From Desmonostoc muscorum LEGE 12446 (GTDB taxonomy: Bacteria > Cyanobacteriota > Cyanobacteriia > Cyanobacteriales > Nostocaceae), in assembly GCF_015207005.2 (NCBI RefSeq), contig NZ_JADEXS020000001.1:6223001-6287000 (forward strand): a stretch of 64,000 nt of DNA, written 5' to 3'. Shown one piece after another: positions 1 through 64,000 of the stretch. Both the position numbers and the translations under genes were made by a program. The notes beneath the pieces were generated by a model. It was given only the letters and a program-made list of their open reading frames with translations. It was not told where the DNA came from and did no database searches. How positions within the stretch are numbered: the stretch's first letter is position 1; every line of letters starts with the position of its first letter.

Positions 1-1
1 A

Positions 2-1387
2 ATCCCAGAAATTGAGCACATGTATAAGAGAAAGGACATCAGCAGCATCAAAAAATTCATGTCTTCCAGCGTTGATGCTTTCCGCGCTCCCTATGCCCGC
101 GAGGTAAAAGAGCATCCCCGCGCCTGTGTTTTGGTTGGAACGAGTAACGAAACGGAACTTCTCAACGACCCGACAGGCAACCGACGATTTTGGATTATCC
201 CTGTAATAGACGACATCCCAATTGATATTGAGCAGTTAGTCCGAGAACGCGATTTAATTTGGGCAGCTGCTGATGCCCTTTACGAGAAAGGGCATCAGTG
301 GTGGTTATCGCCAGCCGAGTCGAAAGTCCACAACGAAGCCAGCAAAGACTTCCAATCCGTTGACCCCTGGACAGACACAGTATTGGCTTACGCTCGGCAC
401 CAAGGAGAGACAACCACCTCTGAAATTTTGAGAATTGCGCTAGGAATTGAACTTGGCAGACAGGAGATGATATACACCAAAAGAGTTTCAGCTATTCTCC
501 GGTCGAACGGCTGGGAACAGTACAGACAAAAAATCGGCAACAGCCGCCCCTGGGCCTGGCGGCTGAAGTCATCACCAGAAAATCAAAAAAGTTTGGGTAA
601 CAAGGCGGATCAAGGCGGATCACCCGGATCACTTTCCCCGAATTTAGAACTTGACACTGAATTAGAAAATCAAAAAAGTTTGGGTAACAAGGCGGATCAA
701 GGCAGATCACCCGGATCACTTTCCCAAAATTCACAAAGTGATCCGCCTTGTGATCCGGCAAGGCGGATCACACCTCAACCCTTACATAATGAGACTTTCG
801 AGCTAATTAATCCGCCCGTGATCCGCCTTGATCCGCCTACTTTACCAAACTTTTCTGAAAATAATTTTGTTGCACAAGCGCAAATAACAGCGACATCCAC
901 AGAGCCAACAGGAGATAGCAGCGCTGTCACCCGACCCGCCAAGTGCCGTTATTACCAGATAGTTGAAGCCAAGCCAACAATCTTTAAAATCGAAACAGAT
1001 TTTGGAACGGTCAGCGTCAGCGCTGAACCCTATCACCGCCTTGGAACAGGGGAGAGTAAAATCTGGTTTGAATTTCAAACCCCGGATGGGCAGATATTAA
1101 CCAAGAGTATCAAGGCAGATCCAGATAAAAAGCTCTATCCCCGTTTAGCGAAAGAATGCAGTGTTGTTAGGCAGTGGCAGGAGAAAACAAGAAAACATTT
1201 TGCCTCTAAAATCGAAAATCCAGGCTGCAAGTTCAAAGTACGCATTCTTGGAAATGATGACTATGAGTGGGTTGAGGATTGCATTCTCAAAACCGTGCCC
1301 AATTACCCAATCGCCACCCATTTTATATTCAAGACACCGAACAACACGGTCATCACCTCTCAGCTTGGAGAGTTTGAGGAGATGTAG
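2..1387 (+). CDS. VapE/VirE-type protein, 5'-truncated by window edge
   Basis: The frame is open from the first bases, so the true start and the P-loop part lie outside the window. The visible N-terminal part (about 110 residues; YKRKDISSIKKFMSSS, then VLVGTSNETELLNDPTGNRR and FWIIPV) matches the C-terminal half of virulence-associated protein E / VirE-family ATPases. These occur in prophages, satellites and plasmids and are thought to act in replication. After residue 185 the protein becomes low complexity: a 29-residue unit beginning ENQKSLGNKADQG is present twice (578 and 665, 87 bp apart), within a stretch rich in GGCGGATCA motifs. The last 150 residues (from about 940) look like a separate folded domain that I do not recognise. 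The gene hints at a mobile element to the left. Confidence 0.7.
   Translation: MPEIEHMYKRKDISSIKKFMSSSVDAFRAPYAREVKEHPRACVLVGTSNETELLNDPTGNRRFWIIPVIDDIPIDIEQLVRERDLIWAAADALYEKGHQWWLSPAESKVHNEASKDFQSVDPWTDTVLAYARHQGETTTSEILRIALGIELGRQEMIYTKRVSAILRSNGWEQYRQKIGNSRPWAWRLKSSPENQKSLGNKADQGGSPGSLSPNLELDTELENQKSLGNKADQGRSPGSLSQNSQSDPPCDPARRITPQPLHNETFELINPPVIRLDPPTLPNFSENNFVAQAQITATSTEPTGDSSAVTRPAKCRYYQIVEAKPTIFKIETDFGTVSVSAEPYHRLGTGESKIWFEFQTPDGQILTKSIKADPDKKLYPRLAKECSVVRQWQEKTRKHFASKIENPGCKFKVRILGNDDYEWVEDCILKTVPNYPIATHFIFKTPNNTVITSQLGEFEEM
578..835 (+). repeat. Internal repeat of the VapE-like gene
   Basis: Two copies of an 87-bp unit start at 578 and 665. They are followed by further GGATCA/TGATCC iterations to about 835, some of them inverted. 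The unit is a multiple of three, so the reading frame is kept. Confidence 0.8.
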
Positions 1388-2048
1388 GCAATAAAAACGC
1401 GATCGCCTTTTCGGTGCGGTGGGGCGATCGCGGTTGCAAGTAGTTTTATCTCCTTAGAGTTTCAGCGTATTCGCCCTAGCCAGTTTTGTCCTGCCGATGG
1501 TTTTTAAAGATTTGTATAATTTATTGTCTTAATAGGTTCAGTACAGATACTCAGCCGTCCAAAGGTGATTTTTGCATGAGTTCCGGTTTAACCGTGCTAC
1601 GAGGTTAAACAGGTATATTTTTGAGTTGCAAAATCAGCAGTATCTCTAGAATCTAGTCTTTACAATGTGTAGGGACTGTAAACCTACTTCCGAAAATACG
1701 TAAAAGAAGAAGATTTACTTGAACCTATCCCACTATTCTAAAAATCCCTACTTTTTTTCGTAAAATGTGCTTAAAAGCCTTGATTTTTCGTTTTCAACTC
1801 TCAACAAGCTTAAGCTTTTCAGCATAAATATTATTAGTGGGATAGGCTCTGGGGATTCTGACTAGGCCAGAAATTACACGCTAGCTGAGTGCAACAAATA
1901 CATCATTAATCTCCCTAATGATGTATTTGAAATACTTAGTTAGTGGTTGTCTCATAACTATGACTGTGCGATGCCTAGGGCCGGCCGGTACACCATCGCA
2001 ACTCATACACTATATTAAGCAAGTTATGAGTTTTAATTCCTAAACTCC
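1388..2048. other. Gene-free interval with two perfect hairpins
   Basis: No convincing gene is seen. It contains an 8-bp perfect stem, GTTTAACC (1586-1593) with GGTTAAAC (1603-1610), and a 13-bp perfect stem, 1896-1908 with 1916-1928, around a 7-base loop. The second hairpin lies about 120 bp past the end of cpcT and could end its transcript, but there is no T-run. Two HIP1-type sites lie just after the first gene. Confidence 0.5.
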
Positions 2049-2639
2049 TCATACCTTCACTTCATCAGCAAAACTATTCCAACGCAGAAAGTGAAATGGC
2101 CCAGCTATAGAACCCCAGAGACGTTCATCGGTATCAAAGTCCCTTCCCCGGTCGAGACTGAAAAATTCTTTAGCGTCAATCTCAAATTCGTTGTCAAGAT
2201 AAGTATTTTTACCATCACGAACCACAATACAGCCTTTACCGGGTTCAACCCTACCTTTGAAACTGTGGCCTGTCCACTCTACAACCATGTTGCAACCTGA
2301 CATTTTTTGTAGTTGGTCTAAAGATAAAACTTTTAGGCGTTCGGGGTCACGGGATGCGCCGTAAAATTTTTGTTCTTCCTTAACTGTGTAGTGTTCGATG
2401 ACAATGTGGTTTTCTGCTTCAATCAAGTTCATGATCCGCATTCGGTAGGGTTGATTGAGCATAAAATCATAAGCTTGTTCGAGAAATAAACTTACTCCTG
2501 AGAACAATTCCCAGGGTAAAGGACGGATACAAACACGAATGTGTGCATAAAAAGGCGGATTTTCAAAAGCTTGTTCTTGATTGCTAAAGTCAGCTGCCAT
2601 CCAGCGGGCTAAGGTGGCGATATCAGTAGAATTAGTCAT
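2049..2639 (-). CDS. cpcT: Phycocyanin bilin lyase, CpcT/CpeT family
   Basis: A 196-residue protein, the normal length for CpcT, which attaches phycocyanobilin to the Cys-153/155 site of the phycocyanin beta subunit during phycobilisome assembly. The N-terminus (TDIATLARWMAADFSNQEQA), the FYAHIRVCIRPLPW segment, the FYGASRDP motif, the GCNMVVEW segment and the end GPFHFLRW are family hallmarks. It appears monocistronic. cpcT is known from Nostoc PCC 7120 and unicellular species; assignment to cpcT rather than a cpeT paralogue rests on remembered sequence similarity. It acts in the cytoplasm and has no signal peptide. Confidence 0.88.
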   Translation of the reverse strand: MTNSTDIATLARWMAADFSNQEQAFENPPFYAHIRVCIRPLPWELFSGVSLFLEQAYDFMLNQPYRMRIMNLIEAENHIVIEHYTVKEEQKFYGASRDPERLKVLSLDQLQKMSGCNMVVEWTGHSFKGRVEPGKGCIVVRDGKNTYLDNEFEIDAKEFFSLDRGRDFDTDERLWGSIAGPFHFLRWNSFADEVKV

Positions 2640-2878
2640 TACAGACGATCAACCAATTGCTTAAAAATTATCTGGAAGTATTGTAGACCTTGTTAAGGGT
2701 AATAGGGAATGGGGAGTGGGGAGTGGGGAATAGGGATAATTGTTAATGTTTTATGCGTCAAACAAGTTGGCAGGGTTGAGAGCAGAAAATACGTAACTTA
2801 TGGGAAATTAACATAAATACCAATTCGCCATGCCCTATGCCCCATGCCCAATTCCCAATGCAACAAGGTAAAGTTACT

Positions 2879-4108
2879 ATGCTACAGCGATTAATTGTTA
2901 TCGTTATTGCCAGTATATTTTTTAGTAGTTCTTTGACGCTAGCACAGAGTCAAAAGCCCAAACCACCAGATAAATTTCCTCCTAATCCGCTAGAATTTAC
3001 TACACCCGATCCACTTTTACCACGATCGCCCAAGGATAAAAAGCCGTTAAGTCCCGAAGAACAGCAAAATTTAGAACCAGCATTAGATGAGTTAAACCAA
3101 GAAGCTGCGGCGAAACTCCAAGCAGGGGATCAGGTGGGGGCGTTTGAAATTTGGAACCGAGAACTCCGCTTGCGGCGCTTTTTGGGTTCATTAGCAGAGG
3201 TGCAAGCATTATCACGAGTCGGTGCGATCGCTTGGAATCGAAATGAACGCCAAGAAGTAATATATATTAGTCAACGATTGCAAGCAATCCAAAAACAAAC
3301 CCAACAACAGAAAAAATCTAGCGAAATTGATTTAGAACTATGGCGATCGCTAGGTCAAGCTTACCAAAATCTGCGATCGCCTAAACCAGCTGTAGAAGCT
3401 TATAACCAAGTTTTGCTAGCAGTCCGACAACAAAAAGATACCGCAGCATTAGTAGAAACTCTCAAGACAATTGGAGAACTGCATCTAAGTTGGTTTGATT
3501 ATCGCCAAGCTGCGCCAATCTACGAGGAATTGTTGAGTTTAGATACTTCCCAAGGGGAATCTGCAAACGAGGTAACATATCTGCAAAAATTAGCTGAGAT
3601 TTACGAACAGACAGAACAACACCAGCAGTCATTAAATGTACTTAACAAACTTGCAGAAATTTACACTAATGAAAATAATCTGATTAAAATACCAGAATTA
3701 AAGCTGGCCATCGCCTCAGATTACGAATCTCTGGGTAAGACAGATCCTAATTTACTGCTAGAGGCTTTTAAAAATTATCAAGAAGCTTATACAACTGCTT
3801 GGCAATTACAGGAATATGTTCGTGCTGGTGAAGCTTTGCAGAAGTTAATTGCGCTGTATCGTTCTCAAGGACAAATAGATGAGGCTTTAGAGGCTAGCCA
3901 AATTCTCATAGATACACAAACGCAGGCCGCCAACTTTTACACCGTGATGCAAGCTTACGATCAAATTGGACAATTGTATTTAGAACGCAAAGAATATCCT
4001 CAAGCACTAACAGCTTTTCAAAAAGGGTTAGAACTGGCCCAACAACTCAAACATCAAGAAGCATACTTTACTGAGCAAATTAAAAAACTACCGAAAGCAA
4101 ATTTGTAA
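2879..4108 (+). CDS. Secreted TPR-repeat protein
   Basis: The start is set at the ATG of MLQRLIVIVIASIFF because it begins a clear signal peptide ending near LAQS; an upstream in-frame ATG at 2837 lies in repeat-derived sequence and gives an implausible leader. A proline-rich linker (KPPDKFPPNPLEF, DPLLPRSPKDKKPLSPEE) leads into about six degenerate tetratricopeptide repeats (for example ALDELNQEAAAKLQAGDQ, LYLERKEYPQALTAFQKG). This suggests a periplasmic or outer-membrane-side scaffold. Similar proteins are common in filamentous cyanobacteria without assigned function. It has no operon partner: cpcT lies upstream on the other strand and a repeat-rich gap follows. Confidence 0.75.
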   Translation: MLQRLIVIVIASIFFSSSLTLAQSQKPKPPDKFPPNPLEFTTPDPLLPRSPKDKKPLSPEEQQNLEPALDELNQEAAAKLQAGDQVGAFEIWNRELRLRRFLGSLAEVQALSRVGAIAWNRNERQEVIYISQRLQAIQKQTQQQKKSSEIDLELWRSLGQAYQNLRSPKPAVEAYNQVLLAVRQQKDTAALVETLKTIGELHLSWFDYRQAAPIYEELLSLDTSQGESANEVTYLQKLAEIYEQTEQHQQSLNVLNKLAEIYTNENNLIKIPELKLAIASDYESLGKTDPNLLLEAFKNYQEAYTTAWQLQEYVRAGEALQKLIALYRSQGQIDEALEASQILIDTQTQAANFYTVMQAYDQIGQLYLERKEYPQALTAFQKGLELAQQLKHQEAYFTEQIKKLPKANL

Positions 4109-4140
4109 CTGATATCTGCGATTAGCTTACTCTATTGTAG

Positions 4141-4169
4141 GCGATGTCTACGACGGGCTACGCCTACGC
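4141..4169. repeat. 29-bp dispersed palindromic repeat, intergenic copy
   Basis: The unit begins GCGATGTCTACGACGG and ends GCTACGCCTACGC. An identical copy lies inside the WD40 gene (52007-52035) and a copy with two changes lies inside the DUF1634 gene (55055-55083, opposite strand). Such imperfect palindromes are dispersed in Nostocales genomes. Confidence 0.85.
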
Positions 4170-4304
4170 ATTTATTTGTGTTGATGAGAAAAAGCGATCG
4201 CCGCAGTCTCAAGTATCATATACTGCCTTTACCTTATTATTACCACACTGCTTTTGTTCTCAATTCTGCTTCACAAACAAACGCTGTTATTAATATTTAT
4301 TCCA

Positions 4305-4388
4305 ATTTTGTTACTAAAATAACAAGCTTAGTGACCAAAACAACAATTTTTGTTACAAACCTCAGAATTTTCGTTACAGTTTGACGAT
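4305..4388. repeat. Degenerate 21-bp tandem repeat
   Basis: Four 21-bp units (starting 4305, 4326, 4347, 4368) share a core like TTTTGTTAC. They lie in a gene-free gap (4109-4643) and would translate as heptapeptides of the type FVTKITS, but no credible gene is seen. Confidence 0.55.
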
Positions 4389-4643
4389 TTTAGTTAATAT
4401 TGCTGAGACAATGGTTAAACTTAAGACTAATTTTCGTGGATTTTACTCAACCAAAATGAAACTTTAGTAAGGCAAGCTAGTTTTATAGGAATCCACTTTG
4501 ATTTTTGAACTTATTTGCATAGGTAGTAGAGACGCAATTAATCACGTCTGTTAGGCAATACGGAATTAGCCTTTTCAAGTTTTACCTACCTTCTTTAAAA
4601 ATCAAATAGGAGTTGTATAAAACACGATACAAAAAACATAACT

Positions 4644-5054
4644 ATGACTCGTAAAAAACTTACATATCGCGCTCTACGAAAAGCTGAATTGAGAATCTCT
4701 GGACTCAAAGCAATTGATACAAACATTGATTTTGGGGATGATCGTAACTTGCCAAATCTCACACAATTAGTTGAGCAGTACCGTAGCAAAATAAATGCTT
4801 ATAATAGCGCTCTGAGTTTACTTGACTCTTACAAATATGAGATGAAAGAGTTAGATAAAACTTTGAACGATCTAATGGAAAAAATGCTCATTGGAGTTGC
4901 ATTTAAGTACGGCAAAGACAGCCATGAATATGAGATGGCGGGTGGTGTTCGTAAAAGCGTTCGTGTCCGGAGAAGCTTAGTCAGTCGTTTACAAGCTAGT
5001 AAGAATGAAGTATCGACTAGCAATACCCAAAATACGCAAATAATTGAGCAATAA
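4644..5054 (+). CDS. Conserved hypothetical protein, small and basic
   Basis: A 136-residue protein starting MTRKKLTYRALRKAELRI. The middle is predicted helical (LTQLVEQYRSKINAYNSAL, then ELDKTLNDLMEKML). It continues with KYGKDSHEYEMAGGVRKS and a basic stretch RVRRSLVSRLQ, and ends in an S/T/N/Q tail. The GGVRKS-type segment recurs in small Nostoc proteins of unknown function, as far as I recall. No ribosome site is close to this ATG (an AGGAG lies about 35 bp upstream), so the start is uncertain. I do not recognise a domain. Confidence 0.55.
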   Translation: MTRKKLTYRALRKAELRISGLKAIDTNIDFGDDRNLPNLTQLVEQYRSKINAYNSALSLLDSYKYEMKELDKTLNDLMEKMLIGVAFKYGKDSHEYEMAGGVRKSVRVRRSLVSRLQASKNEVSTSNTQNTQIIEQ

Positions 5055-5096
5055 TAGCTCATGACTTCTTATTAAAATTTGAAGTTACATACAAAA

Positions 5097-5114
5097 AGTC
5101 CGCTTTCGCGGACT
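5097..5114 (-). terminator. Rho-independent terminator, minus strand
   Basis: Stem AGTCCGC / GCGGACT with a 4-base loop, followed on the minus strand by TTTTTG. It lies about 150 bp past the aldo/keto reductase stop and fits as its terminator. Confidence 0.55.
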
Positions 5115-5269
5115 GTGGACATTGGATAAGGTTAAGTTGTCACCAAGAGTGTCTACAAGATGTTAGACTCAATATTCATTCTTTCTTAGTTCAACTAAAA
5201 AATCAAGTTTTTTAGCTCAAATATTAGGACATAAATTCTGGATTTAGGTCTTTTTAATGTCCAAAAACT

Positions 5270-6250
5270 TCACTTAGTCTGAAAAATATTTTGCACCATT
5301 TTTTTGTCTGTACTCGCCGCTGCTTTATCTAACTCTGCAATTTCACCAGCGTCTAATTGCCAACCCAACGCACCAATATTTTCCCTGGCTTGTTCCAGAG
5401 TCTTTGCTCCAGGGATGGGAATGGTTCCTTTACAGATGCACCAGTTAATTGCTACCTGTGACATAGTTTTGTTTCTGGACAGTGCCACTTCTTGCAAACA
5501 TGCTAAAAGCGATCGCACTCCTGGTAAAATCTGTCTAAACAGCAGACCTCGTATACCTTTGGGAAAATAACCTCCAACAGAGTATTTTCCAGTCAGTAGC
5601 CCCAAAGCCAAAGGACTGTAAGCAATCAATTTGATTCCCAACTCATCACAAACATCTTTAAGTTCGAGTTGGGTAACAGGATATGTAGACAGCAAAGAAT
5701 ATTGAACTTGCAGAGTAGTGATGGGAACGCCTCGCTGGGCAAACTTTTTCTGCACTTGTTTGAGCCGTTTCGGACCGTAATTGGATAGTCCTACTCCCTT
5801 AACCAACCCTTGCTCATAGACATCAGCCAAACCATCCAACAACCCCCCTTCTTGCCAGGGAGCATAGTTGGCTGTAGACCAATGCATTTGTACTAAATCA
5901 ACATTTTTTCCCAGACGTTGAGCAGATGATTGGCAAGCCCTTACCATTGATTGGCGTGTCCATCTCCAGGGGTAAGCAGCAAGCTTAGTAGCAATACAAA
6001 TATTTTCTTGATTGGAACCTACATATTCTCGGTTGAATTGTCCTAAAAGTAGCTCACTTCGACCATTCAATCTCCCAGTTCCGTAAGAATCACCTGTATC
6101 AAATAAAGTCACACCGTTACTTACACAAAGGTTGAAGACGGCTTTCAACTGGTCATCCATGCTTTCGTCATATCCCCAAAGCAATTGGTTGCCCCAAGCC
6201 CAGGTTCCACAGCCCATATTTGGCAGGGAGAGTTTTTGCAGAGTCTGCAT
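5270..6250 (-). CDS. Aldo/keto reductase
   Basis: A 326-residue (alpha/beta)8 NADPH-dependent carbonyl reductase. It contains the tetrad regions of the family: D and Y in LFDTGDSYGTG, K in ICIATKLAAYPW, and H in VQMHWS. The SPLALGLLTGKY and AINWCICKGTIPIPGAKT segments, the latter forming the cofactor end of the barrel, are also present. Length and motif order are normal. Close relatives in plants and cyanobacteria include pyridoxal-reductase-like and general carbonyl-detoxifying enzymes, so the substrate cannot be set. It is transcribed alone, away from rpsU. Confidence 0.85.
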   Translation of the reverse strand: MQTLQKLSLPNMGCGTWAWGNQLLWGYDESMDDQLKAVFNLCVSNGVTLFDTGDSYGTGRLNGRSELLLGQFNREYVGSNQENICIATKLAAYPWRWTRQSMVRACQSSAQRLGKNVDLVQMHWSTANYAPWQEGGLLDGLADVYEQGLVKGVGLSNYGPKRLKQVQKKFAQRGVPITTLQVQYSLLSTYPVTQLELKDVCDELGIKLIAYSPLALGLLTGKYSVGGYFPKGIRGLLFRQILPGVRSLLACLQEVALSRNKTMSQVAINWCICKGTIPIPGAKTLEQARENIGALGWQLDAGEIAELDKAAASTDKKMVQNIFQTK

Positions 6251-6352
6251 CTTTGCTGTCTGTAGATTGCCTTAATAATTATCAGGCAATTCATTGGAAC
6301 TAAGCTAAAACACATCCCAACCTATTGAAAAAGCGATCGCACAGACTTATAA

Positions 6353-6541
6353 TTAATTGTGAAAACTTCTCTTACGCTGTTTATGCTTAGCGATCGCTTT
6401 GCGTTTGCGTTTTTGTAGGGGTGTTTCAAAGTGGCGGTGCTTTCTGATATCTGGAAAAATTCCTGCCTTAGACACTTCTCGCTTAAATCTACGTAAGGCT
6501 GATTCGATACCTTCATTTTCGCCTACGATTATTTGCGTCAT
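6353..6541 (-). CDS. rpsU: 30S ribosomal protein S21
   Basis: A 62-residue basic protein starting [20 protein letters not shown], with [15 protein letters not shown] and a C-terminal [15 protein letters not shown] tail, typical of bacterial S21. S21 sits near the anti-Shine-Dalgarno end of 16S rRNA and helps initiation. It lies downstream of rbp on the same strand. The rbp-rpsU pairing is known from Anabaena, where the two are co-regulated by cold; the terminator between them (6611-6635) would let part of the transcripts read through. Confidence 0.93.
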
Positions 6542-6610
6542 AGTCTATTCCTACTAAGATTTGTTTCATGAGTGTGCGTAAGTGGTAAGCACCTTGTTCA
6601 ACGGAAGCAC

Positions 6611-6635
6611 AAAAAAAAGCAGACGCCTTGTCTGC
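6611..6635 (-). terminator. Terminator/attenuator between rbp and rpsU
   Basis: On the minus strand, stem GCAGAC-5 nt-GTCTGC is followed directly by eight T. It lies 38 bp past the rbp stop and 70 bp before rpsU, so it should end most rbp transcripts and set the rbp:rpsU ratio. Confidence 0.85.
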
Positions 6636-6672
6636 CCTCAAGACCTTAGAGTTAAATTCTTGGTTCTAGACC

Positions 6673-6981
6673 TTAATAGCGTCGGGAGTATCCACCACCA
6701 CCGCCACTTCCTCGTCTACCACCAGAGGAACCGCCATCTGTCTTAGGTTTAGCTTTATTAACTTTTAAACTCCGACCCATCCACTCAGCGCTATCAAGGG
6801 CTTCGATTGCTGCTGCTTCTTGGGCGTCTGATTCCATTTGTACAAAGCCAAAACCTCTTACCCGGCCTGTTTCTCGATCAATAGGCAATTGAACTTCTTT
6901 TACAGTTCCGTATTCTGAAAAGACTTGCCTGAGGTCTTCTTCTCTAACCTCATAGGATAGATTACCGACATAAATTGACAT
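6673..6981 (-). CDS. rbp: RRM RNA-binding protein with glycine-rich tail (Rbp)
   Basis: A 102-residue protein made of a single RNA-recognition motif with RNP2 SIYVGNLSY near the N-terminus and RNP1 RGFGFVQM at about residue 43, then a glycine/arginine tail (GGRRGSGGGGGYSRRY). This is the cyanobacterial cold-inducible RbpA type, which binds single-stranded RNA and may act as an RNA chaperone in place of CspA. The 5' leader (6982-7110) is long and AT-rich, as in cold-regulated rbp genes. Followed by rpsU. Confidence 0.92.
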   Translation of the reverse strand: MSIYVGNLSYEVREEDLRQVFSEYGTVKEVQLPIDRETGRVRGFGFVQMESDAQEAAAIEALDSAEWMGRSLKVNKAKPKTDGGSSGGRRGSGGGGGYSRRY

Positions 6982-7129
6982 AAAGTGTCTCCAGAAGCAT
7001 GGGAGTGTAGAGATTTATATCCGGATAGGTCTGTAATACAAATATATATAAAAACAAACTACACAACCGAATTTAATCTTTCTTTGACACTTTAACACAA
7101 ATTTAAAGGTGAATGTTCGTAAGCAACAT

Positions 7130-7166
7130 AGGGAGTAGGGAGTGGGGAGTGGGGAGTGGGGAATGG
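7130..7166. repeat. G-rich minisatellite
   Basis: Iterated GGGAGTGGGGA units between rbp and ilvA; the same family recurs in many gaps of this window (for example 2706, 8929, 13032, 43312, 44282, 57190). Confidence 0.8.
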
Positions 7167-7415
7167 GGCAATAATTCGGGACAAGGGGAAAGATATATTA
7201 GAAGTTTTCTCCTTGTCTGCCCACACTTCATCATCGTCATCTTCCCCACTCACCCTCACAGGTACATCACGATCGCTGTAAAATTAATCTCCATCTGGTA
7301 TTTGCTAACCCGTTGACGAATGATTCCTAGATGATATACAGCAAGCGGATTTATCCGTGGAATCAGTCGAAAATCCTTTCATCCAAAATCTAAAATCTAA
7401 AGTTGTCTGACGCCC

Positions 7416-8927
7416 ATGTATTGTGACTACCTCATTCAAATCCTGACAGCCCGTGTGTATGATGTTGCTCAGGAAACACCACTAGAGTATGCCCCAAATC
7501 TGTCTGCACGGCTGAATAATCAACTCCTGCTAAAACGTGAGGATATGCAGTCAGTATTTTCCTTTAAATTGCGGGGTGCCTATAACAAAATGGTACAACT
7601 GCCGCCAGATATATTGGCACAGGGTGTAATCGCAGCATCGGCGGGTAACCATGCTCAGGGAGTTGCTCTGGCAGCCCAGCGCTTGGAAACCAGAGCGATT
7701 ATCGTCATGCCGATAACCACACCCCAAGTGAAGGTAGATGCAGTTAAAAGTAGGGGCGGAGTAGTTGTATTACATGGAAATACCTACGATGATGCTTATA
7801 CTTATGCCCGTCAATTAGAAGCCGAAAAAGGGTTAACTTTTATTCATCCCTTTGACGATCCCCATGTCATTGCTGGACAGGGAACAATCGGTATGGAAAT
7901 TTTACGGCAATATCAGCAACCGATCCATGCGATTTTTGTAGCCATTGGCGGGGGCGGATTAATTTCTGGGATTGGAGCTTATGTGAAACGGTTGCGTCCC
8001 GAAATTAAAGTGATTGGTGTTGAGCCAGTAGATGCCGATGCCATGTCTCAGTCCTTGAAAGCCGGACATCGGGTGCGTTTATCCCAAGTGGGGTTATTTG
8101 CTGATGGGGTAGCGGTGCGGGAAGTAGGTGAAGAAACCTTCCGTTTGTGTCAGCAGTATGTAGATGAGATTATTTTAGTGGATACGGATGATACTTGTGC
8201 GGCGATTAAAGACGTGTTTGAGGATACACGATCGATTTTAGAACCAGCAGGTGCATTGGCGATCGCAGCTGCCAAAGCCTACGCAGAACGAGAACAAATC
8301 ACAGGACAAACTTTAATTGCTGTAGCTTGCGGTGCAAACATGAACTTCGATCGCCTCCGTTTCGTCGCAGAACGGGCAGAGTTTGGCGAACGCCGCGAAG
8401 CTATCTTTGCAGTCACAATTCCTGAAGAACGAGGAAGTATTCGCCAGTTTTGTGAATGTATTGGCAAACGCAATCTCACCGAGTTTAATTATCGCATTGC
8501 CGATGCCAAAACAGCCCATATTTTTGTCGGTGTGCAAATTCAAAACCGTGCTGATGCTTCAAAGATGGTAGAAACCTTTGAAGCTCAAGGATTTGAAACC
8601 CTGGATTTAACAGACGACGAACTTACTAAACTACATCTACGGCACATGGTGGGTGGGCACTCTCCCCTTGCTCACAATGAATTGCTCTACCGTTTTGAGT
8701 TTCCAGAACGTCCCGGTGCATTGATGAAGTTTGTTGGTTCCATGAGTCCGAATTGGAATATCAGTCTTTTTCACTACCGCAACAATGGAGCAGACTACGG
8801 ACGAATTGTCGTTGGTATCCAGGTTCCTCCCCACGAGATGGAAGAGTGGCAAGCATTTCTGGATACCCTTGGTTATCGGTATTGGGATGAAAACAAGAAT
8901 CCAGCATACAAGCTGTTTTTGGCATAA
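7416..8927 (+). CDS. ilvA: Threonine ammonia-lyase, biosynthetic
   Basis: A 503-residue PLP enzyme that deaminates threonine to 2-oxobutanoate, the first step of isoleucine synthesis. The PLP lysine is K51 in SVFSFKLRGA. The glycine loop is in IGGGGLISGIGA, and the SAGNHAQGVA signature is present. The C-terminal third carries two ACT-like regulatory domains (EERGSIRQFCECIG and EFPERPGALMKFVG), as in the isoleucine-inhibited long form. There is no clear ribosome site before the first ATG, but the N-terminus aligns with the family from there. It is monocistronic and ends in repeat DNA. Confidence 0.93.
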   Translation: MYCDYLIQILTARVYDVAQETPLEYAPNLSARLNNQLLLKREDMQSVFSFKLRGAYNKMVQLPPDILAQGVIAASAGNHAQGVALAAQRLETRAIIVMPITTPQVKVDAVKSRGGVVVLHGNTYDDAYTYARQLEAEKGLTFIHPFDDPHVIAGQGTIGMEILRQYQQPIHAIFVAIGGGGLISGIGAYVKRLRPEIKVIGVEPVDADAMSQSLKAGHRVRLSQVGLFADGVAVREVGEETFRLCQQYVDEIILVDTDDTCAAIKDVFEDTRSILEPAGALAIAAAKAYAEREQITGQTLIAVACGANMNFDRLRFVAERAEFGERREAIFAVTIPEERGSIRQFCECIGKRNLTEFNYRIADAKTAHIFVGVQIQNRADASKMVETFEAQGFETLDLTDDELTKLHLRHMVGGHSPLAHNELLYRFEFPERPGALMKFVGSMSPNWNISLFHYRNNGADYGRIVVGIQVPPHEMEEWQAFLDTLGYRYWDENKNPAYKLFLA

Positions 8928-8928
8928 G

Positions 8929-9052
8929 TGGGGATTGGGGAGTGGGGACTGGGGATTGGGGGATGAGGGAGCAGGGGAGGCAGGGGAGGCAGGGGAGAAA
9001 TAACTAATGCCCAATACCCAATCCCCAGTCCCCAATCCCTAGTCCCTAATCC
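8929..9052. repeat. G-rich minisatellite forming a large inverted repeat
   Basis: GGGGATTGGGGAGTGGGGAC-type units on the left are answered by CCCAATCCCCAGTCCCC-type units on the right, so the whole 120 bp can fold back. It separates convergent ilvA and the next minus-strand gene and may act as a terminator. Confidence 0.8.
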
Positions 9053-10093
9053 CTAATTCCGATAACTACCTTGCAATATCATATTGGAGTCCCAAGTATA
9101 CAACCCGATTTGGTCGGGAACCTTAGAGAATCTCCCTGTCCGATAGCCTCTAGATAATTCATTCAGCACCTTATTTTTGATCTCTCGGAGTTCCTGAGAA
9201 TTTATTTCTCCGTAAATTCCGGCGATTACTTCAGCCACGGTGAAAACTTTACCTGGATTTTGTTCAAAAAGAGAAGTGAGGGCATCAATCAAGAATTGGC
9301 CGTCAAAAGCTTTGAGCATTGGTACTGTTTTTGTCTTGGGAGGTACGAAAGGTTTCTTCTTTTTGTTTTTGATACTCCTAGAAGCACCATTGCCATTGTT
9401 TGGGGCGACTAAACTTAAATCCAGAGTGTAACAACCGGGTTCTTCGGGAATAATTACCCAGTAGCTTCTTTCTCTGCCTTGGGTGAGGGAAGATTGAACT
9501 CTACCTTTAACTACTCTAAACAGATTAGAATCTAACTCTCCATAAAGCGATCGCACAATGAAATCGATATGACACACAGTACCTGCCTGTTCTTGCAATA
9601 GCTGTTTTATGGCTTCCATTCGAGACAGAGATTGATACTGGGGTAGCATGGGGATTTCCGGCACCTTAGCTGAGTTATCGTTGTTCTCTGGAAGTGCCTG
9701 TATATCTGGGGATGTACTTCGAGTTTGACTTGTTTTTGTATCAACAGCAGCAAAGGAAGTATCAATTTCAATGTCGTCTGAGTCTTTTAGTTCTGACTCT
9801 ATAGACTCCACCAAGTTGATTTGGGAGATGTCATCATGGGCTGACAAAAACCGCAGAGAGGCTTCTGGGGAAGAAGTGGAGGTTTCGTCAACTGCCTTCA
9901 GTCTTGATATATGCTTGTTGCCATCAGAGAAAGACCAGGTAGATAACAACGCTTCTACATGATCGAGTTGCGATCGCGCTTGCACAAATAAGCGTTCATA
10001 CTCTTCTGTAAGGCGAGCATAATAGTCTCGTAATTCCAACAGTGGCGAGAGAAATGTGCCCGGAGGTGGTTCTAGTTGTCCCTTTGAATTCAT
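9053..10093 (-). CDS. Protein with duplicated winged-helix-like domain, unknown function
   Basis: A 346-residue protein. Residues 15-60 are helical, probably coiled coil (LLELRDYYARLTEEYERLF). Residues 60-150 are acidic and disordered. Residues 157-226 and 266-335 are two copies of one domain: EAIKQLLQEQAGTVCHIDFI / IDALTSLFEQNPGKVFTVAE, then SLYGELD / GIYGEIN, then GCYTLDL / GLYTWD. The pattern is reminiscent of helix-turn-helix (HARE-HTH-like) folds. A lysine-rich linker (KNKKKKPF, about 242-249) separates them. It follows a zinc-ribbon gene by 10 bp on the same strand, so the two are probably co-transcribed. DNA or RNA binding is inferred, not shown. Confidence 0.6.
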   Translation of the reverse strand: MNSKGQLEPPPGTFLSPLLELRDYYARLTEEYERLFVQARSQLDHVEALLSTWSFSDGNKHISRLKAVDETSTSSPEASLRFLSAHDDISQINLVESIESELKDSDDIEIDTSFAAVDTKTSQTRSTSPDIQALPENNDNSAKVPEIPMLPQYQSLSRMEAIKQLLQEQAGTVCHIDFIVRSLYGELDSNLFRVVKGRVQSSLTQGRERSYWVIIPEEPGCYTLDLSLVAPNNGNGASRSIKNKKKKPFVPPKTKTVPMLKAFDGQFLIDALTSLFEQNPGKVFTVAEVIAGIYGEINSQELREIKNKVLNELSRGYRTGRFSKVPDQIGLYTWDSNMILQGSYRN

Positions 10094-10103
10094 AGCGCTT
10101 TAA

Positions 10104-10349
10104 TCAATTTAAATCAGTATCACTTTTGTAAGACATTGGTCTGGGTTTAGCTTTGACAGATGCTGGCTGGGATTTCTTCGGCGGTTGAGGAGGGCGACAT
10201 CTCTCACAATATAAAGGTCGAGGTCCATAAGTCTCACGTTTTGTCAGATCGTTACACTCTTTACAGACAAACTGGAAAACACGAGTGTGAATCTCTCTTT
10301 TGTGCGCCCTGACAGTATATTCCCTAACATCAATGAATTTACTTGCCAT
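10104..10349 (-). CDS. Small zinc-ribbon protein
   Basis: An 81-residue protein ([20 protein letters not shown]). It has CKEC at about 29-32 and CERC at about 48-51, four cysteines spaced as a zinc ribbon, with an arginine/proline-rich tail. It begins a two-gene unit with the duplicated winged-helix-like protein 10 bp downstream. Such short ribbons in cyanobacteria often accompany nucleic-acid-binding proteins. The function is unknown. The ribosome site is weak. Confidence 0.6.
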
Positions 10350-10630
10350 AATAAGGAATCTTCAATTTGCTTCGTATCAATGTCCTATCAATATAGCTAT
10401 TCAAGCAAATCAAACTGCATCAGTGTGTGTTTATGTAGAAGTTTTATTCAAATCAGTGAATTTGATGCCAAGGACAAGGTGCGAATATTGCTTAGCAGCA
10501 AATTCAGAGTTAGCCTTGACTATCCCTTCAGCATATACCTGGTGATGAGCAAACACTATCACCATTCCTATAGTGCTTCATTTGAAAAACAATTCCTACT
10601 GCCTATAACTAGCTGCTTTTGCCTGACGTG
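10350..10630. other. Gene-free leader region of the zinc-ribbon gene
   Basis: No credible gene. Overlapping plus-strand frames are short, start inside the zinc-ribbon gene, and lack ribosome sites or recognisable domains. Confidence 0.4.
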
Positions 10631-10972
10631 ATGCACTTGCGATGCAGAATGTGTGGTCTTCAACTAAAGTATAATCCCTCTGAATAATGCCAGTGTTGTA
10701 AATCAAGTACTACATAATTCAGATAATCTCACCAAGAAAAGGCAAGCACGGACTCGTTTGGTTGGATAAGACTAGGCTTCCACAACAGTATCTTAAAGAC
10801 CTCAAAGGAGCTGCTTGAACAGACTGTAGAAATCTTACCAAAGTATTCGCACCTGAATTTTATTCGTAAAGATATAGACATAGGAGATTTTTGTCGGTTT
10901 CATCAGGCAAATTTACATAGATTGACAAATCAAGTTATTGGCAGTGTATTTAATTGCCCATTTTATTTATAA
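10631..10972 (+). pseudogene. Possible decayed gene with a zinc-ribbon start
   Basis: One frame reads MHLRCRMCGLQLKYNPSE, a stop, then CQCC, two more stops, and then stays open for about 80 codons (SFGWIRLGFHNS ... HRLTNQVIGSVF) to a stop at 10972. The order CxxC ... CxCC followed by a longer open stretch in the same frame suggests a decayed small gene. No family is recognised and chance is not excluded. Confidence 0.25.
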
Positions 10973-11031
10973 CCCTTCTTCCTTCTGATAGAGGATTATC
11001 GATCGAGGAAGCCATTTGTGTATAAGGAACA

Positions 11032-11058
11032 ACCGCCTCTTTAAAAATAAGAAGCGGT
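11032..11058 (-). terminator. Probable dnaK terminator
   Basis: A 10-bp stem with one G-T wobble (arms 11032-11041 and 11049-11058) and a 7-base AT loop, 60 bp past the dnaK stop. The T-run after the stem is weak. Confidence 0.5.
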
Positions 11059-11119
11059 GATTATCGCTTATTAAGGCATAACCAAAATGTAAAACCCTGA
11101 ATATTTAGTTGAGAGAAAA

Positions 11120-13000
11120 TTATTTGTTATCAACAAAATCGGCATCAATCACATCTTCAGTGCCCTGGCCTTGTTGTTCACCACTCGTGTTCCTGGCAGC
11201 TTGGGCGTAGACAGCGCTACCCATTTGCATTAAGGCTTGTTGTAACTCGCTAGATAGAGATTTAATGCGATCGCTATCATCTTGGTCAATAGCCCGTTGT
11301 AAATCATTTACTAGTGCTTCAATGCGAGAGCGATCGCTTACACTCACCTTGTCACCCAAGTCTTGCAGCTGTTTCTGGGTTTGATAGATTAGTGAATCTG
11401 CTAGATTCTTGGTATCAATTTGTTCGCGGCGTTTCCGGTCTTCTTCAGCGTGAGCATCTGCATCGCTTACCATACGCTCCACATCCCGCTTATCAAGGGT
11501 AGAAGCACCTGTAATAGAAATCGACTGCTGTTTACCCGTAGCTCGGTCTTGGGCTGTGACTGAAAGAATACCATTGGCATCAATATCGAAGGTAACTTCG
11601 ATTTGCGGTACACCTCTAGGTGCTGGTGGAATGCCATCAAGGCGGAATGTACCCAAACTCTTGTTATGTGTGGCTAATTCCCGCTCACCTTGGAGAACGT
11701 GAATTTCTACATTTGTTTGACCATCTGCTGCCGTCGAGAAAATTTCCGATTTTTTCACAGGGATAGTAGTGTTGCGGGTAATAATCTTAGTCATTACGCC
11801 GCCAAGGGTTTCCACACCCAAAGACAAAGGCGTAACATCCAGCAAGAGAATATCTTTAACTTCACCTGCTAAGACACCTGCTTGAATAGCTGCACCAACG
11901 GCTACAACTTCATCAGGGTTGACGCCTTGATTAGGTTCTTTCCCCGTCATCCGCTGCACCAAGTCTTGAACAGCGGGAATACGAGTGGAACCACCGACTA
12001 ATACAACTTCATCAATTTCGGCGTTGGTAAATTTGGCGTCTTCCAGTGCTTGTTTTACTGGCTTGCGACAGCGGTCTAGGAGATCCGAAGTCATCTCTTC
12101 AAATTTAGCCCGCGTCAGGGTCATATCCAGGTGTTTTGGTCCTTCTTGAGTGGCAGTGATGAAGGGGAGATTGATATTGGTTTGAGTCGCACTTGAAAGT
12201 TCAATTTTGGCTTTTTCGGCTGCTTCTGTCAATCTTTGTAAGGCTTGCTTATCTTTACGTAAGTCAATACCTTCATTGCGTTGAAATTCAAAAGCCAACC
12301 AATCCACAATCTTTTTATCAAAATCATCACCACCCAAGTGGGTATCACCGCTGGTAGATTTGACTTCAAATACTCCCTCACCCACTTCCAAGATAGAAAC
12401 GTCAAATGTTCCACCACCAAGGTCAAAGACCAAAATGGTCTCATTCTGCTTTTTATCTAAACCGTAGGCCAAGGCTGCTGCCGTAGGTTCGTTAATAATC
12501 CGGAGAACTTCTACACCTGCAATTTTTCCAGCATCTTTGGTGGCTTGCCGTTGGGAGTCATTGAAATAAGCAGGAACCGTAATTACTGCTTGAGTAACTT
12601 TTTCTCCCAAATATTTGCTTGCATCATCAACTAACTTCCGCAGGACTTGGGCAGAAATTTCTTCGGGAGCAAATTGTTTTTTGGCTGCGGGACAGTCAAG
12701 TTTGACATTACCGTTGCTGTCGCGCAAAATTTTGTAAGAAACTTCTGTAGCTTCATGGGTAACTTCATCGAATTTGCGCCCAATAAAGCGTTTAACAGAA
12801 TAAAAGGTATTTTCTGGGTTCATCACTGCTTGGCGTCTAGCAATTTGACCCACCAAGCGTTCGCCCGTTTTGGTATAAGCCACAACTGAAGGAGTGATGC
12901 GTTGTCCTTCAGCGTTAGCAATTACCATCGGCTGCCCACCTTCTATCACGGCAACACAAGAGTTCGTAGTTCCTAAATCAATTCCAACTACTTTAGCCAT
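11120..13000 (-). CDS. dnaK: Chaperone DnaK (Hsp70)
   Basis: The start is at the ATG of [18 protein letters not shown] because GAGGAAGG stands 7 bp before it; a longer frame to 13093 is repeat-derived. This gives 626 residues, standard for Hsp70. The ATPase domain carries [39 protein letters not shown] and [11 protein letters not shown]. The linker [19 protein letters not shown] leads into the substrate domain, and the C-terminus ends [12 protein letters not shown], the co-chaperone motif. The complete EDVIDADF tail and length fit the housekeeping DnaK2 type of cyanobacteria, though DnaK1/3 cannot be wholly excluded. hsp20 lies just upstream on the same strand. Confidence 0.96.
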
Positions 13001-13031
13001 ATAACCTTCCTCTTTAGCACCTGAGGAAAAA

Positions 13032-13177
13032 AGGGATTGGGGATTGGGGATTGGGTACTGGGGATTGGGTATTGGGCATTGGGCATTGGGCATTGGGGAT
13101 TGAAAGTTTACCCGTTATCAAGTCCCCAGTCCCTAGTCCCCAGTCCCCAGTCCCTAGTCCCCAGTCCCCAATCCCTA
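13032..13177. repeat. G-rich minisatellite between dnaK and hsp20
   Basis: Repeats of GGGGATTGGGTATTGGGCAT on the left and CCCCAGTCCCTAGTCCCC on the right, able to fold back. It lies in the short gap between two heat-shock genes and could end the hsp20 transcript. Confidence 0.8.
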
Positions 13178-13185
13178 ACGTTGAA

Positions 13186-13680
13186 TCAACCGATGTTAAC
13201 TTTGACAGCTTTGCGTTTTTCTGACTCAGCTTTCGGCAAAGTTAAGTGGAGAAGACCATTTTTGTATTCAGCTCGTACTTTGTCGTTTTGAACTTGGGAA
13301 GGTAACGGAATTACGCGATGGAATTTGCCATAACGAAATTCAGAGCGAGTGACGCCGTTTTCTTCAGTCCTGGTTTCAGTCTTGCGCTCACCGCTAATGG
13401 AAATTGATTCGGGAGTCGCTTCTACGTTTATATCTTTTGGTTCCAAACCAGGTACTTCTAGTCTCAAGTTGATTGCATCATCAGTTTCTTCTATTTCTAC
13501 GGCAGGAATGAAGGTGAATCCAGTCCTTTCACCACCGTCGGTTGGTATTAATCTGTCAAACAAGCGATTCATTTGCCGCTGTAAGGTGTCAATTTCTCGG
13601 AATGGTTCCCAGCGTTCACTGTCCCGGAATGGTTCTAAGCGTTCAATATCCCGGAATGGGTCCCAACGAATGAGTGCCAT
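13186..13680 (-). CDS. hspA: Small heat-shock protein Hsp20 (alpha-crystallin family)
   Basis: The start is at MALIRWDPF, three codons inside the longest frame, because AGAGG stands 8 bp upstream. The alpha-crystallin domain runs from about FIPAVEIEETDDAI to YKNGLLHLTLPKAE, including VPGLEPKDINVEA and the G-L-hydrophobic beta-9 motif. The N-terminal arm is unusual: a PFRD-type unit is repeated three times (WDPFRDIER, LEPFRDSER, WEPFREID). It is an ATP-independent holdase for denatured proteins and thylakoid membranes. The mRNA leader can hide the ribosome site (see the thermometer entry). Confidence 0.93.
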   Translation of the reverse strand: MALIRWDPFRDIERLEPFRDSERWEPFREIDTLQRQMNRLFDRLIPTDGGERTGFTFIPAVEIEETDDAINLRLEVPGLEPKDINVEATPESISISGERKTETRTEENGVTRSEFRYGKFHRVIPLPSQVQNDKVRAEYKNGLLHLTLPKAESEKRKAVKVNIG

Positions 13681-13719
13681 AACTATCACCTCTAAGATGA
13701 ACTATCTAGTCTTAGGAGG
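13681..13719 (-). promoter_or_regulatory. Candidate RNA thermometer over hsp20 ribosome site
   Basis: On the minus strand CCTCCTAAGA (13719-13710) pairs with TCTTAGAGG (13697-13689) through 9 base pairs and one bulged C, with a 12-base loop. The 3' arm contains the GAGG ribosome site 8 bases before the ATG, so the site is closed at low temperature. Short hairpin thermometers on hsp17/hspA are established in Synechocystis and Anabaena. Confidence 0.65.
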
Positions 13720-13753
13720 CTCAATCTCAAGCTTTCTACCTTGCGAACACCTG

Positions 13754-13782
13754 ATATAATACGTTTGTCGAGCAATCTTCAA
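13754..13782 (-). promoter_or_regulatory. Possible sigma70-type promoter of hsp20
   Basis: TTGAAG and TTATAT separated by 17 bp on the minus strand, about 70 bp before the start codon. A 24-bp near-repeat (13718-13741 and 13792-13815) flanks it on both sides. Confidence 0.35.
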
Positions 13783-14036
13783 ATTTCACTAAGCTCAATC
13801 TCAAGCTTCCTACCTATCACACTAGATCGGGATTCAACTTGAGTAGGTTCGGTTTTATAGTCAAGAGCGATCGCAATAACCGTACCTTTTGAGAGTTCAC
13901 AAAAAATCGGATTTACCCATCAGCAACACAAAATAAAAAGTTGTTAGTAGTCAATGGGAATCAGAAAAACACTGAATCAATGACAACTAACAACTAATTG
14001 ACAAAACCATTTTATATCGCAGTCAGTTTTGTAGCT

Positions 14037-15512
14037 CTACTGCTGACTTGGTGCAGCGGGTTGCGATTGAGGTTGGCGTAAACGGCGCAAAGATTCCCGC
14101 AATTTGTTTTGGCTTGTGCTTTCTCTTCGCCTCCGTCGATTTGTGCTTGCTTGTGGTTTTTGTGATGAATTACTACCCGCTCGTTGACTACGAATGCGGC
14201 GTAGAGACTCTCTTGCACTTCCTTGAGAGCTACTTGTCCTTGTTTGGGATGATGAACTTGTGGCAGTATTTTCGACTCTCTGACGACGTAGGCGGCGACT
14301 AAATCCCGATTCTGTCGGTCTTGTGGCTGTAGCTTCATTAGATGGTGTAAACTCTCGCCGCCTGCGTCTTGAAGTTCCTTCTGTGGTATTGGAGTTGGAT
14401 GCTGCCTGTTGGGTTCTTTGTTCTGCTTGTCTTTGTCTATTCCGTTCTTGAACTTGGCGGTGTCGCTGTGAACCTTTTATGGCAAATTCAGTGGCGATGG
14501 ATACTCCTTGTCTGCCTCCTTCTGCGGGTTTTAATTTCCAGTCACGCGCTTGTCTCAAGGTTTCTTGATCCAAATCGCGGTTTCCACTGGAGCGAGCAAT
14601 CCGCACGTTAGTAACATTACCTTGTGCATCAGTATCAACAGCTACTTCTACTCTCCCTTCTACCCCTCGCCGTCTTGCTGCCTCAGGATACTTGGCATTG
14701 CATTCGCGGCAGGCTGCACGACCATTACCATTACCTGAAGTGTTAATTTTTGGAGGTGTTGGGACTGTTGGCGCTACTGCTACCGGACGGTTTCCTGTTT
14801 GATTGCCAATTCCACTGCCAGTGCCGCTACCAGTGCCGCTACCAGTGCCGCTACCAATTCCACTGCCAGTGCCACTACCAATTCCACTGCCAGTGCCACT
14901 GCCAGTGCCACTACCAATGCCGCTACCAGTGCCAGTGCCAGTTCCACTGCCAACACCACCGCCAGTGCCAGTGCCAGTTCCTCCGCCAGTGCCAGTACCG
15001 CTGCTTGTACCTACAGCAATACCACTACCTGAGCCTAAACCAACACCTGAGCCGCCACCACCACCACCACCGCCACCACCGCCTCCGGATAGAGGCGAAG
15101 CTGGAATGGGTGCAGATTTCACAGGAGCTTCTGGCTTGGTAGGGATTGCTTTTGGCGGCGTATTTGTCGGCTGTGGCTTCTGGGCAACTGCCGTAATCTG
15201 TTCAAATTCCTGCTCAACTTTTTCTGCTGGCGGAGTTTCTATAGACTGTTTTTGTACAATTTCTGGTTCTTTTTTGATTTCTTCTGGAATTTCTTCAAGT
15301 GGTTTTTCTGGTTCGGCAGTCGGAGCATCAACGATCGCCACCTCTATTGGTCGATCGTTCTCTTCAGGCATTCTTGTCAAATAATTACTTACGCCTGAAG
15401 ACAATACGCCCAAATGCAGCGCCAGTGAGCCTATCAGACTGTAAGCCAGAAAAGACTTGAGAGCCTCAACTTCTTTGGAACGTTGCTTGACAGTAATACC
15501 GGAAAAGCTCAT
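14037..15512 (-). CDS. tonB: TonB-like energy transducer with glycine-rich linker and C-terminal extension
   Basis: A 491-residue protein. An N-terminal membrane anchor (FLAYSLIGSLALHLGVL, about 20-36) is followed by a proline/glutamate region (EKPLEEIPEEIKKEPE), then about 95 residues of GSG/GTG repeats (141-237). A TonB C-terminal domain follows at about 269-346 (KYPEAARRRGVEGRVEVAV, TLRQARDWKLKPA). TonB carries proton-motive energy from ExbBD to outer-membrane receptors for siderophores and similar ligands. Oddly, the TonB domain is not last: about 145 residues rich in R, Q, S and T follow. The gene is divergent from exbB-exbD, so the three make one transport complex. Confidence 0.85.
   Translation of the reverse strand: MSFSGITVKQRSKEVEALKSFLAYSLIGSLALHLGVLSSGVSNYLTRMPEENDRPIEVAIVDAPTAEPEKPLEEIPEEIKKEPEIVQKQSIETPPAEKVEQEFEQITAVAQKPQPTNTPPKAIPTKPEAPVKSAPIPASPLSGGGGGGGGGGGGSGVGLGSGSGIAVGTSSGTGTGGGTGTGTGGGVGSGTGTGTGSGIGSGTGSGTGSGIGSGTGSGIGSGTGSGTGSGTGSGIGNQTGNRPVAVAPTVPTPPKINTSGNGNGRAACRECNAKYPEAARRRGVEGRVEVAVDTDAQGNVTNVRIARSSGNRDLDQETLRQARDWKLKPAEGGRQGVSIATEFAIKGSQRHRQVQERNRQRQAEQRTQQAASNSNTTEGTSRRRRREFTPSNEATATRPTESGFSRRLRRQRVENTATSSSSQTRTSSSQGSARESLRRIRSQRAGSNSSQKPQASTNRRRRRESTSQNKLRESLRRLRQPQSQPAAPSQQ
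14800..15090 (-). repeat. Glycine-codon tandem repeat in tonB
   Basis: Iterated six-base GGNAGT/GGCACT-type units, seen on the plus strand as CAGTGCCACTACCA variants, encode the GSGTGSG linker. The low-complexity DNA opens long antisense frames that are not genes. Confidence 0.85.
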
Positions 15513-15875
15513 AGCTATTGCTACCTATTCTCACTAATTTAGTCATCTTAGAATGCACGGTTACAAATATCAAGCAAAAAATTAAAATTATTTGAGGTAG
15601 TTTTATGTAACCCGACATTAGCCAAAACATCTTGGAAAACTATCAATATCACGATTTATAAACAAAATAAATTTTTGTTTTGATAAAATTAATTTATGTA
15701 AAGTGAGCAAATTTATGTACGGGACTTACACAAGCAGCACATAAAGTAAATCAAAATCATCATGATTACATTTGAAAAAATTATCATTATATTTTAAATT
15801 TTATTGAGAAAAAGTTTCAACTTTTCTCTAGATTCTGCTAGTCTTACTGTGTGTTGTTGATGACGTTTAGAGAAG
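15513..15875. promoter_or_regulatory. Divergent tonB / exbB promoter region
   Basis: A 363-bp very AT-rich interval between the two divergent transcripts. It contains AT-rich stretches near 15655-15710 that could hold iron-regulator (Fur) sites, but no site is clear enough to define. Confidence 0.35.
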
Positions 15876-16529
15876 ATGGGTATTCAGAATTTGTTTGTAG
15901 CAGGCGGTGTGGTCATGTGGCCGCTGCTGGGATTTTCAGTATTGGGTGTGGCACTGATCATCGAGCGTATCAGGTTTTGGGTAAGGATCAATCAGCGTCA
16001 AAGCCGTGTGGTACGGGATGTGTTGAATCTTTATCGCCTCGATAATGTTGTCGGTGCAATGGATAAACTTCAGAAAAACGCAGATTTGCCACTCGCCCGG
16101 ATTTTTCTTGCAGCTTTAGAATTAGAGGAGCCAAATCCAGAGGAATTTCGTTTGGCATTGGAAAGTGAAGCGCAAGCTGAGATACCTGTGTTAAAACGTT
16201 TCCAAAACATGTTCGAGACAATCATTAGTCTGGCACCACTTTTGGGTCTTCTGGGCACAGTATTAGGATTGATAACTTCCTTTGCCTCCCTAAATCTTGG
16301 TGACGTGGGAGGTAGCAAAACCGCAAGTGTTACCGCCGGGATTAGTGAGGCTCTTGTATCTACAGCATCAGGATTGATTGTTGCCATATTCATACTCATG
16401 TTTGCCAATACCTTCCGGGGATTGTACCAGCGGCAAATCGCGCTAATTCAGGAGTATGGGGGACAACTAGAATTACTCTACCGCCGTCGCTATGAACGAG
16501 GAGAAAAAGCTTATGCGTCTACAAGATGA
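15876..16529 (+). CDS. exbB: ExbB / TolQ / MotA-family proton channel subunit
   Basis: A 217-residue inner-membrane protein with three membrane segments: WPLLGFSVLGVALIIERI near the N-terminus, and the conserved pair ISLAPLLGLLGTVLGLITSF and EALVSTASGLIVAIFILMFA. The second holds the LGTVLG and TASGL signatures of the MotA/TolQ/ExbB channel. It forms the pentameric channel of the TonB motor. The start codon overlaps nothing, but its end overlaps exbD by 17 bp from the chosen exbD start, so the two are coupled. Confidence 0.93.
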   Translation: MGIQNLFVAGGVVMWPLLGFSVLGVALIIERIRFWVRINQRQSRVVRDVLNLYRLDNVVGAMDKLQKNADLPLARIFLAALELEEPNPEEFRLALESEAQAEIPVLKRFQNMFETIISLAPLLGLLGTVLGLITSFASLNLGDVGGSKTASVTAGISEALVSTASGLIVAIFILMFANTFRGLYQRQIALIQEYGGQLELLYRRRYERGEKAYASTR

Positions 16530-16917
16530 ACCAGACATCCCAGCACAGATTAATATTGTCCCGATGATTGACGTGATTTTTGCAATTTTGACATTTTTTA
16601 TCATGTCAACTTTGTTTTTAACACGTTCAGAAGGTTTGCCTGTAAATTTACCGAAGGCAGCCACAGCAAAACAACAACAAGTCCCCTCCAAAATTACCAT
16701 CACAGTAGATGAACAAGGAGTAGTAAGCCTGAACCGCAAACCAGTTGCAGTTGATGATTTGACACAGCAAGTACGGACTTTAATTGGTTCTAACTCAGAA
16801 ATGTTAGTGATTATTAATGCTGATGAAAAAGTTGGTCACGGTAAAGTAGTGGCTGTGATGGATCGGGTACGTGAGGTTCCGGGGGCAAAATTAGCGATCG
16901 CCACTCAAAGACAATAG
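16513..16917 (+). CDS. exbD: ExbD / TolR-family subunit
   Basis: The start is at MRLQDEPDIPAQ because GAGGAG lies about 7 bp upstream; an ATG at 16492 would add seven residues. The protein (134 residues) has one membrane segment with the proton-carrying aspartate in NIVPMIDVIFAILTFFIM, then a periplasmic domain (KITITVDEQGVVSLN, MLVIINADEKVGHGKVV). It partners with ExbB in the TonB motor. Length and motif order are normal. Confidence 0.92.
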   Translation: MRLQDEPDIPAQINIVPMIDVIFAILTFFIMSTLFLTRSEGLPVNLPKAATAKQQQVPSKITITVDEQGVVSLNRKPVAVDDLTQQVRTLIGSNSEMLVIINADEKVGHGKVVAVMDRVREVPGAKLAIATQRQ

Positions 16918-17017
16918 GAAAAGGGGGGATGAGGGAGATGAGGGAGATAGTTTTTCACTTCTGACTTCTAACTCCCAACTCCTAACTCCTAACTCTTAAT
17001 GATTACCTGTGCGATAT

Positions 17018-17788
17018 TTACGACGCATTACGCCTGGGTATTTGCAATTCTTGAGATATAAGTTTAAGTAATGAATTTTGATGAGAGTGTATAAAAAAGT
17101 GATCACCGTCAAGCATTTGTAAAGAGAAAGTAGACATCGCCTGCTCTCGCCATGCTTGCAGAGATTCATGGCTAACTTCTTTGTCTTGCCAACCACCAAA
17201 TATACTAATGGGACAGTCTAGAGGCTGTTGTGGAGTATAAATATAAGTTTCTAGAACTGCAAAATCTGCCCGCAAAACAGGGAGGAAGATTTCCATCAGT
17301 TCTGGATTTTCTAGTACTGCTTTGGGTGTACCGTTGAGAGTGCGTAGTTCTTCGAGTAACTCCGGATCTGGTAAGACGTGCAAGGGTGGTTTTGTACGTG
17401 GGATTTGTGGGGCGCGGCGAGCAGATATGAAAAGGTGAAACGGTTTAAGATTATACTCTAAGCGCAGTAGACGAGTTAACTCGAAGCTAATTAATCCGCC
17501 CATGCTGTGACCGAAGAAGGCGAATGGTTTGTCTAAATATGGTAGAAGAACTGGAGCGATCGCTTTTACAAGAGCTTCTAACCGCGTGTAAGGTGGTAAA
17601 TTTATCTGTTTTCCCCGTCCAGGATATTCCACAGCACAAACTTCGACATTACGAGGTAGGCTATTAGACCATGTGCGAAAAATCATGGAGCTACCACCAG
17701 CGTAGGAGAAGCAGAATAAACGCAGATTTGCTTGGGGATTTGGTTGGGGACAGTTAATCCAAGAATTCAAGGTTGGTTTAGTTGTCAT
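17018..17788 (-). CDS. Type II thioesterase, alpha/beta hydrolase
   Basis: A 256-residue protein of the GrsT/SrfAD type, which removes wrong acyl groups from carrier domains of non-ribosomal peptide and polyketide synthases. The nucleophile is S95 in FFGHSMGG; the acid follows in the IFGGWQDKEV region and the base in DGDHFFIH. The N-terminal RLFCFSYAGGSS and EYPGRGKQ are family hallmarks. No synthase is nearby, so it probably acts in trans on a cluster elsewhere, or edits heterocyst-glycolipid or other carrier proteins. Confidence 0.88.
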   Translation of the reverse strand: MTTKPTLNSWINCPQPNPQANLRLFCFSYAGGSSMIFRTWSNSLPRNVEVCAVEYPGRGKQINLPPYTRLEALVKAIAPVLLPYLDKPFAFFGHSMGGLISFELTRLLRLEYNLKPFHLFISARRAPQIPRTKPPLHVLPDPELLEELRTLNGTPKAVLENPELMEIFLPVLRADFAVLETYIYTPQQPLDCPISIFGGWQDKEVSHESLQAWREQAMSTFSLQMLDGDHFFIHSHQNSLLKLISQELQIPRRNAS

Positions 17789-17841
17789 GATAGAACTTGT
17801 ATTAGCTGTTTTACCCTTTGTAGTTAATTGTGGGAATCTGG

Positions 17842-17882
17842 TTTATCAGAAAAATGGGTTTAAAACCCATTTTTCTGATAAA
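17842..17882. terminator. 41-bp near-perfect palindrome, probable terminator
   Basis: TTTATCAGAAAAATGGGTTT and its reverse complement meet at one central base. It lies between the globin gene end and the thioesterase start, both on the minus strand. T-rich ends on both sides suggest it could terminate in either direction. Confidence 0.6.
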
Positions 17883-17962
17883 TTTGTAGGGTAGCACAGC
17901 TGTGGTACCCTACCTTGCACTTGTGATGACGCAAAGTCTTGTATTTAAGAATGGACAAACTG

Positions 17963-18403
17963 TTATTTTTCTTCTTCTAGATATATGTCATGTTCTCTGT
18001 TGATGAAAACCTGAGATAATGCCTGATAAGCTTCAGTCCAAGCCGCCATCACTTCTTCTGTAGCTGCTTCTTGCAAAACATCTTTCATCGCTTGCAGTAA
18101 ACTTTCTCCAACAATAGGATATTGTTCTGGTGTAACATGAGTCTGCACGTGACGATGGGCAATATTTTCTACCATCGATTTTAAAGCAGGCAAATTATCA
18201 ATTTGGTTAGCATAACTATAAACTGCTGTAGCTAATCTCGCAGGCTGAGAACCGTCTGCTTGAGCAGACATGTTAAATTGTTCTCTGACTTCTGGATGGT
18301 TTTGAAACATAATTTCATACATCCGAGTCGTGATTTGCTGACCGTTTTTTTTCAAGACTGGTGCTGTAGATTTAACGATATCTATTGTTTGTTGGCTAAT
18401 CAT
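17963..18403 (-). CDS. Single-domain globin of the flavohemoglobin/VHb family
   Basis: A 146-residue haemoglobin without reductase domain, like Vitreoscilla haemoglobin. All key residues fall at family positions: Y29 (B10), Q53 (E7), the proximal histidine H85 in IAHRHVQTH, Y95 and E137. These form the peroxidase-like proximal triad and the ligand-binding distal pocket, so NO or O2 chemistry is likely. NO dioxygenation would need a separate reductase. No neighbouring gene indicates its partner; the palindrome at 17842 separates it from the thioesterase. Confidence 0.92.
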   Translation of the reverse strand: MISQQTIDIVKSTAPVLKKNGQQITTRMYEIMFQNHPEVREQFNMSAQADGSQPARLATAVYSYANQIDNLPALKSMVENIAHRHVQTHVTPEQYPIVGESLLQAMKDVLQEAATEEVMAAWTEAYQALSQVFINREHDIYLEEEK

Positions 18404-18645
18404 AGTTTTTTCAACCTTTTAGAATATTGATTGACTTCAATTTAGTGGTTATTTCTAGCAGTTACTATGAGCAAGCTCATATACAGCAGAATTCCGGAGT
18501 CAGAAGTCAGAATGGGCTACGCCCCGCTACGCTAACAGAATTCAGGAGTTACTAGGGTGCGTTAGGCTAAAGCCATAACACACCAATACACAACAATGTA
18601 GAATGCATCTGTGTAAATCAATAATTTATCAGATATTAATTGAAT
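18404..18645. other. Divergent gap with short-repeat debris
   Basis: Between globin and the carotenoid oxygenase. It contains AGTCAGAAGTCAGAAT-type short repeats and a shortened relative of the GCTACGCC palindromic repeat near 18514-18532. No gene is seen. Confidence 0.4.
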
Positions 18646-20082
18646 ATGCACACAGTTAATAAAAAGTCAACAAAAAGAGCTTGGGCAGGTGCGATCGCCA
18701 AACCAGCTACAGAATTTCCCCCTACCCAATTGCCAATTCTCTCTGGTAAAGTCCCAAATGGCTTGCGTGGTAGTCTTTACCGCAATGGCCCAGCGCGGCT
18801 AGAACGCGGTGGTGTGCGTGTGGGACACTGGTTTGATGGAGATGGGGCGATTCTCGGCGTCCATTTCACCGATGCAGGAGTGACGGGAGTTTATCGCTAT
18901 GTGCAAACAGCAGAATATCAAGCTGAAACTAAAGCAGATAAATTCCTTTATGGTGTTTATGGTATGCACACGGCGGGGCCGATTTGGAAGCGCTGGAATC
19001 AGCAAGTCAAGAATGCAGCTAATACTTCAGTATTGGCTTTACCCGATAAACTATTAGCTTTGTGGGAAGCAACTGGACCTTATGCCCTTGATTTGCAAAC
19101 TCTAGAAACAAAGGGATTAGATGATTTAGGTGGTTTGGATAATGGATTACCTTATTCTGCTCATTATAAGCGCGATCCACACACAGGGGAAATTTTTAAT
19201 TTTGGCATCAGTTTAGGAAGTTTTGTACAACTGAATCTCTACAAAAGCGACGCCTCTGGCAAAATTATACAAAAATCTGCTTTCAAACTAGACCGCTATT
19301 CAATAATACATGATTTTGTTTTAACTCAAAAATATCTGGTGTTTTTCGTGCCACCGATGCGGATGAAAACACTATCATTTTTAGTAGGTTTAACTACCTT
19401 CAGTGAATCTCTTTCCTGGGAACCTCAGTTAGGAACTCAGGTGTTAATATTTGACAGAGAAAACTTATCTTTAGTGAGTCGTGGCGAAACCGATCCTTGG
19501 TTTCATTGGCATTTTGGTAATGCTTGTGAAAATCAAGACGGTTCGGTGATTTTGGATGTGGTGCGATATTCAGATTTTCAACAAACTAATGAATATCTCA
19601 GAGAATTTGCAACTGGTGAGACGCACACAGTTTCTCAAGGAACATTATGGCAAGTGCATCTCAATCCTCAAACTGCTAAAGTGACAGCAACACAAGAAGT
19701 TATCAACCGCGTTTGTGAGTTTCCTGTAGTGCAGCGATCGCAAGTCGGACAACCTTGGCGTTATACTTATGTAGCTTTGCGCCCAGAAAGAATTAAGACA
19801 GGTAAAGAATGGTTAAGTGCGATCGCTCGTTTTGACTACAAAACTGAAACCCTCACGGAAGTAGATTTAGGAGAAAATCTTTATTCTTCAGAACCCATCC
19901 ACGCCCAAGATAGTCAAAACCCTGAACAAGGTTGGGTGTTAATCGTGGTTTACGATGGTAATTCTCATAGTAGTGAAGTTTGGATATTTGATAGCGATCG
20001 CTTAGATGCAGAACCAGTTTGTAAACTAGGATTACCCAGCGTGATTCCTCACAGTTTCCACGGTACTTGGAACCCAGCGTAA
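18646..20082 (+). CDS. Carotenoid cleavage oxygenase (RPE65/ACO family)
   Basis: A 478-residue non-haem iron dioxygenase that splits carotenoids or apocarotenoids to aldehydes such as retinal. The start is at the ATG of MHTVNKKS (a TTG two codons earlier is less likely). The family opening VPNGLRGSLYRNGPA is clear, as are histidine-bearing segments that supply iron ligands: SAHYKRDP, SIIHDFVLT, WFHWHFGN, and the last SFHGTW at the C-terminus. The length is typical for cyanobacterial ACO-type enzymes. It stands alone, followed by a miniature element. Confidence 0.9.
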   Translation: MHTVNKKSTKRAWAGAIAKPATEFPPTQLPILSGKVPNGLRGSLYRNGPARLERGGVRVGHWFDGDGAILGVHFTDAGVTGVYRYVQTAEYQAETKADKFLYGVYGMHTAGPIWKRWNQQVKNAANTSVLALPDKLLALWEATGPYALDLQTLETKGLDDLGGLDNGLPYSAHYKRDPHTGEIFNFGISLGSFVQLNLYKSDASGKIIQKSAFKLDRYSIIHDFVLTQKYLVFFVPPMRMKTLSFLVGLTTFSESLSWEPQLGTQVLIFDRENLSLVSRGETDPWFHWHFGNACENQDGSVILDVVRYSDFQQTNEYLREFATGETHTVSQGTLWQVHLNPQTAKVTATQEVINRVCEFPVVQRSQVGQPWRYTYVALRPERIKTGKEWLSAIARFDYKTETLTEVDLGENLYSSEPIHAQDSQNPEQGWVLIVVYDGNSHSSEVWIFDSDRLDAEPVCKLGLPSVIPHSFHGTWNPA

Positions 20083-20096
20083 AAGTAAAGATAATT

Positions 20097-20552
20097 GTAG
20101 GGATACAACATGTTCATAGGTGTCAACTTAAGCTCAAATGCTTATATAACAGGCATTTTACCCCCCTTAATCCCCCCTTATAAAGCAGGGCTGTTTCATT
20201 CCCCAAAGAGCTTTAAAAATCAAGGGTTCTAGCAATTAAAAATTAGTTATTTTGTTACCAGCGTGCCCAGAAAATGAACTATTTTACTGATATTTCAATG
20301 CTTAAATGTTCATCTCATCGTCACCCTTACTTACAATTTTCTCGCTAACCATCTTGACAAATCCTGTTTGAAATGGAATGAAACAGCCCTGCCTTATAAA
20401 GGGGGGAAAAAGAAATGCAGTTCCCTCCCCTTTATAAGGGGAGGGTTAGGGTGGGGTAACGCGTTGAGTGATGGTCAGTGAGTGAACTCAATATCACGTC
20501 TTCATAAGGGTTTTATGTTAAGTTGACACTAATGAACATGTTGTGCCCCTAC
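20097..20552. mobile_element. Nested inverted-repeat element (MITE-like, about 456 bp)
   Basis: Outer inverted ends of about 35 bp with few mismatches begin GTAGGGATACAACATGTTCA on the left; the right end is its counterpart, and both reach GTGTCAACTTAA. Inside is a second inverted pair around GCAGGGCTGTTTCATTCC (near 20188 and 20372). No transposase frame is present, so it would be non-autonomous. Confidence 0.6.
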
Positions 20553-20859
20553 TGTAAAAATAAGTCAAAATATTTCTAGCTCTCGCTAATATTCTTAAAC
20601 CAGAATTCAGAATTCAGAATTCAGAATTCAGCAATCAATTTAGTGGGGGATTTAGACCCGCCACTTTCTTGTTGACCACCAAATTAAAAATTTGGTGGGG
20701 GACTTAAACCCACTTATTCATCCAGCAGTCATACAGAAAACATTGCTGAATTCTGACGACTGACGCCTCTATTCTGTTCGATAAAAAATATTTCACAAAT
20801 CATTGAGAACTGCCATATCCTATTAAAATTTGAGCAGGAAATTTCAAGGGGATCGCAGA
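20553..20859. repeat. Short tandem and palindromic repeats before the DUF4336 gene
   Basis: A run of four AGAATTC-type heptamers at 20601-20630 is followed by a palindrome with core CCACCAAATT / AATTTGGTGG at about 20678-20699. There is no gene before 20860. Confidence 0.6.
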
Positions 20860-22086
20860 GTGGCTGATGAACGCATAGTCAATGCAGAACAGATTCATCC
20901 AAGGGACTTTTCGTGGCGATTATGGCCTCTTGTGCCACTCTACCCGTATGGTAGACGGCGGACAATCCGCAAAGAAGTCCTCAAGGATACAATCTGGAAT
21001 TTTGACCAGATTCAGGGCATTTTTTATGTTGTTGTGCCAATTCGCATGACTGTTGTGAAGCTGCAAGCCGGGGGTTTGTTGGTTTATGCGCCTGTTGCGC
21101 CTACCCCAGAGTGCATCCGGCTTGTCAATGAGTTGGTAGCTGAACATGGTCATGTTAAGTACATTATCCTGCCAACTGTCTCTGGTTTAGAACACAAAGT
21201 TTTCGTCGGTCCCTTCGCCAGATACTTCCCGACTGCACAGGTGTTTGTAGCGCCGAATCAATGGAGTTTTCCGCTAAATCTGCCCCTTAGCTGGCTTGGC
21301 TTACCCCCAAAACGCACTCAGCTACTTCCAGAAGATAGCAGCAAAACACCCTTTGCTGATGAGTTTGATTATGCCATGCTTGGCCCCATTAACCTTGGTT
21401 CTGGTAGGTTTGCGGAAGTTGCTTTTTTTCACAAGCGATCGCATTCTCTACTTGTAACAGATTCAGTGCTTTCCATTTCAGAAGATCCGCCTGCGATCGT
21501 CCAATTAGATCCATATCCCTTGCTATTCCATGCCAAAGATAATGCTTGTGACATTGTTGCAGATATTCAACCAAATCGCCGCAAAGGATGGGGGCGCATC
21601 TGTTTGTTTGCTTTATACTTTCAACCAAACAGCTTAGAAATACGTCCTTGGGGTAAGGTGTTCCAAGATGCCATCAAAGCAACAGAACGCTCAAAAAAAG
21701 CTTATTTTGGATTGTATCCCTTTAAATGGCAGGACTGGCAGCGATCGTTTGATGCCCTACGGGGTAATAATCGGTTGTTCGTAGCACCAATTTTACAGAC
21801 ACTAATTCTCAACCGCGCACCCAAAGAAACCATTGATTGGGCTGATAAAGTTGCAAGTTGGAACTTTGAGTGGATTATTCCTTGCCACTTTGATGCACCG
21901 ATTAAAGCCCAGCCGTATCAGTTTCGTCAAGCTTTCTCTTTCTTAGAAAAGCAACCTGCTTTAGGTGCTGGTTTGTTTAACACTAACACCTATCCCTTAC
22001 CAGAAGAGGATTTTAAAGCACTTAGGGAAATCGACGCAGGTTTAAATAAATTTGGCATCGTCCCGCCAGCAAAGGAAAAAGTGTAG
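20860..22086 (+). CDS. DUF4336 family protein
   Basis: About 408 residues. The chosen start is GTG at 20860, because AAGGGGA stands about 9 bp upstream; a TTG at 20830 extends the frame by 10 residues. Features are PLVPLYPYGRRRTIRKEVL, then PIRMTVVKLQAGGLLVYAPV, HVKYIILPTVSGLEHKVFVG and a final WIIPCHFDAPI. This is the DUF4336 pattern, a family with a metallo-beta-lactamase-like outline that is found in cyanobacteria and plant plastids and has no assigned reaction. Followed by the radical SAM gene 167 bp downstream on the same strand, perhaps co-transcribed. Confidence 0.8.
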   Translation: MADERIVNAEQIHPRDFSWRLWPLVPLYPYGRRRTIRKEVLKDTIWNFDQIQGIFYVVVPIRMTVVKLQAGGLLVYAPVAPTPECIRLVNELVAEHGHVKYIILPTVSGLEHKVFVGPFARYFPTAQVFVAPNQWSFPLNLPLSWLGLPPKRTQLLPEDSSKTPFADEFDYAMLGPINLGSGRFAEVAFFHKRSHSLLVTDSVLSISEDPPAIVQLDPYPLLFHAKDNACDIVADIQPNRRKGWGRICLFALYFQPNSLEIRPWGKVFQDAIKATERSKKAYFGLYPFKWQDWQRSFDALRGNNRLFVAPILQTLILNRAPKETIDWADKVASWNFEWIIPCHFDAPIKAQPYQFRQAFSFLEKQPALGAGLFNTNTYPLPEEDFKALREIDAGLNKFGIVPPAKEKV

Positions 22087-22253
22087 GAAAAAACGCAAAA
22101 TAGTTCCAAGTTCCAAGTAAAGAATTCCCCACTCCCAACTCCCCACTCCCCATTCAATATCAGTGGTAAACTAAAACAACTTTCAGAAAAAGTCAATAAG
22201 TCTTTATTTTCGTTAGAGTTGGGATAATAATCAAAGTGTGAGGATTGATACTA

Positions 22254-23861
22254 ATGCGAGTATTGCTGGTGTATCCAATATTTCCCAAAACCTTTTGGTC
22301 ATATGAAAAAATTTTGGAATTAGTCAATCGCAAAGTTTTATTACCACCTCTGGGTTTAGTAACAGTAGCAGCAATTCTGCCCCAAGAGTGGGAATTTAAG
22401 CTAGTCGATCGCAACATTCGTTCAGCAACAGAAGAAGAATGGGCGTGGGCAGATCTAGTCATCTTGTCGGCGATGATTGTTCAAAAACAAGATTTACTCG
22501 ACCAAATTCAAGAAGCAAAGCAGCGTGGAAAGTTGGTTGCAGTGGGTGGTCCTTACCCCACTTCTGTACCTCACGAAGTCCAAAACGTAGGCGCAGATTT
22601 CCTGATTTTGGATGAAGGCGAAATCACTTTGCCGATGTTTATTGACGCAATTCAACGGGGAGAAACTTCTGGAACTTTCCGCGCCACAGAAAAACCAGAT
22701 GTCACAAGCACACCAATACCCCGTTTTGATTTATTAGAATTAGATGCCTATGACATGATGTCGGTGCAGTTTTCGCGCGGGTGTCCCTTCCAGTGCGAAT
22801 TTTGTGACATCATTGTTCTGTACGGTCGCAAACCACGTACCAAAACCCCGTCCCAACTGTTAGCAGAGTTAGATTACCTCTATGAACTAGGTTGGCGGCG
22901 GGGTGTGTTCATGGTGGATGATAACTTCATTGGCAACAAACGCAATGTGAAATTGTTGCTCAAAGAGTTAAAAGTCTGGATGGCAGAACATCAATATCCC
23001 TTCCGCTTTGACACTGAAGCTTCCGTAGACTTGGCACAAGACGCAGAAATGTTGGAGTTGATGGTTGAGTGCGGTTTCTCGGCGGTGTTTTTGGGAATTG
23101 AAACGCCGGATGAAGATAGTTTGCAACTAACTAAGAAGTTTCAAAATACTCGCAATTCTCTAACTGAGGCAGTGCAAACCATCACCAAAGCTGGATTGCG
23201 CCCGATGGCTGGGTTTATTATAGGGTTTGATGGCGAAAAAGCGGGTGCTGGCGATCGCATTGTCCGCTTTGCAGAAGAAGCAGCAATTCCCTCTACTACC
23301 TTTGCCATGTTGCAAGCCTTACCCAATACCGCCCTGTGGCATCGCCTGAAAAAAGAAGGACGACTCCGGGAAAATCAAGATAGTAAGATTGCCAACATCA
23401 ACCAAACAACATTGATGAACTTTCTTCCCACCCGTCCCTTAGAAGAACTTGCCAGAGAATATGTTGAGGCATTTTGTGCTTTATACGACCCAGTTAAATA
23501 CTTAGATCGCACCTACCGCTGTTTCTTGATGATGGGTTTACCCAGTTGGAAAGCACCAGCTAAAATGCCAGAGTGGGTAGTTATCAAAGCCTTGTTAATT
23601 GTGATTTGGCGACAAGGAATCAAACGCGAAACCCGTTGGAAATTCTGGCATCATTTATTTAGCATTCTCAAACGTAACCCTGGAGTTGTTGAACATTACG
23701 TCTCTGCCTGTGCCCACAACGAACACTTTCTAGAATATCGCCAAATTGTCCGCGATCAAATTGAAAGTCAGCTTGCAGAATATCTGGCGCAGGGTGCAGA
23801 AACGCCCTATGTCCTAGTGAAGGAAAAAGTAGAGGAAAAAGCTGAAGCGGTAGTTAGTTAA
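22254..23861 (+). CDS. B12-binding-domain radical SAM protein (DUF4070 type)
   Basis: The start is at ATG of MRVLLVYPIFPKTFW, with GAGGA about 10 bp upstream. The 535-residue protein has an N-terminal cobalamin-binding-like Rossmann domain (1-150), then a radical SAM core with the cluster motif in SRGCPFQCEFCDII. Downstream are FMVDDNFIGNKRN and FLGIETPDEDSL, and a C-terminal DUF4070-like region ending in an EKVEEKAEAVV tail. Members act in hopanoid, bacteriochlorophyll or other methylation and ring chemistry; the substrate cannot be fixed here. HpnP/HpnJ-type roles are conceivable given shc elsewhere in the window, but this is inference. Confidence 0.87.
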   Translation: MRVLLVYPIFPKTFWSYEKILELVNRKVLLPPLGLVTVAAILPQEWEFKLVDRNIRSATEEEWAWADLVILSAMIVQKQDLLDQIQEAKQRGKLVAVGGPYPTSVPHEVQNVGADFLILDEGEITLPMFIDAIQRGETSGTFRATEKPDVTSTPIPRFDLLELDAYDMMSVQFSRGCPFQCEFCDIIVLYGRKPRTKTPSQLLAELDYLYELGWRRGVFMVDDNFIGNKRNVKLLLKELKVWMAEHQYPFRFDTEASVDLAQDAEMLELMVECGFSAVFLGIETPDEDSLQLTKKFQNTRNSLTEAVQTITKAGLRPMAGFIIGFDGEKAGAGDRIVRFAEEAAIPSTTFAMLQALPNTALWHRLKKEGRLRENQDSKIANINQTTLMNFLPTRPLEELAREYVEAFCALYDPVKYLDRTYRCFLMMGLPSWKAPAKMPEWVVIKALLIVIWRQGIKRETRWKFWHHLFSILKRNPGVVEHYVSACAHNEHFLEYRQIVRDQIESQLAEYLAQGAETPYVLVKEKVEEKAEAVVS

Positions 23862-24012
23862 GCGTGGTAACGGTTAATAGGTAAGAGTGAAAAAATTACT
23901 ATTAGCCGTTCCTAAAACTAGTATGCTATTCAAAGTATGATAGTCGTGACTCGACACTCACTGAATGGCAAAAACATCAATTGCTCTCTATCGGCAAGGT
24001 AATGCTAATTCT

Positions 24013-24045
24013 CCTATAGGAATCATATTTGATTTCTGAAAAATC
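24013..24045. repeat. Dispersed repeat end, CTATAGGAATC family
   Basis: It matches the left end of the elements at 37056 and 60091 (core AATCATATTTGATTT). No right partner is seen here, so this is a solo end next to the following element. Confidence 0.5.
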
Positions 24046-24053
24046 TAAGTATT

Positions 24054-24199
24054 TGTAGTGGCGTGGCAACGCTAAAATAGTGCATTAGTAGGTTGGGTTG
24101 AGCTTTCGCGTTACCCAACGTGGATCTCGGTGTTGGGTTTCGTTCCTCAACCCAACCTACAAATTTATTGCAACATTTTAGTCTTGCCACGCCACTACA
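24054..24199. mobile_element. Miniature inverted-repeat element, TGTAGTGGCGTGGCAA family
   Basis: Inverted ends read TGTAGTGGCGTGGCAACGCT on the left, and the reverse complement of the right end reads TGTAGTGGCGTGGCAAGACT. An inner inverted pair, TAGGTTGGGTTGAG / CTCAACCCAACCTA, is nested within. A second copy with a different core lies at 62451-62588. Confidence 0.75.
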
Positions 24200-24311
24200 A
24201 AAACTACTTGTACAGAATTGAATTCTGAATTCTGACTCCTGACTCCTGAATTCTGTTCGATAACTTCATCTCAACTTCATTTTTTGACTAAATTCAATAA
24301 GCAAAATCCGC

Positions 24312-24538
24312 AATTACTTTCTCAAAATGCTATTTGACTTTCTCAAACCCCAGTTTGCTTTCTCATTTTGGTGTTTTCCGCAAGTAAAACAAGCTTTGAC
24401 TTACTCAAAATGCCATTTGACTTACTCAAACCCCAGTTTGCTTTCTCATTTTGGTGTTTTCCGCAAGTAAAATAAACTTTGACTTACTCAAAATGCCATT
24501 TGACTTACTCAAACCCAAGTTTGCTTTCTCATTTCGTT
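24312..24538. repeat. 83-bp tandem repeat built of 21-bp modules
   Basis: Nearly three copies begin at about 24312, 24395 and 24478. Each unit divides into four modules of 21, 21, 20 and 21 bp; the first two share TTTGACTTACTCAAA, itself an inverted repeat (TTTGA/TCAAA). No open frame runs through it. It lies about 340 bp before the CRISPR array. Confidence 0.85.
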
Positions 24539-24539
24539 A

Positions 24540-24874
24540 TATTAAGTTTGCGGTCTAGATTGTGAAAAGTCCAAAGTACTTTGTTATACTTCCTGGCAAG
24601 ATAACAGAACCTTAAAAACTTAATATCACGTTTCCAAGGGAAAGTAAAAGTATGTCTTTTTACTTAATATACGCAAATTTTTAGCGTGGGTAGAGCGATC
24701 GCCAAAACCCTTATGGTTTCGTTGACCCCCGCTAATCGCTTACTGCGTAAGAGTTTGACAAGGGCAGATGATTGACAAATTGTCAATAATTTCTACTTGT
24801 TGACAGCTAAATTCGACCCCCCGCTAAAATGGGTATCTCTAACCCTCTCTGGATAAGGCTTCTGGAAGGGTAGG
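24540..24874 (+). promoter_or_regulatory. Probable CRISPR leader and upstream gap
   Basis: AT-rich, gene-free sequence ending at the first repeat. A motif GACCCCCGCTAA occurs twice (about 24725 and 24820, the second with one extra C). The leader side is assigned because the other side of the array runs into transposon-like repeats. Confidence 0.4.
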
Positions 24875-25126
24875 GTTTTAATTCCTTTACCCCTCACGGG
24901 GATGGAAACAGCAGAGCATTGCCGAAATGGTGTATTCGGCGATTTGTTTTAATTCCTTTACCCCTCACGGGGATGGAAACCTTTTACAATAATTTCTTTC
25001 GTTAAGATTGAAGCTTCTGTTTTAATTCCTTTACCCCTCACGGGGATGGAAACCTGTAGTGATTTTCTGGGTAACTGATTGATTTACTCTTGTTTTAATT
25101 CCTTTACCCCTCACGGGGATGGAAAC
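24875..25126 (+). CRISPR. CRISPR array, four repeats and three spacers
   Basis: Four identical 35-bp repeats at 24875-24909, 24946-24980, 25019-25053 and 25092-25126. Each starts GTTTTAATTCCTTTACC and ends CACGGGGATGGAAAC, with a CCCC/GGGG mini-stem. Spacers are 36, 38 and 38 bp and unrelated to each other. No cas gene occurs in the window. The repeat style resembles type I-D/III arrays of filamentous cyanobacteria. The last repeat is followed by only 27 bp before repeats that look like a Tn7-like transposon end. Confidence 0.95.
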
Positions 25127-25153
25127 ATCAAAGAAAGGCAACCTCTGAAATCC

Positions 25154-25326
25154 TGTCACTTTACCGACATGATGGCAGTAAAGTGGAAGCAGACGATGGC
25201 AGTAAATGCACCTCAAAGGTTGATTACTTCGTGATGTAGAAAATGCGCTGGCAGAAAATCCATGAAAGAGTGGAAGCAGACGATGGCAGTAAGTATAAAA
25301 ATGGAAGCACAATCGTGGCAGTAAGT
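25154..25326. mobile_element. Putative end of a Tn7-like transposon (transposase-site-like repeats)
   Basis: A motif near TGGAAGCAGACGATGGCAGT recurs: a partial copy at about 25164, full copies at 25183-25206 and 25269-25291, and a diverged one at about 25301-25324. Spaced direct repeats of about 22 bp are the hallmark of TnsB sites in Tn7-type ends. The sequence TGTCAC at 25154 may be the terminus itself. tnsA lies 390 bp further in. Confidence 0.5.
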
Positions 25327-25420
25327 ATGTGCCACCAGTAAAAATCAAGAAAACCCTTATGTATCAACGGTTGTTAGGTTTACTGTATAAAAGCATTTAC
25401 CCTACTTTAGGAGTGAGAAT

Positions 25421-25540
25421 GTGAATATGGAAGTAGAAAATGCCGATGACATCAGTAGCAATGCGGTAAAAATAGCAGATAATATCATATACAAATACTG
25501 GGAAAAAACCAATTTTAATGATTGTTTATTCAGACTGTAG
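25421..25540 (+). CDS. Possible 39-residue small protein
   Basis: GTG start with TAGGAG 7-8 bp upstream; the product begins MNMEVENADDISSNAVKIAD and ends FNDCLFRL. It lies inside the putative transposon between its end repeats and tnsA. The good ribosome site is the only strong support. An ATG two codons in is an alternative start. No family is recognised; it may be the start of a decayed gene. Confidence 0.3.
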   Translation: MNMEVENADDISSNAVKIADNIIYKYWEKTNFNDCLFRL

Positions 25541-25711
25541 AAAGCAGGAAATAGCAGTCCAGGCAAAGGTTGTAAAGACTAATAGGATGGTTTTATGGAA
25601 GTAGGTAGTGTCAGTAAGTAGAAAGAATTAACGATTCTTAAATTTTGGAAGAAAAATATTGGCTTAAATATAAGTATGCAATTAAGGTAGAAATTGCATA
25701 CCGAGGTAGCA

Positions 25712-26524
25712 ATGTTGACAGAAGGTGAGTTTAGCTCATGGTCTGCATCACTCTCATTGTCATCACAGCAGTATGGAATGATTCAAAGTATACGGAGTTC
25801 TCCACCTTCCAGACGAGTCAGGGGAAGGGTTGGGAATGTTGTCGGGCGATATCCCAGTAAAAAAATGGGAGTGATAATTCAGTTTGAGAGCCACCGGAAC
25901 GAATTGGCACGAATATATGAAATGGAATATGACCCAGAGGTTTTAGAATATTACGACCAACCACCAAAAATCAAATTGCAATACTGCTGTTTAAATGGAA
26001 GACAAATAGGAGTATTACATACACCAGACTTTTTTGTAATTAGACGAGATCAGGCAGGTTGGTCAGAATGTAAAACAGCAGATGAACTGGAAAAATTAGC
26101 ATCAAAAATGCCAAATCGTTACCAGTCAGATAGTAACGGCAATTGGCGATGTCCCCCAGGAGAAGAGTTTGCCAAAAATTGGGGATTATATTATCAAGTT
26201 TGCTCCGACCAAGAAATTAATTGGAGGAAACAGAGAAATCTCTATTTTTTAGAAGATTATTTATCGGATAAATTAGAAGTTCCCACACAAGAGATAGTTG
26301 AAACAATCAAAATAATCTCCGCTAGTCCAGGAATAAAATTATCAGAGTTAATTGCAGCAGGAATCAATGCAGATTACATATATAAATTGATAGCAGACCA
26401 AAGGATATATGTGGACTTAGAATCATCCGCGCTATGCTCAGAAGCAGAAAGAGTGAGTTTTAAAATTCCCTATAAAACCACCAGAGACCAGAAAAATTAT
26501 TCCCGAAGAAATTCAACCATATGA
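25712..26524 (+). CDS. tnsA: TnsA-like transposon endonuclease, probably damaged at its 3' end
   Basis: The start is at MLTEGEFSSW, with GAGG 7 bp upstream. About 270 residues. Residues 45-100 (RYPSKKMGVIIQFESHRNEL, EYDPEVLEYYDQP) and VLHTPDFFVIRRDQAGWSEC carry the catalytic E, D and E/K pattern of TnsA, a restriction-like nuclease that cuts the 5' transposon strands. A winged-helix C-terminal domain follows (SPGIKLSELIAAGINADYIY). From 26457 the +1 frame is open and reads KPPETRKIIPEEIQPYEEFW to a TAA that overlaps the next gene's ATG (TAATG). This implies a frameshift, or a deletion joining tnsA to the tail of a lost tnsB. Confidence 0.75.
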   Translation: MLTEGEFSSWSASLSLSSQQYGMIQSIRSSPPSRRVRGRVGNVVGRYPSKKMGVIIQFESHRNELARIYEMEYDPEVLEYYDQPPKIKLQYCCLNGRQIGVLHTPDFFVIRRDQAGWSECKTADELEKLASKMPNRYQSDSNGNWRCPPGEEFAKNWGLYYQVCSDQEINWRKQRNLYFLEDYLSDKLEVPTQEIVETIKIISASPGIKLSELIAAGINADYIYKLIADQRIYVDLESSALCSEAERVSFKIPYKTTRDQKNYSRRNSTI

Positions 26525-26536
26525 GGAGTTTTGGTA

Positions 26537-26909
26537 ATGCATTCTCCCGCAGGCTTATCCCAAGAGTTATTAACAGCATCTGATGCGGATAAAATAAATT
26601 ATTTTACTAACTTTACAGTAGTACATCGGCTTTTAAAGCAAGCTTATGAAGAATTGTTAGATGCGGTGAACAATCCAGGGGGTGCATCATTAATTTTCTT
26701 GTTTGGTCCTACAGGTGTGGGAAAAACAACCCTCTTATCTCAAGTAATGAAAATCATCTTTGAACAAAACCAAGGTTTAATGATGCAAGATTTAGCATAT
26801 CTTCCCATTGCGGGAGTAGAAGCGCGTTCTCCAGACAGCGGTTCTTTTGATTGGAAAGATTACTACAAAAGCGTTTTAATTGCTTTAAGAGAACCATTTG
26901 CTGATTATA
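26537..26909 (+). pseudogene. tnsC: TnsC/TniB-like AAA+ ATPase, truncated by insertion sequence
   Basis: The start is at ATG 26537 (MHSPAGLSQELL), with GGAG upstream, overlapping the displaced tnsA-frame stop. The Walker A motif is FGPTGVGKTT. TnsC is the ATPase that links target choice to the transposase. The frame runs into the left end of the insertion sequence and stops there (TAA at 26924), leaving about 125 native residues of an expected 300 or more. The Walker B and later parts are not found past the insertion sequence, so the rest was deleted. Confidence 0.75.
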
Positions 26910-27051
26910 ACTGGAGTTTAGACTAAAAGCAGGCGATCGCTAAAAAAGTGTGCGTGTTTTTTTGGTATACATTTTAACTTCTGGAGTTGAAACTATCAAG
27001 AAGAGCGATCGTTAACTCGATAAAAGATGTGTTGTTGGTATAAAATTTTGG

Positions 27052-27085
27052 GAAGGGCAGTCTGTGGTTAACACAGACGCCCTTC
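27052..27085. other. Strong hairpin before the transposase start
   Basis: Stem GAAGGGC + GTCTGTG against CACAGAC + GCCCTTC, one bulged base and a 5-base loop, 42 bp before the start codon. It could block read-through transcription from outside or limit translation. Confidence 0.6.
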
Positions 27086-27127
27086 AGTGGAAGATGAGAT
27101 TTGAACCACTAATTCTCATCTGCCAAT

Positions 27128-28435
27128 ATGAAAAGTGCCTTACTAAAAGAATTTCGTCAAGCAGCGTACAGCTATTTAGGTAGAGCGCATGATGCAACTT
27201 TTGAACTGATGGATGCAATATTACTGACGCGGAATGCCTACAGTTTGGCAGATTTATCGCTATCGCCAGTATTTAGAAGAAAGTGGCCAAGTATTTATGA
27301 AGCGTTACAAGATAGCAGACCACAGCGACAAAAATTGATGCAGTTATACATCAAACAGATGCCACAACAGGGTCGTCCGTTGTTGGCAGGCGACCACACT
27401 GCCTGGTCGCGCCCGGATGCGGTAACTCTTATTGAGAGGACAATTGAACACACCAGTGTTACCATAACCGGAAACAAACCAATTACCGTTGGTCAGGGAT
27501 ATAGTACCATTGCTTGGATACCAGAGGATTCTGGCAGTTGGGCGTTACCGTTGAGGCATGAGCGAATTACCAGTTGGGAAAATCCGATACAAAAGGCAAC
27601 GTGGCAATTACAGCAAGTGTGTGAACATTTACCAACTAGACCAATTACAGTTTGGGATAGTGAGTATGGCTGCGCCCCTTTTGTGTTGAAGACGACTAAT
27701 ATCAAAGCGGACATTCTGGTACGTTTGCGTTCAAATCTTTGTTTATGGGGCGCACCACCACCATATTCTGGTAAAGGGCGACCCAGGAAACATGGTGATA
27801 AATTTAAACTCAATGATCCTTCTACATGGAGTGAAGCCAATGAGAGTATAGAAGTCAACCATCCTAAACTGGGACGGGTGAAGGTGAGCTTGTGGAAAAA
27901 TTTACACTTTCGTCAAACGGCGACACGCCCAATGTCGCTGATTCGAGTTGAGCGTCTAGATGCAGAAGGCAACCTACGTATATCAAAACCTTTGTGGTTG
28001 GCTTGGGTAGGAGAGGAAATGCTTCCACTATCTCAAGTTTGGCAACTCTACCTCCGACGTTTTACTGTTGACCACTGGTATCGTTTTTTGAAGCAACGCT
28101 TGCACTGGACATTGCCTAAGTTGAGTAGTCCCAAGCAATCTGAGCATTGGAGTGACCTCATGCCTCTGATGACTTGGGAATTGTGGTTGGCTCGTGATAT
28201 CGTTGCTGATAACCCTTTACCTTGGCAAAAATCATTAGACAATTTGACTCCTGGGAGAGTTGCTCAAGCGATGGGGAGTATTTTTGCGGTGATTGGTACT
28301 CCTGCCCGTTCGCCTAAACCTCGCGGAAAGTCTCCAGGCTGGAAACCAGGAAAACCACGACAACGTAGAATTCGCTATCCGATAGTCAAAAAAACTACAA
28401 CTAAGCCTCGCAAAAAGCATCCAGAATCTGCTTAG
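27128..28435 (+). CDS. DDE transposase of the insertion sequence
   Basis: A 435-residue transposase. Acidic residues in LLAGDHTAWSRP and PITVWDSEYG fit the first two catalytic aspartates. YLRRFTVDHWYRFLK fits the IS4-type Y-R-E-K signature with D in place of E. The C-terminus is a basic tail (KPGKPRQRRIRYPIVKK, KPRKKHPE). The length and layout suggest an IS4/IS701-related group common in cyanobacteria; the exact family needs comparison. It is intact and may be active. Confidence 0.85.
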   Translation: MKSALLKEFRQAAYSYLGRAHDATFELMDAILLTRNAYSLADLSLSPVFRRKWPSIYEALQDSRPQRQKLMQLYIKQMPQQGRPLLAGDHTAWSRPDAVTLIERTIEHTSVTITGNKPITVGQGYSTIAWIPEDSGSWALPLRHERITSWENPIQKATWQLQQVCEHLPTRPITVWDSEYGCAPFVLKTTNIKADILVRLRSNLCLWGAPPPYSGKGRPRKHGDKFKLNDPSTWSEANESIEVNHPKLGRVKVSLWKNLHFRQTATRPMSLIRVERLDAEGNLRISKPLWLAWVGEEMLPLSQVWQLYLRRFTVDHWYRFLKQRLHWTLPKLSSPKQSEHWSDLMPLMTWELWLARDIVADNPLPWQKSLDNLTPGRVAQAMGSIFAVIGTPARSPKPRGKSPGWKPGKPRQRRIRYPIVKKTTTKPRKKHPESA

Positions 28436-28520
28436 TACCCTAGATTTTCATCTCTGAAGCCTGTTTCTTTTCAACTCAGCGTTGCTGGGTCGTTTCTTGT
28501 TGCTTAGTCTAAACTCCAGT

Positions 28521-28586
28521 AATATTATGTATGGGGATTTATAGCATTAGCGATCGCCATGCATAAGTCTTCAACCGCACATGATA
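28521..28586. other. Short flank of the insertion sequence
   Basis: Holds one HIP1 site and no sign of further tnsC, tniQ or a second Tn7-like end. The next gene's repeat-derived stop begins at 28587. Confidence 0.4.
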
Positions 28587-30479
28587 TTACTCCTGAATTC
28601 TGAATTCTGAATTCTGAATTCTGCCCTCAATTGTCCAGTGCCATTTCTGCTGTTGTGTATTCCATTTTACAGCGACTATTTCAGATGGGGGATTGAGGCG
28701 ATCGCCATTTTCTTGAAACTCAATATTTCCCGTAACTCCCTTCACTTGTTTTTTCTGTTCTTTGAAATATTGATTCATGTTTATCAGTAAAGATTGGCTA
28801 TCTTTAACTTGATATAGTTCTAAAATTCTCAGAACTATTAATACTGAGTCAAAAGCCGTTGCACTACGCCAAGTTAAATTTTCTTCACCCCATAATTGAG
28901 TGCCTATTTCACAAAAACGTTGCCCTAGTTTATTTTCACTATTGCACCCATTTTTCTGGCTGTGCCAATGCCAAGGAACACAAGCTATAATTTGACACTC
29001 ATCTTGATTAACTACATTATATTGACTTTGTTCATGAATCCAATGTAAAACATTTTCATGGTAAAAAGTTGCAGAACCAGCTATCAGACACTTATTCAGT
29101 TTTAATCGACTAATTAGCCCAGCATTATCCAGGGAATTTGGTTCAATTCCTCCATCGGGTATTATGATAATAATCTCGACACCATCTTTTTTAATCTCTT
29201 CAAGATAAGCTTGAATATGATAGTACTTATCGCTAATATAGTTACATTCTTTTAAGAGAACAAACTCTTCATTAGATTTTTCTAAAATATTTTTAATACT
29301 GTTTCTATATGAAGTACTATAATTACTATTTTTGTTATAGACGATAGCTACTTTGATTCTACTTTTACCTGCAAATCTTTCTATCAAATAATGAGCTAAT
29401 TGTCTGGCACTAATATTATCTTGAGTCGTCAGCCTAAAAAACGATAAGCTTTCACCACCAGATAAATGAGAAAGTTCATTAGAAGTACTACTAGGGTTTA
29501 TTAAGACGAGTCCATTTTGAGAATAAAAATGTAGTGCTTTTTTGGTCATTTCGCTTGAATAGTGACCAATAATAGCAATCAAGTTTAATTGTGGTGCTAA
29601 ATCAGCTAAGTTTTCTGCGGTTTGGCTGTATGGGGCATATAAATTGTTAGGATCATTGACAATTAAAATCCTCAAGACTATTAGATTATCTGTATGATTT
29701 AAGTTGAAAAATGTATCTGGCTTAATATCTTTTAAATTTATCTCTTTTTCTAAAGCAATTTTGTCAAAACTTGGAAGATTTATTTGGAGTTGAATTTGAG
29801 CTATTCCTCGTAAAATTTCAGCAGCAACTTGATCCTGATTATGATAAAATGGGACAACCACAGCCAAAGTATAAGGTTTGATTTTTTTGTCTTGTAAAAT
29901 AGATTGCTTATATTCAATTAAACAATTATTAATGTAAATCAAAACTTCAGGATTACCTGTGTGATAAATTTCTTTCTCTTTTTTCCAAGCCCAGAGAAAG
30001 CACTTTAATGCTTGATAATAAAGTCCTTGCTGATAAAATTTATTTCCTTGGATCTGCAACTCTACAATATCTTGATTTGGAGGATAAAGAAAAATTTGTC
30101 TACCAAAGCTTCCCTGAAAGTTATCATTATTTAGTTGAGGAGCAGGATTCAATTTATATCCATGATTAGGATGCAGTAATAAATTCAGAATTTTGACCCA
30201 GTTACCAGCTATTTGCTCTTGGTCAAGTTGCATCAGTTCTGCTATTCTAGGATAAATATTATTACTGAGTCTATCTCTAATTTTTTGTTCAGGTAAATTT
30301 AAGTTTTTAGCGATATGTTGTCGAGATTGTCCCAATAGAGATTGACAAATAATTTCCTGTTCCAGTTCACTCAGTTGCTTTTTATTTTCACCTGTTGCTA
30401 ATTTTTCAAAAAACAGATCGATATTAATATTTAGCTGTTCTATAACCTGCTGACAACTTAGACACATAGGATATATCAT
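28587..30479 (-). CDS. HTH / TPR / periplasmic-binding-fold fusion, cytosolic
   Basis: A 630-residue protein. It starts with CLSC, then a helix-turn-helix-like domain (LSELEQEIICQSLLGQSRQH, about 37-100) like those at the N-termini of cyanobacterial vWA/MoxR-associated and STAND proteins. A TPR-like pair follows (GNKFYQQGLYYQALKCFLWA, about 145-190). The rest is a type 1 periplasmic-binding fold of the branched-chain amino-acid receptor class (YTLAVVVPFYHNQDQVAAEI, IIGHYSSEMTKKA, IIIIIPDGG, ATAFDSVLIVLRILE, KGVTGNIEFQENGDRL). There is no signal peptide or membrane segment, so the binding fold should face the cytoplasm. It lies 79 bp downstream of a permease-kinase on the same strand. The last eight or so residues come from AATTCTG heptamers. 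Confidence 0.75.
   Translation of the reverse strand: MIYPMCLSCQQVIEQLNINIDLFFEKLATGENKKQLSELEQEIICQSLLGQSRQHIAKNLNLPEQKIRDRLSNNIYPRIAELMQLDQEQIAGNWVKILNLLLHPNHGYKLNPAPQLNNDNFQGSFGRQIFLYPPNQDIVELQIQGNKFYQQGLYYQALKCFLWAWKKEKEIYHTGNPEVLIYINNCLIEYKQSILQDKKIKPYTLAVVVPFYHNQDQVAAEILRGIAQIQLQINLPSFDKIALEKEINLKDIKPDTFFNLNHTDNLIVLRILIVNDPNNLYAPYSQTAENLADLAPQLNLIAIIGHYSSEMTKKALHFYSQNGLVLINPSSTSNELSHLSGGESLSFFRLTTQDNISARQLAHYLIERFAGKSRIKVAIVYNKNSNYSTSYRNSIKNILEKSNEEFVLLKECNYISDKYYHIQAYLEEIKKDGVEIIIIIPDGGIEPNSLDNAGLISRLKLNKCLIAGSATFYHENVLHWIHEQSQYNVVNQDECQIIACVPWHWHSQKNGCNSENKLGQRFCEIGTQLWGEENLTWRSATAFDSVLIVLRILELYQVKDSQSLLINMNQYFKEQKKQVKGVTGNIEFQENGDRLNPPSEIVAVKWNTQQQKWHWTIEGRIQNSEFRIQE
28596..28623. 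repeat. AATTCTG heptamer array inside a gene end
   Basis: Four heptamers at the 3' end of the HTH/binding-fold gene, encoding QNSEFRIQ-type residues before the stop. The same heptamer family occurs at 20601 and about 24220. Confidence 0.85.
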
Positions 30480-30558
30480 CTGTTTTTGAAAATGATAATC
30501 TGATTCTAAGCTCAGGTAATGCTACGGGTGTGGAAACAATTTCTACATGTGTTGATAA

Positions 30559-33381
30559 TTAGATGGCTCTCTGGGTTAGGGGAATTATAATTACAAATTC
30601 GGTACCTTGTCCAACTGTAGAAATACATTGTAATTTTCCCTGGTGTTTTTGGGTGATAATCTGGTAACTAATAGATAAACCTAATCCTGTACCTTTACCA
30701 ACTGGTTTAGTAGTAAAGAAAGGTTCAAATAAACGTTGTTGTACATCTTCTGGAATCCCTATACCATTATCGGCAATGCGAATCACTACCTGTTTATCCT
30801 TATTGAGTTTAGTGTGAATGCGAATTTGTCCTCTGTTATTAGTCATTAGTCCTTTGTCGGTTGCAAATGACGAATGACTAATGACTAATGACTCTTCCAA
30901 CGCATCGATCGCATTTGCCAAAATATTCATAAATACCTGATTTAATTGTCCGGCGTAACATTCTACTAATGGTAGTTCGCCGTATTCTTTAATCACCTCA
31001 ATTCCTACAGAGTTAGGTTTAGCCTTCAGGCGATTTTCCAAAATCATCAGTGTACTATCTATACCTTCATGGATATTTACAGCTTTCATTTCTGCTTCGT
31101 CCAAGCGGGAAAAATTTCGGAGAGATAAAACAATTTCCGTAATTCTTTCGGCGCCAACTTCCATAGAAGATAGCAAATTGGGCAAGTCTGTAATGAGAAA
31201 ATTTAAGTCGATCGCTTCTATTTTATTTTCAATTTCTGGGACTGGATTAGGATAATATTGCTGGTATAATTGCAGTAATTTTAGTAAATCTTCGATATAT
31301 TGACTTGCAAAATTGATATTGCCATAAATAAAATTGACTGGGTTGTTGATTTCGTGCGCTACACCTGCAACCAACTGCCCCAAACTGGACATTTTTTCAC
31401 TTTGCACGAGTTGAGATGCGAGGTGTTTTGCCTCTTGACGCAATTGTGCTTCTGAGTTTCGCAATATCTCTTCTGCTTGTTTGCGCTCGGTGATATCGTG
31501 GAGAATGACAACATATTCCTGAAAATCCTGATGTGGTCGGTCTGAAATGGAAACATCCAGGGTTCTATTTTTCCCTTTGCAGAGTAGGGTTTGTTCGCTA
31601 CGCTTTGTCCACTCGTCTGGATAGGGGGTTAATTCCGGTAGCCATTTGCTGAGGTGATTTCCCTGTAACTGGGATGGGTGGATACCAAAGAAAAATTCAG
31701 TTGCTGGGTTAGCCTGACGAATAATGCCTCGATGGTCTAGCACTAAAATACCATCTTGGGCAACAGTAAACAGGTGTTCGGCGGATTCTCGTGCTTCTGC
31801 GATCGCCACCACTTGAGGTAAACTTGTCCAACAGGCGATCGCTACTCCCACAAATGCCACACTCATCAGCAATACCACAAATATATTGTCACCCCCGGCA
31901 CTTGTGACTTTATGAAGTTTCACACCAAATAACCAGCCAATTCCCACTGCACTGCACAACAGTAAAATCAGAATCGTCACCTGAAGAACTACTGAGTCTT
32001 TGATGACTACCGAAGGACGCGTCCGATATTGCCGTATCCACCAACTCAGATGAAATGGAGGGAAAGGAACACGGCGAATTACCGCATCAATTCCCATAAC
32101 ACCAAGGGGAAATAGTAGCCCAATGAGTAAATTCAGCCAACCCCAAGTCAGCCCACCTACCAACAACACCACAACTTCTAACAAAAAAATTGCTAAAGAT
32201 ATGCGGGGGAATAAAACTTCTGAGCGATCGCGCCGCAACCAAAGCCCCAAATGGAATAACATAAAGGAGACAAACCAACCAATGTTACCAACCGCTACAA
32301 TTCGCGCTACATCTCCCCAAAACAAATAAATCAGGCAAAGCACCAGTGTCAAAGTCAACGCCGGAAAAAATACGCCCCGACGTGACACAGCAGAAAATAC
32401 CGGTGAGATGTGATTGTCTAAGGCAAGTTGATATAAAATTCGCGGGCAATTAGAAACAACCGTTGCCGAACCTAATAGACACGCAGCTACTAGCAAAAAA
32501 GTAACACTCACAGCCGCAGATTTTCCCCAGAAAGGTTGGGAAGCCGCCACAAGATTCAAAAAAGCATTATCTTTGAGGTTTGGATCTGTTGCCAATCGTA
32601 TAATTACCCAAGACCCTCCTAAAAAGATTGGTGGCATCGTCCAAGCAGCGATGTCTAGAAAGCGCAGCGTTTGACTGGGGTGGCGGCTATCGGCGACAAA
32701 AGAAGAAGCCGTTTCACAACTGTAGGTTGCATAGGTGACGAAAAAAAACCACTTAGCCCAATCCACAAAACTCAAAGATGACCAACTGTTAGGAAAAAAA
32801 CCAGGACTAACATCAGAAAACGCTAACCAGCCAAGGCCTTGTACACAAAAAGTAATTAGCAGTCCAAAGGCCGGAATTACAAAAAACAAATGTAAAATAC
32901 TCAGAGCGCGAGTACCACTAAACGCCACTATAAACGGCAACAATGTAAAGCCAATATCTGTGAATATTTCTGGACAGGCAATATCTAGCGCTGCCAAATT
33001 CACTTTCACTAAATCTCTAAGTACGATGGTATTAACTGACAGATAGGAAACCCAATTTAGCAGGTATCCAATGGCTGCATAGCAGGCTAGTCCTGGATAG
33101 TTTTCCAGCAGCTTACTAGTATAGTTAGGTGTTCCTCCAGCCACATTAATAAAATGCATACCCAAGCGTTTTACCTGATAATTGAGCAGCATTCCAAAAA
33201 TTACCGCAGGTATCCAGACAAAAATCGCTTGTGAACCAAGGGCAGCGTGAATTGCCGGAACCAATGCTGTCCAGGAAATATGAGCTGTTAAACCGAAACC
33301 CCAACTTTCAACAGCACTCAGGCTTCTAGTCAAACGAGGGTAAGAAGATTGGCTCAAAGCGGCATGACCAGAATGGGACAT
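30559..33381 (-). CDS. Amino-acid-permease / PAS / histidine kinase fusion
   Basis: A 940-residue protein. The first 520 residues are an APC-superfamily permease with about 12-13 membrane segments (YPRLTRSLSAVESWGFGLTA, INVAGGTPNYTSKLL, TYATYSCETASSFVADSRHP). A PAS domain follows (LFTVAQDGILVLDHRGII). Next comes a dimerisation/phospho-acceptor domain with H676 in VAGVAHEINNPVNF, and an HATPase domain with N-box ANAIDALEE, G1 DNGIGIP, F-box FEPFFTTK and G2 GTGLGLS. Transporter-linked kinases such as CbrA use solute/sodium symporters; an APC version is unusual. Repeat-derived residues interrupt the ATPase domain (about 30834-30895). The adjacent binding-fold gene is probably co-transcribed. No response regulator is nearby. 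Confidence 0.88.
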   Translation of the reverse strand: MSHSGHAALSQSSYPRLTRSLSAVESWGFGLTAHISWTALVPAIHAALGSQAIFVWIPAVIFGMLLNYQVKRLGMHFINVAGGTPNYTSKLLENYPGLACYAAIGYLLNWVSYLSVNTIVLRDLVKVNLAALDIACPEIFTDIGFTLLPFIVAFSGTRALSILHLFFVIPAFGLLITFCVQGLGWLAFSDVSPGFFPNSWSSLSFVDWAKWFFFVTYATYSCETASSFVADSRHPSQTLRFLDIAAWTMPPIFLGGSWVIIRLATDPNLKDNAFLNLVAASQPFWGKSAAVSVTFLLVAACLLGSATVVSNCPRILYQLALDNHISPVFSAVSRRGVFFPALTLTLVLCLIYLFWGDVARIVAVGNIGWFVSFMLFHLGLWLRRDRSEVLFPRISLAIFLLEVVVLLVGGLTWGWLNLLIGLLFPLGVMGIDAVIRRVPFPPFHLSWWIRQYRTRPSVVIKDSVVLQVTILILLLCSAVGIGWLFGVKLHKVTSAGGDNIFVVLLMSVAFVGVAIACWTSLPQVVAIAEARESAEHLFTVAQDGILVLDHRGIIRQANPATEFFFGIHPSQLQGNHLSKWLPELTPYPDEWTKRSEQTLLCKGKNRTLDVSISDRPHQDFQEYVVILHDITERKQAEEILRNSEAQLRQEAKHLASQLVQSEKMSSLGQLVAGVAHEINNPVNFIYGNINFASQYIEDLLKLLQLYQQYYPNPVPEIENKIEAIDLNFLITDLPNLLSSMEVGAERITEIVLSLRNFSRLDEAEMKAVNIHEGIDSTLMILENRLKAKPNSVGIEVIKEYGELPLVECYAGQLNQVFMNILANAIDALEESLVISHSSFATDKGLMTNNRGQIRIHTKLNKDKQVVIRIADNGIGIPEDVQQRLFEPFFTTKPVGKGTGLGLSISYQIITQKHQGKLQCISTVGQGTEFVIIIPLTQRAI

Positions 33382-33866
33382 GATTAATAATATGCAGTGG
33401 GATACGGGAATTTAAGCTCATTAGCTAGAGTTCCCATCTCTGAAATCTTATCAACAGAGACTTTTAGCCCAAAGCGATCGTTATATTTGAGTAAATTAAG
33501 TTTTGAACTCGTAAATCAGATTTTAAAGCCAAAAATCTGGATTACAGCAGTTTTCATGTAGTTAGACCACAGTCTTGTTTCTTGCTTTCTTCCTTTGCGC
33601 GATTGCGTGAGATAAAATCATGTGGTTCATTTACCTGAAAATAGCTGTAAACGGACAGGGAGTGACGTAAGACTAGCAACGGTTAGCTAGTTACTGTGAA
33701 CTGTCAAGTTTTTCCCCGCACCTTCAGGTCGGTGAGTATAAGCTAAACCACATCTAGTTTGCATAATTTGAAATTGTACATTTCTTGTGGGGTGGGCGTC
33801 TCGCCCGCCCAGTATATGCAAGTTAAATGTGGAACAGCTTATCAAGTCCTCAATTGGTTCTAACTC
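33382..33866. other. Gene-free gap upstream of the P450
   Basis: It contains the miniature element at 33542-33650 and a short CTTGTGGGGTGGGCG / CGCCCGCCC inverted piece at about 33785-33811. Otherwise empty. Confidence 0.5.
33542..33650. mobile_element. 109-bp miniature inverted-repeat element
   Basis: Left end TTACAGCAGTTTTCATGTA; the right end, reverse-complemented, reads TTACAGCTATTTTCAGGTAA. GACCAC / GTGGTT extend the pairing. A longer, nested member of the family lies at 38367-38607. Confidence 0.7.
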
Positions 33867-35093
33867 ATGTCATCACCAAGTAATCCAGGAGAAGACCGAT
33901 ACAATTTAACAGCTCCAGAAGTACTGGCCAATCCCTATCCTACTTATCGGCGTATTTTGTTAGAAGATCCTGTTTACTGGAGTGATTTTTTTGGGGGCTG
34001 GTATCTGATGCGCTATAAAGATGTTGCAGATGCTATGCAAGATAAACGAATTTCGGCCAAGCGTCCGCCGATTAGTAAATTACCTGAATCAGAGCAACAA
34101 AACATACTTCCCCTAATTGAAACTCTATCAAAATGGATTCTGTTTTGCGACCCCCCAGAACACACACGTCTGCGTGTACTGTTTAACAAAGCATTCACTC
34201 CTCGCATCATTGACAGCATGGCAGAGCGAATTCAGACGCTAGTAGACGAACTAATAGATGGTGTCTATGAGCAGGGTCATCTAGATATTATTCATAATTT
34301 AGCTTACCCAATGCCGGCAATCGTCATTGCCCAAATGCTTGGCGCCAATTCTGAAGACCGCGAACAGTTTAAGAAATGGTCATCAGATTTGGCAAGATTT
34401 TTTGGTATGTTCCGCATACAGCCAGAAATTTTGACCAGTGCTAAACAAAGTATTCTCGAAATGAAAGAATACTTCCGCTACATCCTTGAACAACGTCGTC
34501 ATACACCCCAAGATGATCTGATGAGTAGCCTCATCTTCGCACAAGAAAAAGGAAATTCCCTTGATGACGACGAACTCTTATCAAATTGCGTTTTCTTAAC
34601 TTTTGCAGGCCACGAAACTACCACTAACTTGATTGCTAACGGCTTACTTGCTTTACTCGAAAATCCCGATCAGATGCAAAAGTTAAAGGATGACCCCTCG
34701 CTAATCACAACTACTGTAGAGGAGTTTTTACGCTATGATAGCCCAATACAACGGCAAGCCCGCATAGCAGTTACCGATCTCCAAATCGATGGCAAACAAA
34801 TTAGCCAAGGACAACGCCTATTTCTGGTGATTGGTGCAGCTAACCGTGACCCGGAGCAATTCTTAAATCCCGACAAATTAGACATTACACGCCCTGAAAA
34901 CCCACACTTGGCATTTGGAAAAGGAACCCATTTTTGCTTGGGTGCAGCCCTTGGTAGGCTTGAGGCACAAATTGCCATCAATACTATTGTGCGCCGCTTT
35001 AGCGATCTCCGGCTGGATACAGATCAGATTGAATGGCATGAAAACCCGTCCTTGCGAGGTATGAAATCAATGCCTGTAGCTTTCAATCCCTAA
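33867..35093 (+). CDS. Cytochrome P450
   Basis: A 408-residue soluble bacterial-type P450. It contains the I-helix oxygen-binding motif FAGHETTTN, the helix-K ExxR in VEEFLRYDSP, and the heme loop FGKGTHFCLGA with C357 as thiolate ligand. The length and N-terminus (no membrane anchor) fit a class served by ferredoxin and ferredoxin reductase. The substrate is unknown; relatives act in polyketide, terpenoid or fatty-acid oxidation. tmk follows closely on the same strand but is an unlikely functional partner. Confidence 0.93.
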   Translation: MSSPSNPGEDRYNLTAPEVLANPYPTYRRILLEDPVYWSDFFGGWYLMRYKDVADAMQDKRISAKRPPISKLPESEQQNILPLIETLSKWILFCDPPEHTRLRVLFNKAFTPRIIDSMAERIQTLVDELIDGVYEQGHLDIIHNLAYPMPAIVIAQMLGANSEDREQFKKWSSDLARFFGMFRIQPEILTSAKQSILEMKEYFRYILEQRRHTPQDDLMSSLIFAQEKGNSLDDDELLSNCVFLTFAGHETTTNLIANGLLALLENPDQMQKLKDDPSLITTTVEEFLRYDSPIQRQARIAVTDLQIDGKQISQGQRLFLVIGAANRDPEQFLNPDKLDITRPENPHLAFGKGTHFCLGAALGRLEAQIAINTIVRRFSDLRLDTDQIEWHENPSLRGMKSMPVAFNP

Positions 35094-35183
35094 AATGCTC
35101 CCCTAATTGAAGTGAAACATCGCTCTGAGCGATCGCCATTGCAGGTTAGGATTTTACAGTCGGCGATTGTTGCAGCAAAAAGC

Positions 35184-35816
35184 ATGGGTGGGAAATTAAT
35201 TGTATTTGAAGGGGTAGAAGGCTGCGGTAAAACCAGCCAAATACAGCTTTGTTGTCAGTGGTTGGAAAGTCTAGGTATTTCTGTGGTGGTAACTCGTGAA
35301 CCAGGGGGAACAGAGTTAGGCTTAGACCTCCGGCGCTTGCTACTAGAAAAGGCAGAGGATAAACCAGTTGCCGAAGTGACGGAACTTTTGTTGTATGCTG
35401 CTGATAGATCCCAGCACGTTGAACAAGAACTTAAACCAAATCTTGCAGCTGGGAAATATATTTTATGCGATCGCTACACCGACTCTACCATTGCCTACCA
35501 AGGATATGGTCGAGGTTTGAACATGAGTTTAATCAATCAACTCAACTATATTGCCACCGGTGGCTTAGAAAGTGACCTAACCATTTGGCTGGATATCGAT
35601 GTCGAGGTAGGACTGTCCCGCAAACGAGGAAGTGAAGTAGGGCTAGACCGCATTGAACAAGAGACAATTGCTTTTCATCGCCGCGTTCAGCAAGGATACG
35701 CAGAGTTAGCAGCATCACATCCCTCACGAATTCTGCGGGTAGATGGTAGCTTGAGTAAACAAGCTGTACAAGAAATAATTCAAGAAATTTTGCGCGCACA
35801 TCTTCAGATGATATGA
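35184..35816 (+). CDS. tmk: Thymidylate kinase
   Basis: dTMP to dTDP kinase, essential for DNA precursor supply. The start is at MGGKLIVFEGVEGCGKTSQI, 210 residues, the normal length; a GTG at 35112 would add 24 residues not typical of the family. It has the P-loop GVEGCGKT, the DR(Y/H) motif in ILCDRYTDSTIAYQGYGRG, the TREPGGTELG loop and a lid region GSEVGLDRIE. The tail LRVDGS ends the fold. The ribosome site is weak and it may be read from the P450 transcript. Confidence 0.93.
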   Translation: MGGKLIVFEGVEGCGKTSQIQLCCQWLESLGISVVVTREPGGTELGLDLRRLLLEKAEDKPVAEVTELLLYAADRSQHVEQELKPNLAAGKYILCDRYTDSTIAYQGYGRGLNMSLINQLNYIATGGLESDLTIWLDIDVEVGLSRKRGSEVGLDRIEQETIAFHRRVQQGYAELAASHPSRILRVDGSLSKQAVQEIIQEILRAHLQMI

Positions 35817-35867
35817 GTGTATCAAAAAATGAGAAGATTGTAGTTGCTGTTCAATGCTAAGGAATAA

Positions 35868-36308
35868 GTGACAGCTATGTATACTTGGAAAATCTATGGA
35901 ATAACTGTTGTTGCTTTATTTCTGAAAATGTTGGCTATTATCCTAATCCAAGTTAACACTCGGCGGAAGTCCAATAATTTTTCTACACCAGAAGATGCTG
36001 CGACTTTTGGCAAAGGGGGAACTGGAGTTGTACAAGAGTCTCAATTACTGCAACGCGCCACTAAAACCCTCAACAATGATGGCGAAAATATTCCGATCTT
36101 CCTGTTTCTAGCTACTGCTTACGTTAACTTGGGCTGTTGGGAACAAGGCACCTTAATTTATTTTCCACTTTTTGTTTTGTCGCGCTTTGCCCATTCTATA
36201 GCTTTTCTACGCGCCATGCAGCCGCTGAGGACTCGTGCTTATCAGCTAGGTCTTTCCGTGATGGTTGTTTTGTCTGGGCATATTCTGTGGACTGCCCTTT
36301 CAAAGTAA
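35868..36308 (+). CDS. MAPEG-family membrane protein
   Basis: A 146-residue protein (143 if the ATG at 35877 is used; AAGGA upstream is 4 bp from the GTG and 13 bp from the ATG). It has four membrane segments: YGITVVALFLKMLAIILIQV, then a polar loop RKSNNFSTPEDAATFG, then IPIFLFLATAYVNLG, LIYFPLFVLSRFAHSI and YQLGLSVMVVLSGHILWTA. The pattern, with RATKTLNNDGENIPIF and the RFAHS segment, matches microsomal glutathione S-transferase 1-like MAPEG proteins. A role in glutathione conjugation or peroxide reduction is inferred from the family. Confidence 0.85.
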   Translation: MTAMYTWKIYGITVVALFLKMLAIILIQVNTRRKSNNFSTPEDAATFGKGGTGVVQESQLLQRATKTLNNDGENIPIFLFLATAYVNLGCWEQGTLIYFPLFVLSRFAHSIAFLRAMQPLRTRAYQLGLSVMVVLSGHILWTALSK

Positions 36309-36329
36309 ATCGTGATTTGTGATTATGCT

Positions 36330-36500
36330 CTGGGGAATGCTGGCAGTCCATCTTGGGGAGAGATGCGTCTGCCCATCTGATTTTTCAGATCGTGTGGAAA
36401 AACCAACGCGAAACCTAAACACCGAGCAAGCTTTCCTAGTAGGGAAGAGGAAAATTCAAAACCTCTCCCGCTGTAGGCTACGGTGTAATACCGTTTCACT
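36330..36500 (+). ncRNA. Possible structured RNA, unrecognised
   Basis: A gene-free stretch with several short stems in series: TGCTC (36334) with GAGCA (36423), ATCTGA/TCAGAT, CTTTCC/GGGAAG, and a last ACGG-7 nt-CCGT followed by TTTC. I checked it against remembered riboswitch and 6S/SRP signatures and found no match. No expression evidence can be seen. Confidence 0.2.
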
Positions 36501-36523
36501 TTAATTATGATACAAATACGTTG

Positions 36524-36552
36524 GTAGGGGCACGGCAATGCCGTGCCCCTAC
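36524..36552. repeat. Perfect 14-bp-arm palindrome
   Basis: GTAGGGGCACGGCA and its reverse complement around one base. The same GTAGGGGCAC/GTGCCCCTAC theme forms one shell of the nested element at 38403. Confidence 0.85.
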
Positions 36553-36606
36553 GCGAAATCTATATCTATCAGGGTTTTAGTGAAATGGTGTAAACACTAG
36601 TCTCTT

Positions 36607-36858
36607 GACCTGCACCTTAGTTGCATCGACTTGCACCTTAGTTGCATCGACCTGCACCTTTGATGCATCGACCTGCACCTTTGATGCATCGACCTGCACC
36701 TTTGATGCATCGACCTGCACCTTTGATGCATCGACCTGCACCTTTGATGCATCGACCTGCACCTTACTTGCATCGACCTGCACCTTACTTGCATCGCCCT
36801 GCACCTTTGATGCATCGCCCTGCACCTTTGATGCATCGACCTGCACCTTTGTTGCATC
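36607..36858. repeat. 21-bp minisatellite, 12 copies
   Basis: Twelve contiguous 21-bp units of the type GACCTGCACCTTTGATGCAT plus one base, with few changes. Because 21 is a multiple of three, every frame stays open on both strands (for example VQVDASK heptapeptides on the minus strand). No ribosome site or ATG start supports a gene. Confidence 0.95.
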
Positions 36859-37055
36859 GAAGAGCAAAAATTAACCTTCTCTACGTTACACAACAACTCT
36901 AAATGACTTGTGTGTACACGGTAGTCTTGTAGGAGAAGATTTTCCAGATCCTATGAAAAGTTAGGTCAATAGCTCATAACCTGAGCGATCGCTGGTGTAA
37001 CTTTTCCTCGCTTTTAAAAGGGCGATCGCATTGTTTGAGCCTATATTACCCAACA
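36859..37055. other. Gene-free spacer
   Basis: Two HIP1-type sites and nothing else that I can support. Confidence 0.4.
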
Positions 37056-37178
37056 CTATAGGAATCATATTTGATTTTTAGGAAGCTAGGTACACCTTTA
37101 TTCCTTCTTCCCAGTCCCCAGTCCCCAGTCCCTTACCTCTACGAGTGATTCTCCAAATAAAATCGGATTGCTATATTA
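37056..37178. mobile_element. 123-bp miniature inverted-repeat element
   Basis: The left end CTATAGGAATCATATTTGAT is answered on the right by AATAAAATCGGATTGCTATA. It belongs to the same family as 60091-60280 and the solo end at 24013. A short CCCAGTCCCCAGTCCC repeat sits inside. Confidence 0.5.
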
Positions 37179-37326
37179 CTTATACTTCCCCCAATTTGTT
37201 TATGTTTGATTTCTAAATTCTTCTTCTTTGTGGTTCAAACACATCTGTCTTCAGTAGGGTAAAACTCCAGATGTATATTTGATAAGGTTGCAAATGACAC
37301 CGACTTAATTGCAATTGGAGTTAACG

Positions 37327-37818
37327 ATGACATACACGCAAACTGGCGATCCAACTATTCGGCAACATGTGCAAGCTTGGCAAAAATTAGATGTAGATCA
37401 ACAGTTAGCTTTGTTTTGGTTTATCTATGAAGAAATAGGTAACTCAATTACTCCAGCCGCCCCCGGCGCTAGCACTGCTTCTTCAGAAATTGCTGAAGGT
37501 TTGTTTAATCAAGTTAAGGAATTAACTCACGAACAACAATTAAAAATTCAGCGTGACTTGATTAACAAAGTCGATACCCAAATTTCTCGTCAATATGGTT
37601 CTTTGGGTGATACCACAAAGCTACTTTTTTGGTATCTATTAGCTGAAGGTATGGAAAATGGCACTATCATTCCTGTACCTGATGATTATCGGCTTTCCTC
37701 AGAATCTCAAGCGCTGTTTAGCAGAATTCAAGGATTATCTTTTGAGCAACAGATTACTCTTTTCCGTGATTACGTTGCACCAATGGGTGCCGAAGCAAAA
37801 GCAGGCGCAGGAATTTAG
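37327..37818 (+). CDS. Helical carotenoid protein (OCP N-terminal-domain homologue)
   Basis: The start is at MTYTQTGDPTIRQHV because GGAG lies 6 bp upstream; 163 residues. It is an all-helical carotenoid-binding domain, seen in VQAWQKLDVDQQLALFWFIY, GLFNQVKELTHEQQLKIQRD and LLFWYLLAEGMENGTIIPVP. The C-terminal NTF2-like sensor domain of orange carotenoid protein is absent, so this is a stand-alone HCP. Some HCPs quench singlet oxygen and one class quenches the phycobilisome; which class applies here is not decidable by eye. No partner CTD-homologue gene is adjacent. Confidence 0.92.
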   Translation: MTYTQTGDPTIRQHVQAWQKLDVDQQLALFWFIYEEIGNSITPAAPGASTASSEIAEGLFNQVKELTHEQQLKIQRDLINKVDTQISRQYGSLGDTTKLLFWYLLAEGMENGTIIPVPDDYRLSSESQALFSRIQGLSFEQQITLFRDYVAPMGAEAKAGAGI

Positions 37819-38366
37819 TAATTCGTAACTGACATTTTGAATTTTTTGCGCCTGGTATAAACAAACAAACACAGAGTAAAAACTAAAACTCTTACTCTGT
37901 GATTATCTATCTCTTTGCCTTAGTTGCACCCTAAAGTCGTAACGCCCTTTGTTTTGTATTCAATATATTAAAAGTAATTATAGCTAATTTAATCCGCCTT
38001 TTGGTTGGTTTAAATATGTTGAACTTAGATTAATCTTCTGTTTTTTTATAGCTTTTTATTTAAAATTAAAGTATCTGAACATTAATAGACACACGAGTGG
38101 AATAGTCAAAGTTTTTACGTTGATAATTAAATCATTTTTATCAAATTTAACACCAAACTACATTTACAATCAAGACAAAAATGTAAATAATTTACTAGAG
38201 TTTAGTATGCTTCATAAAAGTGTTCAAGCGTGGAAGCAATCTGGGTCAGCTTTTAAGGGATTTAGTACCAGCGATCGCTACACATTCTTAGGCTTATTTT
38301 CTACCTCACATCTGATACAATGACCAATACTTTAATCAATACATTACTAACAGAATTTCCCGCACA
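37819..38366. other. AT-rich gap after the carotenoid protein
   Basis: AAACTAAAACTCTTACTC-type AT-rich sequence. A 67-codon frame at 38120 has no ribosome site or family match and is not called. Confidence 0.4.
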
Positions 38367-38607
38367 TTACAGCAGTTTTCATGTATTTGAAACACATATG
38401 TTGTAGGGGCACACCAATGCTGTGCCCCCAATACGGTTTGGTTAAGGTTTTTTGATTAAAATTCTAAATTCTAAAGACGCGATAAATCGCCGTCTCTACA
38501 AAGGAATGATTATTGTAGAGACAGCGATTTATCGCGTCTGGTGACTTAACCGAACAGTATTGACTGTGCCCCTACCGGGTGGTCTATTTACCTGAAAATT
38601 GTTGTAA
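38367..38607. mobile_element. Four-level nested miniature elements
   Basis: Shell 1: TTACAGCAGTTTTCATGTA (38367-38385) with its mate at 38587-38607. Shell 2: GTAGGGGCACA (38403) with TGTGCCCCTAC (about 38565). Shell 3: AATACGGTTTGGTTAAG (38430) with CTTAACCGAACAGTATT (38545-38561), related to the carbonic anhydrase element at 53349. Core: AGACGCGATAAATCGC (38474) with GCGATTTATCGCGTCT (to 38539). Confidence 0.75.
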
Positions 38608-38681
38608 GTTAAAGAATTATAAGTGATGAACGCTGGCTGTTGACTATTGACTGTTGACGGTTAACACTCATCAGTCAACGA

Positions 38682-40598
38682 TTAATCTTTTCTGATCGCT
38701 GCTTGATAGCGACCTAGCGCAATTAAAGGAAAGTATTGTTGATACATGTGATACTTGAGATAAAAATGACAAGGAAAGCCAGTACCTGTAAAATCTGCTT
38801 CAAACCAAGTACCATCTGGCTGTTGAGTTGTCACAAGATAGGCAATTCCCCGCTCAATAGCCTCAAGCGCTAATTTACCAGTTGCTTCACCTGCTGCCAA
38901 CAGACCAATTAAAGCCCAAGCAGTTTGAGATGCAGTACTGTTTCCTTTTCCTTTAAGGCTGGGATCGTCGTAGCTGCGACAAGTTTCGCCCCAACCGCCA
39001 TCTGGGTTTTGACATCCCAATAACCAAGTTGCTCCCCGTTCTATATTGAGTTTATGCTTTTGAGGGTCAATCAAGGCTAAGGCTGAGAGGACGCCACTAG
39101 TACCGTAGATGTAATTTACACCCCAACGACCAAACCAACAGCCTTCTGTTTCCTGTTCGCCCAAAAGATAACTAAGCGCCCGCTCTAAGTTGTGCGGTTC
39201 AATTGACAAATTACAACCACCCAGCATTTCTATTACCCTGGCGGTAACATCTGCGGTGTTTGGGTCAATCATCGCTTTCAAGTCTCCATAGGGGATGGAG
39301 TTTAGCCAATCTTGGTCATTGTCCAAATCAAAAGCAGCCCAACCCCCTGGTTTACACTGCATAGATGCAATCCATTTTAAGGCACGGGCGATCGCACCTT
39401 GCTTGATTTTTTCATTAGGTAGTTTGGCTTGATGTAGTGCCATCACCACCACAGCCGAATCATCAACATCAGGATAAAAGCGATTGTCAAACTCAAACGC
39501 CCAAGCCCCTGGTTTTCCCTGGCGATTTTTGACAGCCCAATCTCCATAGTCTAAAATTTGCTTTTCCAGCAACCATTCGCCAGCTCGCACCACAGCCGGA
39601 TCATCTGGTGCAAAACCAGAATCTACCAAAGCACGCATCGCCCAAGCTGTATCCCACACGGGTGAAACACAGGGTTGTACCCGGTAGCTGTCCTCTGTTT
39701 CAATCACAAAGTTATCAATTGCCTGCAACCCTCTTTCTACAATGGGGTCGTTTTGGTCATAACCCAGACACCGCAAAGCCAGCATGGAATTCAGCATCGC
39801 TGGAATAATGCCGCCCCAGTCGCCTGTAACTTCTTGGCGTTCTAAAATCCACTTTTCGGCGGCTTTGATGCCTTCTGCCCGGAAAGGTACTAAATTCAGG
39901 TGTTCTGCCAACTTGAACCCATCATCAAGGGTGAGGAATAAATCTGTCCAATCGTTATTTCGGGGTAATCCCCACTGGACTCGATCCACACTTTCAACGT
40001 ATAGTTCATCTAAGTTGATAGCTCCGTCAGTGAGAAAAATCGGTTTGCGATCGCATACAATCAACAGCGGTACTGTGCTGGAACGCGCCCAACTAGACAT
40101 CTCGTAAATATTAACTGGAAAAGCTTTGGGCAATAGCATGATCCAAGGTGGTAGTGAGGGAATACCACGCCAGTTGTAACAGCCAATCAAGGCTAGGTGC
40201 AACTTGGTAAAAATCCGAGTTTTGCTGATACCACCGCGTTGGAGAATAAACTTTCGCGCCCGAACCAGCGCCGGATCGTTTGCTGGCACACCTAGCAGTC
40301 TCAGCGCCATGTAGGCTTCTACTGAAGTACTAAGTTCTCCGCCATCACCGTAGAAAAGCTCCCAGCCGCCATGCTCCCGTTGCTCTTGACGCAGGTAGTC
40401 TGCAACTTTGTGCAAAGGTCTGGTTTGGTCTGTTTCCCAAATCTTATGCAAAAGCACCACTTCAGCAGTGATGGTGACATTGGATTCCAACTCTGCCCAC
40501 CAGTAACCTGCCGGATTTTGAATTGAAAGCAGATATTCTTGGCTAGCTGCGATCGCTTCTGCGATTTGCTTGACTTTTACCCTGTCTTGTGTTTGCAT
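38682..40598 (-). CDS. shc: Squalene-hopene cyclase
   Basis: It cyclises squalene to hopene/hopanol, the core step of hopanoid synthesis, at the membrane. The start is at MQTQDRVKVKQIAEA; an upstream ATG adds 10 residues. 638 residues, normal. The protonating DxDD motif is in FYPDVDDSAVVVMAL, and several QW repeats are visible (QNPAGYWWAELE, KQGAIARALKWIASMQCKPG, CQNPDGGWGETC, QQPDGTWFEADFTGTGFP). It is divergent from hpnB at 40724, so hopanoid genes are grouped here. The 125-bp gap should contain both promoters. Confidence 0.96.
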   Translation of the reverse strand: MQTQDRVKVKQIAEAIAASQEYLLSIQNPAGYWWAELESNVTITAEVVLLHKIWETDQTRPLHKVADYLRQEQREHGGWELFYGDGGELSTSVEAYMALRLLGVPANDPALVRARKFILQRGGISKTRIFTKLHLALIGCYNWRGIPSLPPWIMLLPKAFPVNIYEMSSWARSSTVPLLIVCDRKPIFLTDGAINLDELYVESVDRVQWGLPRNNDWTDLFLTLDDGFKLAEHLNLVPFRAEGIKAAEKWILERQEVTGDWGGIIPAMLNSMLALRCLGYDQNDPIVERGLQAIDNFVIETEDSYRVQPCVSPVWDTAWAMRALVDSGFAPDDPAVVRAGEWLLEKQILDYGDWAVKNRQGKPGAWAFEFDNRFYPDVDDSAVVVMALHQAKLPNEKIKQGAIARALKWIASMQCKPGGWAAFDLDNDQDWLNSIPYGDLKAMIDPNTADVTARVIEMLGGCNLSIEPHNLERALSYLLGEQETEGCWFGRWGVNYIYGTSGVLSALALIDPQKHKLNIERGATWLLGCQNPDGGWGETCRSYDDPSLKGKGNSTASQTAWALIGLLAAGEATGKLALEAIERGIAYLVTTQQPDGTWFEADFTGTGFPCHFYLKYHMYQQYFPLIALGRYQAAIRKD

Positions 40599-40723
40599 CA
40601 AAAACCGTTCAACCTCAACACTCAACACTAGTTATCAACACGGTACTACAGGTGAAAAAAATTATTATCCTTTATCAGTAGACATAGTATTCTGTCTGAG
40701 TCACTGAAAATTTGCAATAGGTC

Positions 40724-42004
40724 ATGGGTCTAATTGTATTAGGATTGATGCTTTTATCCTTGACAATTTGGTTGGGATTACTGTGTTTTTGGGGGCAGTT
40801 TTGGCGATTAGACCAGCAATTAGAGGTAGAGACGTTGTATACAACGTCTCTACAATCTGTGGTTTGTGCGGTGGTTCCTGCGCGTAACGAAGCTGAATTA
40901 ATACCAATCAGCTTGCGATCGCTCTTACTTCAAGATTACCCTGGTTCTTTGGACGTGTTTTTAGTAGACGATCGCAGCACAGACCGTACAGCAAATTTTG
41001 CTGAAGGAGTCGCCCACGCTGTCGGTAAACCCCAGCAATTACATATTATCTCTGGGGAACCACTACCTCCCGGTTGGTCAGGGAAACTTTGGGCAGTTGA
41101 GCAAGGTATAAAGAATGCTAGTAAACTGACACCTGACTATTTTTTGCTCACCGACGCAGATATCGAACATGACGTGAGTAATCTCCGGCGACTCGTTGCT
41201 AAAGCTGAGCAGGAAAATTTAGACCTGGTTTCTGTGATGGTGCGACTCAGGTGTGAAAGCTTTTGGGAAAAACTATTGATTCCGGCTTTCGTCTTTTTCT
41301 TCCAAAAACTCTATCCCTTCCGCTGGGTGAATAATCCCAAAAATCCCACAGCCGCTGCTGCTGGAGGTTCGATCTTAATACGCCGAGAAGCTTTAGAGCG
41401 AATCGGAGGTATTCAAGCGATTCGCCAAGCTTTAATTGATGATTGCGCCTTGGCTGGGGCAGTTAAGAGGAGTGGGGGAGTAGTGAGTAGGGAGTGGGGA
41501 GTGGGGGAGATGAGGGAAATGAGGGGAACAACCAATGCCCAATCCCCAATCCACAATCCCCAATCCCCAATCCCCAGTCAAGGTCGTATCTGGCTTGGAT
41601 TGAGTACTTTAACTCGCAGTTTGCGTCCGTACAATTCCCTGGCGACGATTTGGGATACGATTGCCCGTACTGCCTATACTCAACTTAATTATTCTCCGTT
41701 ACTACTATTAGGAACTTTGGTAGGGATGAGCTTAATTTATCTAGTTCCACCTGTGGGTGTGATTTTGGGTGTAGTTTGGAGAAATTGGGCGATCGCATTT
41801 ACAGGTTTATGCGGTTGGTTATTAATGACCTTGGCTTACTACCCGACAATCCGCTTCTATAAATGTTCTTTTTGGTTAGCCTTTAGTTTACCCGCGATCG
41901 CTTTTCTCTATACCCTGATGACTCTAGATTCTGCACTCCGTCACTGGCAAGGACGCGGCGGCAGCTGGAAAGGAAGAGTTTATCCCAACCCAGATAATTT
42001 ATAG
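40724..42004 (+). CDS. hpnB: Hopanoid-associated glycosyltransferase HpnB, with repeat insertions
   Basis: A 426-residue membrane-anchored family 2 glycosyltransferase. An N-terminal membrane helix is followed by VVPARNEAELIPISLRSLL, the nucleotide-sugar site VFLVDDRSTDRT, the TDADIEHD metal motif and AAGGSILIRREALERIGG. Three C-terminal membrane segments follow. HpnB co-occurs with squalene-hopene cyclase; its exact product is unsettled. Two foreign stretches are kept in frame: VETLYTTSL, from a 28-bp palindrome (40826-40853), and about 35 residues after LAGAVKRS, from the G-rich minisatellite (about 41468-41580). The second falls within the catalytic domain, next to the DDCALAGAVKR helix, and may impair it. 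Confidence 0.88.
   Translation: MGLIVLGLMLLSLTIWLGLLCFWGQFWRLDQQLEVETLYTTSLQSVVCAVVPARNEAELIPISLRSLLLQDYPGSLDVFLVDDRSTDRTANFAEGVAHAVGKPQQLHIISGEPLPPGWSGKLWAVEQGIKNASKLTPDYFLLTDADIEHDVSNLRRLVAKAEQENLDLVSVMVRLRCESFWEKLLIPAFVFFFQKLYPFRWVNNPKNPTAAAAGGSILIRREALERIGGIQAIRQALIDDCALAGAVKRSGGVVSREWGVGEMREMRGTTNAQSPIHNPQSPIPSQGRIWLGLSTLTRSLRPYNSLATIWDTIARTAYTQLNYSPLLLLGTLVGMSLIYLVPPVGVILGVVWRNWAIAFTGLCGWLLMTLAYYPTIRFYKCSFWLAFSLPAIAFLYTLMTLDSALRHWQGRGGSWKGRVYPNPDNL
40826..40853. repeat. 28-bp perfect palindrome inside hpnB
   Basis: GTAGAGACGTTGTA followed at once by its reverse complement. GTAGAGACG ends also occur in the core of the nested element at 38474-38540 and near 4528. Confidence 0.9.
41468..41580. 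repeat. G-rich minisatellite inside hpnB
   Basis: GTAGGGAGTGGGGAGTGGGG units, then AGATGAGGGAAATGAGGGGA, then CCCAATCCCCAATCCACAAT units. This is the same fold-back layout as the intergenic members (8929, 43312, 44282), but it lies within an open gene. Confidence 0.9.
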
Positions 42005-42085
42005 TTGGGATTAAATTGAATTTAAGAATCGGTAGTGCTAATCTCTAATTAGAGATTAAACGTCAAGTGGTTGATTAAAAGAGTT

Positions 42086-42322
42086 ATGACAACCGCAACA
42101 CCAACAATTAATCCTGTTATTGTCCCCAAAAAGCTGGCTTTTCTGGAGTCAATTTGTTGGCAGACCGCCGATGTATATCGCTTTACTTCAGAAGAAATGC
42201 TGAGTCGGTACGAGCGTGGTTGGCAATATCACAATCTATTTAATAATCTTGAGGGTGAAGAACTCAATTTTCTTCAGGAACTTGCCAGACGCTATAAATC
42301 CTGGTTGCAAGTCTATTTATAA
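42086..42322 (+). CDS. Small conserved cyanobacterial protein
   Basis: 78 residues from the ATG at 42086 (MTTATPTINPVIVPKKLAFL). It has SICWQTADVYRFTSEEMLSR and ERGWQYHNLFNNLEGEELNF, ending YKSWLQVYL. It is compact and probably helical, with no signal peptide or cysteine motif. I recall similar short proteins in Nostocales without function. It follows hpnB by 82 bp but need not be functionally linked. A TTG 15 bp upstream is a weaker start. Confidence 0.55.
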   Translation: MTTATPTINPVIVPKKLAFLESICWQTADVYRFTSEEMLSRYERGWQYHNLFNNLEGEELNFLQELARRYKSWLQVYL

Positions 42323-42337
42323 CCAGAAAGAAAAAGG

Positions 42338-42441
42338 TACAAGCCCCTAAATTTATTTATGGAAAAATAAAAAATGTATTTCGAGACGCACCGGGCAAGA
42401 AATACGGTGTCCTTGTTACAAGCCCCTAAATTTATTTATGG
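42338..42441. repeat. Direct repeat pair, 25 bp
   Basis: TACAAGCCCCTAAATTTATT plus five bases occurs at 42338-42362 and 42417-42441, separated by 54 bp. It lies between the small protein gene and the ArsR gene. Confidence 0.8.
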
Positions 42442-42529
42442 GCTTGGTAAATTTTGACTTTTGACTTTTGACTTCCCCAAACGCGAGTGCGTCTCGCTCC
42501 AGAAGGGGCTGACCCTCGCATCCTTACCA

Positions 42530-42898
42530 TCACCAGCCTTGCCCCCTACCTCTAGTTGAGGCTGCTTGTTTACTACTGGCGGGGTCAAGAGATAATGGTT
42601 GAGCCGCTTTCAACACCGCATCCAGCAAACCTGGAAACAGCATCTCTAAATCTTCACGTCGCAGTATATTAATGTGCTGTGTACCCTCTTTACGTGTAAA
42701 TACTATCCCCGATTCGCGTAAAATTTTAAAGTGATTGGACATAGTAGACTTGGCGATCGCAAAATCAAACCTCGCACAGCATTGTTCCCCCTCACTAGCC
42801 AACAGCCGCACAATCTCTAAACGCACTGGGTCGCCCAATGCATACAACACTCCCGGCAAAGAAATATTTTTTCTATCTGGATGATAAAGGAATCTCAT
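42530..42898 (-). CDS. ArsR-family transcriptional repressor
   Basis: A 122-residue winged-helix regulator. [20 protein letters not shown] opens the fold, [20 protein letters not shown] is the recognition helix, and [20 protein letters not shown] is the wing. The metal-binding ELCVCD motif of classical ArsR is replaced by [11 protein letters not shown], so a paired cysteine (CC) may act as a redox or electrophile sensor. It is divergent from thioredoxin, with its own promoter and a palindrome between them. It probably controls thioredoxin, itself and perhaps the redox genes downstream. Confidence 0.87.
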
Positions 42899-42936
42899 AG
42901 TTGCATTATCTCATCTAGTAGCATATATTTTTATTA

Positions 42937-42951
42937 TTCGATATTATCGAA
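42937..42951. promoter_or_regulatory. Probable ArsR operator
   Basis: TTCGATA-T-TATCGAA, a 15-bp palindrome in the 81-bp gap between the divergent arsR-type and thioredoxin genes. This is the usual size and location for such an operator. Confidence 0.6.
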
Positions 42952-42979
42952 TTATAGAATTAAATCAGGAAGGCAATTT

Positions 42980-43303
42980 ATGTCATCCATTACAAATGTC
43001 ACAGAAGCCACATTCAAGCAAGAAGTCTTGGAAAGTGCAATTCCAGTATTAGTGGACTTTTGGGCACCGTGGTGCGGGCCTTGTCGGATGGTGGCTCCGG
43101 TTGTAGACGAGGTTGCTACTGAATACGAAGGACAGGTGAAAGTAGTGAAGCTGAATACGGATCAAAATCCTACTGTGGCCAGTCATTACGGAATTCGCAG
43201 CATTCCGACGCTGATGGTTTTTAAAGAAGGTCGGCAAGTCGATACTGTGGTAGGGGCAGTGCCGAAGACCACATTAAATAAGACCTTAGCACAGCATCTT
43301 TAA
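42980..43303 (+). CDS. trxA: Thioredoxin
   Basis: The start is at [20 protein letters not shown], with AGGAAGG 6-7 bp upstream; a longer frame from 42881 overlaps the regulator and is rejected. 107 residues. The active site is WAPWCGPC (C32, C35), with the cis-proline in [10 protein letters not shown]. It is a general dithiol reductant resembling the m-type. Placed opposite an ArsR regulator with a paired cysteine, it may be an inducible thioredoxin rather than the housekeeping copy. Confidence 0.94.
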
Positions 43304-43311
43304 TCTAGGTG

Positions 43312-43462
43312 ACTGGGGGCTGGGGACTGGGGACTAGGGAGATGGGGAGATGAGGGAGTGTGGGGAGATTATAAAAAAGCTTCCCACCTCCCCCACTCCT
43401 CCCAATCCCCAGTCCCCAATCCCTAATCCCCAATCCCCAGTCCCCAATCCCCAGTCCCAGAG
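43312..43462. repeat. G-rich fold-back minisatellite
   Basis: GGGGGCTGGGGACTGGGGAC units on the left and CCCCAGTCCCCAATCCC units on the right, filling the gap between thioredoxin and the SDR gene. Confidence 0.85.
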
Positions 43463-43485
43463 CAAATTAACGGGGAAAGAGCGAA

Positions 43486-44280
43486 ATGGACTTGAAATTG
43501 CATGGTAAATCCGCACTGGTAACCGGCTCAACGGCAGGCATTGGTTTTGCCATAGCCCAAGGGTTAGCTCAAGAGGGTGTATCAGTGATTGTTAATGGTC
43601 GGTCTGACCAAAGAGTAGCACAGGCGATCGCTAAAATTCAGCAAAGTGTACCCGAAGCGAAAGTTTCTGGTGTTGTTGCTGACGCAGGTACAAAAGCAGG
43701 AGTAGAGCAACTTTTTCAAGAAGTTCCTCACGTTGACATCCTAATTAACAATCTAGGTATTTATGAGCCAAAAAGCTTCTTTGAGATTACTGATGAAGAC
43801 TGGTTAAAGATATTTGAGGTGAACGTACTCAGTGGAGTTCGTTTGAGTCGGCAATATCTGCAAAAGCAGCTAGAGCAAAACTGGGGGCGGATCATTTTTA
43901 TTTCCAGTGAATCTGCCATTCAAATTCCAGTGGAAATGATTCACTACGGCACAACTAAGACAGCCCAGCTTGCCATTGCGCGGGGTTTAGCAGAAATAAC
44001 TGTTGGTACTGGAGTCACAGTAAACTCCGTCCTACCAGGGCCAACCCGTTCAGAAGGCGTTGAAGTCTTTATTTCCAACCTAGCGCAGGAACGTGGTGTT
44101 AGTCCAGCCCAAGTTGAGGCGGAATTTTTCCAAAATGTCCGTCCAAGTTCCCTAATTAAACGCTTTGAAACCAATGAAGAAGTAGCAGCGATGGTAGTTT
44201 ACCTGTCGAGTCCCCTGGCTTCAGCAACCAATGGTGCAGCTTTGCGGGTAGATGGTGGTGTTATTCGGTCAATTGTTTAG
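43486..44280 (+). CDS. Short-chain dehydrogenase/reductase
   Basis: A 264-residue SDR. It has the cofactor loop VTGSTAGIGFAIA, a NNLG motif in INNLGIYEP, the catalytic Ser in IIFISSESA and the Tyr/Lys pair in HYGTTK. The C-terminal ATNGAALRVDGG is the classical end. N39 and R40 in VIVNGRSD suggest NADPH preference. The substrate is unknown. It is the second gene of the co-directional redox set after thioredoxin. Confidence 0.88.
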   Translation: MDLKLHGKSALVTGSTAGIGFAIAQGLAQEGVSVIVNGRSDQRVAQAIAKIQQSVPEAKVSGVVADAGTKAGVEQLFQEVPHVDILINNLGIYEPKSFFEITDEDWLKIFEVNVLSGVRLSRQYLQKQLEQNWGRIIFISSESAIQIPVEMIHYGTTKTAQLAIARGLAEITVGTGVTVNSVLPGPTRSEGVEVFISNLAQERGVSPAQVEAEFFQNVRPSSLIKRFETNEEVAAMVVYLSSPLASATNGAALRVDGGVIRSIV

Positions 44281-44281
44281 T

Positions 44282-44462
44282 GTGGGGGAGTGGGGAGTGG
44301 GGAGTGGGGAGATGGGGAGATGAGGGGGATGGGGGAGTGTGGGGAGAGAGGGGGGAAAGATTTCTTCCTCATCCTCCCACACCGGACACACCTCCCACAC
44401 TTCCAATGCCCCATGCCCCATGCCCAATCCCCAATGCCTAATGACTAATGACTAATGACTAA
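44282..44462. repeat. G-rich minisatellite plus AATGACT repeats
   Basis: GGGGAGTGGGGAGTGGGGAG units, a C-rich counterpart, then several ACTAATGACTAATGACTAAT units directly before the Old Yellow Enzyme gene. Confidence 0.85.
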
Positions 44463-44491
44463 TAACTAATAACAATTTGGAGACACAACCA

Positions 44492-45604
44492 ATGAGTACT
44501 GATATCAACTTATTTTCACCTTATCAATTAGGGAATCTGGAACTACCAAACCGAATAGTGATGGCGCCGTTAACCCGAAATCGGGCGGGTGAGGGAAACG
44601 TACCACACCAACTTAATGCTATTTACTACACCCAACGTGCTTCTGCTGGACTGATTATTTCTGAAGCAACACAGGTAACTCCCGAAGGGCAAGGCTATCC
44701 CGGTACACCAGGAATTCATTCATCAGAACAGGTGGAGGGCTGGAAGTTAGTAACTGATGCTGTGCATCAACAGGGAGGGAGAATTTTTCTGCAACTATGG
44801 CACGTAGGCAGGATTTCTCACCCTGACTTACAACCGGATGGAGCTTTACCTGTGGCACCTTCAGCCATTGCTGCTAAAGGTGAAGCCTCAACTTTTGAGG
44901 GGCCTAAGCCCTTTGTGACTCCCCGTGCTTTAGAAACTTCAGAAATACCACAGATAGTAGAACAGTACCGTCAAGCAGCGGCAAATGCTTTGGCCGCTGG
45001 GTTTGATGGGGTGGAAATTCACGCGGCTAATGGTTATTTAATAGATCAGTTTTTGCGGGATGGTACAAATCAGCGTACAGATAAATATGGGGGTTCCATT
45101 GAAAATCGCGCTCGATTTTTGTTGGAGGTGACAGAGGCGGTAACTAGTGTGTGGGATTCTAATCGGGTAGGAGTACGTTTTTCTCCCAGTGGGACTTTTA
45201 ACGATATGCGTGACTCTAATCCGCTGGAGACATTTGGTTATGCCACTCAGGCGTTGAACCAGTTTAATTTGGCGTATCTGCATATTTTTGAAGCAATAGA
45301 CGCAGATATCAGACATGGCGGGGTTGTTGTGCCTACTAGTCATATACGCGATCGCTTTAGAAATACACTCATCGTCAATGGCGGTTACACTCGTGAAAAA
45401 GGCGATGCTGTACTAGCAAACAAAGCAGCAGATTTAGTTGCCTTTGGTACATTATTTATATCTAATCCAGATTTACCTCGACGTTTGGCTTTGAATGCAC
45501 CACTAAATCAACCCAATCAAGCCACCTTTTATGGTGGCGACGAAAAGGGATATACAGACTATCCATTTTGGTCAGCTGCTAGCGAGGCAGTAGCCAACTC
45601 ATAA
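44492..45604 (+). CDS. Old Yellow Enzyme-family alkene reductase
   Basis: A 370-residue FMN barrel that reduces activated C=C bonds (enals, quinones, nitro compounds, maleimides) with NADPH. The start is at MSTDINLFSPYQLG, with GGAG 9 bp upstream. MAPLTRNRAGEGN, QLWHVGRISHPD, the substrate-binding HAANGYLIDQFLRDGTNQRT and the late VNGGYTREKG match NemA/OYE-class enzymes of cyanobacteria. Its location next to nitroreductase, SDRs and thioredoxin supports a role in electrophile detoxification. Confidence 0.93.
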   Translation: MSTDINLFSPYQLGNLELPNRIVMAPLTRNRAGEGNVPHQLNAIYYTQRASAGLIISEATQVTPEGQGYPGTPGIHSSEQVEGWKLVTDAVHQQGGRIFLQLWHVGRISHPDLQPDGALPVAPSAIAAKGEASTFEGPKPFVTPRALETSEIPQIVEQYRQAAANALAAGFDGVEIHAANGYLIDQFLRDGTNQRTDKYGGSIENRARFLLEVTEAVTSVWDSNRVGVRFSPSGTFNDMRDSNPLETFGYATQALNQFNLAYLHIFEAIDADIRHGGVVVPTSHIRDRFRNTLIVNGGYTREKGDAVLANKAADLVAFGTLFISNPDLPRRLALNAPLNQPNQATFYGGDEKGYTDYPFWSAASEAVANS

Positions 45605-45773
45605 TTTTAGATTTTAAATTTTGGATTTTGGATTTAGATTTCTTGGATTCAAAGTTTAAAAAGGTCTGAGAGTAAGTGAATTTATACTCGCTCTCCTCCA
45701 AGTTAGATGGAAAAAATCTAAAATCTAAAATCTAAAATCCAAAATTGTTTAACTCAACTATCAGGAGAATCTC
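45605..45773. repeat. AAATCTAAAATC repeat element, copy 1
   Basis: TTTAGATTTTAAATTTTGG on the left pairs with AAAATCTAAAATCTAAAATC on the right. The part from about 45655 (AAAAAGGTCTGAG ... TTTATACTCGCTCTC ... ATGGAAAAAATC) is repeated with changes before the SDR gene at 48004. Confidence 0.75.
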
Positions 45774-46439
45774 ATGAGTCCAATCACCCAAATCCAACCT
45801 TTAGATGTACCAAGTGCGATCGCTCAACGTCGTTCAATCAAAACTTTTAAATCAGACCCCATCGCTCCAGAACTGCTCAAACAATTGGTAGAGTTAACTG
45901 TGGCGGCGCCTAGCAGTTTTAATATCCAAGACTGGCAAATTATTCTTGTACAAGATGAGGCACAAAAGGCGGCGCTAGCAGCAGCATCTTGGAATCAACA
46001 GCAAATTGTTCAAGCACCTGTGACCTTTGTGTTTGCTGCCAATCCTAACGCAGGTGAACAAGACTTGACCCCAATTCTTGAGCAGGGACTCCAAACTGGG
46101 GCATGGAATGAAAAAACCGTAGACTACTTTAAAAACGCCATTCCCCAATTCCAAGCTGGTTTAGGCGACAAGCGACGCGAATATGCCATTAAAGATGCGA
46201 TCATTGCTTCTACCCATTTAGTGTTAGCAGCAGAAAGCCTGGGATTGTCTACTTGTTTTATGAACGGTTGGGTTGAGGAAAAAGTCAAAGAAGTGATTGG
46301 TGCTACGGATAATCCAGATTTAGCGATCGCTGTTTTAGTTCCTGTCGGCTATGCAGCAGAACCACGCTTGAATCCTGGTCGTTTGCCATTTTCCTACAAC
46401 GTCTCCGTAGACACAATCGGTAATCCATATCAGGGTTAG
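45774..46439 (+). CDS. Nitroreductase-family protein
   Basis: A 221-residue FMN reductase. It opens with SAIAQRRSIKTFKSDPIAPE (the FMN-phosphate arginines). AAPSSFNIQDWQIILVQDE, ASTHLVLAAESLGLSTCFMN and AVLVPVGYAAEP follow in the standard order. It reduces nitroaromatics and quinones with NAD(P)H. AGGAGAATCTC directly before the ATG is a good ribosome site, so this gene can be translated independently. Third redox gene in the row. Confidence 0.92.
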   Translation: MSPITQIQPLDVPSAIAQRRSIKTFKSDPIAPELLKQLVELTVAAPSSFNIQDWQIILVQDEAQKAALAAASWNQQQIVQAPVTFVFAANPNAGEQDLTPILEQGLQTGAWNEKTVDYFKNAIPQFQAGLGDKRREYAIKDAIIASTHLVLAAESLGLSTCFMNGWVEEKVKEVIGATDNPDLAIAVLVPVGYAAEPRLNPGRLPFSYNVSVDTIGNPYQG

Positions 46440-46557
46440 TTTTGGGCATTGGAAGAGGATGGGGAGCAGGGGAGAGTTGTTGTACAAGTTCTTTCTCCTC
46501 AGCCCCTCCGCCCCTCTGCCTCCTGCCCCCTGCCCCCTGCCTCCCCACTCCCCAAAT
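46440..46557. repeat. GC-skewed repeat before the MFS gene
   Basis: GGGCATTGGAAGAGGATGGG on the left and CTGCCCCCTGCCCCCTGCC on the right run up to the start codon. They leave no recognisable ribosome site for the MFS gene. Confidence 0.7.
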
Positions 46558-46558
46558 C

Positions 46559-47845
46559 ATGTCCCTAGCCTCATTCCTCGCGCGTCGATCGCTTCACTAT
46601 GGCTGGCTCGTCGCGGGTTTAACATTTCTTGCTTTGTTGGTGGGAGCCGGAATTCGGTCTGCTCCCGGAGTTTTTATCGTGCCTCTTGAACAGGAATTCG
46701 GCTGGAGTAGAGCTACTATATCTTTGGCAATCTCGCTGAACTTGGTACTTTACGGACTAATCGGCCCTTTTGCTGCCACAGTCATGGAACGGATCGGCAT
46801 TCGTCGGATGATGGTGTGTTCGCTGGCTGTGATTGCGATGGGTGTCGGTTTAACTACTTTGATGTCAGCGCCCTGGCAGTTAGTTTTGCTGTGGGGCATA
46901 GTTGTCGGTTCTGGTAGCGGAGTTATCGCCCTGGTTTTGGGTGCGATTGTTGTCAATCGCTGGTTCTTTGAAAGGCGGGGTTTGGTTTTAGGCGTCCTAA
47001 CTGCGAGTACGGCTACTGGACAATTAGTGTTTTTACCTATACTGGCTTCAATCGCCGATCGCTTTGGCTGGCGAACTGCGGCTTTGATTCTCACTGGTGC
47101 AGCACTTTTAATTATTCCAGCGATCGCTATTTTTATGCGCGATCGACCGGCAGAAGTTGGTTTGCGACCCTTTGGCGACAACAGCGAAACTTCAGAAGTA
47201 TTACAGCCAAAAGCAAATTCCATCGCCTCCACCCTCAACGCCCTTTGGCTGGGAATGCATAACCGCGACTTTTGGCTGTTATTTGGTAGCTTTTTTATCT
47301 GTGGTGCTAGCACAAATGGGTTAATTGGTACTCATCTGATTCCCGCTTGTATCGATCATGGTATCCCGGAAGTCAAGGCCGCTGGTCTTTTGGCAATCAT
47401 GGGTCTATTTGATTTTTTTGGGACAACTATTTCCGGCTGGCTATCCGATCGCTGGAATAATCGCTACTTATTATGTTGGTACTACGGACTGCGGGGTTTG
47501 TCTTTGATTTTCTTACCCTTCAGTTTTAATTTTTCCTTTTATGGACTTTCCGTGTTCGCCATCTTCTATGGACTTGATTGGATTGCTACAGTACCGCCTA
47601 CGGTACGTCTTGTTGCCAATGTCTTCGGTAAAGAAAATGTCGGCGTGATGTTCGGCTGGATTGTCGCAGGACATCAAATCGGTGCAGCCACAGCAGCATT
47701 TGGAGCCGGGGTGTTAAGAACTTGGATGGGTAGTTATTTGCAGGCGTTTATTTTATCGGGCGTTCTATGCCTGATTGCCGCAGTTTGTGTACTGCGGATT
47801 GGTCAAAGTCCTACTAGGGGCAATTCATTGGATTTTAGATTTTAA
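46559..47845 (+). CDS. MFS transporter
   Basis: The start is set at MSLASFLARRSLHYGWLVAG; upstream codons are repeat-derived. About 428 residues, 12 membrane segments. The first segment pair is LTFLALLVGAGIRSAPGVFI and the loop 2-3 motif is GPFAATVMERIGIRRMMV. The mid-loop has IFMRDRPAEVGLRPFG, and loop 8-9 repeats the signature (ISGWLSDRWNNRYL). The RDRPAEVGLRPFG motif resembles monocarboxylate/oxalate-type transporters of the OFA class. It may export a product or electrophile handled by the neighbours, which is inference. There is no clear ribosome site. Confidence 0.88.
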   Translation: MSLASFLARRSLHYGWLVAGLTFLALLVGAGIRSAPGVFIVPLEQEFGWSRATISLAISLNLVLYGLIGPFAATVMERIGIRRMMVCSLAVIAMGVGLTTLMSAPWQLVLLWGIVVGSGSGVIALVLGAIVVNRWFFERRGLVLGVLTASTATGQLVFLPILASIADRFGWRTAALILTGAALLIIPAIAIFMRDRPAEVGLRPFGDNSETSEVLQPKANSIASTLNALWLGMHNRDFWLLFGSFFICGASTNGLIGTHLIPACIDHGIPEVKAAGLLAIMGLFDFFGTTISGWLSDRWNNRYLLCWYYGLRGLSLIFLPFSFNFSFYGLSVFAIFYGLDWIATVPPTVRLVANVFGKENVGVMFGWIVAGHQIGAATAAFGAGVLRTWMGSYLQAFILSGVLCLIAAVCVLRIGQSPTRGNSLDFRF

Positions 47846-47990
47846 ATTTTGAATTTTTCATCCAAAATTCAAAATTTAACAAGGTCTGTTGGCGTAGGAT
47901 CTCCAAGAGTTACCCCGGAATTTATATTCGCTCTGGTCTAAGTAAGCTACGTGGAAAAAATCTAAAATCTAAAATCCAAAATTGAAACAG
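47836..47990. repeat. AAATCTAAAATC repeat element, copy 2
   Basis: GGATTTTAGATTTTAAATTT on the left and AAAAAATCTAAAATCTAAAA on the right surround AACAAGGTCTG ... TTTATATTCGCTCTGG. This matches the element before the nitroreductase gene. It is followed by the SDR gene. Confidence 0.75.
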
Positions 47991-48003
47991 GAAAATTAAA
48001 ATC

Positions 48004-48693
48004 ATGGCAACAACAGCATTGATAGTGGGAGCAGGTAGTGGACTAAGTGCCTCTTTAGCCCGGTTATTTGCGAAAGAAGGAATAAGTGTCGCTCTAGCTG
48101 CTCGGCAAATTGAGAAACTCACCCAGCTAACTAGTGAAATTGGGGCGGTGAGTTTCGCCGCTGATGCCTCAAAACCAGATGAAGTGGAACAGTTATTTAT
48201 TGATGTTGAAAATCAGCTAGGTTCCCCAAATATTGTGATTTATAACCCTAGTTTCCGCGTGCGGGGACCTTTGGTTGAGCTAGATCCCGCTGGGGTGGCA
48301 AAAACTCTAGAAGTGACTGCCTATGGTGGCTTTCTGGTTGCCCAAGCTGCTGCCAAACGGATGTTGCAGCATGGAGGTGGTGCGATCTTCTTTACAGGAG
48401 CCTCAGCAAGTGTTAAGGGTTTTCCTCAGTCTGCTCCTTTTGCAATGGGTAAATTTGCACTGCGCGGTTTAGCTCAGAGTATTGCTAGGGAATTAGCACC
48501 AAAGAATATTCATGTGGCACATTTCATAATTGATGGTGTAATTCGTTCAGCAGTTCGCCCAGATCCAGTGGATAATACTGATAGTACTCTCGATCCGGAT
48601 GCGATCGCTCAAACTTATCTCAATATCCTCCGCCAACCCCGCAGTGCTTGGACATGGGAAGTAGAACTACGTCCGTGGGTAGAGAACTTCTAG
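48004..48693 (+). CDS. SDR-family protein lacking the catalytic tyrosine
   Basis: A 229-residue protein with a clear Rossmann start (MATTALIVGAGSGLSASLAR) and FFTGASASVKGFP. The position of the YxxxK pair reads FAMGKFALRG, with F for Y. The usual NNAG is YNPS. The C-terminal half (HIIDG-type IIDGVIRSAVRPDP) fits a small SDR subgroup that I recall with FxxxK. It may be a binding or chaperone-like member, or use another acid. Second SDR of the redox row; AGGAAAATTAAAATC precedes the ATG. Confidence 0.82.
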   Translation: MATTALIVGAGSGLSASLARLFAKEGISVALAARQIEKLTQLTSEIGAVSFAADASKPDEVEQLFIDVENQLGSPNIVIYNPSFRVRGPLVELDPAGVAKTLEVTAYGGFLVAQAAAKRMLQHGGGAIFFTGASASVKGFPQSAPFAMGKFALRGLAQSIARELAPKNIHVAHFIIDGVIRSAVRPDPVDNTDSTLDPDAIAQTYLNILRQPRSAWTWEVELRPWVENF

Positions 48694-48727
48694 CCAAGAT
48701 AATTGTTACAAGAATATTTTTGAACGT

Positions 48728-49498
48728 ATGAAAATTGATTTTGGTGCAACTGCTGTTGACTATGCAAAACACCGCGCTGGTTTTCCCAGTTCATTATTTA
48801 ATAAACTGTCCGAATATGGTATAGGTTTACCAGGACAAAACATTGTTGACCTGGGCACAGGAACGGGAACACTAGCGCGGGGTTTTGCAGATAGGGGTGC
48901 TTATGTGATTGGTATCGACCCATCAGTGTCACTTCTAGAACAAGCCAGACAGTTAAGTGAATCTGCCCAAATCAAAGTAGATTATCGAGTTGCAACTGCC
49001 GAAAATACTGAGTTACCAGATGCCAGTGCTGATGTGGTCACTGCTGGACAGTGTTGGCATTGGTTTGACCGTGGGCGTGCTGTCAAAGAAATTACTCGGA
49101 TATTGAGAGCGAATGGCACAATTGCGATCGCTCATTTTGATTGGATACCTTTAAAGGGTAATGTCGTTGAAGCAACAGAACAACTGATTAAGGCTCATAA
49201 TCCAGCGTGGAATCTGGCCGGCGGTAATGGATTGTATCCTCTGTGGTTACAAGATATTGGAGAAGGAGGATTTCGGGATATCCGCACATTTTCTTACGAT
49301 GTATTTGTATCTTATACACATGAAGATTGGCGGGGGCGAATTCGTGCTAGTGCGGGTGTGGGAGCCAGTTTAACACCAGAAAAGGTGGAAGTATTTGACC
49401 GAGAATTGGCGGTGTTACTGGAAGCAAAATATCCCACACCAATCCTGCAAGTTCATCATCGAGTGTGGGCGGCGATCGCTAAATCACCACAGCCATAG
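48728..49498 (+). CDS. Class I SAM-dependent methyltransferase
   Basis: A 256-residue methyltransferase. The SAM-binding motif I is IVDLGTGTGTLARGFADRG, followed by VIGIDPSVSLLEQAR and TAENTELPDASADVVTAGQC. It belongs to the UbiE/Coq5-like fold, with the unusual motif CWHWFDRGRAVKEITRIL seen in many small-molecule methyltransferases. It starts 35 bp after the SDR gene and so is probably in the same transcript. The substrate is unknown. Confidence 0.88.
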   Translation: MKIDFGATAVDYAKHRAGFPSSLFNKLSEYGIGLPGQNIVDLGTGTGTLARGFADRGAYVIGIDPSVSLLEQARQLSESAQIKVDYRVATAENTELPDASADVVTAGQCWHWFDRGRAVKEITRILRANGTIAIAHFDWIPLKGNVVEATEQLIKAHNPAWNLAGGNGLYPLWLQDIGEGGFRDIRTFSYDVFVSYTHEDWRGRIRASAGVGASLTPEKVEVFDRELAVLLEAKYPTPILQVHHRVWAAIAKSPQP

Positions 49499-49575
49499 TA
49501 ATAATCGCAACTTACATAGTCAAATATGGTCAGAATTCACGGTAAAACATAAATATCCTCATTCAAGAAGTAACC

Positions 49576-50631
49576 GTGACTGTCCAGCTATCCCAACCTG
49601 ACTTCCAGCGCCTGACGCGTATTGTACAGAATTTACCTGATTTTGCTAATGTGCGCGATCGCCGTCGTTTAGTCGCAGGCGCATTAGAAGGTGTCCCCCA
49701 AGCAGATACCATCCTGGCGCGTTTAGATTTAGATGGTTCACCAATGGGTGTTTCTGTAGAAGTTGTGCGCTTTTTAGCCCAGTTTGGCCGGGTTGCTTAT
49801 GATAAGGAAGCCCTTGCTGTCTTCCTCAACATCATTCAGGGTTTCACTGGGGATGAAGATCGAGATTTTATCCTTGAGTTATTTCAAAAATATCCCCTGA
49901 ACGTTCCAGCCAGCCCCAACCGTGGAATCGATAATTGGAAGGGGATGGATAGTGTAGCTGATGTCAAAGAAAGAATTATTGGTGAGAATACATTACGCGA
50001 TATTTACATATTAAACTTGGCTTTGGAAGCATCAAAAGCCGTCGTTCATATAGCAACTCAAACTGGTTTGGGTACAGGTTTTATGATTGCACCTGATTTA
50101 CTAATGACGAATAATCATGTCATTGATAGTCGGGAAGTAGCAGAAAAAAGTAATTTTAGCTTCAACTACCAATTGGATATTAACGGTAAAGAATGTCCAA
50201 AACAAACTATTGGAGCTTTAAAAGGAGGTACTTTTTACACTAACGAAGAACTCGACTATACAGTAGTAAATCTGAAAGACTTACCTGATTTTGGCAAACC
50301 CTTAATCTTACAAAAAAAGTTGATGCGACGAGATGATCGCGTAGCAATAATTCAACATCCTAGCGGTCGTGTGAAGAAAATTTCCATCCAGAATAACTTT
50401 GTTGCTTACGCCGACAATCAAGTATTACAATACACTACAAGTACAGAACCCGGTTCATCGGGATCGCCTGTTTTCGATGATGATTTTCATGTAGTTGGTA
50501 TTCACCATAGTGGAGGAACGTTAATCGAACCAAATACGCAACGAAGGTATTTACGCAATGGAGGAACAAGTGCGATCGCCATATTAAATGACTTAAAAAA
50601 TAACGCACCAGAAATTTACGCACGATTATAA
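49576..50631 (+). CDS. Adaptor-domain (EAD-like) trypsin-type serine protease
   Basis: A 351-residue protein with GTG start. Residues 1-110 form a helical adaptor (FQRLTRIVQNLPDFANVRDR, MGVSVEVVRFLAQFGRVA, EALAVFLNIIQGFTGDEDRD) of the effector-associated-domain kind. Residues 140-345 are a chymotrypsin-fold protease with full triad: H181 in TNNHVID, D227 in EELDYTVV and S295 in GSSGSP. There is no signal peptide, so it is cytoplasmic. It is followed 11 bp later by a second gene, and then a third, whose N-termini align with this adaptor. A conflict or cell-death type protease activated by like-with-like domain contact is inferred. Confidence 0.85.
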   Translation: MTVQLSQPDFQRLTRIVQNLPDFANVRDRRRLVAGALEGVPQADTILARLDLDGSPMGVSVEVVRFLAQFGRVAYDKEALAVFLNIIQGFTGDEDRDFILELFQKYPLNVPASPNRGIDNWKGMDSVADVKERIIGENTLRDIYILNLALEASKAVVHIATQTGLGTGFMIAPDLLMTNNHVIDSREVAEKSNFSFNYQLDINGKECPKQTIGALKGGTFYTNEELDYTVVNLKDLPDFGKPLILQKKLMRRDDRVAIIQHPSGRVKKISIQNNFVAYADNQVLQYTTSTEPGSSGSPVFDDDFHVVGIHHSGGTLIEPNTQRRYLRNGGTSAIAILNDLKNNAPEIYARL

Positions 50632-50642
50632 GATTAATTTAG

Positions 50643-51536
50643 ATGGCACAAATCAGTGGGGAAATTATCCAAGAATTATCGCGTGTGTTGCAACCATTTA
50701 TGTGGGATAAACAACAACGTCGGTCTTATCTTGTTATAGCCTTAGGAACTAATGCAAATGTATTGAATCGTTTGATGTGGGATACGCCCGTTGAAGTTTT
50801 TATTCCCCAAACGATCGACGAACTCGTAGCATTTGGAGAAATTACACCTGGCAAACCTGCACTTTGTAGTTTATTGGAAGTCATACGTGAAACTGTAGGA
50901 CTAGATAATCAGCAAAAAATTGATAATTTGCTGCGAAAGATTACAGAAGAACTGACAAAAAAACAAAATCAAATCCCCAAAATTTACTCCCATGCGTTGG
51001 ATGCATATTTTACCGTCACCCTAGATAGACTAAGAAAACAAGGTTGCTTGGATATTCGCAAAAATATTACTTATGCTAATGGTCAATTAAATTACGTTGC
51101 TAAAATTTCAGATTTTGAGTTACCCTTTGGCATTTTTAGTATGCGTGGAGAAGCATTCTTTTTGTTTTCTGAGTTTGCTGAAATAAATATAAAAATATTG
51201 CAGCGATTTGCTTCTCAATGCACTGATTGGGCTAAAAAGGAAGCTAACCCATCTGCACTGGGTCAAGCAATATATAACTTTAGAGCACCTGCTCACCTTT
51301 GTTTTGCAGTTGCTCTTGTTGACACAGTTGATGAAACAACAGCATCTAAAGTGCAGACTACTAATGCTTTAGACCATAATTTAGACTTGTTATGGTATGA
51401 AGTCCCCGTAATTTATGAACTTAGCCGCAAACAGCTTTATTTTTACGATAAACCATCTAATTTTTTGGAGAATTTTAAAAGCGAAGTAGTCTGGAAAAAG
51501 TTACGTCCCATTGTTAAAGATATACTACCTGGATAA
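50643..51536 (+). CDS. Adaptor-domain (EAD-like) protein with unknown C-terminal domain
   Basis: A 297-residue protein. Residues 1-105 (IIQELSRVLQPFMWDKQQRR, VFIPQTIDELVAFGEITPGK, PALCSLLEVIRETVGLDNQQ) are close to the N-terminus of the next gene, about half identical by eye, and more distantly like the protease adaptor upstream. Residues 115-297 are an alpha/beta region (YAKISDFELPFGI-like VAKISDFELPFGIFSMRGEA, LCFAVALVDTVDETTASKVQ, LDLLWYEVPVIYELSRKQLY) that I cannot assign. It could be the sensor or a second effector. It lies between protease and WD40 genes with gaps of 11 and 31 bp, so one operon is likely. Confidence 0.75.
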   Translation: MAQISGEIIQELSRVLQPFMWDKQQRRSYLVIALGTNANVLNRLMWDTPVEVFIPQTIDELVAFGEITPGKPALCSLLEVIRETVGLDNQQKIDNLLRKITEELTKKQNQIPKIYSHALDAYFTVTLDRLRKQGCLDIRKNITYANGQLNYVAKISDFELPFGIFSMRGEAFFLFSEFAEINIKILQRFASQCTDWAKKEANPSALGQAIYNFRAPAHLCFAVALVDTVDETTASKVQTTNALDHNLDLLWYEVPVIYELSRKQLYFYDKPSNFLENFKSEVVWKKLRPIVKDILPG

Positions 51537-51567
51537 ATTTTATTCTTTATTTAAAAAGAATTAAGCT

Positions 51568-52902
51568 ATGGCAATAAACAGCGAATTAATCCAAAAAATA
51601 TTACCCATACTTAGACCATTGATGGAAAATGAAAGCCAGCGTCGGGGGTATTTAATCAGAGCATTGGGGACAGATACGCCTGTGCAGTATGGTCTAAATT
51701 TCAACACACCCACGAATGAGTTTATTCCTAATTTGGTAAATGAATTAGTCAGCTTTGGAGAAATTGCGCTTGGTCAACCTGCACTTTGCGCGTTGCTTGA
51801 GGTGATTCGTCAGGATGTAGGCGAAGATATTCAGATCAAAATAGATAATTTACTCCCAGAAATTAAAAGAGAATGTACTGAATCCAAAAAATCAGTAGAT
51901 AATCTAGATAATCGCTACAAAAATACAAAAATCCTCAGCGGACATTCAGATTCTGTTTTGTGTGTTGCTATTAGCCGAGATGGAAAAATGCTTGCTAGTG
52001 GCGATGGCGATGTCTACGACGGGCTACGCCTACGCACGATAAAATTATGGAACTTGACCACTGGAGAATTGCTAACTAATTTAACTGGACATTCTAGCCC
52101 AGTTCTTTCTATTGACTTTAGTCCAGATGGACAAACTCTAGCAAGTGCCAGCAATATGGAATTTCAGGATGGAAATATCAAGTTGTGGGATATACGCACA
52201 GGTAGAGTTAAACAAACTTTAGGCAGTTCTTTAGTTTCCTTGCGAACTAGTTGCGTCGCCTTTAGCCCCGATGGAGAAACTCTAGCTACTGGACATTTTG
52301 ACGCTGCTATTAGACTTTGGCATCCCATTAGTGGAAAAGAGATACGCACTTTAAGAGGGCATGGATGGGATGTCAATTCTCTTACCTTTAGTCCAGATGG
52401 ACGGTTTTTAGTGAGCGGTGGAATTGATGGCGCAATTATGATTTGGAATTGGCGCAATGGAGAGAGAATACGTACACTAAATCGCCCTTCCGACTTTTTT
52501 GGTTCGATGGTGTCTTGGTTCGACCGTTCAGTAGGGTCAATTCGCTCAGTTGCTATTAGTCCTGATGGACAAACCATTGCCAGTGGAGGTAGTAGTGCCG
52601 GTGATAATGGTGTTTCTAATCCACCAATAAAGCTGTGGAATACAAGTACTGGAAGAGAAGAGCGTATTTTTACTGGTCACACAGATTCGGTGAATGCGAT
52701 CGCATTTAGTCCGACTGAAAAAATTATTGCCAGCGGAGGTGAAGATAATACAATCCAAATTTGGAATTATCAAACAGGAGAACTCATACAGACTCTTGAG
52801 CTTAAAAGTCCTGTAAATTGTCTTGCTTTCAGTCCCCGCGACAAAATTCTAGTTAGTGGTGGTGGTGATTCCAAAATTAGGATTTGGACTCTATCTTCCT
52901 AA
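51568..52902 (+). CDS. Adaptor-domain (EAD-like) WD40 propeller protein
   Basis: A 444-residue protein. Residues 1-105 are the shared adaptor (LIQKILPILRPLMENESQRR, EFIPNLVNELVSFGEIALGQ, PALCALLEVIRQDVGEDIQI). A short linker leads to seven WD40 blades (about 123-444), each with SPDG and LW-type ends, giving a complete propeller. Such propellers sense or scaffold in cyanobacterial effector systems. Blade 1 carries about nine extra residues (DVYDGLRLR) from a dispersed repeat. Third gene of the cassette, 31 bp after the second. No NTPase core is seen nearby, unlike most related systems. Confidence 0.85.
   Translation: MAINSELIQKILPILRPLMENESQRRGYLIRALGTDTPVQYGLNFNTPTNEFIPNLVNELVSFGEIALGQPALCALLEVIRQDVGEDIQIKIDNLLPEIKRECTESKKSVDNLDNRYKNTKILSGHSDSVLCVAISRDGKMLASGDGDVYDGLRLRTIKLWNLTTGELLTNLTGHSSPVLSIDFSPDGQTLASASNMEFQDGNIKLWDIRTGRVKQTLGSSLVSLRTSCVAFSPDGETLATGHFDAAIRLWHPISGKEIRTLRGHGWDVNSLTFSPDGRFLVSGGIDGAIMIWNWRNGERIRTLNRPSDFFGSMVSWFDRSVGSIRSVAISPDGQTIASGGSSAGDNGVSNPPIKLWNTSTGREERIFTGHTDSVNAIAFSPTEKIIASGGEDNTIQIWNYQTGELIQTLELKSPVNCLAFSPRDKILVSGGGDSKIRIWTLSS
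52007..52035. repeat. 29-bp dispersed palindromic repeat inside the WD40 gene
   Basis: Identical to the intergenic copy at 4141-4169. It lengthens the loop before the last strand of blade 1 without breaking the frame. Confidence 0.9.
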
Positions 52903-52913
52903 AAAAGTACGAA

Positions 52914-53618
52914 CTAGAGAGCTAGTCCAGCTTGTGTAGCTTCGGGAATTTCAATCAATTCCCCAGTTTTGACATCGTAGAGGTAGCCATAAATCGGAAT
53001 TTCTGGGGGTACTAATGGGTGAGAGCGAATCCGTTTCACATCTGCATAGACACTTTGTGCTTGTTCGCCGATAGTCAACCAATCAATGAACTCAGCTTCG
53101 CTCGATCCTCCTCCAGAATCAACATCATGCCAACCCGTCTCGTCTATCTTCGCGGTTTTGAGACTATTAGCCAGTAAATTCCGGATAACTTGGTCTGTGA
53201 AGGTTTCCATACCACAATTTGTGTGATGAATCACCAACCACTCACGAGTACCAAGTAATTTGTAGGAGATTACTAAAGAGCGGATTGCATCATCACTCGC
53301 GCGGCCACCTGCATTACGAATCACATGGGCGTCTCCTTCAACCAACCCCAATACAGTTCAGTTAAGGCTAAAACTCTTGGTCAAATTCAATTTTTTTAAC
53401 GAACCGCCAAGGACGCAAAGGACGCAAAGAGAAGAAAGAAAGGCTTAACTGAACTGTATTGCAACCAACCCAGCAAATTTTGCTGGATCAAGTCGAGCAT
53501 CCATGCAGGTGAGAATCGCAAATCGACGAGCAGGCGGTATGGTAAGGTCACCTTTATCACCGAAATTTTCAACGTAGGCGCGGTTCGCTGATAGAACTTC
53601 TTCTAAAATTTGACTCAT
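52914..53618 (-). pseudogene. Beta-carbonic anhydrase, split by a miniature transposon
   Basis: The intact N-terminal part (53618 to 53462) reads [20 protein letters not shown] and [10 protein letters not shown], including the first zinc ligand Cys and the Asp-Arg pair, up to KFAGLV. An element of 113 bp with a 10-bp target duplication follows, and translation stops within it (AIQFS then stop). The C-terminal part (53351 to 52914) resumes [19 protein letters not shown] and IHHTNCGM, with the other zinc ligands His and Cys. Removing one duplication and the element restores the frame. Neither half has all zinc ligands. Beta-CA hydrates CO2; other CA genes presumably cover the function. Confidence 0.92.
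53349..53461. mobile_element. 113-bp MITE with target-site duplication
   Basis: Inverted ends CAATACAGTTCAGTTAAG are perfect over 18 bp. The direct duplication CAACCAACCC flanks it (53339-53348 and 53462-53471). The core contains AAGGACGCAAAGGACGCAAAG. No frame is present, so it needs a transposase from elsewhere. Confidence 0.95.
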
Positions 53619-53777
53619 GATTTTAATTTCATGTCTCTATGAAGATGTTTTAAAAGTCAAAATATATACTTGAAATCTCTTTCTTCGTAGGAGAGAGGCT
53701 TTGAAACCCCTATTCCAGCAACAAAAGTTTTTCCCTAACCCTCTTCTAAAAGGAGAGGGTTAGAGAGAGGGACTAAT
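53619..53777. other. Gap with a fold-back repeat
   Basis: TTTTTCCCTAACCCTCTTCT and AGGAGAGGGTTAGAGAGAGG face each other, a dispersed CCCTAACCCTC-type repeat (also near 20430 and 24840). No gene. Confidence 0.5.
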
Positions 53778-54239
53778 TTAACCGTTGGAGAATAAAACAG
53801 GAGAATCGAGAATCTTCAACTGGATCAATACCAAAATCAACAAGGTATAAACTGTTGAAGTAATTAGACCCGTAAATAACTCTTTTTTGAGGTTATGCTC
53901 TTTGGGTTCTTTTTGAAATATCTCCTGAGAACCAAATTGCATCAAAAGAATTCCCACAATATTAGAGAGCCAGTACCCTATAATAGAACAAGGTAAAAGT
54001 AATTTCGGGAAAAACAAGCTGCATCCATAGCCAAAACCATAAGCTATTGGCAGATTAAAAAGTAAGTCATTCCACCAACATAGTGGTGACAATAAATATC
54101 CCAGTACTAGAAAAAAACCGCCTCTGAGCTTTTTGAAAATGTCTTTTTTGAACTCCTTTGAAATAGTTGGCTCTAACTGCTCAGTCATTGTCTGGTTTTC
54201 GAGGCTTAACTCTTGACTTACTTTCTCGACGCTTTGCAT
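53778..54239 (-). CDS. Hypothetical membrane protein
   Basis: 153 residues. The N-terminal 35 residues are polar (MQSVEKVSQELSLENQTMTE). Three or four membrane segments follow (GGFFLVLGYLLSPLCWWNDL, IAYGFGYGCSLFF, LLLPCSIIGYWLSNIVGILL) and a last segment (LFTGLITSTVYTLLILVLIQ). There is no recognised family. The sequence looks like a conserved cyanobacterial protein, with good hydrophobic pattern and codon use like its neighbours. The direction is opposite to the next gene. Confidence 0.55.
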   Translation of the reverse strand: MQSVEKVSQELSLENQTMTEQLEPTISKEFKKDIFKKLRGGFFLVLGYLLSPLCWWNDLLFNLPIAYGFGYGCSLFFPKLLLPCSIIGYWLSNIVGILLMQFGSQEIFQKEPKEHNLKKELFTGLITSTVYTLLILVLIQLKILDSPVLFSNG

Positions 54240-54528
54240 AAAAACCCACTATTCCTATCTACTTAGTGTAGTTTAAACTAAAAGCTAGACCAAAGTCTAG
54301 TACACAAGTGATACTATTTTGGGTTGTTGACACTAAAACTTCTACTAATTGTCATTAGTCATTAGTCATTGGTCACTTGTACTGGGCGGAGCCGAAGTAT
54401 TAGTCATTAGTCATTGGCTATTTCTCCCTCATCTCCCCATCTCGTCATCTCCTCCATAGATATAGCCGTTGCAGAAATGTAAAATAATAATAGCTACAAT
54501 AAAACTACTGAACTATCTGAATAGGAAA

Positions 54529-54801
54529 ATGACAGATTTAACTGCAAATAATACATTTGTCATAGCAGGAATTGTGTTTATAACAATTGCTGTCATCGGG
54601 CAATCTAAATTAGGCTTTATTGAAATTAATCCAGGTTGCTTTGGCAGATTTTTGGCTTTAATTATTGGGATTTCAAGTCTTTTATATGCTGTGGGATTAT
54701 TAAATTTCTCAGTGGTAAATATTGATTCCCTAAGAACTTATCTAGTAGAACTAATTCAACAGAGTCTAAGCTCAATTAATGAACTTTTACAAGGTTCATA
54801 A
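54529..54801 (+). CDS. Small two-helix membrane protein
   Basis: About 90 residues from ATG 54529 (MTDLTANNTFVIAGIVFITI). AGGA is only three bases upstream, so initiation may be weak; an ATG at 54469 gives a less plausible start. There are two membrane segments (IAGIVFITIAVIG and RFLALIIGISSLLYAVGLLN) separated by LGFIEINPGCFGRF, then an amphipathic tail. The function is not known. Confidence 0.5.
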   Translation: MTDLTANNTFVIAGIVFITIAVIGQSKLGFIEINPGCFGRFLALIIGISSLLYAVGLLNFSVVNIDSLRTYLVELIQQSLSSINELLQGS

Positions 54802-54892
54802 TCATTGGTAGGCATTGAAATTTGGGTAAATTTTAATACTTTGCGGTTAAGGGTAAAAGCGTTAATTTACCCTTTAACCTTTGAAAGTAAAA

Positions 54893-55471
54893 TTAATAAT
54901 ACGCTCCTAGAAGGCTGTAACTGAGACTAACTAGGACTAATAAGGTAACAATCACATAAATAAATTCTCGCTTTAGCAGAAAAGCTAATAGAGAAATGAC
55001 TACCCGTAAAATTGGAGTAGCAATTAGTAGTAATAGTCCCAGTTGAATAATACCGCGTAGGCGTAGCCCGCCGTAGGCATCGCTACCTGATAAAACTGCT
55101 TGCACTACACCTGCTGGTGAGCGAAATTGCAATGGTTCTCCCCGAAAAAAGTGATATTCAGCAGGTTCAGCACCATGATGAATCAAGTAGAGGATACCGC
55201 CCAATAAAACTACAGCACTAGCTATCAAAACGCCATATTTAAGCAGGTTACTTAGCAAATATTCTAATTGTTGTTCACTTGATGTTTTCGTTACGTTCTT
55301 GTTAGCATCAACTTCCGAGCGATTCGGCAATTGTGCCACTGTGCTAACCTGGTGTTCTTCCAACTTCTCAAGATCAGAGTGTGAATTTTCCGGCGGTAAG
55401 CTTAGTGCAATGACTTTACTCTCTGCCTGTGCCGATGATGCCCAGCGAAAACCAGTATTTAATTTATACAT
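54893..55471 (-). CDS. DUF1634 membrane protein, partner of TauE/SafE
   Basis: 192 residues. The first 70 are polar; three membrane segments follow (LLKYGVLIASAVVLLGGILY, GIIQLGLLLLIATPILRVVI, FIYVIVTLLVLVSLSYSLLG). DUF1634 proteins sit next to TSUP permeases in many bacteria, as here, where the start codon lies two bases past the TauE/SafE stop and its ribosome site GGGGGG lies inside that gene. It probably modulates the permease. A dispersed repeat adds SDAYGGLRLR before the second membrane segment. Confidence 0.85.
   Translation of the reverse strand: MYKLNTGFRWASSAQAESKVIALSLPPENSHSDLEKLEEHQVSTVAQLPNRSEVDANKNVTKTSSEQQLEYLLSNLLKYGVLIASAVVLLGGILYLIHHGAEPAEYHFFRGEPLQFRSPAGVVQAVLSGSDAYGGLRLRGIIQLGLLLLIATPILRVVISLLAFLLKREFIYVIVTLLVLVSLSYSLLGAYY
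55055..55083. repeat. 29-bp dispersed palindromic repeat inside the DUF1634 gene
   Basis: Two changes from the copies at 4141 and 52007, opposite orientation. It encodes AYGGLRLR in frame at a loop beside a membrane segment. Confidence 0.9.
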
Positions 55472-55472
55472 T

Positions 55473-56309
55473 TTACAGCCCCCCTATTAAATTGTTGTAA
55501 ACCATCTTTAAAGCCATTACCACCAACACAACGCTGAAAATAATTCTTAAAATCTGCGTATTAGCCCCTGCAAGAACTCGTGCGCCCAAAAAAGCACCAG
55601 GTAATACTCCCAACATTACCGGCATAGATAGTCCTGGATCGATGTAACCTCGTGCTAAATAAACTCCGGCTGAGGCTGCTGCCGTGACGCCGATCATAAA
55701 ATTGCTAGTGGTAGTAGAAACTTTGAAGGGTAGGCGCATAGCTTGATCCATCGCCAATACCTTAAATCCGCCGGAACCAATACCAAGCAATCCAGAAAGC
55801 ACCCCAGCTAGAATCATCATCCCAAACCCCATTGGTACTGAATGGACTTGATAAGACATCAGTCCATCAGGAGTTGGATAACTGTTATTGAGTTTTAGAT
55901 AGTTTGCTAAGGCGTCTGCTGGTTCATCTTCAGTATTTTCTACTCTCGGTCGTTGTGAAAGGTATGCTGAATAAATCAGGACGATCGCTAATACAATAGT
56001 TAGGGCTTTCACAGACACAAAAGTAGCAATCATAGCGCCGGCGATCGCGCCGATAGTTGTCCCTACTTCTAAAAACATCCCCAATCGTAAATTGGTATAG
56101 CCTTTTTTGATGTAAGTAGATGCTGCACCCAAAGAAGTAGCAATTACAGATACTAAGGAAGCACCAACGGCATATCGAAGATCAACACCAAATACTGAAG
56201 TTAATAAAGGAACAATTACTACTCCACCCCCTAACCCAGTTAACGCGCCTAAAAAGCCAGCGCTAAATGAACCAATCCAAACTAGTAAAGAAAATTCTAA
56301 AATTGACAA
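55473..56309 (-). CDS. TauE/SafE-family (TSUP) anion permease
   Basis: A 278-residue protein with eight membrane segments in two inverted halves. The half-signatures are FLGALTGLGGGVVIVPLL at the N-terminus and VLSGLLGIGSGGFKVLAMDQ in the middle. TSUP proteins move sulfite, sulfonates or other sulfur/organic anions. The pairing with DUF1634 is frequent and the two are translationally coupled. The substrate is not decidable. The N-terminus has no signal peptide beyond the first segment. Confidence 0.9.
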   Translation of the reverse strand: MSILEFSLLVWIGSFSAGFLGALTGLGGGVVIVPLLTSVFGVDLRYAVGASLVSVIATSLGAASTYIKKGYTNLRLGMFLEVGTTIGAIAGAMIATFVSVKALTIVLAIVLIYSAYLSQRPRVENTEDEPADALANYLKLNNSYPTPDGLMSYQVHSVPMGFGMMILAGVLSGLLGIGSGGFKVLAMDQAMRLPFKVSTTTSNFMIGVTAAASAGVYLARGYIDPGLSMPVMLGVLPGAFLGARVLAGANTQILRIIFSVVLVVMALKMVYNNLIGGL

Positions 56310-56422
56310 ATTTCATACCTCTTTTTTTTACATGTATATCAAGATGCCAAAATAATTTTTGTATTCTTTAAAACTTAAATGCCAAGTTGCTTACTGTTGA
56401 CAGGTTTAGTGGTTCATATTTT

Positions 56423-56505
56423 TGGGGAGTGGGGACACGGGGACACGGAGACGGAGGGATACGGGGACGCTCTGACGCTCTGACGCGGGGAATAACAAAT
56501 AACCA
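56423..56505. repeat. G-rich repeat with GACACGGG units
   Basis: GGGGACACGGGGACACGGAG and CTCTGACGCTCTGACGC units downstream of CadD. Confidence 0.8.
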
Positions 56506-56516
56506 ATGATTAATGA

Positions 56517-57158
56517 CTATTTATTTAATAAGTTCAGCAGAGTCAAGCTACCACTATCCACAATGATAAAAGCGCCTAATCCTATTAAGACAAAAGGCAT
56601 AAAATCGTTACCGTAACGAGTCAAAAGATTAGCGATCGCTGCATTATGAGTTAATTTGTATGCTACAAAGCATAGAAATCCTACTAGCATAAAAAACACT
56701 CCCAGAATTATTAGCAGACTCTCCCAATTACTGCTAGCAAATAAAGGAACGTAGATACTGATATTGTCAGTGCCATTGGCAAAGGTCACTGCTGCTACGC
56801 TGTAAGTTTGAAAATTGAGAAATTTACTTAAATACGAACTCTCAGACTGCTCTATTTCTGTTTCATCTTCCTCTGATGCATCATCTTCTCGATTTAGTAA
56901 GCATTTGATACCAATTGCTATGGGTACTAAACCAAATAGTCCAATCCAAGGTTTTGGTAACATTAAGCCACCAAAGAAAGCAGGAAGACTAGCCATTACC
57001 AACGCTGTGAAACCTAGATACTGACCAGTGACTATATGCCAACGCCGAAACTTAGCATTCACCTGGGAAAAAAACAGCGTCAAAATAACAATATCATCGA
57101 TATTTGTAGCACTAAAGGCAGCTGCACCCGTGCTAATAGCAGTAAGTAACCCGCTCAT
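56517..57158 (-). CDS. CadD-family cadmium resistance transporter
   Basis: A 213-residue protein with five or six membrane segments. The N-terminus TAISTGAAAFSATNIDDIVI carries the paired aspartates typical of CadD/LysE-like exporters. FGLVPIAIGIKCLLNREDD and VAAVTFANGTDNISIYVPLF repeat the NGTDN motif. CadD exports cadmium or related divalent ions; cyanobacterial members are not well characterised. An acidic loop (DDASEEDETEIEQSE) could bind metal. It stands in the same direction as the TauE pair but is separated by repeats. Confidence 0.85.
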   Translation of the reverse strand: MSGLLTAISTGAAAFSATNIDDIVILTLFFSQVNAKFRRWHIVTGQYLGFTALVMASLPAFFGGLMLPKPWIGLFGLVPIAIGIKCLLNREDDASEEDETEIEQSESSYLSKFLNFQTYSVAAVTFANGTDNISIYVPLFASSNWESLLIILGVFFMLVGFLCFVAYKLTHNAAIANLLTRYGNDFMPFVLIGLGAFIIVDSGSLTLLNLLNK

Positions 57159-57167
57159 ATTAATTTT

Positions 57168-57352
57168 GGATTTTGGATTTTGGATTTTGGATTAGGGCAT
57201 TGGGCATTGGGCATGGAAAGAGGACACGGGGACACGGAGACACGGGGAAGGAAGAGGATAGAGGAACAAACGAAAAGACTTGTTGCTGTCCCCTTGTCCC
57301 CATCTCCCTCATCTCCCTCATCCCCCTCATCCCCCCATTCCCCACTCTCCAC
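57168..57352. repeat. Compound fold-back repeat between CadD and APC permease
   Basis: TTTTGGATTTTGGATTTTGG, GGGCATTGGGCATTGGGCAT and GGACACGGGGACACGGAGAC units are answered by CATCTCCCTCATCTCCCTC units. This yields open but meaningless frames on both strands. Confidence 0.85.
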
Positions 57353-57354
57353 AA

Positions 57355-58812
57355 TTAAGGAATTTTCCTGGTATCGCTGAATTTAGTGTGAATCTCTTCA
57401 ATTCCTTGGCGCATTTTCACAACCAGGTTGGGAGAACGTAGTCTTTTAATGATGAACCACCCACAAGTGAGAAGTATGTATAACAAGAACAAGTAGGGAA
57501 AGGCATTGTAAGGAGCTTCGGGAACTGGGAAAAGTGTACTACCGGGAATTCCTACACTACCTAAAACTGGAATCATCATGAACCCAACTCCGACAACCGA
57601 AAATACCACATCTCGCCGCCGGAGTTTTCTAATTTTGTATAGGTAAACTGGAGCTGCGACAGAAATCAGAATGTACACCGTTAAGAATCCGTAGCTACAA
57701 ATTGCCCCCAAATAACCCATACTCTCGAATAACTTGATATTAAATAGGGACATGACAGCAGGTACGAAAAATGTTATCAACGAACACATCGTGACTGCAA
57801 CGTGGGGCGTTTTGTTGGATGAGTGTGCTGTTCCCAATGAGGAATGGAATAAACCATGACGTGCCATCAAGAAAAACACTCTAGCGGCTGGGTTGATGCT
57901 GCCAAGGATGCAAGCGAAGAAGCTAAATAAGGCACCTAAAGCCACAAATTCTCCCAAAAAACCAACTCCTGCTTGTCGGGATAAAAAACCCAGAGGTTCT
58001 TCAGTTTGAGTAATGGAGACGCCAGTACCACTAAAGCCCAAGACTTCTATATAGGTTGTTGATATATAAAACAGACCGGCGAGGATGACGCTACCCATCA
58101 CAGATTTAGGGATTGTTTGTAATGGTTTTTTTGCTTCATCACCTAGCGATGTAGCACTTTCAAAGCCAGAGAAAGCAAACATTACCAACACAAGTCCTGT
58201 GGCTACGCTGCCTGGAGTTGTACCAGAGAGGGTTAGTTGCGACATATCCAACGCAAAACCTTTGTGTGCCCAAATGATGATGCACAAGATGGCAATCAAT
58301 AGGACTGAAGCTGCTTCCATCCAGAGCATCGCTACAGCTGAAAGTTGGATATCTTTATAAGCTGCATACCAAGAAATTCCTGCACCGATCGCCAGCAATG
58401 TAATACTGGAGGGATGAATGCCCAAATGACCAATTAAGACACTGCTGAAGTTGGCAAAACCGCACAAAACAGACATCCCAGTAAACAAATAAGCCAGCAC
58501 CAAACTCCAACCGCAAATAACACCCGCTGTAGAACCAAGACCTTTGGAAATATAAGAGTACAGTGAACCTGGAGAAGCCGAGCGACTGGCAAACTGGTTG
58601 ATGTTGATACTGACAAATAATAGCCCCATCAAACCAATCAGAAAACTCAGCCAAGTACCGTTTCCTGAAAGTGCAACGATTAAGCCAATATTAGATGCTG
58701 GTATTGTCGTCGGTGCAATTACAGCAAAAGATTGCGCCAATACTTCCGAGAAAGAAAGACAATCTGGTTTTAAACCATGAATACTTTGATGGGATGGTTT
58801 TTCTGTTTTCAT
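57355..58812 (-). CDS. APC-family amino-acid permease
   Basis: A 485-residue transporter with 12 membrane segments. The N-terminal SFSEVLAQSFAVIAPTTIPA and SASPGSLYSYISKGLGSTAG, the mid MFAFSGFESATSLGDEAKKP and later SINPAARVFFLMARHGLF are APC hallmarks; FSGFE is the sixth-segment motif. It probably imports amino acids or polyamines. The C-terminal tail is short. It is unrelated in arrangement to the permease-kinase fusion at 30559, but comes from the same superfamily. Confidence 0.9.
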   Translation of the reverse strand: MKTEKPSHQSIHGLKPDCLSFSEVLAQSFAVIAPTTIPASNIGLIVALSGNGTWLSFLIGLMGLLFVSININQFASRSASPGSLYSYISKGLGSTAGVICGWSLVLAYLFTGMSVLCGFANFSSVLIGHLGIHPSSITLLAIGAGISWYAAYKDIQLSAVAMLWMEAASVLLIAILCIIIWAHKGFALDMSQLTLSGTTPGSVATGLVLVMFAFSGFESATSLGDEAKKPLQTIPKSVMGSVILAGLFYISTTYIEVLGFSGTGVSITQTEEPLGFLSRQAGVGFLGEFVALGALFSFFACILGSINPAARVFFLMARHGLFHSSLGTAHSSNKTPHVAVTMCSLITFFVPAVMSLFNIKLFESMGYLGAICSYGFLTVYILISVAAPVYLYKIRKLRRRDVVFSVVGVGFMMIPVLGSVGIPGSTLFPVPEAPYNAFPYLFLLYILLTCGWFIIKRLRSPNLVVKMRQGIEEIHTKFSDTRKIP

Positions 58813-59428
58813 TGAGCAAATTTTAATGTGTGAAAAGACGCATATATCGATAGAGATACAGGTAATTAAAGGTTAGTTTTTGAGTAAAATCTCCCCTTGA
58901 CCAGTCGCCGATTTCTACTTACACATATCGATATATCTCTCACTTACATACCTATGTCTTTAGTCGTATTTCTCTAGATAGATTTAATACTACCCGATGT
59001 ATTTACCACAATCAAGTATTAGTAAAAATCTCAACTTGATTTTTATTTGCAGAATATTTCAAATTAATTTTTTTTCATGAGTATGATAACTATAAACTTA
59101 TAGAGTTAAAAATAATACCCGGTTAGTCGCTAGGAATTTTTGAGATTTAATTCTAATAAACCATGAAAGGCTTACACAGCTTGGTCAATATAATTTATTA
59201 TTATATTAGTACTTAAGTTATGCTTGTATTAAATTAATTTGTGAGATGGTATTTGCAAAAACCAGTTTAAATGATATGAGAAACTGAAATTAATACTTGT
59301 AATCTCCCCAAAAATTCAGGTGTTAGGGGTGATTGTTGAGAGAAATTTAAAATTGAATATTAGTTATAATGTTGACAATTGTGTTTAAAATGTCATCAAA
59401 TACAATTTTTAAAACTTGGAACAAAAAC
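58813..59428. other. Long AT-rich divergent gap
   Basis: About 600 bp with no gene. It contains CATATATCGATAGAGATAC and CATATCGATATATCTCTC, a pair of ATCGAT-centred near-repeats 90 bp apart that might be operators for the permease. The rest is AT-rich. Confidence 0.4.
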
Positions 59429-60082
59429 ATGAAAAGCTTTAAATATATTTTGATGCTGGTCTTATTCCTGGCAAGTCTAGTATTTGCTGAACCTTCCCTA
59501 GCCGATCGCCCGAAATATTCCGAAAATCCTGATTATATAAATTTGACTGAAGAATTAAATAGTTTGCAAACAGCCAAAGAAACCCAAGCTCAATTAGAGG
59601 GTTCAACATCAGAGCAAATCGACCAAAAAATCAATGAATTAGAGTTGCAAAAATATGCCTTCGAGTCAGGAATCGACTGGGGTCAGTGCAGTAATCAAAC
59701 AGGAAAAACTTTAGCTATCTACGGTTCTGAACCAAATCTTGATGATGATGAATACTCCGAAGGGGCTGCATTGTATTTTCTGGGGAATGGTGAGACAACT
59801 AAAGATAGATGGAATTGTAAGGGAGTTTATCTACCAAATGATGTTAAAGCGATCGCTTTGGGTGTAAGCGGACAAGAGGAAGAATTGCCAGGTGGTATTG
59901 CGATCAAGGTTCCCAATGGGACTAACTTAGTTTTGAAGATAAATCCCGATACTGGGGCGATCGAATTTAATCAAGCTGGTACTAAAATCTTGAAACCTAG
60001 TGACGTGAATTGGTTTATACCGAATGTATCGCAAGATATTGTAGATGCACGAGTGACTAATGCACCTACAAAGAAGGCTTAA
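59429..60082 (+). CDS. Secreted hypothetical protein
   Basis: The start is placed at MKSFKYILMLVLFLASLVFA, a clear signal peptide ending near SLADR; the frame is open 20 codons earlier. The mature part (about 185 residues) begins with a helical stretch (ELNSLQTAKETQAQLEGSTS). A beta-rich domain follows (SGIDWGQCSNQTGKTLAIYG, GAALYFLGNGETTKDRWNCK, GGIAIKVPNGTNLVLKINPD). One cysteine pair (QCSN ... WNCKG) may form a disulfide. The function is unknown. An inverted-repeat element lies just downstream. Confidence 0.6.
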   Translation: MKSFKYILMLVLFLASLVFAEPSLADRPKYSENPDYINLTEELNSLQTAKETQAQLEGSTSEQIDQKINELELQKYAFESGIDWGQCSNQTGKTLAIYGSEPNLDDDEYSEGAALYFLGNGETTKDRWNCKGVYLPNDVKAIALGVSGQEEELPGGIAIKVPNGTNLVLKINPDTGAIEFNQAGTKILKPSDVNWFIPNVSQDIVDARVTNAPTKKA

Positions 60083-60090
60083 ACCTAATA

Positions 60091-60280
60091 CAGCAATCAA
60101 ATTTGATTTCTGAAAAAATCTCAGTAGTTTTGTAGGGTGTGTTAGCAAAAAGTACGACACCATTCCAAGCTTGTGATGCCGTACTTTCTGCGCTAACACA
60201 ACGCCAGTCGCCTCAACGGTGGGAACCCCGACACAGGGCTGGCTCCCCTACGTGTATTTCAAAAATCAAATCGCATTGCT
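60091..60280. mobile_element. Miniature inverted-repeat element overlapping a gene end
   Basis: Left end CAGCAATCAAATTTGATTTC; the right end, reverse-complemented, is AGCAATGCGATTTGATTTTT. It belongs to the same family as 37056 and 24013. The right end supplies the stop codon and last residues (SNAI) of the PAP2 gene. Confidence 0.65.
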
Positions 60281-61045
60281 ATCTTCAGTTATCAATTTTT
60301 TTTCTTCGGGTAGTAATGTCGTTTCATCTTTTGCAACTTCTTCATCTACAGATTTAGCTGTAGTCAAATAGGGCTTGATAATTAGGCTAACACCAATTGC
60401 CCAAGCTAATGCAACCATCCAACCGGCGAGAATGTCACTGGGAAAGTGAACCCCCAAATAGAGACGACACCATGCAATAGCTATTATATATAAGCTGCCA
60501 AAGATGAAGACCAAGCGACGCCAGGGGGTAGCCCAACTTAAGATGAGCAAAATTGCAACCATTGTTAAACTAGTCATTGCATGATTGCTGGGAAATGCAA
60601 AACTAGATTCAGGTGCAATGGACTTCCACAATTGCGGACGGACTCGATGCATGAATCCTTTCGCTATGAGGTTGATAATGAAACTTCCCACTGAAGTAGT
60701 GAGTACATAAGCTAGCGATCGCCAGCGTTTTTGAAGTAATAATATTAGTGCGATCGCAGCTACAATTGGTATCCCCGTCCAAGGCGATCCAATGATAGCC
60801 AGCATCACAGCTAAAACATCAAGCTGGGGGTTTGCTGTGGAGTGAACTGCTAACAGAATTGGCACATCCCAGGGGAAACCAGCTTCATTTTCCCGTAACT
60901 TCACTGCCAAGATTTCAAATACCTGCAAAGGTAAATATACTCCTATGAAGAGCAGTAAGAGCGATCGCCAACGGGCAATCAATAAATTTTTCAGAAACGA
61001 AAGGGGCGATCGACTTTCTTGATTGGGTTTTTTGACACTTTGCAT
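60266..61045 (-). CDS. PAP2-family membrane phosphatase
   Basis: A 259-residue protein with six membrane segments. The three catalytic motifs are intact: KGFMHRVRP (KxxxxxxRP), AFPSNHAMTSL (PSxH, with N for the usual G) and CRLYLGVHFPSD (SRxxxxxHxxxD with C for S). This is the type 2 phosphatidic acid / undecaprenyl pyrophosphate phosphatase family. The C-terminal tail (VDEEVAKDETTLLPEEKKLI) is cytosolic and ends in element-derived sequence. The substrate is not decidable. Confidence 0.9.
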   Translation of the reverse strand: MQSVKKPNQESRSPLSFLKNLLIARWRSLLLLFIGVYLPLQVFEILAVKLRENEAGFPWDVPILLAVHSTANPQLDVLAVMLAIIGSPWTGIPIVAAIALILLLQKRWRSLAYVLTTSVGSFIINLIAKGFMHRVRPQLWKSIAPESSFAFPSNHAMTSLTMVAILLILSWATPWRRLVFIFGSLYIIAIAWCRLYLGVHFPSDILAGWMVALAWAIGVSLIIKPYLTTAKSVDEEVAKDETTLLPEEKKLITEDSNAI

Positions 61046-61111
61046 ATTCTGGATTCTGATTCCTGACTTCTGAATAGTTTATTTCAATTAAGTATTAAAT
61101 GCCATCTATCA

Positions 61112-62359
61112 CTAGGTAATACTTTTACTAGAATCTTGAAATGAACCACAATGTTTACAGTAAGGCAAATGTTTATAAGTCAGATTATTACAGTTTTCGC
61201 ATTCCAAATATTGATAATAACCACAGTGGGGACAGTAGGAATCGCTACGCCGAATTTTTTTTGTGCAATTGACGCAGAGTGATTTTTGAACTCTGTTAGC
61301 AGCTTGGACTTTAGCATTAAATACAAAATTTTGAAAAAACTTGATAATTCCAAAACCAACAAATGGAATCAGCAAGATATAAAGATAATTTATTAAGAAA
61401 AGTAATCCACCAAAAAGATAGCTAACTATATTAAATAGAAATTGAAATATTGCTCCGATTTGCAGAAATTTAAAGACTTTAACTAACAGTGGTATCAAAA
61501 ATATAACTAGCAAATGCCAGCTAATGAGTGAAACTAGTCTATATCCTCTTCCTTGGGCAAATCTATGAACTGATAAGGCGATGATAATCAGTGGTAAAAG
61601 AAAGAGAGACTGAAAACCAAGCTGAATACTTGGATACCAAAATGACGCTTTTTGATAGCCTTTTTCAACTTCCGTAAATTCATTTTTATTCTTAACAAAG
61701 GTGAGAAAACTAGTGCTTTCTGGTTTCCCTAACAGTTGATTTTGAAGATTAGAATTTTCCTGTTTCAGAGTAGAAATTTGGCGGCTATTTTGGTCTAATT
61801 CCTGTTTAGCTTTTTCTGCACTGACTTGATTAATTGATTGCTCACGAGGCTGACCGGCAATTTTTTCTAACAGAGTCGAATCATATTTAGCACGAATATT
61901 ACTATTGGTTTGTTGTAGGTTACTTATTTTGACTTGTTTCTGCTCAATAGTTTTGATAATTTGCTGATTTTGCGGATTATTAATCTTATCCTTATACTCG
62001 CCATACTTTAAGCATATTTGTTCGACTTTACCGAGATGTCCTGTTTCGCCTTGTTGATAGTTTTGCTGAAAACTGAATTTATTGTTCGGGCTATAGGGAA
62101 ATGAAAGCTTGACAATTTCGTAATCTTTCTCTTTAGTATTTTTTGCTCGATAATTTTGCCACTCTGAATAACATGGATAAGCCTCAGTCGGACTGATATG
62201 CCATCTACTAATATCATCTAGTCCCGTAAAAACATTAATTAAGATAAAAATATCAATTAAAATAATAACAATCAAACTCACTTTATTTAGTGGTTCGTTG
62301 TTGATGGTTCTTGATTTATTAAAAAATTGATTTAAAAAACGGCGGATTCTGGCAAACAT
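61112..62359 (-). CDS. Membrane protein with coiled coil and double zinc ribbon
   Basis: 415 residues. An N-terminal membrane helix (VSLIVIILIDIFILINVFTG) is followed by an extracytoplasmic part. A coiled coil at about 145-205 has KQVKISNLQQTNSNI and LDQNSRQISTLKQENSNLQN. Three or four membrane segments follow (WYPSIQLGFQSLFLLPLIII, LISWHLLVIFLIPLLVKVF, LLFLINYLYILLIPFVGFGI). The C-terminus has a double zinc ribbon with CVNC, CPHC, CENC and CKHC. The ribbon resembles those of DUF zinc-ribbon proteins involved in adaptor roles. The function is unknown. Confidence 0.6.
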   Translation of the reverse strand: MFARIRRFLNQFFNKSRTINNEPLNKVSLIVIILIDIFILINVFTGLDDISRWHISPTEAYPCYSEWQNYRAKNTKEKDYEIVKLSFPYSPNNKFSFQQNYQQGETGHLGKVEQICLKYGEYKDKINNPQNQQIIKTIEQKQVKISNLQQTNSNIRAKYDSTLLEKIAGQPREQSINQVSAEKAKQELDQNSRQISTLKQENSNLQNQLLGKPESTSFLTFVKNKNEFTEVEKGYQKASFWYPSIQLGFQSLFLLPLIIIALSVHRFAQGRGYRLVSLISWHLLVIFLIPLLVKVFKFLQIGAIFQFLFNIVSYLFGGLLFLINYLYILLIPFVGFGIIKFFQNFVFNAKVQAANRVQKSLCVNCTKKIRRSDSYCPHCGYYQYLECENCNNLTYKHLPYCKHCGSFQDSSKSIT

Positions 62360-62450
62360 ATTATTTAATTGATTGCAGCAATGTGGGGATTAGTTTATCT
62401 GATGATCGTTTCTGCGTCAGAGGCTATTTATAAAGTGAAAATAAAATTCT

Positions 62451-62588
62451 TGTAGTGGCGTGACAAGGCTAAAATGTTGCAATAAATTTTCTTGTGGGGC
62501 GGGCAAGATGCCCGCCAATTAGGACGGGCGAGACGCCCATCCCACAAGAGGAAAGCTAATGCACTACTTTAGTCTTGCCACGCTATTA
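62451..62588. mobile_element. Miniature inverted-repeat element, second copy of the 24054 family
   Basis: Left end TGTAGTGGCGTGACAAGGCT; right end AGTCTTGCCACGCTATTA. Nested inside is CTTGTGGGGCGGGC / CCCATCCCACAAG with a GCCCGCC hairpin. The 24054 copy carries a different nested core, so the cores were acquired separately. Confidence 0.75.
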
Positions 62589-62696
62589 AGATTTACTTTA
62601 TAAATGGTCTCTCATGTTTCATATTCTATGATGCAGTTGTGTACTTTTAACTACTAAACCGATTTTGTGAGGCTACCAAGAAATATCTTTATTAAA

Positions 62697-62732
62697 ATAC
62701 CTGCTAATCTTTTGAAAAGACTAGCAGGTATC
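62697..62732 (-). terminator. Terminator of the tRNA-Pro transcript
   Basis: A 17-bp stem with one G-T wobble: AAAAGACTAGCAGGTAT pairs with ATACCTGCTAATCTTTT. It lies 12 bp past the tRNA, with a short T-run on the minus strand. Confidence 0.75.
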
Positions 62733-62744
62733 TTTTATTATCAA

Positions 62745-62818
62745 TCGGAGCGGCGGGATTCGAACCCACGACCTCCACTACCCCAAAGTGGCGCGCTACC
62801 AAGCTGCGCTACGCCCCG
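62745..62818 (-). tRNA. trnP-GGG: tRNA-Pro (anticodon GGG)
   Basis: On the minus strand, acceptor stem CGGGGCG / CGCTCCG with one G-T pair and an A discriminator. D-arm GCGCAGCTTGGTAGCGC, anticodon arm CCACT-TTGGGGT-AGTGG giving anticodon GGG, and a T-arm GTGGGTTCGAATCCCGC. The CCA end is not encoded. Total 74 nt. Confidence 0.95.
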
Positions 62819-62938
62819 AATACTCAATTTTGGATTTTAGATTTTTAATTTTGGATTTTCCCAATTACAAATCTTAAATTCCGTTTATTGACTTTTGTTA
62901 GTCTAGCATAAAGATAAGCAAAAGTATAGATATTAGAT

Positions 62939-63304
62939 TTAAAAAACTTTGAGCATTCCAGTGGCTTGGAGTAAATCTGGAACAGCAAAAGCATCCCATT
63001 TACCTTCTACACATCGCCCTCTATTCAGGATGAAACGTAGACTGTAGGCGTGGGGATAGCCTTCAACCTCCATCCATAATAAATCGCTTTCAGCTTCACA
63101 GGCAATTTTTTCCTCTTCCATTAATTCTGTTGCAAGTTGTTTCATGGTATCTGCTAGCTGTGCCAGTAGACGACAAAAATCATTCAACTCGGCTTCGGTT
63201 AACTCAATTGCCCAGTCATCTGTACCTATTAAACCTTTAAATTCAGGTGTATCGGGGTTCCAGCCAATACGCCAACCAGATCCACTTTTGACAACGCGTT
63301 CCAT
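62939..63304 (-). CDS. DUF1818 family protein
   Basis: A 121-residue protein beginning MERVVKSGSGWRIGWNP, with FKGLIGTDDWAIELTEAELN, FCRLLAQLADTMKQLATELM and GYPHAYSLRFILNRGRCVEG. This is the conserved cyanobacterial DUF1818 pattern; members are restricted to oxygenic phototrophs and have no assigned role, as far as I recall. Cytosolic. It lies 49 bp upstream of the end of the next gene, same strand, possibly one transcript. Confidence 0.85.
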   Translation of the reverse strand: MERVVKSGSGWRIGWNPDTPEFKGLIGTDDWAIELTEAELNDFCRLLAQLADTMKQLATELMEEEKIACEAESDLLWMEVEGYPHAYSLRFILNRGRCVEGKWDAFAVPDLLQATGMLKVF

Positions 63305-63353
63305 AAAAGCTTAGGAGTGAGGAGTTATTAATTTACAACTCATTACTCTGCCA

Positions 63354-63950
63354 TTACTTAAGTAATTGGGCCCCTCCCTGTTGGGGTGGCTGTGGAGTTG
63401 TTGATGTAGTAGGGTTTGGTGTGGTGTTGGAGCGAGGGGCTGGTGTGTTTTGGGAAGTAGGATTAAATATACTGACTAAAACTTCCAGTAGGGCATTTCG
63501 TTGGCTGCGATTCAGACGGGCAATGGCAGCGCGATCGCCTTCTATCGGATTTTCCCGCAGTGTATCATTTCCTGGATAGCTACTATCATACATAACTTCA
63601 TTTGCACCCAGGTAATCAGCTAAAGTTAGTTTCCAATCCAAGCGATAAATTGGGGCACGTCCTTTAGTATAAAGATGATATCTAATCAAGCGATTTGCGA
63701 GGGTATTGTTTTCGGCAACTTTGCCATTTTCTTTGCTGATATACTTATTCTCCCGTGGAAAATCTGGCAATTTTTGGTAGACTATCTGCCAAACATCATT
63801 GGGGGTGATTGTCTGTGCTATCCCAGTTTGGTTAGTAAATAACCCTGAACCCAAAACAATTAAACTCAGCATTAAAGCAAACAATATTGCTGAGTACTGA
63901 GTTTTTAGCTTTGAAAGAACTGATTTCAACAGAAATTTTCTCTTTTTCAT
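63354..63950 (-). CDS. Exported hypothetical protein with proline/threonine tail
   Basis: 198 residues. A basic N-terminus and membrane segment (ILFALMLSLIVLGSGLFTNQ) form a long signal peptide ending near GIAQT. A conserved-looking domain follows (VWQIVYQKLPDFPRENKYIS, TLANRLIRYHLYTKGRAPIY, RLDWKLTLADYLGANEVMYD). A low-complexity tail (TPAPRSNTTPNPTTSTTPQP) ends the protein. I recognise this as a cyanobacterial conserved protein without function. It lies upstream of the DUF1818 gene on the same strand. Confidence 0.65.
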   Translation of the reverse strand: MKKRKFLLKSVLSKLKTQYSAILFALMLSLIVLGSGLFTNQTGIAQTITPNDVWQIVYQKLPDFPRENKYISKENGKVAENNTLANRLIRYHLYTKGRAPIYRLDWKLTLADYLGANEVMYDSSYPGNDTLRENPIEGDRAAIARLNRSQRNALLEVLVSIFNPTSQNTPAPRSNTTPNPTTSTTPQPPQQGGAQLLK

Positions 63951-64000
63951 AGAACAAGATTTTGGACGTTGCTGAGTGAAAATATGAATATTCAGAATTC

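Follow-up and report, generated by a model that had tools for sequence, protein, structure and literature searches.

Three genes lie in tandem on the plus strand of the Desmonostoc muscorum LEGE 12446 genome, within a 64,000-nucleotide stretch of DNA analysed as a whole (the window). They are separated by gaps of 11 bp (genes 1 and 2) and 31 bp (genes 2 and 3), and the whole intact cassette measures 3.3 kb. The genes, their parts and a stretch missing from a genome of the same species (G570) are the following:

49576..50631, plus strand: gene 1, EAD8-protease, 351 aa (open reading frame with a GTG start; PF19961 and PF13365)
49594..49893, plus strand: EAD8 of gene 1, residues 7-106 (PF19961, E 2.7e-22)
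50071..50502, plus strand: Trypsin_2 domain of gene 1, residues 166-309, with H181, D227 and S295 (PF13365, E 7.4e-24; triad letters)
50643..51536, plus strand: gene 2, EAD8-X, 297 aa (open reading frame; PF19961)
50661..50942, plus strand: EAD8 of gene 2, residues 7-100 (PF19961, E 2e-23)
50979..51533, plus strand: domain X of gene 2, residues 113-297, unannotated (no family; conservation; predicted alpha-beta and REase-like from a model and structure comparison)
50972..51569, plus strand: X and the intergenic stretch, 598 bp, missing in G570 (comparison with the G570 locus)
51568..52902, plus strand: gene 3, EAD8-WD40, 444 aa (open reading frame; PF19961 and PF00400)
51583..51861, plus strand: EAD8 of gene 3, residues 6-98 (PF19961, E 2.1e-23)
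51913..52899, plus strand: WD40 propeller of gene 3, seven repeats, about residues 116-444 (PF00400, seven stretches)

The tandem arrangement, the complete protease triad and the seven-blade propeller claimed by the initial annotation are all borne out by these frames and matches. Gene 1 encodes a trypsin-like (S1 fold) peptidase, as indicated by the PF13365 match and the His-Asp-Ser triad. No named defence protein could be assigned to it, since PADLOC matched the trypsin domain only (best RT-Protease_XI, E 6.4e-13). Upstream of this gene, no plus-strand promoter-like site was found in 48600-49576 (scan total of 10 versus 12.1 in shuffled sequence).

The N-termini, initially taken for an effector-associated domain, belong to a named family of this kind, EAD8 (PF19961), with scores of 79.7, 83.3 and 83.3 bits for genes 1, 2 and 3. 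Since all three far exceed the Pfam gathering cut-off of 27 bits, the proteins share a common N-terminal domain that is not due to chance. Those of genes 2 and 3, described as half identical at their N-termini, share 44% identity across 135 residues (E 4e-31) and 53% between their EAD8 parts. The protease N-terminus, said to follow the same pattern, resembles gene 2 weakly by BLASTP (best E 0.008; 2.1 for gene 3), yet the profile search places the three N-termini in one Pfam family and not in unrelated folds. Matches in the structure comparison lay near the noise level stated by the tool itself. An EAD8 tree, in which 8 of 21 inner branches are open and long branches meet, was not used for branching claims.

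The genome contains eight EAD8 matches: three in the cassette, four clustered together at C1:8.519-8.526 Mb (L009) and one elsewhere. The cluster, about 2.24 Mb from the cassette, encodes an EAD8-NACHT, an EAD8-protease, an EAD8-864 aa protein, an EAD8-iSTAND, a MoxR-like protein, a vWA protein and a linker-REC-HTH protein. A core component of this genome thus carries EAD8, namely the iSTAND protein that adjoins MoxR and vWA. The protease of the cluster is 86% identical to gene 1 (88% between their EAD8 parts), and the EAD8 of gene 2 is 64% identical to that of the 864-aa protein. The linker domain, judged by its place beside vWA and by the 34% identity of two examples, is probably the vWA-L domain, a name taken from the text of PMC8195603. 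Among the 253 stop-to-stop segments of at least 60 aa in the window, none is related to the MoxR, vWA, linker, iSTAND or NACHT parts of the cluster, and neither the open reading frames nor the Pfam matches show an NLR-type ATPase in the cassette operon. The earlier statement that no NTPase core is local therefore holds for these 64 kb but not beyond them: this genome carries EAD8-iSTAND/MoxR/vWA and EAD8-NACHT genes at a distance, and other genomes encode an EAD8-protease beside EAD8-NTPase genes.

Recurrence of the trio, which had been proposed as a check, was found with a contig scan requiring exact short peptide patterns. The three genes occur together in Nostoc calcicola (L017), where all frames are intact and DNA identity reaches 96% over the first 3638 bases compared, and in Symploca SIO1C2 (L019), with other genes in between. 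The latter locus encodes an EAD8-protease, EAD8-X, EAD8-WD40 and EAD8-TIR. Another locus of the same MAG (L018) carries iSTAND, MoxR and vWA genes with a single 899-aa gene composed of vWA-L, EAD8, X and WD40, so that X and WD40 are here fused directly to core parts. A single locus of G635 combines an EAD8-protease, EAD8-X, EAD8-iSTAND and a MoxR fragment. G436 has in a row an EAD8-protease, EAD8-WD40, EAD8-iSTAND, MoxR, vWA and, divided between two frames, a linker gene, and G467 has an EAD8-protease, EAD8-iSTAND, MoxR, vWA and linker. In a sample of 148 genomes, drawn twice with agreement among the genomes listed, iSTAND occurs in 7 of the 13 genomes with EAD8 versus 26 of the 135 without it (Fisher p 0.009, uncorrected for kinship or genome size). 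An EAD8 protein with iSTAND, NACHT, NB-ARC or nSTAND1 is present in 10 of these 13, LEGE 12446 included; among them, the NTPase match of G030 lies below the Pfam cut-off, the EAD8 match of G443 is borderline, and the partner domains of G440 and G452 were assigned by phmmer comparison with the L009 proteins (for G452, also from the genome survey). No such EAD8-tagged NTPase was found in the other three (G389, G392 and G396).

Searches of Pfam, PADLOC and NCBIfam (E<=1) and of PHROGs (E<=0.1) gave nothing for the X part of gene 2. At E<=10, EAD8 is the sole Pfam family of gene 2, which thus has no MBL match, and the PDB search found no sequence relative of X (five matches, all with E 0.52 or worse). 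These searches argue against X as a member of a known family. The text of PMC7159879 and PMC8195603 was not found to describe it, although their supplementary tables may list it under another name. Kinship with the C-terminal region of P0019, an EAD8 protein of Nostoc sp. S4, was rejected (hhalign Prob 0.4 on a scale of 0-100). So was the idea of X as a phage gene (82 candidate stretches in viral contigs, none confirmed) or a plasmid gene (two plasmid records matched, their best places covering the EAD8 part only). X matches, partial ones counted, were obtained in at least 5 of 386 genomes in one search and in at least 9 of 217 in a second one, two of these nine having an internal stop; both counts are possibly low because at most 8 and 15 candidates per genome were scored.

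The predicted model of X is alpha-beta and REase-like, with structural matches near the tool's own noise level. The third strand reads R-G-[ED]-A-F-F, position 172 being F in 97% and I in 3% (weighted) and K in none of 59 sequences. The (D/E)xK motif is absent from this strand, which argues against a standard PD-(D/E)XK nuclease. X would most likely descend from the REase-like fold and bind nucleic acid or a ligand. The middle protein had been presented as a new sensor or a second effector, and neither role is clear: four proteins (L018, P0020, L025 and L028) bear X on their vWA-L effector arm, but its model is REase-like without the catalytic motif.

The trio probably forms an accessory cassette for a conflict system coupled through EAD8, probably a counter-phage one, given EAD8 on each protein, the distal core and EAD8-NACHT in the same genome, and relatives whose parts lie beside or are fused to a core. 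EAD8, probably helical and with some possible resemblance to the Death fold, would bind other EAD8 copies, and these contacts would bring the protease, the X protein and the propeller together and link them to the core. The propeller, found elsewhere as the C-terminal part of nSTAND1-WD40 receptors whose genes adjoin an EAD8-protease, could recognise a signal or scaffold the complex. Clustering would license the trypsin-like protease to cut a cell target or a component of the system, X being a putative payload or regulator brought to the same complex. The infected cell would be expected to become dormant or die, and the cassette may thus serve in abortive infection or programmed death.

Several genomes count against coupling to a core. 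In G570, the reading frame continues from the EAD8 of gene 2 straight into EAD8-WD40 (a 543-aa open frame, L041:4158-5789); the only EAD8 matches of this genome are three in two genes at the cassette locus, and EAD8 is not matched in its single iSTAND protein. In N. calcicola G558, the trio is present and iSTAND is not matched, although a second EAD8-trypsin gene adjoins its MoxR-vWA-linker genes. G278 has EAD8 only at a damaged copy of the locus, and the three sampled genomes lacking an EAD8-tagged NTPase (G389, G392 and G396) also count against a core. Alternatively, the cassette could be an autonomous, NTPase-free unit, its EAD8-protease and EAD8-propeller forming a two-part sensor-executioner with X as an option, and the WD40 protein being an EAD8-nSTAND1-WD40 receptor minus its NTPase. 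Besides the EAD8-protease and EAD8-EAD8-WD40 of G570, this is favoured by G566 (EAD8-protease and EAD8-WD40 at the locus, one further EAD8 protein elsewhere), by G389 (EAD8-protease and EAD8-FGE, no other EAD8 match) and by G443 and G438, where the EAD8-protease adjoins an nSTAND1-WD40 protein that also matches EAD8 (at the borderline in G443). We consider this reading rather unlikely, as EAD8-tagged NTPase-type proteins occur in the genome itself and in most sampled EAD8 genomes, the core may act via proteins missed by the EAD8 profile, and G570 could be a remnant after core loss.

Loss of X in G570 would also suit a decaying or neutral orphan, in which a piece of the core locus was duplicated and now has no function, as would the in-frame loss of residues 37-198 from the middle gene of G278 (135 aa left), the stop after residue 83 of its third gene, shortly before the contig end, and G568, where an HNH pair occupies the site and EAD8 is not matched. 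The intact frames here and in N. calcicola, the kept triad and the reading frame maintained across the loss in G570 make this improbable. For X itself, a role as sensor or regulator of the protease and not as payload is possible but doubtful. By analogy with YqgP, a non-catalytic REase-fold domain might bind metal, nucleotide or nucleic acid and control proteolysis. The N-terminal domain of YqgP (6r0j) senses manganese for a rhomboid protease according to the text of PMC7231995, and X resembles it in the succession of alpha and beta elements, in its REase-like model and in its coupling to a protease. However, this match is marginal, with no sequence similarity detected and another protease class; Asp50 of YqgP, the metal residue that precedes helix 2, maps by element order to a variable loop of X and is apparently not kept, and the presence of X on vWA-L arms also argues against a sensor. 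More speculatively, and with low probability, the cassette may be an ATPase-free relative of the apoptosome, in which a Death-fold-like adaptor brings a WD40 sensor directly to a protease. X would then be a new, portable payload with its own pocket on the REase fold. It would have passed in one piece between systems of EAD8 (trypsin) and of EAD10 (with NACHT or caspase neighbours), with clean gains or losses inside a single species.

The logic of EAD coupling assumed in the accessory-cassette reading was predicted in the text of PMC7159879 and PMC8195603. The kind of system was therefore predicted before; the middle domain and the absence of a nearby motor protein look new. As these texts describe them, EAD-coupled iSTAND/MoxR/vWA ternary systems likewise have EAD8 both on a core component and on effectors encoded in its operon or at another site of the genome, a trypsin partner and a vWA-L effector arm, and LEGE 12446 has such a core. 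In contrast to them, the cassette lies far from its core, has no NTPase, contains domain X, and lacks MoxR, vWA and the third component in the window. Systems that pair EAD8-nSTAND1 with EAD8-trypsin, such as that of Thiohalocapsa DGR 6 in the text of PMC10907252, also have EAD8 on a sensor and on a trypsin-like protein. They differ in using a STAND NTPase with an FGE sensor diversified by a DGR, whereas a bare WD40 propeller and X are found here. CARD-NLR systems such as LypABC, in the account given in PMC13236601, carry a Death-fold domain on a trypsin-like protease; the peptidase is required for lysis, and another operon protein adds a nuclease-like domain. Their operon contains ATPase domains, and EAD8 is by name a different family. 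Furthermore, the MBL pro-nucleases that a protease activates in Hachiman and AVAST, as presented in the text of PMC12799240, resemble the cassette in placing a trypsin-like protease beside a possible nuclease-fold partner. Theirs is an MBL hydrolase, unlike X, which has neither an MBL match nor a standard PD-(D/E)XK motif.

EAD-coupled systems are a predicted bacterial counterpart of Death-domain signalling, and no experiments on any EAD8 system were noticed in the literature searched. This locus offers a small intact cassette, a natural comparison with and without X within one species, and a relative that has joined genes 2 and 3 on the effector arm. Two questions thereby become open to experiment: whether an NTPase is needed for EAD8 cassettes to fire, and what role domain X plays.

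The three open reading frames (ORFs) of the cassette follow a methyltransferase-like gene, and each begins with EAD8, an effector-associated domain (Pfam PF19961).

Genes of the cassette, with Pfam assignments
49576-50631, plus strand: gene 1, EAD8-protease; EAD8 at residues 7-106, and Trypsin_2
50643-51536, plus strand: gene 2, EAD8-X; EAD8 at residues 7-100; X is its unannotated C-terminal domain
51568-52902, plus strand: gene 3, EAD8-WD40; EAD8 at residues 6-98, and seven WD40 stretches

These coordinates bear out the tandem arrangement of the initial annotation, with 11 bp and then 31 bp between ORFs. The complete protease triad it proposed is found in gene 1 as H181, D227 and S295, and the WD40 stretches agree with its seven-bladed propeller. 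The N-terminal similarity it described, roughly half identity over about 105 residues, is borne out for genes 2 and 3 (44% over 135 residues, 53% over the domain). The protease has weak pairwise similarity to them, and its kinship to the other two is visible only by profile; the Pfam comparison nevertheless places all three N-termini in EAD8. At window 53349-53461 lies a repeat, about 113 bp long and dispersed: relatives have many copies of it on other contigs.

Eight PF19961 matches occur in the 9.6-Mb assembly: the three of the trio, four at 8.519-8.526 Mb of the same contig (C1) and one at 0.907 Mb. The group of four lies in the cluster L009.

The L009 cluster
C1:8.519-8.526 Mb, minus strand: EAD8-NACHT, EAD8-protease, EAD8-864 aa protein, EAD8-iSTAND, MoxR-like ATPase, vWA, linker-receiver-LuxR-type HTH

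The EAD8-protease of L009 is 86% identical to that of the window. The 864-aa protein appears Hsp70/actin-like by eye, EAD8 being its sole Pfam name, and the MoxR-like ATPase was assigned by sequence and position. This layout matches that of the iSTAND/MoxR/vWA ternary system with EAD-coupled effectors, as described in passages of PMC7159879 and PMC8195603 that also list EAD8 among effector-recruiting adaptors and expect further copies elsewhere in the genome. Since the layout fits published systems and the 64-kb window holds no relative of the L009 core parts, as the proposed absence of a local NTPase core implied, the core missing from the trio locus is most likely that of L009, about 2.24 Mb away.

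Other EAD8 proteins were also seen. The copy near 0.907 Mb (L010:3574-4584) joins EAD8 to about 230 aa of unannotated sequence and lies upstream of a protein of about 1100 aa with pentapeptide-like repeats by eye; its counterpart in the Nostoc calcicola genome G558 (L068:6627-7634) likewise precedes a protein of about 1100 aa. The protease-linked EAD8 domains (window, L009, L019, L052, L053, L054) are a subtype of their own that changes slowly: the six share 63-88% identity among themselves and only 17-31% with the other copies compared.

EAD8 genomes usually have such a core, but not always. Among 148 genomes, 13 were EAD8-positive (36 matches), and ten of these have an EAD8 protein also carrying iSTAND, NACHT, NB-ARC or nSTAND1, G030 counting by a sub-threshold NTPase match only and G443 with a borderline EAD8 match. 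The other three encode EAD8-protease and EAD8-FGE (G389), EAD8-X only (G392), or EAD8-phosphorylase and an EAD8-TIR adjoining VMAP-C and MoxR (G396). iSTAND is found in 7/13 EAD8 genomes versus 26/135 without EAD8 (Fisher p 0.009, uncorrected for kinship and genome size). Because the core is not universal, an ATPase-free form of the cassette may exist. Two relatives speak against a distal core. In the same-species genome G570, no EAD8 match lies outside the trio locus, and the single iSTAND protein has no EAD8 match. No iSTAND match was obtained in G558. Besides the trio it encodes two EAD8 proteins, an EAD8-trypsin adjoining a MoxR-vWA-linker locus and one related to a 336-aa protein.

The trio site is variable among close relatives, as four genomes differ there. 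Up to window position 50971 the G570 DNA is a 98% match, and the alignment picks up again at 51570 with zero bases in between; X and the gene boundary are missing and the frame is kept, leaving a 543-aa open frame, EAD8-EAD8-WD40, read as it stands. Only EAD8-protease and EAD8-WD40 occupy the locus in G566. In G278 the first 36 codons of the middle gene are joined in frame to residue 199 onward (135 aa), which removes half of X and the greater part of EAD8, and the third gene ends after residue 83, close to the contig end. G568 gave zero matches in an EAD8 profile search of the genome and, within the same flanks, has a pair of small ORFs at L062:2328-3169, of which one encodes an HNH endonuclease. 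Variability of this kind is often seen at defence loci, which the site may thus resemble.

The trio also recurs in other genomes, in keeping with the co-occurrence that the initial annotation proposed to survey. Nostoc calcicola (L017) preserves all three genes and their order; the genes upstream are the same, and those downstream differ. In Symploca SIO1C2 (L019), with intervening genes, the order is EAD8-protease, EAD8-X, a 326-aa ORF, a 247-aa EAD8 protein, EAD8-WD40 and EAD8-TIR. Partial sets are found in G635 (EAD8-protease, EAD8-unknown, WD40 fragment, EAD8-X, EAD8-iSTAND, MoxR fragment), G436 (EAD8-protease, EAD8-WD40, EAD8-iSTAND, MoxR, vWA, and a linker gene split over two frames) and G467 (EAD8-protease, EAD8-iSTAND, MoxR, vWA, linker).

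Several further fusions were noticed in these and other genomes. Upstream of the EAD8-protease and iSTAND/MoxR/vWA core of G467, EAD8 is joined to an unusual partner, a phycobilisome-protein domain (L054:10985-12028; PF00502, E 1.3e-5). A single gene of G436 combines a caspase and a GGDEF domain with two copies of EAD8 (L077:6107-7936). Two CRISPR-associated families are involved: Csx3, fused to EAD8 in G438 (L080:3164-4126), and Cas_APE2256, fused to the effector-arm linker in G436 (L053:4792-6489).

Searches with the gene 2 protein gave 34 matches, then 37 with alignment, partly overlapping. With X excised as the query, the domain was found in at least 5/386 sampled cyanobacterial genomes, in at least 9/217 genomes of the family, and at 16 loci among 84,980 species, all cyanobacteria by title; these represent 15 separate places, L026 and L028 being one.

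Architectures containing X (linker, the presumed vWA-L effector arm)
EAD8-X
EAD10-X: P0007, P0009-P0012
Trypsin_2-X: P0013, P0014, P0016
GUN4-X: P0057
EAD8-X-phosphorylase: P0038
linker-X: P0020
linker-EAD8-X-WD40: L018 (Symploca)
linker, STAND-like NTPase (below the Pfam cut-off), TPR, EAD8, X: L025
linker-phosphorylase-EAD8-X: L028

X is therefore present behind both adaptors, EAD8 and EAD10. MoxR, vWA or linker genes share the fetched stretch with X at six of the 15 places (L018, L022, L024, L025, L026/L028, L027) and were not found in that of the other nine. EAD10-NACHT genes flank X on either side at L021, and a caspase gene lies 5-6 kb from X at L022 and L023.

Its place on the linker favours an effector or payload role for X; fusion directly to a protease favours a regulatory one. 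As for gene 3, the gene beside the EAD8-protease in G443 and G438 combines nSTAND1 with WD40 and also matches EAD8, at 38.8 bits in G438 and at 26.8 bits alone in G443, and gene 3 looks like it encodes such a receptor minus its NTPase. A passage of PMC7159879 draws a parallel with APAF-1, in which the WD40 repeats are the sensor of cytochrome c.

The cassette is a variant of an already published kind of system. The features that look new are X itself, its occurrence behind either of two adaptor classes, the effector-arm fusion of X to WD40 in Symploca, and the form lacking X in the same species. We infer that the cassette plays a role in defence or death.
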